Positions 1 to 36,120 of a DNA stretch of 36,120 nt are shown here, piece by piece. The DNA lies in IMG/VR virus record IMGVR_UViG_3300033148_001035, positions 1 through 36,120 of that record; one strand, written 5' to 3'. Numbering within the stretch: position 1 is the stretch's first letter; each line of letters begins with the position of its first letter. This DNA is from a virus. Both the position numbers and the translations under genes were made by a program. The notes beneath the pieces were generated by a model, which made no database searches, was not told where the DNA came from, and saw only the letters and a list, made by a program, of their open reading frames with translations.

Positions 1-98
1 GCGCAAGTGTAGATACTTTGATTCAACCAGATTTTACTGCAAAACTTCCACCACAAGTTAGAAGACTACTGGAGCATCATAGAGCCTGGAGTCCATAA
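1..98 (+). CDS. C-terminal end of an upstream late gene (partial)
   Basis: The reading frame starting at base 3 is open from the window edge to a TAA at 96-98 and gives 31 residues ending in LLEHHRAWSP. The stop overlaps the next ATG as TAATG, the junction type used throughout this phage, which supports it being a real gene end. It lies just left of tail genes, so a head-completion, neck or other structural protein is plausible, but nothing in these residues identifies it. Confidence 0.7.
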   Translation, partial: ASVDTLIQPDFTAKLPPQVRRLLEHHRAWSP

Positions 99-1804
99 TG
101 GCTACTAAGACTACAAGTAAGATAAGTATAAGTAGAATTAGAGGGTTTACTGGCCGCTCCGCTAAAACATTATTAGGGAAAGGAGCAAAATTTTTACTAT
201 CACAAGCTAAAGAAGTAAGAAGCGGTAAAGGAAAAAAAGAAAATCCTAACCATACTAGACCTGTAGTTAATAGAGAAAATTTAGGTCTTATAATAAGTAA
301 ACCCTATTTGATAAAAAAAAGTGCAGCTTTTGAATTATTAAATAATAGCAATCCAGCTTTATTTAATAAAATATATTCATCTATTATAACGGAAATAGAC
401 GCTAAGTTTAAAACTCCATTTCCTACAGACAGTAGTAACTTAAGTGGTTCAAAAATATATAATTATAAAGGTAATAATGAACGTATAGTTATTTCTTTTA
501 GTAGTGAAGACTCAAAAGATAATTTTAATAGACTACAAAAAGGATTTTCTGATATAGTTAAGAAGGTAGAAGAACAATATAGACCACAAATAGATTCAAA
601 TATTGAAGATTTATTGGTATTAAATTCCTTTAATAGAGTATTTAAGGGAAATATTACAAGAGCAAAGGGTAAGACTAAGGTAGGTGCAAAAGATTTTGCA
701 GTTAAACTTGTAAATAGATATGCAAAGGTAGACAATAATGCTGCTACATTAAAAGAAGCTGGTATTTCATTACCATTTACAAAAAATCAACTAAAATCTA
801 GCTATTTTAATTCAGCTAGTAATATTACTGGGTATACTAAGTACGATATTATATTTAGTATGTTTGGCGAACGATTTGAACAGTCTGGGTTATTACAAGA
901 TAGACGTGTTGGTTTAGAAGTTGGACATATTGGTGGTATTGGGGGTAGGGTAGGTCCAGAGACAGGCCCAACTAGTTCAAGTGACTTAAAGTTAGTAAGT
1001 ATGGAACTATTAGCTGCTGAGTCTGCGGAACTACAAACAAATGCAGCATTACAAAACGAACTTAACAAAGCTAGAACGGAATTTGATAAAGAAAAAATAG
1101 AGTTAGAAATTCTTAGAGATTTTAGTGCAAGTCATCAAACAATTAGTTTAATACTTGGTATGCCGGAATCTAATGAAAGTAATAGATTAGATGCTAAAGC
1201 TAAACAAGATTTATTAGATAGTGTAGCCGCGAAGTTTGGAGATGAATTACCAAAAATTAGTGGCTCTCCTTCTCTGTTATATTATATTGAATCAAGTATT
1301 ATAGCAGCTATTACAGGTAAACCAACAAAATCAGTAAGGGCAGGTCTAAAGGATAATTTTAAATTATTTGAAAAAGGTAAGGCTAAAAGCTTAAAAAGAA
1401 CAGTTAAATTAAAGAAGTATAGAACTAAAGCGCAGCCATTAGCACCACTAAAAAAATATAGGCCTACAGGCTCTCTATTAGGTTTACACGGTTTAATAAA
1501 TCAAATATTAACAGAACAAGTAAAACAACAAATGGCTGACTCCGCAGCAACAGACGGAAGATTAAGATATCAAACAGGTAGATTTGCTGAGTCTGCAAAT
1601 TTATTAACTTTAACCAGTACTCAAGCTGGTTTATTAGCTGGTACTTATACTTATAAGAGAGACCCCTATGATGTATTTTTACCGGGGGGTAGGTTAGGAA
1701 CACCTAAAAGAGACCCAAGAATATATGTAGAGGGTGCTATAAGAAACGCAGCTATATCTATACTTAAGGGTAAATTCAAAGGTATATTACTGGAGTTACA
1801 ATAA
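98..1804 (+). CDS. Unassigned structural (neck/tail-region) protein, 568 aa
   Basis: A long open frame starting at the ATG of a TAATG overlap, with GGAG at 88-91 as ribosome binding site. The N-terminus (residues 1-55) is rich in Lys and Arg. A glycine-rich stretch sits near residues 272-290 (GHIGGIGGRVG). The C-terminal part holds DGRLRYQTGRF, PYDVFLPGGR and DPRIYVEGAIRNAA, a motif set I associate with conserved virion proteins of marine phages, though I cannot name the family. No signal peptide or membrane segment is visible. It is directly followed, without a gap, by the tail-terminator-like gene, so a head-tail junction or tail-completion role is the best contextual guess. It could also be a virion protein injected with the DNA, given the basic N-terminus. 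Function is not established from the sequence. Confidence 0.85.
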   Translation: MATKTTSKISISRIRGFTGRSAKTLLGKGAKFLLSQAKEVRSGKGKKENPNHTRPVVNRENLGLIISKPYLIKKSAAFELLNNSNPALFNKIYSSIITEIDAKFKTPFPTDSSNLSGSKIYNYKGNNERIVISFSSEDSKDNFNRLQKGFSDIVKKVEEQYRPQIDSNIEDLLVLNSFNRVFKGNITRAKGKTKVGAKDFAVKLVNRYAKVDNNAATLKEAGISLPFTKNQLKSSYFNSASNITGYTKYDIIFSMFGERFEQSGLLQDRRVGLEVGHIGGIGGRVGPETGPTSSSDLKLVSMELLAAESAELQTNAALQNELNKARTEFDKEKIELEILRDFSASHQTISLILGMPESNESNRLDAKAKQDLLDSVAAKFGDELPKISGSPSLLYYIESSIIAAITGKPTKSVRAGLKDNFKLFEKGKAKSLKRTVKLKKYRTKAQPLAPLKKYRPTGSLLGLHGLINQILTEQVKQQMADSAATDGRLRYQTGRFAESANLLTLTSTQAGLLAGTYTYKRDPYDVFLPGGRLGTPKRDPRIYVEGAIRNAAISILKGKFKGILLELQ

Positions 1805-2245
1805 ATGTCAGCAAGAAGCAAAATTGCTAATGAGTTAGTATGTAAATTAAAAGAAGTAGATGGCACCGGAGATTGGTGTTCTAATTTATATACTAATGTA
1901 GAGAATAGATTAAAGTTTTGGGATGAGGTAGATGACTACCCATCTGTATTTATTAATACAGGCTCTGAAACTAGAGAATATCAACCAGGCGGATTTAAAT
2001 GGGCATATCTTATGCTTACCGTCAGGATATATGTCCAGGATGAAGAACCTGAAGCTAGACTGGAAGAAATCTTCGAAGATATAGAAAAGATTGTTGATAA
2101 TAATGGCAACATGGAATATGATAGTAACAATACTATTGAAGATATGAAAATATTATCAATACAGACAGATGAAGGTCTACTTAATCCCATCGGCGTGGGA
2201 GAAATAACCCTTCAGATAATGTATGCATTAAATGAAGTATGTTAG
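1805..2245 (+). CDS. Putative tail terminator / tail completion protein, 146 aa
   Basis: Proteins of this kind cap the tail tube at the head-proximal end and stop tube polymerisation (lambda gpU and its relatives). The size, the position directly before the major tail protein, and the alternating pattern of a helical start, YPSVFINTG, AYLMLTVRIYV, LEEIFEDIEKIVDNN, and a final ITLQIMYAL strand fit the small alpha/beta fold of that family. There is no single diagnostic motif, so the call rests on position and pattern. The ATG follows the upstream TAA immediately, with GGAG about ten bases earlier, so translation is probably coupled. An alternative is another neck or completion protein. Confidence 0.6.
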   Translation: MSARSKIANELVCKLKEVDGTGDWCSNLYTNVENRLKFWDEVDDYPSVFINTGSETREYQPGGFKWAYLMLTVRIYVQDEEPEARLEEIFEDIEKIVDNNGNMEYDSNNTIEDMKILSIQTDEGLLNPIGVGEITLQIMYALNEVC

Positions 2246-2257
2246 ATAAATATCTAA
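2242..2257. repeat. Short perfect inverted repeat over a stop codon
   Basis: TTAGATA and TATCTAA form a 7-bp perfect inverted repeat with two bases between. It spans the TAG stop of the tail-terminator-like gene and begins the gap before the major tail protein. Being all but one pair A/T, it is a weak hairpin. It could be an operator-like site or chance in AT-rich DNA. No T-run follows, so it is not a terminator. Confidence 0.3.
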
Positions 2258-2290
2258 ACACTTTATAAGCATACATAGGAGAAATAAAAG

Positions 2291-3748
2291 ATGGCTAGAA
2301 ATTTATCTAGAAATACAGAGCTATTTATTAGCACTATTCCGCCTGCAACTTTCGCGGCTGGAGCATGTGTTGGTTTAGAAGCAGATCCTGCTGATGGTGG
2401 TAATAATACTTGGAAAGTGAATGTGCTTGACGGATTCTCATTCTCACAGGATGTAGCAACTCAAGAAATTGGTGTTAGTGAATCATCAAGTGAATGTACT
2501 GGGCTAGGTCAACTAGCTCGTGGTACTCTAGGATTTAACACTGCACTTAACCCTGTAGATGTGTCTTTCAGTACTTATGTTAGACCATATAATGACTCAG
2601 GCTTTGGATTACCAATGTGTGTAGAACTACCTTTATGGGCAGGTGCACTTGGAAACCAGGATGCATTAACAGCTTCACCTGCAGCTGCTGGAACTGGTAT
2701 ATATGCAGAAACAATTGCTGGTGGTGGGGATATTTTAACATTCTCTACTGAAATGAGTGATGTTAATGAATTATTACCTTTATACTTATACTTTAAACTA
2801 GAAACAACAGTTTATGTTGTATCAGAATTTCAAGTTGGTACAGCAGAAGTAGATTTTAGTATTGATGGTATTGCAACAATTAACTGGAGTGGAAACGGTA
2901 CTACTGTTCAAGAAAATGAATCTATTTTTGATATTCTTGAAGATACTGGTACTTTTGTAGCTGGTACTGATTATATAGATGTTCCAACAACTACAGCAGC
3001 TTCTTTCTTAAGAAATAAATTAAGTACTATGGAATTAGTAGATAATCAACTTGCTTCTGCTCCAATTAGTACTACTATTACTACTCCACCAGCTGCAGGA
3101 CATGTTATCTTTTCTGCCGGTGGTATGGGAACCGACGATGAATATGTTGGTGGTAGAATTAGAAATACTGAAGCACCAGCACCAGATGAGTGGGTAACTA
3201 TTCTATCTCATGACGACGACGACGCTACTATTTCAGCAGCTGATGCAACTATTTCAAATGCATGGTCTAACGCGGATACTATTGAAATATATTTACCTGC
3301 AGAACATGCGGAAACAATTTATTGTATTCCAATTACAGGTGGAACATTAACTCTTGAAAATAATATCACCTATCTAACACCAGAAGAACTTGCTATTGTT
3401 AACCAGCCCCTATCAGGATTTACTGGTAACCGAGCAATCACAGGGAGTGTAACAGCTTATCTAAATACTGGTGCTCAGGGTTCTGGTGGTTTACTACAAG
3501 ACTTACTTGCTAAAATTACAGAAGTTAGTAATGATTATGCAATTACACTACATATGGGTGGGACCTCTAGTGATGAAACTCGTGTAGATTTTACTATTGC
3601 ACATGCACAGGTATCTATTCCATCAACTAACGTTGAAGATGTTATTAGTACAGAGATTAGCTTTAATGCTAAGTCATGGGTTGGTACTAAACAATCCTTT
3701 GAAGGCGCAAACGAAATGACAATCGGATACTATACACCAGGTAGTTAA
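2291..3748 (+). CDS. Major tail tube protein, 485 aa
   Basis: This protein should form the hexameric rings of the tail tube. Evidence is positional and compositional: it lies between a tail-terminator-like gene and the frameshifted chaperone pair plus tape measure gene; it is rich in Ala, Gly, Thr and Ser with few Lys and almost no long helices; and it has a strong AGGAGA ribosome binding site at 2277-2282. The length is close to that I recall for T5 pb6 (about 460 aa). The final part (VEDVISTEISFNAKSW to the end) resembles the last strands of tube proteins. A low-complexity, possibly disordered or surface-loop segment lies around residues 245-330, including a DDDDAT acidic stretch. The gene is somewhat richer in G and C than its neighbours, as expected for an abundant protein. 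Two hairpins follow the stop and would limit downstream transcription. Confidence 0.8.
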   Translation: MARNLSRNTELFISTIPPATFAAGACVGLEADPADGGNNTWKVNVLDGFSFSQDVATQEIGVSESSSECTGLGQLARGTLGFNTALNPVDVSFSTYVRPYNDSGFGLPMCVELPLWAGALGNQDALTASPAAAGTGIYAETIAGGGDILTFSTEMSDVNELLPLYLYFKLETTVYVVSEFQVGTAEVDFSIDGIATINWSGNGTTVQENESIFDILEDTGTFVAGTDYIDVPTTTAASFLRNKLSTMELVDNQLASAPISTTITTPPAAGHVIFSAGGMGTDDEYVGGRIRNTEAPAPDEWVTILSHDDDDATISAADATISNAWSNADTIEIYLPAEHAETIYCIPITGGTLTLENNITYLTPEELAIVNQPLSGFTGNRAITGSVTAYLNTGAQGSGGLLQDLLAKITEVSNDYAITLHMGGTSSDETRVDFTIAHAQVSIPSTNVEDVISTEISFNAKSWVGTKQSFEGANEMTIGYYTPGS

Positions 3749-3763
3749 TTTTTTAAACAAAGT

Positions 3764-3785
3764 CCTCCGGACTAACCTCCGGAGG
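3764..3785 (+). other. GC-rich hairpin after the major tail gene
   Basis: CCTCCGG (3764-3770) pairs with CCGGAGG (3779-3785) around an 8-base loop. It lies 15 bases after the major tail protein stop and 2 bases before a second hairpin with a T-run. It lacks its own T-run, so its likely role is to protect the 3' end of the upstream mRNA or to hide a Shine-Dalgarno-like CGGAGG, rather than to terminate alone. Confidence 0.6.
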
Positions 3786-3787
3786 CG

Positions 3788-3810
3788 ACCTTAATGCCCA
3801 TTAAGGTTTT
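3788..3810 (+). terminator. Probable rho-independent terminator after the major tail gene
   Basis: ACCTTAAT (3788-3795) pairs with ATTAAGGT (3800-3807) around a GCCC loop and is followed by a short T-run. The T-run is only four bases, so termination is probably partial. This would let the major tail protein be made in excess over the tail assembly chaperone and tape measure genes downstream. Confidence 0.6.
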
Positions 3811-3838
3811 ATAGCCAAATTATAGGAGAACTAAAAAA

Positions 3839-4243
3839 ATGGATTTAGCAAAAATGATTATCCCAAGCAAAACTGTTTGGGCCGACTATCCAGGAATGAC
3901 TGGATTCGAAGTACAACTAGCACATCTTACTAAAGATGAACTAATGAAGATTAGAAAGAAAGCAGTAACAATGAAGCCTAATAGATCTAGGCAGATGGAA
4001 GAAGAAGTTGATAGTGATTTATTCCAAAGCTTATATATTGCTGGAGTTATTAAAGATTGGAAAGGACTAAAGTATAAGTTCCTACCAAAATTCGTACCAA
4101 CAGATATTTCAGCAGAAGACCCAGAAGATGAGTTAGAATATACTCAAGAGAATGCAGAAGTATTAATGAAAAATGCATCTGATTTTGATGCATGGGTTTC
4201 TGCAATGTTGGAAGATGTTGAAAATTTCACGCAGACTGCCTAA
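3839..4243 (+). CDS. Tail assembly chaperone, short form (gpG-like), 134 aa
   Basis: This is the upstream member of the tail assembly chaperone pair that coats the tape measure protein during tail assembly (lambda G and GT are the model). It begins after a good AGGAG ribosome binding site. It is acidic toward its C-terminus and ends NFTQTA. Near its 3' end the zero frame reads GAA AAT TTC ACG, which contains the slippery heptamer A AAT TTC at 4222-4228. Shifting back one base enters the downstream frame, which is open from 4222 to 4629. Location between tube and tape measure genes and the frameshift site make the family assignment secure even though the sequence is not diagnostic by itself. 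Confidence 0.85.
   Translation: MDLAKMIIPSKTVWADYPGMTGFEVQLAHLTKDELMKIRKKAVTMKPNRSRQMEEEVDSDLFQSLYIAGVIKDWKGLKYKFLPKFVPTDISAEDPEDELEYTQENAEVLMKNASDFDAWVSAMLEDVENFTQTA
4222..4228 (+). promoter_or_regulatory. Programmed -1 ribosomal frameshift site
   Basis: The heptamer A AAT TTC fits the X XXY YYZ rule exactly in the zero frame of the upstream chaperone gene (codons AAT at 4223-4225, TTC at 4226-4228). After slipping, the codons read AAA TTT CAC and continue in the downstream frame. The -1 frame has a stop (TGA, 4219-4221) immediately before this site, and the zero frame stops at 4241-4243. The shift window is therefore only about 20 bases and contains this heptamer. No strong downstream hairpin was found by eye. 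Confidence 0.85.
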
Positions 4244-4629
4244 ATATTATTGAAGATAAGTTAGAAAACTACTTTGATAATAGCGCAGCTAAGATGAGTA
4301 AAGAACAATATCTTATGATGTGCGAACAATTAGGTAATGAACCTCTTCCGGAAGAAATACCTGCCGACTATTCCGATTTCCCATATGAAGTACAGGAAGC
4401 TATAAATATATTTACTATATTACCAGATATTTGGGATGGTATGTCCGGTACTTATATGGGAAAGGATTATTCCTTATTACCTTATTTATTTGATGAAATA
4501 TTTGAGGTAGAAGATAAAAAACAATCTATGCAAGTATTACTAATGATAGGCAGGTTAGTATCAAATATGCATAGTAAGGCGCAGAAAGAAAGACAGCGTA
4601 AAGCTAAAACTAAATCAAGGAAACAATAA
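4228..4629 (+). CDS. Frameshift extension of the tail assembly chaperone (gpT-like part)
   Basis: This segment is expressed as the C-terminal part of a fusion: 130 residues from 3839-4228 plus 133 residues from 4228-4629, about 263 aa in all. The junction reads VENF followed by HADCLNIIEDKL. An internal ATG at 4294 could begin a separate 111-aa protein, but no Shine-Dalgarno sequence precedes it and the frame is open back to the slippery site, so the fusion is preferred. The C-terminus is basic (AQKERQRKAKTKSRKQ). In the lambda model the long form binds the tape measure protein while the short part recruits tube subunits. The tape measure ATG follows the TAA directly. Confidence 0.8.
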   Translation, partial: HADCLNIIEDKLENYFDNSAAKMSKEQYLMMCEQLGNEPLPEEIPADYSDFPYEVQEAINIFTILPDIWDGMSGTYMGKDYSLLPYLFDEIFEVEDKKQSMQVLLMIGRLVSNMHSKAQKERQRKAKTKSRKQ

Positions 4630-7600
4630 ATGGCAACAGTTACCCAAGAATATATATTACAAGTAACAGCAAAAGGATTACGAGCAGTAGTTAGAGAGAT
4701 TAAAGCCCTTCGTGGCGATATGTCTCAAATGACTGCGGCGGGTAATGAAGTAGCTGGTGGATTAGATAAAGCTAGTGGTGCTGCAGATAGGTATAGTAAA
4801 AAGAATAAAGGTGTTGGTAAATTAACTAATAATAATACTAAAGCCTTTTCAAAAATGCAAACAGGAATGACTTCTGGATTAGTTCCTGCTTATGCAACAG
4901 TAGCGGCCAACGTTTTTGCGTTGACAGCCGCTTTTGGCGCTTTAAGTAGGGCAGCAGATTTTGAAGTTCTAATACGTGGTGCAGAAGAATTAGAAGCACA
5001 GACAGGTAGATCATTAGTTAACTTAGCAAAAGGTATGAAAGCAGTTACAGATGGTGCTATTAGTATGAAAGAAGCATTGATAAGTGCTTCTATTGCTGCG
5101 TCTGCTGGTTTTGATAATTCAACTATAATACAACTAACTGAAGTCGCACGTAATGCATCTATTGCTCTAGGTAGAGATATGACCGATGCTTTAAATCGTG
5201 TATTCAAAGGTGCTATTAAAGCTGAACCAGAATTACTTGACGAATTAGGTATTATACTTAGATTAGACCCAGCAACACGAGCATACGCTGCAAGCGTAGG
5301 TAAAGCTGTAACTGAATTAACTACATTTGAAAAGCAACAAGCCGTTGTTAATGCAGTTATTGAACAAGGACAAACTAAGTTCGAGTTACTAAGTGATGTA
5401 GATGTTAATCCCTTAGCACAATTATCTGCTAGTTTTAGTAATCTTGTTGCAACCGCATTAGCATTTGTAAATATACCACTTAGTCCTATTTTTTCTTTCT
5501 TTGCCGATAATATGACAGCTCTTTCAGGTGCTATGTTAGTTTTTGGTAGTACAGTTCTTAAAACGGCCATTCCAGCATTAGCTAAGTTCGGTGCAGAAGC
5601 CCAGAAAACTATTAATGAAAGTATAGCTAGAAATGCTATTCGTGCCGCAGGTACTCAAGCATTAAAAGAGTTTGCAGCAGCAGCTAAAGAATCTACAGAA
5701 GCAGTTGAAATAGTAAGACAAAAACAAGTACAATTAGTTGAAGATTTAGCAGAGGGTTCAAAGGCTGCGTTAGGTAAGTCTTTATTTGCACAAATAGAAG
5801 CAGATGCAGTTGGTGGTAAAACACGACTAGAAAGCATGCACAAAGTAGTTAAAACTACAGATCAAGCTTTAATTAATTTACAAAAGAGACAAGATATAGG
5901 TTCCGACTCTTGGTTAAGGCAGAGAGATGCAATAGTAGATGTTAATAAATCTGCCAGAGTGGCAATAGAAACTATAACCGGAGTTAATGCAGGATTACTT
6001 AGTCAAAATAAATACCTTGCAATGGGACAGCTTGCTTGGGCCAACTTTTCAACTAGAATGGGACAAGTGAAAAGTGCTGGTATTGAAGGATTTTTTAAAG
6101 GTCAAGAAGGTGGGTTACTAAAGTTAATCCCTAATTATAAGATATTTAGGGATACATTAAATCAAACAGCTAAAGCTACAGATGCAATTGGTTTTGCAAC
6201 TAAAACTGCGTCCAAAGGAATATTTTTACTTACAGGTGCTTTTGGTGGGCTTTTAAAAGCTATACCTCTTATTGGTCAATTATTAGTAGCTTTTACATTA
6301 TTAAAAAATGTAGTAACTTGGGTACTTGATTTATTTAGAGATGTTGACGCATTAGAAGCATTTAATGATGCAATTGAAAATTCCGAAAGTTCTGCAGATG
6401 TAGCTAATAAAGCTTTTAATAGATATAATAAAACACTTAAGAATTTACCAGATACAGTAGATAATATAACTACTAAAACTACATTATTAAAAAATTCAAT
6501 AGGAGGGTTAACAAGTGCATTAGAAGAACTAATTGAAGCAGCGCCAGAAGAGTTTGGAATATTAGATGCTATAGTAGATGTTACTTGGTTTGGTCAATTA
6601 GACAATTTTAAAGATGCATTAGAAGGACAAGCGGAAGCTCTACAAAAAATTGATGATCCTAAAATTAATAAATTTTTAGAAGAATTAGGGGAGATAGAAG
6701 AACTTACTGGAAAGGAAGCTTTAGTAGCTGCAAAGAGGTTATCTGTACTTGAAAAAGAACTTAATAAAACAGCACAAACTGCATTTGAAGCTAATGAAGC
6801 TATAAAGAAAACATTTGAAGCACTGGGAAAAGCTATAGATGATACAACAGCTAAATTACCCAAGTTAACAGCTTCTCAGTCTACACTAATAGCACTTAAT
6901 GATATATTACTTAGAACTGCAGATGGAGCGGTATCACTAGATCAACTAGCTTCATCTTTTGCAAACTTATCAGATGCTCAAGCATCTACTCTAGGTATTT
7001 CAGGTCTAGTAGAGGGTTTATCTGCGCTGGCTTCCAATACTCAAACAGCTACTAAGGAAATTCAAAAATTAAAGAAAGAATTAGAAGAAGAAAAAGGATT
7101 TGGTATTTTAACTTCTAATGATGCAACAGAAGAAGCATTACAAGCAAAAATAGAACAGTTAGAGGGCAATGTACTAGCCAATAGAAGAACTTCATCTTTA
7201 CTTGTTTCTGATATAAATATTAAAGTACAAGAACAAGTTGATATATTAGCTAAAGTAGAAGCAGCTACTTTAAATATTGCTAAGATACGTGCACGTGCTG
7301 CATTTGACTTATCTGCACCTAATTTATTACTACAAGATAGATTACAATTATTAAGTTCTTTAGCAGATGCAGAAAAAGATTTCTACGATACTTTATCATC
7401 ACAATCTAGTCAAAGAATTACTGATTTAGAGAATGAAAGTAAAGCATTAGAAACTGCATTAGCTAAGTCAAGAAGAGTTACAAGTACACCAGAAGATGTT
7501 CCTACTCCACCAGAAGCAGCAAAAAATGTATTAGGTGCAGATGAAATATTAGCTAAAGAAGCTCGTATAAGTACTATAGCTGGTGAAAGAATTAGGCATG

Positions 7601-10600
7601 AAAATAATATACTTAAAAATCAGCAAGCTGCATCTAAGGTTTATCTTAGCTTATTGAAAGCGCAGAGAAAATCTTTATTTGAAAATGCAGAAGCTATTAG
7701 ATTAGGTATTCCTGGTTTTCAAGCACTTACTAAAACTTTAAAAGAAGGTTTTGTTAAAACTTTAGAAGATTCATACACAGCATTAGGTATTCAAAATGAA
7801 ACAATGCAAGAGTTTGTGAATAAAAATCTAGAAGCTGTTAAATCAGCAGAAGCCATAAAATCACTATTTGCTTCTATGAATTTCAAAGGTATTGATGCTG
7901 GAATAGGTAATGTGGATGCATTAGCTGATCAACATGCAGCATTAGCTAGAACTAATGAATTACTTAAGGAAACTAATTTTACATTAGATACTAGACTTGA
8001 TAAAGCTGAAATGATTAGATCTAGAGAAATAGAGGATCAACAGAAAAGAGCACAATATACAGTAGATACCCTAAGTAAAGAAGCCGAACTATCTAAATCT
8101 CAGCAAGATAAATTAGATAAAGCTAATGAAGCATTAGGTATATTAAGAACAGATAAAGCATTAACGGATGCATTAGGTAGGTCAAAAATAATGCTATATA
8201 GCGATAAATTTATTGCTAATCTTACACGCGCTAACAAATTTAAATTAGAAGACTTAAAGGTTACTAAAGCAACTACTTTAGCAGAACATAAGTTAGAGGC
8301 ACAAAGATTATTAGCTCGAGAACTTGGACTTAAAGGAATTGATAAGTTATCCGATAAAATGAAAGACTTATCTGATGCAGCAGTAGAGTTAAAATTTGCT
8401 GAAGACTTTAAAAAAGAAGTAGAAGGGATGGTAGATGCTCTTACTCCTTTATCTGGTATACTAGATGAAATGCAGAAAGCATTTGCTAATCCAGAAATAG
8501 ATAATTTTACAGCATCAATGGTTACTTTATCTAAGATAGGTAAACAAACAGGAAATAATATATCAGAAGGATTTGGAAATTTTGGTACTATTCTAGCACA
8601 AATGCAGCCAAAAATTAAGGAGGCTGGTGGTAGTATTTCTGATTTAGATGCATCAGATAAATTTAAATTAATGGAAGGTGCTTTTGGTGGCATGGCCACT
8701 GCAATGGGGGAAGGTACTAAAGCAGCTAAAATATTAACAGGAGTTACTACAGTACTAGCTACAGTTAGTGCCGCATTAGCTATTGTAGATCAGGCAAAGG
8801 GTGGTGGTTATGAAGCCTTTGCAAAAATGGCAGCCATGGCTGCAGTTGTTGGTAGTATACTATCTGCCGCAGGGATAGCATTTGGAAGTAGTGGTGAAGG
8901 TAGTAGTGGTGCAGATAAAGCAAAAGATGATTACACTACATCAGTTGGTTCACACGGAATAGTTGGTGGTACTATGCAATCTAATGCACTTATAGATTCA
9001 ATAGACCAACTTATCGCTGTAGATTCAGAATTATTCTCTGCAACAGAAAAGTTGCAAGTTGCGGTACGTAATTTAGATAAATCATTTAAAGTTGTTGGTG
9101 GTGCTTCCTTCTCACAAGCTGGTGATTTTGGAGATATAAATCTATTAGAAGTATTTGGGTTTAAAGAGTTTACTGATTTTGATCCTGGATTTTTTGGTGA
9201 TGAAACAACTAGTGCTGCTTTAATAGGTTCTGGTTTAAAGCTTGGAGCAAGTATAGAATTTGTGGGGGATACGATTGCTGGAACATTAGAAGATGTTAAT
9301 CTATTTCTATTACAAATGATAACTGAAACTGATAGTGGATTCTTAGGTTTTGGTGGGGGTACAGATACAACATTATTTTTAGCCACGAGAAAAGCTGGCG
9401 ATAGACTTACAACTGCATTAGATGAAGCATTTTCAAGTACTTTAAATGTATTAATTGGTTTATTTAATACTTTAGGGGGTGGAAACACAGACTTAAGTGC
9501 ATTATTTTCTGGTGTAGATGATATTGATATTGATACTACAAAATTAGAGTTAGTTGGTAAGACGGCAGAAGAGCAAGGTGAAATAATAGCAGCTTTCTTC
9601 TCCAACTTAAGTAATGAAGTTGTGGGTAGTGTACTCCCTTGGGTAACCAATTTTACCCAGGCTGGAGAAGAATTAACTGATACATTATTAAGATTAACTA
9701 CGCAGTCTGTAATACTACAGAATGCGTTAGATACTGTTGATTTTAATTTTAGAGACTTAGTGGGTGATATTGATTCTAGTGTTGCAGAGGGTATAAGTTT
9801 ACTTATTGTAACTGCATGGCAAGATGCTTTAATTGGCAACTTTCCAAATCCAGAAGCATTTAATAGTGTATTTGAGCAGTTCTCACAAACTTTATGGTCA
9901 GAATCTGAATTAGCTCAAATAGCTTTAACTAATGCACAAGAAACACTTGGTAGAGGTATTGGTGAATTAACTGCTCAAGTAACAGATATTGGATTTTCTA
10001 CTTTAGCAACCACACTAAGTGCAGATATAAATGCGATTGATTTTAGGGCATTTGTAGATTCAGCTAAAGCAGTTGGAGCATTTGAAGGTGTTGAAGGAGC
10101 AGATTTATTTGCTACTGTTATTAAGGTTGGCGCAGCTATAGGAATAATTGAAGATTCTCTAAGTGACTTAGATGATGCATTAAGTAGCTTTGATAATGAT
10201 ATACTAAGACAAATACAGTTATTTGGATTACTTGGTAAAGAATTAGATAATTTACAATTAGATTTTGAGTTAGCTGATACATTAAAAGACGCTAGGGAAT
10301 CTGGTGGTAATATAGAACAAGTAGAACAGTTATTTGGATTACGTAGACTTGCAATAGTAAAAGAGTTTAATCAAGAAATTGTTGATTTATTAAAAGATGG
10401 TTTCGACAGTGTTGCTGATTCAATGTTGACCGTTGTCAAAGGCTTTTCAAATTGGAATGAAGTAGTATTCCAAGGTCTAAAAGTAGATAAAATGTTTAAT
10501 AATCTAGTAGATAGTTTAAAAGCTACTTCAATAGACTTTTCTGCTTTTACAGATAACGTAGTAGATATGCAAGATGCAATTAATTTTGAGGAATTATTTG

Positions 10601-11505
10601 GTTCTCTAGTATCCTTCAGTGACATAGTTCCTGATAAAGAGGATATTGCTGGACAAATACAATTAGTTGAAGATTTAAAAGACGCAGTTATTGATAGATA
10701 TAATATAGAAAAAGCAGCTATGGAAGATATAAAAACTCTTTCTATAGATATTCAAGGTTTCTTAAGAGATCTGAACTTTTCAGATATTTCTCCACTAACT
10801 AACGCTGAGCAATTAGATTTAGCTATAAGTAGGTTTGACAAAAACTTTACTGATGTATTTTCAACAGATACAGCTGTATCTGAAAAAGCGCGTGGAGATT
10901 TATTAGATAGTGCAGATTTACTACTTAATTTATCAAGTGAGTTCTTTTCAATTGGACCACAGTTTCAAGCAATATTTGATACTGTAATAGGTAAGCTAGA
11001 GGCAGTAGATGAAGATATATTAGAAAAATTAGGTCTGTCCGATGAAGCATTAGCTACAGAAGAACAAACTAATATATTATCTGATTTACAGCAACAAACT
11101 ATTGATCAGTTAAGTGTATTAGAAACAGTACTAACTGAATTAGATACACAAAATACTGAATCTTTAAATTATGAAATTGAAAATCTAGGAATAGAAGTAA
11201 CTACACACTTAGATTTTATTACTGATAAGTTACAAGCTTTAAATGACACTACATGGATACCAATACTTAATGCTTTAACTAATATGAATTCATTTGCAAC
11301 TGGAACTCCAGAGGTTCAATTCAATCAAATAGCTCAGATTCATCAAGGCGAAATGATAGTTCCAGCTGCACAAGCAGAATTTATTAGAGATTCAGAAGCA
11401 GTAACAGTTACTTCAACTACTAATACTAAAGGCGAAGAAATTAGAACTGCTACTACAAATAGTAATAATATAATCACAACACCAACATTGAGGAGAATAG
11501 TATAA
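4630..11505 (+). CDS. Tail tape measure protein, 2291 aa
   Basis: The tape measure fills the tail tube, sets its length and helps DNA entry. This is by far the largest gene in the window and follows the chaperone pair without a gap. Early residues hold the typical pattern of phage tape measures: AYATVAANVFALTAAFGAL near residue 90, ELLDELGIILRLDPATRAYA near 200, and LTTFEKQQAVVNAVIEQG near 230. Hydrophobic segments occur near residues 265-310, 530-570 and 1365-1420. Long Lys/Glu/Leu-rich coiled-coil stretches fill 590-1330. After about 1450 the composition shifts to acidic, Asp/Phe/Leu-rich repeats. The C-terminus holds FATGTPEVQ and IHQGEMIVPA, resembling the GE-GPE-like tail seen at tape measure ends. 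I found no lysozyme or M23 peptidase motif. At roughly 0.15 nm per residue the tail would be about 340 nm, an inference only. Confidence 0.95.
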   Translation: MATVTQEYILQVTAKGLRAVVREIKALRGDMSQMTAAGNEVAGGLDKASGAADRYSKKNKGVGKLTNNNTKAFSKMQTGMTSGLVPAYATVAANVFALTAAFGALSRAADFEVLIRGAEELEAQTGRSLVNLAKGMKAVTDGAISMKEALISASIAASAGFDNSTIIQLTEVARNASIALGRDMTDALNRVFKGAIKAEPELLDELGIILRLDPATRAYAASVGKAVTELTTFEKQQAVVNAVIEQGQTKFELLSDVDVNPLAQLSASFSNLVATALAFVNIPLSPIFSFFADNMTALSGAMLVFGSTVLKTAIPALAKFGAEAQKTINESIARNAIRAAGTQALKEFAAAAKESTEAVEIVRQKQVQLVEDLAEGSKAALGKSLFAQIEADAVGGKTRLESMHKVVKTTDQALINLQKRQDIGSDSWLRQRDAIVDVNKSARVAIETITGVNAGLLSQNKYLAMGQLAWANFSTRMGQVKSAGIEGFFKGQEGGLLKLIPNYKIFRDTLNQTAKATDAIGFATKTASKGIFLLTGAFGGLLKAIPLIGQLLVAFTLLKNVVTWVLDLFRDVDALEAFNDAIENSESSADVANKAFNRYNKTLKNLPDTVDNITTKTTLLKNSIGGLTSALEELIEAAPEEFGILDAIVDVTWFGQLDNFKDALEGQAEALQKIDDPKINKFLEELGEIEELTGKEALVAAKRLSVLEKELNKTAQTAFEANEAIKKTFEALGKAIDDTTAKLPKLTASQSTLIALNDILLRTADGAVSLDQLASSFANLSDAQASTLGISGLVEGLSALASNTQTATKEIQKLKKELEEEKGFGILTSNDATEEALQAKIEQLEGNVLANRRTSSLLVSDINIKVQEQVDILAKVEAATLNIAKIRARAAFDLSAPNLLLQDRLQLLSSLADAEKDFYDTLSSQSSQRITDLENESKALETALAKSRRVTSTPEDVPTPPEAAKNVLGADEILAKEARISTIAGERIRHENNILKNQQAASKVYLSLLKAQRKSLFENAEAIRLGIPGFQALTKTLKEGFVKTLEDSYTALGIQNETMQEFVNKNLEAVKSAEAIKSLFASMNFKGIDAGIGNVDALADQHAALARTNELLKETNFTLDTRLDKAEMIRSREIEDQQKRAQYTVDTLSKEAELSKSQQDKLDKANEALGILRTDKALTDALGRSKIMLYSDKFIANLTRANKFKLEDLKVTKATTLAEHKLEAQRLLARELGLKGIDKLSDKMKDLSDAAVELKFAEDFKKEVEGMVDALTPLSGILDEMQKAFANPEIDNFTASMVTLSKIGKQTGNNISEGFGNFGTILAQMQPKIKEAGGSISDLDASDKFKLMEGAFGGMATAMGEGTKAAKILTGVTTVLATVSAALAIVDQAKGGGYEAFAKMAAMAAVVGSILSAAGIAFGSSGEGSSGADKAKDDYTTSVGSHGIVGGTMQSNALIDSIDQLIAVDSELFSATEKLQVAVRNLDKSFKVVGGASFSQAGDFGDINLLEVFGFKEFTDFDPGFFGDETTSAALIGSGLKLGASIEFVGDTIAGTLEDVNLFLLQMITETDSGFLGFGGGTDTTLFLATRKAGDRLTTALDEAFSSTLNVLIGLFNTLGGGNTDLSALFSGVDDIDIDTTKLELVGKTAEEQGEIIAAFFSNLSNEVVGSVLPWVTNFTQAGEELTDTLLRLTTQSVILQNALDTVDFNFRDLVGDIDSSVAEGISLLIVTAWQDALIGNFPNPEAFNSVFEQFSQTLWSESELAQIALTNAQETLGRGIGELTAQVTDIGFSTLATTLSADINAIDFRAFVDSAKAVGAFEGVEGADLFATVIKVGAAIGIIEDSLSDLDDALSSFDNDILRQIQLFGLLGKELDNLQLDFELADTLKDARESGGNIEQVEQLFGLRRLAIVKEFNQEIVDLLKDGFDSVADSMLTVVKGFSNWNEVVFQGLKVDKMFNNLVDSLKATSIDFSAFTDNVVDMQDAINFEELFGSLVSFSDIVPDKEDIAGQIQLVEDLKDAVIDRYNIEKAAMEDIKTLSIDIQGFLRDLNFSDISPLTNAEQLDLAISRFDKNFTDVFSTDTAVSEKARGDLLDSADLLLNLSSEFFSIGPQFQAIFDTVIGKLEAVDEDILEKLGLSDEALATEEQTNILSDLQQQTIDQLSVLETVLTELDTQNTESLNYEIENLGIEVTTHLDFITDKLQALNDTTWIPILNALTNMNSFATGTPEVQFNQIAQIHQGEMIVPAAQAEFIRDSEAVTVTSTTNTKGEEIRTATTNSNNIITTPTLRRIV

Positions 11506-11506
11506 T

Positions 11507-13195
11507 ATGTCAACACATGCAGCATTTAGTGATGCTTGGCTAGCGGCTGATAATCATAAAATTATTCTAGTAGAGTTAGAATACCACGATGGAGAAAGTA
11601 TGAAGATGTTTTACTTTAGTAATCATCCTTATACTACTTCTCCGGGTGAGGCTGCAATTAATTCCTTAGGAGAAGTATTAACAAATATAGCTTATGAAGA
11701 TATATTAACTAATATTCCAATAATTACTTCAAGTATTGATAATTCGGATGCTATAGGTGCATTAGATGTTTTAAATACTGATGGAGAATTTGATGAACTT
11801 ATTAATTTTTCTTGGGTAGGGCATACTGTAAGAATATATATGGGTGAACCTAGTTGGCCTAGAAGTGCATTTGGAATTATATTAGATGGAATAACTAGTA
11901 AAATAACTTCTACACAACAACATAAAATTATTATGGAAATTAGAGACAAACAAGAAATACTAAATGTTCCAGCTCAAAATGATAAAATAACTAGTAGTTA
12001 TGTAGAAGATTTATTAAATGCTGCTGCCCCTACTTTTGTTGGGGATATTTCTGGAACTAGGGATACGGAGGATAGGGCATATTCTGTTCCTAATAGGGTA
12101 ATACCTGAAGGAGTAATAAATAATAATATACCTATATGCTTAGGTAAAGTTTTTAATATTAGTCCAATAATGATTGATTCATTTAATCATGTGTATTTGA
12201 TACATGAAAAAAGTATTAAAGAAGTTACAGAAGTACGTGCAGATGGTGTAGCATTAGCAAATAATCAGTATGAATTAGCATTAAGCATAGATAATGGTGA
12301 TGGAGTTACAGGTTCTGCAATAAGGTTACTTGATCACCCACACAGTACACAAATAACTTGTGATGTGGTTGGATGTATTGATAGAGGCACTGGGTATTTA
12401 GAAGATACTACTATAGTACCTTATAGTACTGCTCATTTAGTAGAATGGTTAGTACTAGAAAAAACAAGTTTAACAAATGAGGATATATGTTATCCTTGTT
12501 TTGATATTAATGGAGAAACACCTTTTGCAAATACTTATCCATTAGGTTTATATGTTGATCCGCATACAGAACCTATTGTACAAGAACTTATAAAACAAAT
12601 AGTATCTTCTTCCGGTGGTTATCATAGAATAAATAATATTAGTAAACTACAAATTAAAGTAATACTAGAGCCTAAGGGATTAACACCAGATTTTTATATT
12701 AGTACTGATAGTGTTGAACAACATGGATTCACTATAGGTGATATGGAAAATCCTGTAAATAGTATGAGGTTTGGATATAAAAAGAATTGGACAATACAAG
12801 ATGAATCTAGTATTGCAGGTACTGTTGTAGAAGCAGAAGACGAATTAAATCTTGTACATAGTTATACTACTGAATTTTCAGAAGTAATAGGGGATAATAA
12901 TACATTATTTGCAGAAGATCAATATCCTATACCTACTGATAATGAATTATTTCCCACTTTATTTTGGGATGTAATTAATACACAAACTGAATTAGTTAGA
13001 AGATTGGCAATTAGACAAAAGAAACGCTTTGTATATAAGCTTAAAACTACAACATCTCCTTTTACTTATAATATAGGAGATATAGTAAATATTAAATATC
13101 CTAGATATGGGTTTAAATGGGGATTAGAGGGTATGATAATAGGTATGGAACAATTTCCTACAAAAAATAGAATAAATTTAGAGGTTTGGTTATAA
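11507..13195 (+). CDS. Putative tail hub / baseplate protein, 562 aa
   Basis: It starts one base after the tape measure stop region, with AGGAG at 11491-11495. The first 150 residues look like a beta-rich distal-tail type module (VGHTVRIYMGEPSW, FGIILDGITSKI, IIMEIRDKQEILN). The middle has PICLGKVFNISPIMID and VYLIHEKSIKEVTEVRADG, a pattern I associate with tail hub proteins of long-tailed phages. The C-terminus (YNIGDIVNIKYPRYGFKWGLEGMIIGM to NLEVWL) fits a hub domain that closes the tube below the tape measure. Gene order (tape measure, then hub, then minor tail, then fibres) supports this. The exact split between distal tail and hub functions cannot be decided by eye. Confidence 0.65.
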   Translation: MSTHAAFSDAWLAADNHKIILVELEYHDGESMKMFYFSNHPYTTSPGEAAINSLGEVLTNIAYEDILTNIPIITSSIDNSDAIGALDVLNTDGEFDELINFSWVGHTVRIYMGEPSWPRSAFGIILDGITSKITSTQQHKIIMEIRDKQEILNVPAQNDKITSSYVEDLLNAAAPTFVGDISGTRDTEDRAYSVPNRVIPEGVINNNIPICLGKVFNISPIMIDSFNHVYLIHEKSIKEVTEVRADGVALANNQYELALSIDNGDGVTGSAIRLLDHPHSTQITCDVVGCIDRGTGYLEDTTIVPYSTAHLVEWLVLEKTSLTNEDICYPCFDINGETPFANTYPLGLYVDPHTEPIVQELIKQIVSSSGGYHRINNISKLQIKVILEPKGLTPDFYISTDSVEQHGFTIGDMENPVNSMRFGYKKNWTIQDESSIAGTVVEAEDELNLVHSYTTEFSEVIGDNNTLFAEDQYPIPTDNELFPTLFWDVINTQTELVRRLAIRQKKRFVYKLKTTTSPFTYNIGDIVNIKYPRYGFKWGLEGMIIGMEQFPTKNRINLEVWL

Positions 13196-14490
13196 TGGCT
13201 AAAATAAGATTTATATTGGATAACTTTTATGATTCTGCTGCTGTTAAAGCATCTTACTTAGATAAAATGGTTTTTACTAATGTAAATGTAGGGACAGCAG
13301 CGGATACAGTAGATGTGAATACCGGTTTTACTTTCACTAGATTAGCTAATGGAATTAATCCTGTAACAGGGTATCCCGGAGTTGCAGAGAGTACTCGCAT
13401 ATTATTTGTTGCTGGAACTTTATTAGATGGTACATATTGGATGTTTGATACACCCTCTGCTGACCCTACCAAAGATTTCTATGTTTGGTATAATACAGGA
13501 GCAAGTTCTGATCCAGGTCCTGTTGGTTCTAGAACTGGTATTGAGATATCTATTCTTGTTGGGGATACCTCAGATGAAGTAGCATCTAAAACTAGAATAG
13601 CTTTAGATTTAGCTTCAGAAACAAATGGGTTTATTACCATAGATGATAATGGATTTTTCTCAACATTACCAGGCACAAATTTAAAAAATATTTCTAGATC
13701 TCAATTTGCTAGAACTGAACCGGTTGATACAGATGGAGATACTATTAATGATGATGTAGGATTTCAAGTATATGGTACCTTTTCATCGGCTAAGGATATT
13801 AGTGCAATAGTATTTGGTAGACATAATTGGCCAGAAGATACTACTTATAAGATACGTTTTTATTCTGATAATGATTATACAACTTTAATAGCTCCAGCTA
13901 TAACAGGTACTATTTCTGCATCAGATGCTGGTTCTAATTTAACTGGTTGGAATAATTTTAATTGGGGACAAGGAACCTGGGTGCCTACTGCTGAAGGAGT
14001 GGAGCCTTTTGACCCCGCTACTAATTATGTAATATGGCTAGATAAGGGGGATTATGATGATGCATGGAGTTTTAAAATAGATATAGATGCTGAAGCAGCT
14101 GTAATAGATTTCTTAGATACAGGTAGAATATTTATAGGTGATTATATAGAGCCTACTTATAACTTATCTTTTGGACATACATTACAATGGATAGAAAATA
14201 CTACACAATTTAGAACTCAAGCAGGAACTCTAAGATCAGATAGTGCTATACCATTTAGAAAGTTTACTTTCGATTTTAGCGTTATATCAGAAGCAGATAG
14301 AATAATATTACAACATAAGTTTAGGGCTGTAGGATTAAGGTTAGATTTTTACTTTTCTGCCTTCTCAGATGCTACAGATGAAGATAGAGAAATAGATTAT
14401 AGTGCCATAGCAAAGATTACTAAAGTACCTAAGTTTACTGAATTTCAATGCAGCTATTTTAAATCTAAATATGAATTGGAGGAAGTATAA
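13195..14490 (+). CDS. Putative minor tail / baseplate protein, 431 aa
   Basis: I place the start at the ATG at 13195, which overlaps the upstream TAA as TAATG and has GAGG at 13181-13184; a TTG nine bases earlier in frame is less likely. The protein is beta-rich. Residues about 85-150 (FYVWYNTGASSDPG, TGIEISILVGDTSDEVASKT) match a module that recurs in many phage structural proteins. The C-terminal third (FIGDYIEPTYNLSFGHTLQW, then FDFSVISEADRIILQHKF) resembles tail-tip proteins that carry a glycine/tryptophan strand pattern. It is translationally coupled to both neighbours, so it is probably a tail-tip component placed between the hub and the fibres. Exact role is not established. Confidence 0.6.
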   Translation: MAKIRFILDNFYDSAAVKASYLDKMVFTNVNVGTAADTVDVNTGFTFTRLANGINPVTGYPGVAESTRILFVAGTLLDGTYWMFDTPSADPTKDFYVWYNTGASSDPGPVGSRTGIEISILVGDTSDEVASKTRIALDLASETNGFITIDDNGFFSTLPGTNLKNISRSQFARTEPVDTDGDTINDDVGFQVYGTFSSAKDISAIVFGRHNWPEDTTYKIRFYSDNDYTTLIAPAITGTISASDAGSNLTGWNNFNWGQGTWVPTAEGVEPFDPATNYVIWLDKGDYDDAWSFKIDIDAEAAVIDFLDTGRIFIGDYIEPTYNLSFGHTLQWIENTTQFRTQAGTLRSDSAIPFRKFTFDFSVISEADRIILQHKFRAVGLRLDFYFSAFSDATDEDREIDYSAIAKITKVPKFTEFQCSYFKSKYELEEV

Positions 14491-15974
14491 TGACAGATTA
14501 TACTAATTATACACAGTATATTCCGGATGATAATGAAACAGATTATCCAACAAAAATAGAGAATTTTATAATTACTGTTGGTACGGATTTAACTACAGAA
14601 TCTGATAAAACAGATACAAAAGCCGCATTAGTAACACCTGGTTCTGGTTCTGGAGATTTAAATGAAGTATTAATAAAATCTACAGCGGCGGGTGAAATAA
14701 CAACTTCTGGCGCTGAGATAGGTGCAAATGGTGCAGGACATATAGTAGATACTGAAAGTGTTCAAGACTTAAAAGAAAAAATATTGGATTCCAGTTGCTC
14801 ATTAAATACCCCAACTATAACTACACCAATTATAGATGTAATAAATGATACCCCTATTGGTACTACAGCTGAGGCTGCGGGGGTATTTAGTACTCTAGAA
14901 GCCACAGGGAACACTAACCTTCAGGGAGATGTACTATTGGGTACTAATAGTACAAATACTATTGAATTTATTGGGGATACTGTTGGGCATATTACACCAG
15001 CTGTAGGTTCAGATTGGAACTTGGGCGGGTTTGGAAAAGAATTTACAGATTTTTATATGAGTGGTACAGCCTATATACCAAATATAGAAGCAATTACGGT
15101 AGGGGGTAGTGGTGCTACAGTTGATGAAATCTCTACGTCTATGGGAGGTGTACCGGGGGATACTAAAGTACTTACAGAAAAAGCAATTTCCGACCATGTA
15201 GCCGCTAGTTCTAGGGGATTAATAGATGTTCAAATATTTACTACATCGGGAGCAAATACGTGGATTAAACCAACTAATGCAAAGCTATTAGAAGTTTGGT
15301 GTGTTGGGGGCGGAGGAGGGGGAGGCTATGCTCGAGTAAATTATAGTGGTACCTCAGCGACTTTAATTTTTTCAGGTGGGGGAGGGGGCGGCTCTATGGC
15401 CTATAGTTTTTTAGATATGGATAGTATTGGTATTACTACTGATGTATCTGTAACTGTTGGTGGTGGTGGTACCGGTGGGCAACCATTTACTACAGTACCC
15501 GCCGTAAGTGGGGGGGAAAGTCTTTTTGGTAGTGCTGGAGTACATTTTGTTGGGGCCTCTGGAGGAATTTTGGGGGGTAGTGGAGATACTTCAGTTTCCT
15601 CAATAACTATTTTATCTAGTGGACCTAATCCTTCTACTCATAATTCTGGGGATATAATTATTCTTGGTACATTAAGTAGTAATGGTGAATATTCTGAAAC
15701 ATCAACTACTTTTTGCAGCAAAAATCAAATAAGATTTACTTTAGCAAAAGGAGGTATGGCGGGCGGGGGATTTTCACCACTTTCTGCTATACAAAATCTT
15801 CACTATGATTCGTTAGATCCTTTGATAGCTATTCTTGGACCAACAGGTATAGGTTTTGGTGGTGGAGGGGGTGGAGCAGTAATAGCTAAAAATGGTATAA
15901 ATACGCAGAATATAATAAATGGTATTGGTGGTACTGGTGCTAATGGTATAGTTATTGTAAAATCATATGGATAA
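14490..15974 (+). CDS. Glycine-rich tail fibre / receptor-binding protein 1, 494 aa
   Basis: TAATG-coupled to the previous gene. The N-terminus shares YIPDDNETDYPTKIENFI with the next protein (YIPISNEVDYPTKIEAFI), so both probably attach to the same tail-tip site. The middle holds a fibre-type module, WNLGGFGKEFTDFYMSGTA and TKVLTEKAISDHV, also repeated in the next protein. From about residue 246 (FTTSGANTWIKPTNAKLLEV) begins a glycine-rich tip with runs of six or seven Gly (VGGGGGGGYA, FSGGGGGGSM, VGGGGTGG, GFGGGGGGAVI), ending IGGTGANGIVIVKSYG. Polyglycine tips are known in phage adhesins, where they pack as polyglycine helices and expose variable loops for receptor contact. The gene contains G homopolymers of up to seven bases. 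Receptor specificity cannot be predicted. Confidence 0.8.
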   Translation: MTDYTNYTQYIPDDNETDYPTKIENFIITVGTDLTTESDKTDTKAALVTPGSGSGDLNEVLIKSTAAGEITTSGAEIGANGAGHIVDTESVQDLKEKILDSSCSLNTPTITTPIIDVINDTPIGTTAEAAGVFSTLEATGNTNLQGDVLLGTNSTNTIEFIGDTVGHITPAVGSDWNLGGFGKEFTDFYMSGTAYIPNIEAITVGGSGATVDEISTSMGGVPGDTKVLTEKAISDHVAASSRGLIDVQIFTTSGANTWIKPTNAKLLEVWCVGGGGGGGYARVNYSGTSATLIFSGGGGGGSMAYSFLDMDSIGITTDVSVTVGGGGTGGQPFTTVPAVSGGESLFGSAGVHFVGASGGILGGSGDTSVSSITILSSGPNPSTHNSGDIIILGTLSSNGEYSETSTTFCSKNQIRFTLAKGGMAGGGFSPLSAIQNLHYDSLDPLIAILGPTGIGFGGGGGGAVIAKNGINTQNIINGIGGTGANGIVIVKSYG

Positions 15975-15986
15975 GGAGAAAAAGAA

Positions 15987-17594
15987 ATGGCAAGTTATTT
16001 AGTATATATACCCATTAGTAATGAGGTAGATTATCCAACAAAGATAGAAGCATTTATTGGTGCTGTTAATGCTGATGTTAATGCATTACAAGATGCAACA
16101 GCAAGTATGCCTGCAGGTAATCATGTTCCAGCAGCTGAAGCGGTTATTTCTGATAATGCTTTAATTCGTGGTGGTGGTGATAATGAGAGTACTGGTGATA
16201 ATAGAGGAATTCAAGAATCTCAAGGAGGTACTGCTACCTTAGATAATTCAAATAACATGGCTGGACTTAATCATTTAAGTATTCTTGGTAATTTTATAAG
16301 TTCAGGTACTACATTAGATGCAGATGAATTAGGGTATCTAGAAAATGCAATAAAAGGTGCTGTTGTTAATGGTAAAGCAGTAATATTAAGTGATACCGGC
16401 ACACTGACTTCTATTGATATAGATACAGATGGATTAAAAATTAATGGTAGTATAGTAAATACTACTGCTAGTGAATTGAATCAACTTTATACTGCAGGTG
16501 TAGTTACAGCTGACTTTAAGTTAATAGCTGGGTTAGCAGCTTCTAATGTACAAGATGTAGATTTACAAGCCGTAGATAACTTTTACCAAGCTATTTCCAG
16601 TACTGGTACTATAGTTACATTACACAGAAATATAGTTTTAGGTGACGATGAGACTACCCTAATTACATTTAATGCAGATACAAAAGAACATATTACACCA
16701 CATGATACAAATACTTGGGATTTGGGTTCGGATAGTGAAGCTAAACGATTCAGGGCTTTATATTTAAGTGATGTGGCTGATATTGGTTCCTTAAAAGTTA
16801 ATGCAGGAAATGAGATTACTGATATTGTAACTACAGTTGGTTCAACAGATACTAAAATACCTACCGAGAAAGCTGTTCAAGATTACTTTAAAAAACGCAC
16901 AATATCTGCATTTTTTAATTATGGAGACGGATCTGATGGTGCTCAACTTGATAATTCAGCAGATTGGACTGTAGAGCCGGGAGTCTATAATTTTACTACT
17001 TATGAAATAGCTAATAGTTATGATATTTTAGTAAATAATCCTGGACCCTTAATTATTAAGGCAACAATCTCTATAATTATAGGTAATGGTAGTATTGTTA
17101 ATGCAGACTATATGGGAGCATCCGGAGGCGGAGGAGCTTTTGCCAATGGAGATAATGGTATCTTTGGTGGTGCTGGTGGTGGGGGAAACAATCTCTATGG
17201 TGGTTATGGTGGGGGAACTTTCGCCAATGCTAGGACAGTTAGAGCACAGGCAGGGACTGCCCAATCTACTAGAGCTATAGGTAGTGCAATATCTGCTATG
17301 CCGGGTATTGAAGGGGGAGGTGGTGGAGCAAGTGGAAATTCATATCTTAGAATTGGTGGAAATGGTGGTGGTGTAATTATACTTATAGCACCAACAATAA
17401 CCCTAACTGGTTCTAGTTTTGGTTCTGCCGGAGGAAATGCAGTTGGTGCTTATAGTGGTGGAGGGGGTGGAGGTGCAATTATAGTTGCAGCAGAAACTAC
17501 CATAGGAACTCCGGCTTTTTGGTGCCCGGGAGGATTAGGTGCTGCAACAGGTTATGATGGTGCAGATGGTTGGTATAGAGGAGTTAGTTTATGA
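15987..17594 (+). CDS. Glycine-rich tail fibre / receptor-binding protein 2, 535 aa
   Basis: It has its own AAGGAGA ribosome binding site at 15973-15979. It is a paralogue of the preceding gene in three places: the N-terminal YIPISNEVDYPTKIEAFI, the module WDLGSDSEAKRFRALYLSDVA plus TKIPTEKAVQDYF (around residues 243-308), and a glycine-rich C-terminus starting near residue 375 (ASGGGGAF, GGAGGGGNN, GGYGGGTF, EGGGGGASG, YSGGGGGGAIIVA). The tip differs from the first fibre in sequence and arrangement, so the two may bind different receptors or form a branched complex. It ends in an ATGA overlap with the next gene. Confidence 0.8.
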   Translation: MASYLVYIPISNEVDYPTKIEAFIGAVNADVNALQDATASMPAGNHVPAAEAVISDNALIRGGGDNESTGDNRGIQESQGGTATLDNSNNMAGLNHLSILGNFISSGTTLDADELGYLENAIKGAVVNGKAVILSDTGTLTSIDIDTDGLKINGSIVNTTASELNQLYTAGVVTADFKLIAGLAASNVQDVDLQAVDNFYQAISSTGTIVTLHRNIVLGDDETTLITFNADTKEHITPHDTNTWDLGSDSEAKRFRALYLSDVADIGSLKVNAGNEITDIVTTVGSTDTKIPTEKAVQDYFKKRTISAFFNYGDGSDGAQLDNSADWTVEPGVYNFTTYEIANSYDILVNNPGPLIIKATISIIIGNGSIVNADYMGASGGGGAFANGDNGIFGGAGGGGNNLYGGYGGGTFANARTVRAQAGTAQSTRAIGSAISAMPGIEGGGGGASGNSYLRIGGNGGGVIILIAPTITLTGSSFGSAGGNAVGAYSGGGGGGAIIVAAETTIGTPAFWCPGGLGAATGYDGADGWYRGVSL

Positions 17595-17992
17595 TTATAG
17601 AAGTATTAGATGGTAGCGATATTGTTTTAGTGCGAGTAGTAACTAGTGAACCAGATATAGAAGTAGTTACATATGGGGGAGTATCGTGGCGTGAGTATAT
17701 ACAACCAGATATCGAACGAATATCAGTATTGAGGGATAATAAAATTGAACAAACAAAGGCCGAAGGCCTACGTCGTATTAGTGAAATAGTTCCAGCAATT
17801 AGCACTATAGAAATGGTAAATTTAATACTAGAGTTATGGCCAATGCTTAATACTGGTTCTGCAAGTGCAGATATGATACTAGTAAAAGATATTTATGTAT
17901 ATGCTAGAGCTAGAATTGGGGCAGCTGAAAGTGCTACAGAAGCCCAACTAAATGCTTATGACCCAACTACAGATACAGGGTGGCCAACATGA
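17591..17992 (+). CDS. Unassigned fibre-linked protein, possibly fibre chaperone, 133 aa
   Basis: ATGA-coupled to the second fibre gene. The N-terminal 40 residues are beta-like (MIIEVLDGSDIVLVRVV, EVVTYGGVSWREYI). These are followed by helices (RISVLRDNKIEQTKAEGLRRISEIVPA, EMVNLILELWPML) and a C-terminal YDPTTDTGWPT. The proline-tryptophan ending preceded by DPTTD is common among small proteins encoded just after tail fibres. The position and translational coupling suggest help in folding or attaching the fibre, but this is inference; no known chaperone motif was recognised. Confidence 0.6.
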   Translation: MIIEVLDGSDIVLVRVVTSEPDIEVVTYGGVSWREYIQPDIERISVLRDNKIEQTKAEGLRRISEIVPAISTIEMVNLILELWPMLNTGSASADMILVKDIYVYARARIGAAESATEAQLNAYDPTTDTGWPT

Positions 17993-18579
17993 TTAAATAT
18001 ATACTAATACACTTAGTAACTATATTGCCAATAGCATTAGTTAAGTACTCATTAACTTTATTAGGCTATGTAGCCGTCGCTGCGGCATTACCCTTTGCTA
18101 GAATTGGTAGTCTTAATTCTATAATTATGGATAAGGGGGGTAGATTACTGTGGGCTGAGCGACACCTACCTAAGTGGGCATGGATATGGGATAATGATCG
18201 AGATGGTACTTTAGGGGATAAGCGAGGATGGTGGAGATATGAAAGATGTGATGGTAGACCCGGAACATGCTGGAATCAATATCGTTGGACGGCGCTGAGG
18301 AATCCTGTAAATAACTTACAACGTATTTGGCCGTTTTATTTGAATGGTTTAAACTTAGAAAAGACATATATTGGAGATTATAGAGTCGATGACGACCCAG
18401 ATATGGGTGGTTGGCATTTTGTTCAGTCTGGATGGAGAACAGGATTCTACTTAATTTATGAATATGGTTTTATGGATAAATGTTTAGAAATTAGAACTGG
18501 TTGGAAATTAAGACCAGAACCTCAAAAAGATAAAGCGGTGGGAATGACAGTACTTATTCACCCATGGAGAAGATTATAA
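17989..18579 (+). CDS. Conserved phage protein with N-terminal membrane segment, 196 aa
   Basis: The start is the ATG at 17989 in an ATGA overlap; an in-frame GTG at 17980 is less likely. Residues 1-40 are hydrophobic (YILIHLVTILPIALVKYSLTLLGYVAVAAA), enough for one or two membrane spans. The rest is rich in Trp, Arg, Gly and Asp: WAWIWDNDRDGTLGDKRGWW, WTALRNPVNNL, GGWHFVQSGWRTGFYLIYEYG. I recognise this tryptophan-rich pattern as a family of unknown function common in phages of Gram-negative bacteria, often near fibre or lysis genes. It could act at the host envelope (lysis accessory or superinfection exclusion), but no function can be read from the sequence. Confidence 0.75.
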   Translation: MIKYILIHLVTILPIALVKYSLTLLGYVAVAAALPFARIGSLNSIIMDKGGRLLWAERHLPKWAWIWDNDRDGTLGDKRGWWRYERCDGRPGTCWNQYRWTALRNPVNNLQRIWPFYLNGLNLEKTYIGDYRVDDDPDMGGWHFVQSGWRTGFYLIYEYGFMDKCLEIRTGWKLRPEPQKDKAVGMTVLIHPWRRL

Positions 18580-18989
18580 TGCCTAACTTTAGTAAAAGAT
18601 CTATAAATAGATTAAAAACTTGCGACCACAGATTAAAAAGAATATTACTGCGTGTAATTAAGCGTTTTGATTGTACTGTACTAGAGGGCCATAGAACAGA
18701 AGAAAAGCAAAATGAATATTACTGGAATGGAAAATCTAAACTTATGTGGCCAGAAAGCAAACATAACAGCGAACCTTCATTAGCTGTAGATGTTGCACCT
18801 TGGCCAATTCCTGAAAATTGGGGTGAAGATTGGCGTGACAGAGTAAAGTTTTATGAATTGAAAGCCCTTATATTTTATGAAGCTGCGGAAGCTGGAGTTA
18901 AAATTCGTTTTGGTGGGGATTGGGATATGGATGAAGATTATAAAGATCAAACATTTAATGATTTGGTACATTTTGAGATAGTAGAATGA
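18579..18989 (+). CDS. Endolysin, M15-type L-alanyl-D-glutamate peptidase, 136 aa
   Basis: It should cut the peptide of peptidoglycan at the end of infection. The zinc-binding set of the M15 (VanY-like) peptidases is visible: SKHNSEPSLAVDVAPW supplies His and Asp, and DLVHFEI near the C-terminus supplies the second His. The size (136 aa) is very close to the T5 endolysin (about 137 aa), which belongs to the same class. There is no signal peptide, so it needs a holin to reach the wall. I take the ATG at 18579 (overlapping the previous TAA, with GGAGA at 18567-18571) rather than an in-frame ATG five codons earlier. It is the first gene of the lysis cassette. Confidence 0.9.
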   Translation: MPNFSKRSINRLKTCDHRLKRILLRVIKRFDCTVLEGHRTEEKQNEYYWNGKSKLMWPESKHNSEPSLAVDVAPWPIPENWGEDWRDRVKFYELKALIFYEAAEAGVKIRFGGDWDMDEDYKDQTFNDLVHFEIVE

Positions 18990-19171
18990 CGCAACTATTA
19001 AATGGTCTTATGTTACAAAGAAAATTTGCTATTGCAATGCTTTTTAGTATATCTACTATAGTAGCCTTGTTCACTGGTTTTCTCGGTGGTGGAGAATTTA
19101 TTACCGCAATGGGATTAATATTGGGATTATATGGCGCCGCTAATGTTAGCCAGAGATACGTGGAGAAGTAA
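18986..19171 (+). CDS. Small membrane protein, probable holin, 61 aa
   Basis: ATGA-coupled to the endolysin gene. It has two predicted membrane spans, FAIAMLFSISTIVALFTGFL (about residues 14-33) and EFITAMGLILGLYGAANV (about 37-54), joined by a short glycine turn, with a charged C-terminus (QRYVEK). Two spans, small size and a place between endolysin and spanins fit a class II-like holin that opens the inner membrane. Short membrane proteins are hard to classify by eye, so an antiholin or accessory protein is possible. Confidence 0.65.
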   Translation: MTQLLNGLMLQRKFAIAMLFSISTIVALFTGFLGGGEFITAMGLILGLYGAANVSQRYVEK

Positions 19172-19465
19172 ATGTTAAAACTATTAGGATTTCTATCAAG
19201 TTACAGAATCTATATTATTATAGCTACTGTTGCATTTAGTGCAGGTAGTTATTCTGGTTGGAAAGCTTGCAAATTATTAGAAGCCGCAGCTCAAGTAGAA
19301 GCTATAGAAATAATTCATAAAGCGGAAGAAGAAGCTATAAAGCTAAAGAAGAAGCGTGAGGAAGCGCAAGCTAAAAAATATAAGGAGGTGAAGAAGTATG
19401 TGGAAAATAATCCTACTAGGCCTGGTCTTACTGATGATGAACTTAAGCTGTTCAATCTTCACTAA
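19172..19465 (+). CDS. Inner-membrane spanin (Rz-like), 97 aa
   Basis: The N-terminal segment YRIYIIIATVAFSAGSYSGW is a single membrane anchor, followed by a charged helix able to form a coiled coil (EAIEIIHKAEEEAIKLKKKREEAQAKKYKEVKKYV) and a short C-terminal region. This is the layout of i-spanins, which cross the periplasm and meet the o-spanin to fuse inner and outer membranes. A second gene begins inside it in the +1 frame, the classical Rz/Rz1 overlap. The ATG directly follows the holin-like TAA. Confidence 0.8.
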   Translation: MLKLLGFLSSYRIYIIIATVAFSAGSYSGWKACKLLEAAAQVEAIEIIHKAEEEAIKLKKKREEAQAKKYKEVKKYVENNPTRPGLTDDELKLFNLH

Positions 19466-19625
19466 AACTAATGTTACTCCTTCCCTTTTAGAAGAGTGTG
19501 ATGAAAACTTACCTGAGTTAGAAAAAGGTGATACTAATTCTATACTATTGTGGAAAGGTGGCGCAGATTCCACTTACGCAGAGTGTAGGGATGGAAAGAA
19601 AGCATTAATAAAAGCTGTAGAATAA
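19398..19625 (+). CDS. Outer-membrane spanin lipoprotein (Rz1-like), 75 aa
   Basis: It starts inside the i-spanin gene in another frame, 68 bases before that gene ends, behind a near-perfect Shine-Dalgarno AGGAGGTGA (19383-19391). The N-terminus is a short signal peptide, KIILLGLVLLMMNLSC, with a candidate lipidated Cys at residue 18. The lipobox is not ideal, because Asn rather than Leu is at -3. The mature part is acidic with two further Cys (EECDENLPELEKGD, YAECRDGKKA). Overlap, position and signal support an o-spanin. The odd lipobox is the main reservation. Confidence 0.75.
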   Translation: MWKIILLGLVLLMMNLSCSIFTKTNVTPSLLEECDENLPELEKGDTNSILLWKGGADSTYAECRDGKKALIKAVE

Positions 19626-19649
19626 AAAAGGGGCTTGCGCCCCTTTTTT
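19624..19649. terminator. Bidirectional rho-independent terminator between converging halves
   Basis: AAAAAAGGGGC (19624-19634) pairs perfectly with GCCCCTTTTTT (19639-19649) around TTGC: an 11-bp stem, with a T-tract on either strand. It overlaps the last base pairs of the o-spanin stop and lies 7 bases from the end of the minus-strand acidic gene. It should end both the late plus-strand transcript and the early minus-strand transcript. Confidence 0.9.
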
Positions 19650-19655
19650 CTTCGT

Positions 19656-19883
19656 CTAAAAGAAATACCACCACATACCTTCTGCGACTGCTTCAAATAT
19701 ACCATCTATCTCTTCTAGAAACATATCCATATCCGCAGTATTGGTAATGTACGTATTATTAATTACAGTATTATTTACTACACTATCAATATCTAAGTTA
19801 GTTGTACTTGATGAAAAATAAGCATCATCATAAAAATCAAAGTCAATATCATCATTACCTACAAAATCAAAAATTCCACCCAT
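19656..19883 (-). CDS. Strongly acidic small protein with its own promoter, 75 aa
   Basis: No family recognised. The protein has 12 Asp and 4 Glu and no Lys, Arg or His at all. It begins MGGIFDFVGNDDIDFDFYDD, has an Asn/Thr/Val-rich middle (SVVNNTVINNTYITNT) that could be beta strand, then an acidic helix (MFLEEIDGIFEAVAEG), and ends in WWYFF. A strong AAAGGAGAGA ribosome binding site lies 5-14 bases before the ATG, and a consensus promoter lies at 19915-19943, so high expression is likely. The bidirectional terminator follows directly. The charge and promoter recall DNA-mimic proteins such as T7 Ocr, which bind host DNA-binding enzymes. The MGGIF start also recalls small virion proteins. Both ideas are inference. 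Confidence 0.75.
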   Translation of the reverse strand: MGGIFDFVGNDDIDFDFYDDAYFSSSTTNLDIDSVVNNTVINNTYITNTADMDMFLEEIDGIFEAVAEGMWWYFF

Positions 19884-19914
19884 ACTATCTCTCCTTTTCT
19901 CAGTTTATATAAAT

Positions 19915-19943
19915 ATTATATCAAAAAATAGTATGAATGTCAA
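19915..19943 (-). promoter_or_regulatory. Consensus sigma70-type promoter for the acidic 75-aa gene
   Basis: On the minus strand, TTGACA (19943-19938), a 17-bp spacer and TATAAT (19920-19915): both hexamers match the consensus exactly. The start of transcription should fall near 19908, giving a leader of about 25 bases with the ribosome binding site inside it. The promoter lies between the end of nrdJ and the acidic gene, so that gene can be transcribed on its own. Confidence 0.9.
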
Positions 19944-19952
19944 GAACTATTT

Positions 19953-21992
19953 TTACTTTGCTGAACAGACTCCACTAGCACATTCGTCTAGTTCTAATTC
20001 TTCGAAGCTTTCTGTGCCCTCGAAATCTATTTCTTTCAGTGTTTTAATATAGTCATCATATCTATCCTTAGTTACTACTTCTTGAGGTAAATATTCAAAG
20101 CCTAAATCTCTGGCACTAAGTGTTGGGTCATTTCTAAATAGAAAACTTACTCCAACATATATATCCCAATTTTCTAGAATCCAATTTACTATATCATCCT
20201 TTTCAGATATATCGTAACTAATTGTATTTGACATATTCTGATCACAGTAATAAAGCTGTAACTTCTTATATCGTTCTAATTGGTCTATTGCTGATTCTTT
20301 ATTTATATCTAGAGTTTCTGTTGAACCATCTTTTCTTTTTACTTCCACTCTATCAAAATAGTTTCCATTATCTATTGGTAAACAGAATAATATACTTTCT
20401 TTTTCAGATGGGTGTAGTATCCATCTATATCCTGCTGCTTTTAATTTATCAACAAGTGGGTCTCTCTGCCCGAAGTTAACCCAATTAAAGATATAACGTC
20501 CTAGTGCTTTGTGAATTCCTTCCCAAGTATCCATAACTTTAGAAAGTGTTCCACTAGGTTTACCAGTAGTTGTATTTTTAGGTCTTTGTGTACCAAGTTC
20601 TTTTGCCATTTCTTGAGCAGCTTGTGTAGCTACTCTATTTAAGCATTTCCAATCATATTCAGATATATCATCTCTCTGGGCAATACCAGTAAAACTTACT
20701 CCACATAGTCTTAAAAATTCATTGTTTAAATGCCAAGACTCTTGTAGTACTCCGTCCCTAAAATCAACACATGTTTGTCTATAATTAGCTCGTGCGATAT
20801 ATGGCATTATTTCAAATAAGCCCGACATATTATCACTAAACTTAGATACCGCAGTTTCTACTAGATTACAGAAGCCCTTATTTGGTAGTAGTATTTCTCC
20901 ACAAGGATTAACACCACTAAACCAAGGTGCTCGTTTCTTAGCCGTCTCACCATTAATAAAGCCCGGTTCACTACCACCATGTTTTATTATCATATCAAAT
21001 ACTTCTGATAATTGTTTCTTAGTTGGTTTATTAAAGAATACTAATGAGTTATTAGACTGTTGTCTGTGCTTATACCCATCTTCATAACAATTAATCTTAG
21101 CTCTAGCAAACTCTTTCCACTCATCACTTCCGTACTCAACCAATGCAATTTCTGCACTTCGGCGCGAGGACAGCACTGTTCCCAACCAATTACCAATATC
21201 TAGGATATCAATCTTGGTAAGTATCGCTCCAGCTCGTTTATTGAGAATTCCAGCAATAGCTGGATAAGCTCTACTGATTGGCCCATCTCCACTAGATATC
21301 CAACCGTAACCTTTAAGCCGTTCTCCTTCCGGTCTGATTTCAGAGAAGTCAAACACCAAGTTACGCGCTTTGTATTTTCCCGCCAATAACTTACCAATGG
21401 ACTTAGCCCAAGCCTCCGCGGAATCACCAACTCTAATTGTCCAGACACCATCTGTGAAGTGTTCCACATTATGTTCGTTTCCACCTTTTCCTGTTCTTTC
21501 ACTTCTAATCACCTCTATTTCTGGTATAGGTTTTCTAAACCCCGTTAGTGTTCCTTTAGTGGGGGTAAATCCTACACCACATCCTTGTAATAATAACCAA
21601 AATATATCAACTGCATCATAAACTGTTTCAACTTTAGTATGAGCACAGTTAAATTGACTGGCTTCTCTTTTCTTAGATACGCTAGTTCCACCAAGCCATA
21701 AAGTCCTTCCACTTGGTAGAGCTTCTCTCTTTAACATTATGTCTCTAAGTACTTCTAATTCATACAGTTGTTCATCTTTAAGACTCACCCATTCTTGCAT
21801 ATTTTCAGTAACATCATGTAATGGCATATCTCTCAATACTTTATGAGTTAATGCTCTTTCCCACAACCATTTTTGATGGCCTATTACTCTATCTATTGTC
21901 TCAAACCAATCTTCAAATATTAAATTCTCTTCATCTAGTGGTCTATTATATGTTCTACGCGTTATTATCTCTGCTCTTACACTAGGCTGCAT
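19953..21992 (-). CDS. nrdJ: Class II (adenosylcobalamin-dependent) ribonucleotide reductase, 679 aa
   Basis: It reduces ribonucleoside triphosphates to deoxyribonucleotides using a B12-generated thiyl radical. The sequence fits the monomeric RTPR type (Lactobacillus leichmannii enzyme, about 740 aa). Visible residues: Cys116 in SQFNCAHT and Cys375 in NKGFCNL (reducible pair), Cys364 and Glu366 in VNPCGEILLP (thiyl radical Cys and catalytic Glu), and the C-terminal Cys671/Cys676 in CASGVCSAK (re-reduction pair). The internal TTTGKPSGTLSKVMDTWEG loop is also typical. No second subunit or B12 synthesis gene is present, so it depends on cobalamin in the host cell. T5 itself has class I and III enzymes, so this is a replacement or acquisition. 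The start overlaps the preceding tiny gene by 11 bases behind GAGGAAG. No terminator follows, so its transcript probably runs on to 19624. Confidence 0.95.
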   Translation of the reverse strand: MQPSVRAEIITRRTYNRPLDEENLIFEDWFETIDRVIGHQKWLWERALTHKVLRDMPLHDVTENMQEWVSLKDEQLYELEVLRDIMLKREALPSGRTLWLGGTSVSKKREASQFNCAHTKVETVYDAVDIFWLLLQGCGVGFTPTKGTLTGFRKPIPEIEVIRSERTGKGGNEHNVEHFTDGVWTIRVGDSAEAWAKSIGKLLAGKYKARNLVFDFSEIRPEGERLKGYGWISSGDGPISRAYPAIAGILNKRAGAILTKIDILDIGNWLGTVLSSRRSAEIALVEYGSDEWKEFARAKINCYEDGYKHRQQSNNSLVFFNKPTKKQLSEVFDMIIKHGGSEPGFINGETAKKRAPWFSGVNPCGEILLPNKGFCNLVETAVSKFSDNMSGLFEIMPYIARANYRQTCVDFRDGVLQESWHLNNEFLRLCGVSFTGIAQRDDISEYDWKCLNRVATQAAQEMAKELGTQRPKNTTTGKPSGTLSKVMDTWEGIHKALGRYIFNWVNFGQRDPLVDKLKAAGYRWILHPSEKESILFCLPIDNGNYFDRVEVKRKDGSTETLDINKESAIDQLERYKKLQLYYCDQNMSNTISYDISEKDDIVNWILENWDIYVGVSFLFRNDPTLSARDLGFEYLPQEVVTKDRYDDYIKTLKEIDFEGTESFEELELDECASGVCSAK

Positions 21993-22128
21993 TTTCTTCC
22001 TCTTCTATTATATCTATCACCATCTGCATATCTGCTGCATAATGTGTTATTAAGTCTCTACCAGGTATTAATATAGTTATTCTATATCTCTTTTCAGAAT
22101 CTATCCAAGTTACACAGATACTATCCAT
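21982..22128 (-). CDS. Tiny unassigned protein between dut and nrdJ, 48 aa
   Basis: A 48-codon frame starting MDSICVTWIDSEKRYRITI and ending IIEEEENAA. It overlaps the upstream stop as TAATG and its own stop lies 11 bases inside nrdJ, so it fills the gap exactly. That packing is the main evidence that it is real. It seems to have a small beta hairpin (ICVTWIDSEKRYRITILI) followed by a helix (YAADMQMVIDIIEEEE). Function unknown; translation is probably coupled. Confidence 0.65.
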   Translation of the reverse strand: MDSICVTWIDSEKRYRITILIPGRDLITHYAADMQMVIDIIEEEENAA

Positions 22129-22319
22129 TATAGGTTGGGTGCCTCTAGGGGCTCATATCCTAAAGCTTTTCTAATTTGCTTTTTAACTATATCACACTCA
22201 TTTGGAATATACGCGGGATGTAAGTGTAGATATACATCGCATGCAGTTGCTTCATCCATCACTAGGGTTATTTTGGTATCTCTTTCTGCTTTTACATAAG
22301 CTTTTTTAAATGTTCCCAT
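22128..22319 (-). CDS. Small unassigned protein, 63 aa
   Basis: MGTFKKAYVKAERDTKITLVMD followed by two helices (EATACDVYLHLHPAYI, NECDIVKKQIRKALG) and a Pro-rich end. Both ends overlap the neighbouring genes by one base as TAATG, and GGAG precedes the start. No family recognised. The pattern of a strand then helices with Asp and His resembles many small phage regulators or nucleotide-metabolism accessories, but this is not evidence of function. Confidence 0.7.
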   Translation of the reverse strand: MGTFKKAYVKAERDTKITLVMDEATACDVYLHLHPAYIPNECDIVKKQIRKALGYEPLEAPNL

Positions 22320-22471
22320 TATTCAGAATCTCCAAACTTATCATGTATAAGGGCTGCTAGTTCTTCCGCCGTATACATAAAACCTACATCCATAACTCTA
22401 ATATCTTCTTCAATATCTTCATATTCAAAAAAGAATCCATTACCTGAATCTTTAATTGTAATAGTTTTCAT
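22319..22471 (-). CDS. Tiny unassigned protein after dUTPase, 50 aa
   Basis: A 50-codon frame beginning MKTITIKDSGNGFFFEYEDI and ending LIHDKFGDSE. It is joined to dut upstream and to the 63-aa gene downstream by TAATG overlaps, with no free bases between. It is acidic, with beta-hairpin-like start and a helix (YTAEELAALIHDKFG). Function unknown. Confidence 0.65.
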   Translation of the reverse strand: MKTITIKDSGNGFFFEYEDIEEDIRVMDVGFMYTAEELAALIHDKFGDSE

Positions 22472-22905
22472 TATTCTGTCCCCGTGTGACCAAATCCCCC
22501 GTCTCCGCGGGCAGTTTCACCTAAGTGTCCAACTCTTCGCATTGATTGTAATACTACTGGAACAATCAATAGTTGACATATTCTTTCATATTGTTTAATT
22601 TCTATTTCTTGATGCCCATCATTTACTAGTATGACTTTTACTTCGCCCCTATAATCAGCATCAATTACTCCTACGGTATTCGCTAATCCTACTCTATATT
22701 TACAGCCTAATCCACTTCTAGGCATTATTAAGCCTACATAGTTTCTTGGGATAGCCATTTTTAATCCTGTATCTATTTCAACTTTACCATTTGGTGCTAA
22801 GGTAAATGTTTCTATATTTGAGCGTAAATCCCATCCTGCATCATACCTATGTTTTTTATAGGGTACGCATTCATCATTGTCTGTTGTATATCTTATATAT
22901 GGCAC
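22471..22905 (-). CDS. dut: dUTPase, 144 aa
   Basis: It hydrolyses dUTP to dUMP and pyrophosphate, keeping uracil out of phage DNA. All five trimeric dUTPase motifs are present: DAGWDL (22-27), PRSG (62-65), GVIDADYRGE (79-88, catalytic Asp82), ERICQLLI (107-114), and RGDGGFGHTG (133-142). Length is typical of the family. The start is a GTG overlapping the flap endonuclease stop as TAGTG, behind GAGGA. T5 also carries dut next to its D15 nuclease, in the same order. Confidence 0.97.
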   Translation of the reverse strand: MPYIRYTTDNDECVPYKKHRYDAGWDLRSNIETFTLAPNGKVEIDTGLKMAIPRNYVGLIMPRSGLGCKYRVGLANTVGVIDADYRGEVKVILVNDGHQEIEIKQYERICQLLIVPVVLQSMRRVGHLGETARGDGGFGHTGTE

Positions 22906-23738
22906 TACTTTAGTTCCTCTAATGTCGCATCTAGGTCGTCTAAGTTTTCACCTATTGCTTCCCCACAATACGTCTCTAAGTCCATGAGTTCGTAGTTTGT
23001 TAATAACCTATCACCAAACTCATTTAAATTTTGAATGTATTTATATTTACTATCTATTGGTAGCATGGAATATATATCATATGCTGAACCGTATGCTTTT
23101 ACCAATGATTCTGCACGTTTAATTCCTACTCCACTAACTCCGGGCACATTATCTCCCTTATCTCCCATGAGAACCTTAACGCTTATGTGGTCTTCCTGTT
23201 CGTAACTATAGTGTGTATTCCAATTTTCTAGTGTAATTTCTTTTCTAGTTACATAGGAGAATCTAGAAACATCTGGTTTTATAAGTAAATCCCAATCTTT
23301 ATCAGAACTTATTAACCATGTATGTTCATATTCTTTATGATGTTTAACAACTATGTAAGCTGCTATATCATCTGCTTCTACTCCTTTGTATCTAAAAGTA
23401 TAACATATTTCATCAAGTATTCTAAATGTTTTATTAAATTCTTCTAAAAAGTCTTTAAAGTCTTGTTCTTCTTGCTCTGTTTGTTTAGCTCTTAGTTCTT
23501 TTCTATTTCCTTTGTAATCAGCATATATCGCTTCGCGATAAATTGAACCACCATCACCAAGTACTATTATATCTTTAGCTTCATACGATCTAGCTAAAGA
23601 CTGAACTGTATTTATATACTCATCTGCAAATTGTTTTTTATTTGCATACTTATATCTAAAGGCTAGATTTAATCCATCTACAATTAATAAGTTTTCAAAC
23701 TTACTTGCATCTGAACCCTTTGATTTCATAAAATCCAT
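22905..23738 (-). CDS. Flap endonuclease / 5'-3' exonuclease (T5 D15-like), 277 aa
   Basis: It removes 5' flaps and RNA primers and trims 5' ends. Acidic metal ligands of the FEN fold are visible: IVDGLNLAFR (Asp21), LGDGG (Asp62), KGVEADDIAAY (Glu121, Asp123, Asp124), SSDKDWDLL (Asp146, Asp148), and MGDKGDNVPGVSGVGIKRA (Asp193, Asp196 with the helix-hairpin-helix DNA-binding loop). I choose the ATG at 23738, with AGAGGA six bases before it; an in-frame start eight codons earlier and an ATG at 23729 (ATGA overlap) are alternatives. The gene overlaps the resolvase-like gene and is followed by dut, as around T5 D15. Confidence 0.93.
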   Translation of the reverse strand: MDFMKSKGSDASKFENLLIVDGLNLAFRYKYANKKQFADEYINTVQSLARSYEAKDIIVLGDGGSIYREAIYADYKGNRKELRAKQTEQEEQDFKDFLEEFNKTFRILDEICYTFRYKGVEADDIAAYIVVKHHKEYEHTWLISSDKDWDLLIKPDVSRFSYVTRKEITLENWNTHYSYEQEDHISVKVLMGDKGDNVPGVSGVGIKRAESLVKAYGSAYDIYSMLPIDSKYKYIQNLNEFGDRLLTNYELMDLETYCGEAIGENLDDLDATLEELK

Positions 23739-24199
23739 TCTAGATCCTCTTGCTCTAACCATTCTTCAAGCTTGGCTATATTTATAATAGTATCATAAGT
23801 ATTTATTGTAATATACTTATACTCTCCTATAATACCATAATCTTTATTTAATGCACCACTGGTAAAGGCTACAAACCATTTACTTCTATCAAACTTAAAT
23901 AAAAGTAATGGTACTCTATCTGTTTGTTTTCCTTGTCTAATTGTTTGTTCCCACCATTTTAATAGTTGTGGGCTTTTATCAGTTATAATCTTACTTGTTA
24001 AGTGGTCGTCTTTATAGTGTTTTACTTCTACACAGAATTTATTTTTAGCATCTGGTATATATAAATCACCTTTTAATTTATGAGCTGCATTTAGGGAGCC
24101 AGAACCGGGAGTTCTTTGCCAATCTAATCCTGTATGTTTTTTTAATAACCCTTTGGCTGCTGCCTCTGCACGTGCTCCTTTTTGTCTACTATCTACCAT
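23726..24199 (-). CDS. Holliday-junction-resolvase-like nuclease, 157 aa
   Basis: The first 65 residues match the PD-(D/E)xK core of Hjc-type resolvases: KGARAEAAAKGLLKK with Glu12, WQRTPGSGSLNAAHKLKGDLY with Asp45, and VEVK with Glu58 and Lys60. The rest (WWEQTIRQG, PLLLFKFDRSKWFVAF) is a plausible continuation of the same fold. It would cut branched DNA made during recombination or before packaging. It sits between sbcC (TAATG overlap) and the flap endonuclease, where T5 carries D14. Another branched-DNA or restriction-type nuclease of this fold cannot be excluded. Confidence 0.75.
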   Translation of the reverse strand: MVDSRQKGARAEAAAKGLLKKHTGLDWQRTPGSGSLNAAHKLKGDLYIPDAKNKFCVEVKHYKDDHLTSKIITDKSPQLLKWWEQTIRQGKQTDRVPLLLFKFDRSKWFVAFTSGALNKDYGIIGEYKYITINTYDTIINIAKLEEWLEQEDLEWIL

Positions 24200-26040
24200 T
24201 AGTCCTCAATCTTAGATAATTTACCTTCTCTTATTATATTTATCTGAGGAATTAGTGGGTGGGTAAATTCGTGGGAAACTAAGAATGTATTTAACTCTGT
24301 TTCTTCATTTAGTATATCTATTAATACTTCTTTACCCTCATCATCTAATACCCCAGTAATTTCGTCTAAGAATAAGATATTCATCTTATTTGATGATATA
24401 GCCGCCATTAATTTTCTTATAGCTAATAGAGTAGAAGTATTAACTCTAGCTAATTCACCAGCAGATAAATCTTCAACTCCAACATTATTGCCATCATCAA
24501 TAATATCTATATTTAACTTTTCACCTGAAATAGTAAATCTTAATTGAAATCTACCCTTAGATAGTTCAGCTAAATATATATTTATTTGGTCTTCAAGTTC
24601 TTTACTCAAACTTTCAATTTTATAGCCTATTAGACCATTTGTACTAAATGCTTTCTTTAGTACTGTTAAATGAGTAATAAGTTCTTGAACTTCGTTAATA
24701 CTTTCTTCTAACGTTAATTTAGTGGCTTTATATTCTATTAATTGATTTTTTACTACTTTAATTTTAGCATTATGTGCTCCAGCTTTTAAATTTTCCGCAC
24801 TTATATTAATTATATCTTGTTCTACCTTATAAATTTTTAATGTTATTACATCTATTTCATCTTGAATATCAGAACCTACTTCTACTTTTGTAGGTAAATC
24901 ATTATCTATTTTTGCTAACAAATCTGCTAATTCTTCACTTATTTTATTTTTCTTAGCTACTTGTTTATAGGCACCAACTATTTGTAACAGTTGACAATCT
25001 ATAACCTGTATTCTAGCACGGTACATAGCTTCTCGTTCTTCATTATCTGCGATTATTTTAGTACTATTAGTTATTAATCCCCTTAAAAACTCAATATCAA
25101 TATTTTGTTCACAAGTAGGACATTTATCAGATAAATTCTCTATTTTAATAATATAATCAGAGTTTGTTTTTATATGCGTTGCGCAGCTACTAATATAGTC
25201 CCATAGTTGTTTCTTTTCATCATCTAATTCTTTTTTATTGTCTGGAATAATAATTTCTTCGGATAAGATACTAGTATCTAAGTTTGCCAAAATAGATTTT
25301 AATTGTTCGTTATAATTTATTTTTTTGTTGATTTCATGAATATTTTGAAGTTTGCTCTTTAGATTTGCCAGTTTATTTATATCTTTTTTATTTATATTTG
25401 GAATAGGTAATAAAGGCATTTCTGTTAAATCTATTTTTTTATTTTCTTCAATCCATGAATTAACAACACTTAGTTTACCTTTTTCAACGAGCATTTCTGT
25501 ATTTTTATTATTCGCTTCTTTCTTAAAAAACTCATGTATGATAACGTATTCATCAAGTTTGAATAATTTTACAAGAAACTTTTTTCGCGTGGTGTCTGTT
25601 GCGGTAAGAAAATCCAATCCATCTTTAGAAGATTGATATATTAGGTTCCAAAAAGTATTAAATTCATATCCTAATATAGATGCGATAGTTTTATATGTTT
25701 CTGTTGCTGTATGTGAAGATATATCTATATCATTCTTATGTAGCGTTAGTTTTAAAGTACTTTTTCTATCATATGTTACAGCATATTTATCATCATCTAC
25801 CATAAACTCAAGATTTGCAAATATATGCTTTGTACTTAGGTATCTATTAAAAAGTTTATTTTTAGACTTACCTAAATTATTTTTCCCATATAGTATTTCA
25901 CCTATAATAACAGGAATAGAACTTTTACCTGTTCCATTAACTCCAGTTATCTGGGTAACTTTAGAATCATCAGTCTGTAAGAAGTTACCTTCTCCATATG
26001 AAAACCAATTATCCCAAACTAATCCTGCTATAGTAATCAT
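24199..26040 (-). CDS. SbcC/Rad50-like recombination ATPase (T5 D13-like), 613 aa
   Basis: This is the ATPase partner of the SbcD-like nuclease, comparable to T4 gp46. It has a Walker A GVNGTGKSS (33-41), a short coiled coil interrupted by a zinc hook CPTC (307-310), an ABC signature LSAGE (525-529), Walker B LFLDE (556-560), and a switch His590 in LVSH. At 613 residues the coiled-coil arms are much shorter than in bacterial SbcC (about 1000 aa), as in phage forms. The start has AGGAG upstream and overlaps the end of sbcD by 32 bases. The pair would process DNA ends for recombination-linked replication. Confidence 0.93.
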   Translation of the reverse strand: MITIAGLVWDNWFSYGEGNFLQTDDSKVTQITGVNGTGKSSIPVIIGEILYGKNNLGKSKNKLFNRYLSTKHIFANLEFMVDDDKYAVTYDRKSTLKLTLHKNDIDISSHTATETYKTIASILGYEFNTFWNLIYQSSKDGLDFLTATDTTRKKFLVKLFKLDEYVIIHEFFKKEANNKNTEMLVEKGKLSVVNSWIEENKKIDLTEMPLLPIPNINKKDINKLANLKSKLQNIHEINKKINYNEQLKSILANLDTSILSEEIIIPDNKKELDDEKKQLWDYISSCATHIKTNSDYIIKIENLSDKCPTCEQNIDIEFLRGLITNSTKIIADNEEREAMYRARIQVIDCQLLQIVGAYKQVAKKNKISEELADLLAKIDNDLPTKVEVGSDIQDEIDVITLKIYKVEQDIINISAENLKAGAHNAKIKVVKNQLIEYKATKLTLEESINEVQELITHLTVLKKAFSTNGLIGYKIESLSKELEDQINIYLAELSKGRFQLRFTISGEKLNIDIIDDGNNVGVEDLSAGELARVNTSTLLAIRKLMAAISSNKMNILFLDEITGVLDDEGKEVLIDILNEETELNTFLVSHEFTHPLIPQINIIREGKLSKIED

Positions 26041-26959
26041 TAAATACTCCTATTTCTTTATCTATATCTTCATCAGATAGCTTTACTATTTTGTGTAAGT
26101 ATAACCTAAGTTCTTCTTCCTTAGATATATTAGTTAAATTTAGTGCACTCTCTGATGCTTTATTAATTATCTTTTTATCAATCAAATCCGAAGATGTATC
26201 AATACCAGATAATTCTACAATATTTCCAGTTACTTCATAAATTGTATGGTCATATTCTGTTTCTACAATATCATCTGCATTATCTACTGTTTTTCTAATT
26301 AACTGTGGTAATTTTAAGTCTACCCATTCCGTTTCTTTACTTTCTGTTTCCATCAATATTACACCATTTTTAACGGGATTTCGGTGGAAAGTTATAGATA
26401 AAGGACTCCCTGGATATATAATATTCTGTTGAGAATTTTCATAAGCATGTAAATCACCGGCTAATACTGTTCTCCAGCGGCTTAACTTACCTAAGTCAAT
26501 TTCTGGTATAACATGTGGAGGTATAGAACCTCTAACATGTGTGCATAATATATCATTTTTGAAGTCCGCAGGATTAAATGTTTTCAGATGTGTATATGGT
26601 ATAAAATCTATTCCATACAAGTCTTGTATACCATCTAATATCCAAACCTTATCATTTATATGGTGAGTAGCATTAGCATAAAACTTTAGAAAGGTATGCC
26701 CTTTTCTAGTTGCTTCATGATTTCCATCAAATATAAATGTTTCAATTTTTGCACCTTTTACATATTCAAAGTATAAAGCTAATTCTTGAGGCTTAGGTGA
26801 TTTATCAAATATATCACCACCTATAATATGCAAATCTACTTGTTCTTCTAGTTCATGTAATTTTTTAAAAAGCATTTTATATCTATTCATTTGCCATTCA
26901 CGTGGTACGTTCTTTTGGCCTAATTTAATATGCCAGTCCGCGCTGAATAGTATTCTCAT
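26009..26959 (-). CDS. SbcD/Mre11-like nuclease (T5 D12-like), 316 aa
   Basis: Metallophosphatase motifs are clear: SADWHIKLG (Asp8, His10), GGDIFD (Asp49), GNHE (Asn80, His81), THVRG (His141) and AGDLHAY (His171). It forms an endo/exonuclease with the SbcC-like ATPase encoded next, like T4 gp47 with gp46. The C-terminal region after residue 200 should bind the ATPase. The start ATG has GGAG five bases upstream, and that site lies only five bases past a 108-nt foldable element, so its expression may be controlled by RNA structure. Confidence 0.93.
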   Translation of the reverse strand: MRILFSADWHIKLGQKNVPREWQMNRYKMLFKKLHELEEQVDLHIIGGDIFDKSPKPQELALYFEYVKGAKIETFIFDGNHEATRKGHTFLKFYANATHHINDKVWILDGIQDLYGIDFIPYTHLKTFNPADFKNDILCTHVRGSIPPHVIPEIDLGKLSRWRTVLAGDLHAYENSQQNIIYPGSPLSITFHRNPVKNGVILMETESKETEWVDLKLPQLIRKTVDNADDIVETEYDHTIYEVTGNIVELSGIDTSSDLIDKKIINKASESALNLTNISKEEELRLYLHKIVKLSDEDIDKEIGVFNDYYSRISLG

Positions 26960-26973
26960 ATTTTCTCCAAAGA

Positions 26974-27081
26974 AGGCAGGTTAGCCGCTTGGTTGCAGTC
27001 CCCGCCATTGGGGAGCGTCCGCTCACAAAGGGTCTATAGCCCCAGATAGAGTAAGCACTGTCCTGCAGCACTAACCTGCCT
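26974..27081 (-). ncRNA. GC-rich foldable element between ssb and sbcD (unassigned)
   Basis: By my count 63 of 108 bases are G or C, against roughly one third in the flanks. The ends are an 11-bp perfect inverted repeat (AGGCAGGTTAG at 26974-26984, CTAACCTGCCT at 27071-27081). Inside it is a second stem, TTGCAG (26993-26998) with CTGCAG (27063-27068). Then come hairpins TCCCC/GGGGA (26999-27014), GAGC/GCTC (27013-27024, sharing two bases with the previous one) and TCTAT/ATAGA (27033-27050). It starts 7 bases after the ssb stop and ends 5 bases before the sbcD ribosome binding site. It could be a leader RNA, a processed small RNA or a DNA site such as an origin. It does not fold as a tRNA. Confidence 0.6.
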
Positions 27082-27088
27082 ATAAGTA

Positions 27089-27748
27089 TTACTGAGGAAC
27101 GTCTTCGTTAATATCTAACTCGTCAATTGCCTCACTGTCTACATTAGTTTCTTCTTTGTCACCAAACCAAGCTTGCTCAATAAAAGCTTTTTGCTGTTCT
27201 GGAGTTTGACGAGGAATAAGCTCATCAATTGACTTCATCTTTTCATCTAGTGTGGCTTTTTGAGCATCTGTTAAAGCTACCTTCTCTAGTTTAAGCTGTA
27301 ATAGTTCATATTCTACATTATAAACATTAGGTCCAGTCTTTTTCTTATTAACCTTTACAGACCAACCAGTTTCTAAGTCAGTAGGATCACCTAAGGACTC
27401 AGCCGCAGTCTGAATTTGGTCAAATAATTTCTTCTTTAACCCACAAAGTTTTACATCATCTTCATCTAATACTTGAATTACATAAGACCAAACGCACTTT
27501 TCCTTTGGAAAATAATGCTTAAACCAATCTTTCTCTAAGTTATCAAACTCTTCCTTCTCTCTATTGAAAGATAAACATTCTACAGGAATACTAAAAGTAT
27601 TGCCCCCAGAACTTAACTGCTTCCAATATGCATAACGAGGAAGTAAATCCCCAACCATTCTAAACTCATTTTCACCAAACTCTAACTTAATGTATTCTAA
27701 ACTGTTCTTTTTAGCAGAACCGTGTGCACTTCCAAAACTTACACCCAT
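27089..27748 (-). CDS. Probable single-stranded DNA-binding protein, 219 aa
   Basis: I place the start at the second ATG (27748), since AAGGAG lies nine bases before it and the upstream gene's TAA is directly in front. The protein has a basic start (SAHGSAKKNSLEYIKLEFG), a beta-rich middle with many aromatic residues (LPRYAYWKQL, CVWSYVIQVL, GWSVKVNKKKTGPNVYNVEYELLQL) and a strongly acidic C-terminal tail (EETNVDSEAIDELDINEDVPQ shortened here to its Asp/Glu pattern). A basic/aromatic core plus acidic tail is the hallmark of phage SSBs such as T4 gp32 and T7 gp2.5. Position among replication genes agrees. No zinc finger is present. Confidence 0.7.
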   Translation of the reverse strand: MGVSFGSAHGSAKKNSLEYIKLEFGENEFRMVGDLLPRYAYWKQLSSGGNTFSIPVECLSFNREKEEFDNLEKDWFKHYFPKEKCVWSYVIQVLDEDDVKLCGLKKKLFDQIQTAAESLGDPTDLETGWSVKVNKKKTGPNVYNVEYELLQLKLEKVALTDAQKATLDEKMKSIDELIPRQTPEQQKAFIEQAWFGDKEETNVDSEAIDELDINEDVPQ

Positions 27749-27749
27749 T

Positions 27750-28160
27750 TTAATCTTCTCCTTCATAAACTAAATATATATTATCTGAATCAATAGTTAA
27801 TAATCTATTAGTTTTTAACGCGTTAATGTTATAATATTTTTCCACTTTCCAACTAGGTAAAAATATTACGTTGCCTCTTGTATTATAGTATGTAAATATG
27901 TCACGCTTACTAGCTAAGTCTATGTACACATATTGTTCTTCCTGTGTAGCATTTTCTTCATTTGCTAATAATGCATTTATATCTAATATATAATCATTTT
28001 TAGGGGCTTTATCATTATAGATGTTAGCCGCCCATTTATGTTCTGTAAGGTAATTGTACATTGTACCCTGTAAAACATATACATTAGAAAAATAATCCAG
28101 TATTTTAGGAATATCATTCTTTGTGTATTTCTTTATATTATCCCAATTAAATTTTATCAT
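27750..28160 (-). CDS. Unassigned protein in replication operon, 136 aa
   Basis: No family recognised. It is joined to the helicase upstream by an ATGA overlap and its 3' end carries the ribosome binding site of the SSB-like gene. It is rich in Tyr, Asn, Lys and Asp (YFSNVYVLQGTMYNYL, DYILDINALL, YVYIDLASKRDIFTYY, NIYLVYEGED) and looks like a mixed alpha/beta domain. Position between helicase and SSB suggests a replication or recombination accessory role, which is inference only. Confidence 0.75.
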   Translation of the reverse strand: MIKFNWDNIKKYTKNDIPKILDYFSNVYVLQGTMYNYLTEHKWAANIYNDKAPKNDYILDINALLANEENATQEEQYVYIDLASKRDIFTYYNTRGNVIFLPSWKVEKYYNINALKTNRLLTIDSDNIYLVYEGED

Positions 28161-29425
28161 ATGTTTACCATTTTAAGATTCTTTTCAGCATAAAAATTTA
28201 TTCTTTGTACAGATTGATTTTTACCCGTTTTACCTCCAAGAATTATATCTAATACTTCCGGATGCATTTTACCTTTATGAATTCTACTAATCCTACCTAT
28301 TAGTTGTTCTAATAATCCTCGATTATTTAAGGGCATACCTATTATTAATGAACTAAGAGGGGGAATATTAACTCCTTCTGAGAATATCTTATCTGTACCT
28401 AATAAAATTCTCTTACCACTACCTAAGAAATCTCTATCTTCTGTTTCACCAATAACTAGAAAGGAATCCTCTAGTATATCATACATTTGCTTTAGAAACT
28501 CTACTCTATTAGCAACGCACAATACTAGATGACCTTTCTCCGCCTGTATTTGTGTTAGATTTAATACTAACTCCATATATCTAGGGTTGTCATACAACTC
28601 ATTAACTCTTGTTGCCCAAGGTATCATTGCATTAGAATTCAACTTAATTTGTGAATCAACTAATATTATTGTAGGGTCTACTTTATTATTGTCTTTAGCT
28701 ATAAATGTTGCGTAGTCTCCACCAAAGTAATTATATAGTAAGACATGTTGCCCATCTTTTCTCCATGGTGTAGCTGTTAATCCTATTTTATATCTTGCCC
28801 TAAATCCATCAAGTATCCCTTTAAAAACGGTAGCTGGAACGTGATGACATTCATCAACTATTATAGTACCAAACATACTTATTAAATCAGGCATCCTATT
28901 ACGTATAGATTGCATAGTTCCAATTACTATAGAAGCATCAGTATGGTACTGTTTATCTCCTATAACTCCGGGCTTTATACCTAAACATTTATTAGTCTCA
29001 GATATCCATTGCTGTAGTAAATTCTTAGTATGTACTATGATTAATGTTTTCTGACCAAGTTTCCTAGCTAAAGCAATTCCCATAAAGGTTTTACCCCAAC
29101 TTGGATTAGCCTGTATCAATGTGTTATCATCACACATATCATAAATCTCAACCTGGTCTTCACGTAATTCAAATCTGAACTCAGGAAAGGTGGTCGGCGC
29201 GAGGATACGTTTATCTACTATTTCATAATCTTCGGGTATTAAATCCTGCCTACCTATAGGAATTGTTAGAATATTCTTATTAATTCTTGTTACATCATTC
29301 ACCGTTTCGCCAGGTACTCCCGGTCTTGTAGAGGGTAAATGATAAGTTAACTCTGCATCAAATGCATCATGTAACTCTTGTGTTCTATTCATAAATATTC
29401 TATTACTTAATACTGCTTTATTCAT
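28157..29425 (-). CDS. Superfamily 2 DNA helicase (T5 D10-like), 422 aa
   Basis: Helicase motifs in order: FELREDQVEIY (Q-like region, about 85-95), Walker A NPSWGKT (107-113), DECHH (191-195), GLTATPWRKD (215-224), and QLIGRISR (374-381). The Walker A carries Trp where Gly or Ser is usual, but the essential GKT is intact. The overall layout matches the XPB/UvsW-type helicases of phages that remodel forks and branched DNA. An N-terminal 80-residue segment precedes the ATPase core. ATGA overlaps join it to both neighbours. Confidence 0.9.
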   Translation of the reverse strand: MNKAVLSNRIFMNRTQELHDAFDAELTYHLPSTRPGVPGETVNDVTRINKNILTIPIGRQDLIPEDYEIVDKRILAPTTFPEFRFELREDQVEIYDMCDDNTLIQANPSWGKTFMGIALARKLGQKTLIIVHTKNLLQQWISETNKCLGIKPGVIGDKQYHTDASIVIGTMQSIRNRMPDLISMFGTIIVDECHHVPATVFKGILDGFRARYKIGLTATPWRKDGQHVLLYNYFGGDYATFIAKDNNKVDPTIILVDSQIKLNSNAMIPWATRVNELYDNPRYMELVLNLTQIQAEKGHLVLCVANRVEFLKQMYDILEDSFLVIGETEDRDFLGSGKRILLGTDKIFSEGVNIPPLSSLIIGMPLNNRGLLEQLIGRISRIHKGKMHPEVLDIILGGKTGKNQSVQRINFYAEKNLKMVNI

Positions 29426-29928
29426 AGTTTCCGTCTACTTGGCTTTTTATACTCTTCACTAAATTCATATGGTATAAATCCAAATTCTGTGGCTAATATG
29501 CCTATATATTCTATACTGTATGCTTTTCTACAGTTTATTTTATAACTGAAGTTTATTTGTGGTAATTCTAGTACACATTCGCCGTCCTTGACTTGTGTAA
29601 CCTTTTGTACCTTGTAATACGTTAGTGGAGCATATTGTGTCTTTTTATATTTAAATACTACTCCGTTATTATCCATGAAGATTTTACCTTTAGCATGTAA
29701 TAATTGACTTAAGTTATAATAAACCTTCCGTGGTTTATATAACTCACTACTTTGTATTTTAATTCTACGCTTTCCTACAGTATCTCCACCTAGATTTTTA
29801 TTATCTAATACATAAGTACCTGATATAGTTTTAATATATAAAACATTTAATTCAGTCCAAATTCTTTTATATGTTTTGGTTATACTATATAAAGGAAAGT
29901 TTAAATTAAACAGATTCAACTGTTCCAT
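29422..29928 (-). CDS. Unassigned protein between polymerase and helicase, 168 aa
   Basis: The ATG at 29928 lies inside the end of the polymerase gene; an in-frame TTG four codons earlier is less likely. The protein is basic and beta-rich (MEQLNLFNLNFPLYSI, WTELNVLYIKTISGTYVL, KVYYNLSQLLHAKGKIFMDNN) with a Lys/Arg-rich end (EEYKKPSRRKL). No catalytic motif was seen. Both ends overlap replication genes, so it is part of the same operon and could bind DNA or the polymerase, but this is not shown. Confidence 0.7.
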   Translation of the reverse strand: MEQLNLFNLNFPLYSITKTYKRIWTELNVLYIKTISGTYVLDNKNLGGDTVGKRRIKIQSSELYKPRKVYYNLSQLLHAKGKIFMDNNGVVFKYKKTQYAPLTYYKVQKVTQVKDGECVLELPQINFSYKINCRKAYSIEYIGILATEFGFIPYEFSEEYKKPSRRKL

Positions 29929-32095
29929 AGCTTTGTCCAATTTCTAAATCTAATCCAATTGGACGACCTGGAATGGATAATCCTCTGTCTTTCTGTGTAA
30001 ACTCAGCAAGCTTACCAGTATATAAATCAATATAATCATCTTTAACTTCAGCTAAAATTGAGTCATGTACTAATCCCCAAATTAACATTACATCTTGATA
30101 CCCCTTCTCTACAATCCACTCTTGCATCTCAATACCAGCTAATAGATTAATATCACTAGATACACTTTGTACTAAGAAATTAATTCCACTTCTTACGTAA
30201 TGTTGTCCAGATCTTTTATCTGGCGAGAATACGTCTGCTAATCTTCTCTTTCTGCCAAAGAATGAATAGATATATCCATTCTTTTTAATAAAAGCTTCTT
30301 GTTCTTGTAGCCATTCTTTTAGTCTCTTAAAATTCTTAAGTGCAGGTTCTCTATAATTTAGTTTATATAGAATTTCAAAAGATATAGTTTTAGCTGCTTG
30401 TCTTTCATTATGATATAATTTTGCAACTTCATTTGGTTCACATGGTAATCCAAATTTCTGTACAGCCATAGTACCATGATAATCTTGTCCATCAATAAAA
30501 ATCTGTTGTAATACTTTATCTCCAGAAAGTACAGCAGCTACATACATTTCAGCAGTCTGTAAATCCTGAGAAACAATTTTAAATCCTTCTCTAGCTTCCA
30601 TGCAATTCTTAGGGGCTTTATTTTTCCTAGGCAATTGCTGAGCATTCATTTTTCCAGAAGAACTTAATCTTCCAGATGTAGTTGTGTGTAAATTAAAATT
30701 AGTTCTAAATCTACCATCTGCATCAACTCCAGCAGTCATTTTATCTAAATAGGTAGATTTGATCTTCTTAAGTTGCTTAATACTATTAATAGTCGCTGCT
30801 ACTGGATTAGTTCCTGCTAGTGATTCCAATACTTCTGCGTCACAAGAGGGATTCCCTGTCTCTGTTCGTTTTGTTACTGGTAGATTTAATACTTCGAAGA
30901 ATAAGCAGCCTACGTGCGCGGTACTATTAACATTAAATAGCTTACCTTTCATTTCTTCTACTACTTTAATTTCTGGATGGTCATATAGAGTTTTAACAAT
31001 TTCACTTAATTCATGATTAATCTTTTCTATCTCTACTTCTAATGTTTCCATACCAATTGGTATTCCATTCTCTTCTATTTGTTCTAGAAATTCTGAACCT
31101 TTTAAAAGTAAATTTTCATATACATTTTTTAATTTAGGATTCTTTTCAATCAGTGGATGAAATATGTTATGTAGCTTTAAAGTACCACCTGCATCAAATG
31201 CAGCATACTTATATATTACATCAAAGGGAAACAAATCATAAGTAAAATCTCTTTTTAATATTCCATGGCTTTTACAATATGAATCTTTATATGCTTCTAA
31301 ATCTTTATCATAGTTTCCTAAGTCTGTATATTTAATACATAAAGATTTCAATCCATGTGGAGTATTTTCATCTAAGTCATAGTGTTCTAGCATTGCATCA
31401 TGACATCTTTTAAAGTTTAAGTCATAATGATACTTAAGCATCTTTTTATCAAACTTCTTATTAAAGAATATAATCTCTACTCTATTAATAATTTCTTGTA
31501 GTAAAGCTACATTATCATCAGACATAGCTATAGAGTCAATATAAACCCCTTCATCTTCTGAATAAGCCATAGAAATACCAAGAATATATCCTTCTCTTGG
31601 TGATAGTGAGGAGGTTTCTGTATCTAATGCTACTTTAGTTATTATACCCTTACTAATTAGTAGTAATAAACCCAATAAGTATGCTTTAGCTTCATCTTCA
31701 GTTTCTATCCCTGTAGATTTAAAATTTGTTTCATTAACTTTCTCACCAGATATCGTTCCTATAATATCACTAATAGACTTATTAAATGCTCCCTCTTGTG
31801 ATGGGTTTAACTTAACAGCTATTGGATTTAACATAGCTAGATATTTTTCATCTACTAAATAACCTTGCATTTCTGTAACACTTCTAATATCTGCTACCAT
31901 CTTACAAGGTTCTTTCCCCACTAGAATCACATAATCATATATCTCTTTAACTGCATCAATGTCTAATGTAACGTCTCGTTTTAATACTTTAGTCATTTTT
32001 TCATCTACTAAAGAGTACTTATCAAACTCGAATGGAAATATAGATTCAAATGAATAATTGGATGGGTACTTCTCTACTATTGCTATTTTATCCAT
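29906..32095 (-). CDS. Family A DNA polymerase with 3'-5' exonuclease (T5 D9-like), 729 aa
   Basis: It replicates the phage genome. Exonuclease motifs: VALDTETSSLS (Asp158, Glu160), FFNKKFDKKMLKY, and YKYAAFDAGGT (Tyr and Asp of Exo III). Polymerase motifs: A, IVSQDLQTAEMYVAA; B, RQAAKTISFEILYKLNY (Arg, Lys, Phe and Tyr at the usual spacing); C, LVHDSILAEV, where Ser replaces the common Glu of HDE. The first 150 residues have no exonuclease motif. They include ILVGKEPCKMV and LNPIAVKLNPSQ, which faintly recall the degenerate uracil-glycosylase-like module found in front of some phage polymerases. The gene overlaps the primase by 8 bases. Confidence 0.95.
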   Translation of the reverse strand: MDKIAIVEKYPSNYSFESIFPFEFDKYSLVDEKMTKVLKRDVTLDIDAVKEIYDYVILVGKEPCKMVADIRSVTEMQGYLVDEKYLAMLNPIAVKLNPSQEGAFNKSISDIIGTISGEKVNETNFKSTGIETEDEAKAYLLGLLLLISKGIITKVALDTETSSLSPREGYILGISMAYSEDEGVYIDSIAMSDDNVALLQEIINRVEIIFFNKKFDKKMLKYHYDLNFKRCHDAMLEHYDLDENTPHGLKSLCIKYTDLGNYDKDLEAYKDSYCKSHGILKRDFTYDLFPFDVIYKYAAFDAGGTLKLHNIFHPLIEKNPKLKNVYENLLLKGSEFLEQIEENGIPIGMETLEVEIEKINHELSEIVKTLYDHPEIKVVEEMKGKLFNVNSTAHVGCLFFEVLNLPVTKRTETGNPSCDAEVLESLAGTNPVAATINSIKQLKKIKSTYLDKMTAGVDADGRFRTNFNLHTTTSGRLSSSGKMNAQQLPRKNKAPKNCMEAREGFKIVSQDLQTAEMYVAAVLSGDKVLQQIFIDGQDYHGTMAVQKFGLPCEPNEVAKLYHNERQAAKTISFEILYKLNYREPALKNFKRLKEWLQEQEAFIKKNGYIYSFFGRKRRLADVFSPDKRSGQHYVRSGINFLVQSVSSDINLLAGIEMQEWIVEKGYQDVMLIWGLVHDSILAEVKDDYIDLYTGKLAEFTQKDRGLSIPGRPIGLDLEIGQSYGTVESV

Positions 32096-32954
32096 ATAAT
32101 GCTCCGTATAACTGTGTCATATCTTCTTTTGTTAAGCTTCCTGGGTCTTGGTCGGGTTTTAAATCTATTGTATCCATATTAAATGAACTTTTTGCAAACT
32201 CAACCAAATTTCTAGCTGCGTCTTGTCCAGCCTTATCCCCATCATACATAACGTATATTGATTCAATACCTTGATACTTAAATTGTAATAGTTTTTCTAC
32301 GTTTCTACGTTGTTTCTTTTTATTTTTTACTGAGCCAAATGAAGTACCAAAGGTACAAACGGCATTAGGAAATCCTTTGTCATGCATATTAATCATATCA
32401 AGTATACCCTCTACTAAAATTATAGAGCCTTTAATGGGGTTAACTACACTTGGATATAATGGTAATACTGCATGTTCTGGATAGAATTTATACTTAGGAT
32501 CTAGATTTGAATACATATATCTACCTTGAAATGCAACAACATCTTTATGAATGTTAGAAATAGGAAATATTATTCTTCCTTCCATACCTTTAAGAGATTC
32601 TGTAGTAAATGCACCAAATTTACGTAGTGTAGACTTACTAATACCTCTATAAGGCTCATCAATATAATTAGCATCTAGAGGAATAGGAATTGCTTTATTA
32701 CTACGTAAATTAGCAATCATTTCCCTAACTTGTTGAATTTTAACATTTATGAACTTTTCTTTCGTTTCATTAAAGTACTCAAATATATCACCAGCAAATC
32801 CACAACTATAGCAATGGAAAACTCCGGATATTTTATCTATATTCATTGATGGATTAGTATCTTCATGTTCTGGGTTCAAACAGTGGACGCTATAATCTCT
32901 GCCCTTAGAGACATACTGTACATTTCTGTTTGTTAGTAGTTCCTTTACGTCCAT
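32088..32954 (-). CDS. DnaG-type DNA primase, 288 aa
   Basis: It makes RNA primers for lagging-strand synthesis. The N-terminus has a CHC2-type zinc finger with Cys25, His30, Cys48 and Cys51 (HCLNPEH, FHCYSCG). The TOPRIM core has Glu182 (ILVEGILD) and Asp238/Asp240 (MYDGDKAGQD). At 288 residues it lacks the helicase-binding C-terminal domain of bacterial DnaG. It is a stand-alone small primase, coupled by overlap to the DnaB-type helicase before it and the polymerase after it. Confidence 0.93.
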   Translation of the reverse strand: MDVKELLTNRNVQYVSKGRDYSVHCLNPEHEDTNPSMNIDKISGVFHCYSCGFAGDIFEYFNETKEKFINVKIQQVREMIANLRSNKAIPIPLDANYIDEPYRGISKSTLRKFGAFTTESLKGMEGRIIFPISNIHKDVVAFQGRYMYSNLDPKYKFYPEHAVLPLYPSVVNPIKGSIILVEGILDMINMHDKGFPNAVCTFGTSFGSVKNKKKQRRNVEKLLQFKYQGIESIYVMYDGDKAGQDAARNLVEFAKSSFNMDTIDLKPDQDPGSLTKEDMTQLYGALYG

Positions 32955-34300
32955 GGTGCATCTCCTGGTTTTTCACCTGTTTTATCTTTTTCACTTTCTT
33001 CATTTTCTTCTTCTGCTATAACTGCATCTGTAGGTAACATTTTTAATGTTTGCCAATCTATTGGCGAGTTAAATTCAAATGGAGCCATATTTCTAGTTTT
33101 AGTACTTGCTATGTTAATGTATTTCTCATGTGCAGTAAGATTACATGCTATGTCAGCTGCATCTAGTATACCTTTAGATAATCTAGCTTCCCCTGACTTA
33201 TCTGTTTGATAAGGAGTTATCATAACAATATCATACTTTCTAGCAAAACTCTTTAACTTTTTAGATAACCAAATTTGTGTATCCCACTTGTAAATATCTG
33301 GAATATCTATTTGATTAACATAATCTACTGTTACTGTCTTTAATTTATCACCAAATTGATTTTTAAACTTTTGTATATTCATGTCGATATCCGCTAATGT
33401 TAAGTGTTGGTTATCTATTATTATCAACTGATTATCGGGTTTTAGTTTCTTTGAATTAATCAAATCAACTTCAAACTTTTCGTACTTTCTATGTTTTAGA
33501 TAGTCGTGATATACTTCCTCTCCATCTACAAACATATTTGTTCTAACTTCTGCTATTCTATCTAATTCATCTGGTGTACATCTCATTCTTCCGAATCTTG
33601 TAATATCTACATCTGCTAAAATAGACATAAATCTATTAAATATTTCTCTATGTCTCATTTCTATAGACATAAATAATCCTATATTACCCTGCTTATATTG
33701 ATTACATGTACCATTACATGCAATTACAGTCTTACCAGAGCCTCTATGTCCACCAAGCATTACTAATTCTGTAAGAGAAGGTCCACCTGTTCTAGCATCA
33801 AATTCATTATTAAGTCCTAGAGGTATCTTATTATGTATTTCTTCTTCATCTATGACAAAGATATCATTCATTAAGATAATGTCTTCTGAACTGTTTGTTT
33901 TTTCTTCTAAATGCTGTAATATTTCTGCAATTTGCTTTTTAATCTCCTCACTATCATAATGAGGTAACTTTTCTAGAAATTCTACTAACTGATCTAAGGT
34001 TTCATCTTGTGTAAACTGATCGGTTAAAGCTTCTAGTGCAATTTCATTATCTATATCCTCTGATACAGGCAATAATTCTAGTGCTCTTACTTTCTGAACT
34101 AGAGCGTCTTCTCTAGTTATTATTTTTAGTTCTTCAAATGATGGGAGTTTGTTATATTTATTATAGTGCTTGGATATTGCAAGATATATTTGACTATAAT
34201 CCTGGTTAAAGAAATATACTTTTAGTTGTGGCCAGATTTCAATAGATGTCTCAGGATCTTTTAGAACATTGTGTAATATAATCCCTTGTACATCTGACAC
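32945..34300 (-). CDS. DnaB-type replicative helicase, 451 aa
   Basis: It unwinds DNA ahead of the fork. RecA-like core: Walker A GGHRGSGKT (183-191), MSIEM (211-215), Walker B region TVDYVNQI (324-331), and TPYQTDKSGEARLSKG (362-377), the conserved sensor and arginine-finger region of this family. Residues 1-140 form the helical N-terminal region. The start is a GTG at 34300 with AGAGGTGA upstream; an ATG two bases before it is in a different frame. It is separated from the preceding gene by a terminator, so it may depend on read-through. The acidic and Lys-rich C-terminus (EENEESEKDKTGEKPG) may contact partners. Confidence 0.93.
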   Translation of the reverse strand: MSDVQGIILHNVLKDPETSIEIWPQLKVYFFNQDYSQIYLAISKHYNKYNKLPSFEELKIITREDALVQKVRALELLPVSEDIDNEIALEALTDQFTQDETLDQLVEFLEKLPHYDSEEIKKQIAEILQHLEEKTNSSEDIILMNDIFVIDEEEIHNKIPLGLNNEFDARTGGPSLTELVMLGGHRGSGKTVIACNGTCNQYKQGNIGLFMSIEMRHREIFNRFMSILADVDITRFGRMRCTPDELDRIAEVRTNMFVDGEEVYHDYLKHRKYEKFEVDLINSKKLKPDNQLIIIDNQHLTLADIDMNIQKFKNQFGDKLKTVTVDYVNQIDIPDIYKWDTQIWLSKKLKSFARKYDIVMITPYQTDKSGEARLSKGILDAADIACNLTAHEKYINIASTKTRNMAPFEFNSPIDWQTLKMLPTDAVIAEEENEESEKDKTGEKPGDAPWT

Positions 34301-34333
34301 ATTAAATCACCTCTAAAGTATATGTTGGAAATG

Positions 34334-34367
34334 AAAAAATGCGAGGACACAAAATGTCCCCGCATTT
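34334..34367 (-). terminator. Rho-independent terminator after the D5-like gene
   Basis: On the minus strand AAATGCGGGGACA (34367-34355) pairs with TGTCCTCGCATTT (34349-34337) around TTTTG: 13 bp with one G-T pair, followed by more T. It separates the ligB/D5-like genes from the replication operon, so the D5-like protein can be made in excess. Confidence 0.85.
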
Positions 34368-34382
34368 CTTAGCTTTTTTGGA

Positions 34383-35126
34383 TTACGCAGATGCGGCAAT
34401 CTTTGCTGCTCTCTTCTCGCCGTCATGATTCTTACACTTCAGACCACGATGAGTCAACATTGTCTTAACACCGCGTGGAGACTTATCAATCTTCTCAGCA
34501 ATGTCTTCAACAGTCATGTCAGTGATATCACCAAGAGCTACGATTGGATCAACTGTATCCTTGCTCTTGTAAACTCTCTGCTTAGGAATTTTAACATCCT
34601 TACCTGCTTCTGTACGTGTGATAGATAGAATCTTACCACGGATTGAATTAACTTCACGACCCATTGCATCAGCGATATCTTCGATGAACTTATCGCCACC
34701 AGCTAATAGACCTAGAAGCTTAGTTTCTTCTGCTTCTGTGTACTTCTTCTCTCGTTCTACTTTCGGGGTTGGCTTAACAAGACCGGTTAGTTCCATTGAT
34801 AGAATCTTACCCTGAATCTGCTTAGTAGTATGTGCACCCTTAAGTACAGTAGCTGCAATTTCAGCATATGTATACTTGTTAGGATTAGCTTCTAAGTACT
34901 TTCTAATAGCAGCTTCATCAGCTTCTGAATAGTTCTTAGTTACTACTTTTGCCATAGACTCTACGGTATGACCCATCTTACGTAGCTTAGCTGCAATAGA
35001 CTTTGTAGTTGTTTCTAGTTCTACTGCTGCTGCTTCTACTGTTGCTACGGTCACAGGTGACTCTTTACCAACGGCCTTTACTAGGGTTGCTTCTCTATCC
35101 GCGTCCCATTTTGGAATATTACTCAT
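34383..35126 (-). CDS. Repetitive HTH/Myb-like DNA-binding protein (T5 D5-like), 247 aa
   Basis: Four consecutive units of 45-55 residues each look like a three-helix DNA-binding domain: starting KWDADREATLVKAV (8-50), NYSEADEAAIRKYLEA (65-115), KYTEAEETKLLGLLAGG (127-172) and VDPIVALGDITDMTVEDIAEKI (192-230). Each unit ends with a recognition-helix-like segment: KSIAAKLRKMG, KQIQGKILSM, NSIRGKILSI, RGVKTMLTHRG. The gene is visibly richer in G and C than its neighbours and has strong regulatory punctuation (coupled start after GGAGA, own terminator), consistent with an abundant protein. In T5 the abundant DNA-binding regulator D5 lies next to the helicase. I recall that order but could not compare sequences. 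Confidence 0.8.
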   Translation of the reverse strand: MSNIPKWDADREATLVKAVGKESPVTVATVEAAAVELETTTKSIAAKLRKMGHTVESMAKVVTKNYSEADEAAIRKYLEANPNKYTYAEIAATVLKGAHTTKQIQGKILSMELTGLVKPTPKVEREKKYTEAEETKLLGLLAGGDKFIEDIADAMGREVNSIRGKILSITRTEAGKDVKIPKQRVYKSKDTVDPIVALGDITDMTVEDIAEKIDKSPRGVKTMLTHRGLKCKNHDGEKRAAKIAASA

Positions 35127-35853
35127 TTATTTTCTCCATAAAATTATCAAAGCTTAATATAGTTATATTATATTGTTCTGCTTTTTTGACTTTTGTGGTG
35201 CCTGATTCGTTAGAAATAAGATAGTCTAAATCTTTAGTTACACTATCCTTAACTGTTACATTAAAATCTAGTAACATTTCTTTAATTTTAGCCTTTGTAT
35301 ATCCCGGCACCTTACCAGATATACAGACTGCTAATCCAGATGTTGTAGGCTCAGACTCTTCAAATTTAATTGGCATGTCTTTATAATTAATATATTGATT
35401 ATTTACCCAATTTACTAAATTGTCAGTAGCCTTTGCACCTAAACCAGCTTTTTTACAAACTTCTGGTGTAATCTCTTCTATAGTGGCTACTACAGAATCA
35501 ATCTTTCCCGAAGCGGTCTTACCGATAAGGGTTATTCCCATACCGTTTAAAAATTTACTTAAGGTAGTTGTTGTACTATTCTGAATTTCAGCATACAACT
35601 TAGTACCTATCTTTTCACCTAGTATACTTATTAAATGTTCTTTATCATATGTGTATAATTCAGGTATACTTTCAATGTCCAACTTTTCTAACGTCTTTTC
35701 ACCTAAACCCATTATTTTCATAGTCTTAACATAGTGCAGTATTGTTTTTAACGACTTAGCACTACATGTCGAACTTCTGCAAAATAACTGGTCATTAACC
35801 ATTTCTAATTTGCTTCCACATATTGGACAGTTAGTTGGAATTTCTATTTTCAT
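35119..35853 (-). CDS. ligB: C-terminal half of a split NAD+-dependent DNA ligase (LigB-type), 244 aa
   Basis: It carries the parts of bacterial LigA that lie after the catalytic core: a four-Cys zinc finger (Cys9, Cys12, Cys25, Cys30; CPICGSKL, LFCRSSTCSAK), helix-hairpin-helix repeats (MGLGEKTLEKL, ILGEKIGTKLYAEI, GMGITLIGKTASGKI) and a C-terminal BRCT domain (LAVCISGKVPGYTKAKI, DYLISNE, about 170-244). The adenylation and OB domains are absent. T5 is known to encode ligase as two genes, ligA and ligB, so this is probably the second subunit, not a broken gene. I use the ATG at 35853 because an upstream in-frame GTG (35892) overlaps a promoter. No Shine-Dalgarno sequence is visible. The 3' end overlaps the D5-like start. 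Confidence 0.88.
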   Translation of the reverse strand: MKIEIPTNCPICGSKLEMVNDQLFCRSSTCSAKSLKTILHYVKTMKIMGLGEKTLEKLDIESIPELYTYDKEHLISILGEKIGTKLYAEIQNSTTTTLSKFLNGMGITLIGKTASGKIDSVVATIEEITPEVCKKAGLGAKATDNLVNWVNNQYINYKDMPIKFEESEPTTSGLAVCISGKVPGYTKAKIKEMLLDFNVTVKDSVTKDLDYLISNESGTTKVKKAEQYNITILSFDNFMEKINE

Positions 35854-35860
35854 TTTATAT

Positions 35861-35889
35861 ATTATCTCATAAATTAATTCGTATGTCAA
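35861..35889 (-). promoter_or_regulatory. Sigma70-type promoter in front of ligB
   Basis: On the minus strand, TTGACA (35889-35884), a 17-bp spacer and GATAAT (35866-35861). Only seven bases separate the -10 box from the ligB ATG, so the predicted transcription start is at or within a base or two of the start codon. It should drive ligB and the D5-like gene up to the terminator at 34334, with read-through into the replication operon. Confidence 0.85.
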
Positions 35890-35951
35890 CACATTTTTTT
35901 AGAGAATTGATTAGTATTAATTAATTCATGTGCGTACGTAACAATTTTCGG

Positions 35952-36120
35952 CTAGTTTTCTGTGTGGTCGGCGCAGGGGTCAATTTCTGTCCACTTTGTT
36001 GTATTGTCTTCTTGCTTTTTTAATTCATAACAAAGTTTACCATTAATAGCATCGACTTGTCCAGCTTCGTAACCCCTAGGAAATACATCACTAGGAAATC
36101 CATCAGCTAACCAAATTATG
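35952..36120 (-). CDS. C-terminal part of a small unassigned gene (partial)
   Basis: The frame is open from the window edge to a TAG at 35954-35952 and gives 55 residues, including WLADGFPSDVFPRGYEAGQV, DAINGKLCYELKKQ and TKWTEIDPCADHTEN. The composition is protein-like and the stop is followed by a non-coding gap of about 60 bases before the ligB promoter. It does not look like the catalytic half of the ligase. No family recognised; the start lies beyond the window. Confidence 0.65.
   Translation of the reverse strand, partial: IIWLADGFPSDVFPRGYEAGQVDAINGKLCYELKKQEDNTTKWTEIDPCADHTEN

Follow-up and report, generated by a model that had tools for sequence, protein, structure and literature searches.

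T7 Ocr is an acidic early phage protein, and T5 combines the host polymerase with strong near-consensus promoters. A second T7 protein, gp5.9 (pI 4.0), blocks RecBCD by mimicking DNA and is built as a parallel coiled coil (PMC9836394). Phage morons, or accessory cargo loci, are described for prophages (PMC7067206). Here, we describe a phage gene for a 75-aa acidic protein, which resembles each of these systems in some features and departs from it in others. The window, i.e., the whole stretch of DNA analyzed, is 36,120 bases long.

Phage carrying the acidic gene

The virus record has 40,461 bases in all, of which the window covers the first 36,120. Record positions beyond the window are given in the numbering of L009; a run of 47 N (L009:622-668; record 36121-36167) directly follows the window end. 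The phage is known from a metagenomic fragment alone, and its record probably represents part of a genome. A 21.8-kb contig (L108; IMGVR_UViG_3300033153_002570) is identical to the phage across the late genes checked. It stops within the o-spanin gene, short of the acidic gene, and thus does not provide a second copy of its sequence.

Judged by the gene content of both arms, the phage is a divergent, low-GC (34% in the window) T5-like siphophage. The minus arm encodes a D5-like regulator, whose closest homologues are from Vibrio phages of ~113 to 120 kb (one is annotated as "D5 protein"), and a PolA with ~40% identity to its nearest matches, which are from T5-like phages of Enterobacter, Providencia, and Proteus. 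It also encodes a class II ribonucleotide reductase (RNR) and proteins that by eye were assigned from sequence as SbcC/D-like, FEN-like, and dUTPase-like. The NAD-dependent DNA ligase is split over two open reading frames (ORFs) (window 35119-35892 and L009:946-1905); the N-terminal and C-terminal parts each have their own PHROG match, and a small ORF lies between them. T5 has a split ligase too. The plus arm contains tail genes, including that of the tape measure protein, and ends with a lysis cassette of endolysin and spanin-like genes. Inspection of the translated ORFs brought no phage RNA polymerase to notice, and transcription by the host polymerase is therefore assumed.

Just beyond the window, on the minus strand (L009:4066-4502; record ~39565-40001), lies a permuted (two-piece) tmRNA gene with the tag peptide ANDSVYAIAA according to ARAGORN (Rfam tmRNA_permuted, 112.7 bits; gathering score, 47). 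Two-piece tmRNAs are reported mostly from marine and aquatic phages (PMC9004378).

A coding gene for a protein without basic residues

The acidic gene and its surroundings are listed in Table 1. Its product, MGGIFDFVGNDDIDFDFYDDAYFSSSTTNLDIDSVVNNTVINNTYITNTADMDMFLEEIDGIFEAVAEGMWWYFF, has a mass of 8.6 kDa, a computed pI of 4.05, and a charge of -16.5 at pH 7. Counting confirmed what an earlier note on this DNA had stated, namely, that 16 of the 75 residues are Asp or Glu and that Lys, Arg, and His are missing. This composition is rare. Among the other proteins of the phage, only 1 of 9306 windows of 75 aa was free of basic residues, and a basic-free product was obtained from 5 of 200000 mononucleotide shuffles of the ORF and from 0.3% of the shuffles that preserved codon positions. 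Scored by the codon usage of the phage, the frame of the acidic ORF reached a log-odds of +29.4 bits, while the remaining five frames were negative. Codon statistics thus support that the ORF is coding.

Table 1. Features at the acidic gene and at the borders of its slot
Feature	Position in the window	Strand	Basis or remark
o-Spanin lipoprotein (probable), end of the convergent lysis cassette, other slot border	19398..19625	+	
Bidirectional hairpin terminator	19620..19653 (arms 19620-19634 / 19639-19653)	.	Common to the acidic and convergent o-spanin genes
Coding sequence of the acidic orphan (75 aa, with stop codon)	19656..19883	-	ORF and coding log-odds
Ribosome binding site AAGGAG, 7 nt ahead of ATG	19891..19896	-	Read from sequence
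Predicted sigma70-type promoter, TTGACA-17-TATAAT, extended -10 (TG)	19915..19943	-	Sequence match
Perfect 9-bp inverted repeat AAAAATAGT-N13-ACTATTTTT around the -35 box	19924..19954	.	Possible operator (inference)
Class II (B12) ribonucleotide reductase, final conserved replication-arm gene, upstream slot border	19953..21992	-	

Promoter, terminator, and transcript

The perfect consensus promoter and the strong ribosome binding site that had been pointed out for this gene are both present (Table 1). The promoter is the sole exact TTGACA/TATAAT match with a spacing of 16 to 18 bp in the window; dinucleotide shuffles gave an expectation of 0.05, and such a match was present in 5 of 100 shuffles. 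The TG of its extended -10 lies one base ahead of the -10 box. A second promoter, TTGACA-17-GATAAT with an extended -10, is located in the replication arm ahead of a DNA-binding protein gene.

The inverted repeat around the -35 box could be an operator, and therefore the promoter of the acidic gene may be regulated. The chance of such a 9-bp repeat within that interval is ~2%. A shared operator was rejected, since the window has no second exact copy of the repeat and 9 approximate matches versus 10 expected, and the core had no exact match in IMG/VR.

The terminator hairpin was not listed by the pattern scan of the window. It has 15-nt arms with a GC-rich core and starts 2 nt past the stop of the acidic gene, and A/T tracts flank it on both sides, so that it serves both convergent transcripts. 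Thus, the terminator is as immediate as the earlier note had claimed, but it does not belong to the acidic gene exclusively. Its core, GGGGCGCAAGCCCC, is the same in a related contig (L010). The gene occupies the far end of the replication-gene (early-type) arm, likewise in line with the self-contained unit that had been proposed for the end of the early strand.

According to one very improbable reading, the transcript rather than the peptide matters, either as a small RNA or through antisense or interference effects of a strong promoter directed against the lysis genes. Transcription would converge on the spanin genes, and the 284-nt transcript, terminator included, has a fold z of -2.26. However, the terminator separates the promoter from the lysis genes, and the good ribosome binding site and favorable coding statistics argue for a translated product. 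A small-RNA identity was rejected, because the Rfam matches scored far under gathering.

A variable slot between RNR and the terminator

Relatives were retrieved via RNR, endolysin, and FEN, and the slot, defined as the interval from the RNR stop to the convergent terminator, was compared where RNR and a convergent endolysin were both present. On the opposite side of the terminator, the assignment of the o-spanin is based on a weak PHROG spanin match, a lipobox-like N terminus, and the overlap with the i-spanin frame. The slot itself has a GC content of 28% versus 34% for the window.

The acidic gene was absent from the same-neighbor slot in the relatives L113, L012, L010, L109, and L114. The slot is empty in L113 (RNR 76% identical), where the terminator follows a few bases past RNR, and likewise in L012 (RNR 62% identical). 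L010, as well as L116 and L117, harbors a 57-aa gene, and in L010 the conserved terminator core ends the slot. The slot gene of L109 is homologous to the 57-aa gene of L010 (47% over 51 aa). In L114, two genes are present, encoding an acidic-leaning 63-aa protein and an 82-aa protein; the latter shares 53% identity over 79 aa with an 85-aa minus-arm protein of the phage itself (L009:4474-4731). Because of this match to a replication-arm protein, slot genes seem to be drawn from a pool of small early-arm genes.

We also noted that the L010 and L109 genes (L010:8045-8218 and L109:6288-6512) represent a small orphan family of 57 to 74 aa, with the starts YKYNVYDRVKTPL and YRYKLYDRVDTPL, for which NCBIfam gave no match and PHROGs a weak one. 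In L109 to L112, RNR is split by a long in-frame segment (L109:6546-8120, minus strand), which by eye resembles an intein with a homing endonuclease.

No promoter with a match of at least 10/12 was directed at the other slot genes within the slots of L010, L109, and L114; among the occupants compared, the acidic gene alone has such a promoter. Since relatives hold different small genes or none at this place, the acidic gene looks like a swappable accessory gene, and the slot serves as exchangeable cargo space. The variability of this slot is a new result.

The acidic protein is an orphan in the collections searched

In tblastn searches, the acidic protein had no match in 50,697 phage records, at an E limit of either 1 or 10, or in 72,556 plasmids, and a peptide-pattern scan of IMG/VR revealed no relatives. 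There was no member match above threshold in PHROGs, Pfam, NCBIfam, and PADLOC and no sequence match among PDB chains at an E of ≤10. These results bear out the earlier statement that the protein matches no recognized family. Pup (PF05639) was rejected, since it scored 14.9 bits, below the Pfam gathering cut-off of 27, and the C terminus is WWYFF instead of GGQ/GGE.

The sole match in GTDB genomes fell in a DUF6600 protein from a Dokdonella metagenome-assembled genome, within a stretch rich in Asn and Thr. This low-complexity match covers ~25 residues, ends with TVINNTYITN, and lies past the DUF6600 domain (231-343). Membership in DUF6600 (PF20245) was therefore rejected, and the common stretch is best read as convergent low complexity. 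Thus, the Asn/Thr-rich middle, which had been singled out as matching no family, indeed identifies none, but it is not unique, as TVINNTYITN recurs in the Dokdonella protein in an unrelated context.

Architecture of the protein and its possible functions

The N-terminal and C-terminal thirds of the protein each contain 7 acidic and 7 aromatic residues, while the middle third is Asn/Thr rich (12 N/T). In total, there are 14 to 15 aromatic residues, and the GRAVY value is ~0. A single-sequence AlphaFold2 model had a mean pLDDT of 57 and a pTM of 0.27, and the predicted C-terminal helix (residues 49 to 73) was the sole part with fair confidence. Because confidence in the model was low, a DNA-like charge trace cannot be read from it. 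The acidic charges concentrate in the two acidic-aromatic ends and not along a fold. Foldseek with this weak model returned nothing meaningful (best viral match, E of 5.8).

In the predicted helix, seven hydrophobic residues (M52, L56, I59, F63, V66, M70, and Y73) form an a/d heptad without a break (permutation P of ~0.04), which would allow a short coiled-coil dimer. The helix is amphipathic (muH of 0.46), contains few acidic residues, and is interrupted by two Gly residues.

These properties bear on whether the protein is a DNA mimic, probably a helical dimer, that fills the DNA site of a host nuclease, restriction enzyme, nucleoid protein, or RNA polymerase. The pI and the lack of basic residues fit such a role, as does the hydrophobic heptad, for which the coiled-coil architecture of T7 gp5.9 provides a precedent (PMC9836394); moreover, a replicating linear phage genome would require such protection. 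Nevertheless, we consider mimicry unlikely. The last third has only 7 acidic residues and its helix two Gly residues, the number of aromatic residues and the GRAVY value are unlike those of a soluble charge-coated mimic, the low-confidence model presents no mimic surface, and neither PDB chains nor Foldseek yielded a sequence or fold match. Quite unlikely, in our view, is a more specific proposal, in which the protein would represent a new family of compact, basic-free phage proteins, coiled-coil DNA mimics with aromatic caps that bind a host DNA-handling enzyme and stem from an exchangeable replication-arm slot of aquatic T5-like phages.

The highly aromatic ends could also indicate a membrane or structural role. 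A membrane-active or superinfection-exclusion peptide, whose ends (GGIFDFV and WWYFF) enter the inner membrane, with effects on entry, lysis timing, or a membrane protein, would be consistent with the hydrophobic, aromatic C terminus, the amphipathic helix, and the adjoining lysis cassette. It is less likely again, since the protein has no hydrophobic run of transmembrane length and a net charge of -16 without a basic anchor, and its gene lies on the replication arm, outside the lysis operon. As for a minor virion or assembly protein, the start MGGIFDF is also found in ORFs of 1006 and 334 aa (L095 and L099) that apparently encode virion proteins, and the Asn/Thr-rich middle is beta-like. This role is very unlikely, however, because the gene is on the replication strand with its own promoter and not in the late operon, is missing in close relatives with the same late-arm end, and has no PHROG match. 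The start itself was rejected as a signal of relatedness, as other viral contigs with the same start carry unrelated proteins.

Proposed role of the acidic gene

We conclude that the acidic gene is real and well built, an orphan accessory gene of an ordinary kind. With moderate confidence, we suggest that it is a moron-like accessory gene in a variable slot, read by sigma70 and specifying an early binder of a host protein. The host sigma70 RNA polymerase would read the gene from its own consensus promoter once its DNA is accessible, separately from the long replication operon. The resulting monocistronic mRNA of ~280 nt would be well translated and would stop at the shared terminator. The promoter consensus and T5-like biology would suggest high expression and early timing; for the timing, the location in the replication arm also counts. 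We infer that the product acts on a host protein; most likely, it would bind this protein early in infection, in host takeover or counter-defense. Contact would be made via the acidic-aromatic ends and the short amphipathic, possibly dimerizing C-terminal helix. A host-protein binder of a non-mimic sort ranks above DNA mimicry.

Small orphan phage genes with their own strong promoters are a rich source of novel inhibitors directed at host enzymes and defense systems, and the value of the acidic protein is that of a candidate. In addition, the slot, with the RNR stop and the terminator as its limits, offers a defined place for the systematic collection of such genes in a little-studied T5-like lineage.

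Comparison with known systems

Among the described DNA mimics (Ocr, gp5.9, and Gam type), the strong acidity of the protein, with 16 acidic residues and no basic ones, has parallels, whereas its aromatic ends are unlike those mimics. With T7 gp5.9 it shares the small size, a pI of ~4, and a helix with a dimerization-type heptad, but it has no sequence similarity to PDB entries and differs in its Asn/Thr-rich middle, its aromatic ends, and the shortness of its helix. Like Ocr, it is an acidic phage protein; however, Ocr is larger and an acidic helix-rich dimer, and neither the PDB sequence search nor Foldseek with the weak model gave a match to it.

The locus differs from morons in that its terminator is a conserved part of the backbone (also found in L010) and serves the convergent lysis genes as well, that the phage has no sign of lysogeny, and that the base composition of the slot is near the phage's own (28% versus 34% GC). 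In comparison to T5-like (Demerecviridae-type) early units, the phage lineage is divergent and low in GC, and it has a class II RNR as well as a permuted tmRNA. Near-consensus promoters like those of such units lie at the acidic gene and, as TTGACA-17-GATAAT, in the replication arm. As in morons, the acidic gene is small, unrelated to its neighbors, equipped with its own sigma70-type promoter, followed by a terminator, and present here while missing at the same place in close relatives (PMC7067206).
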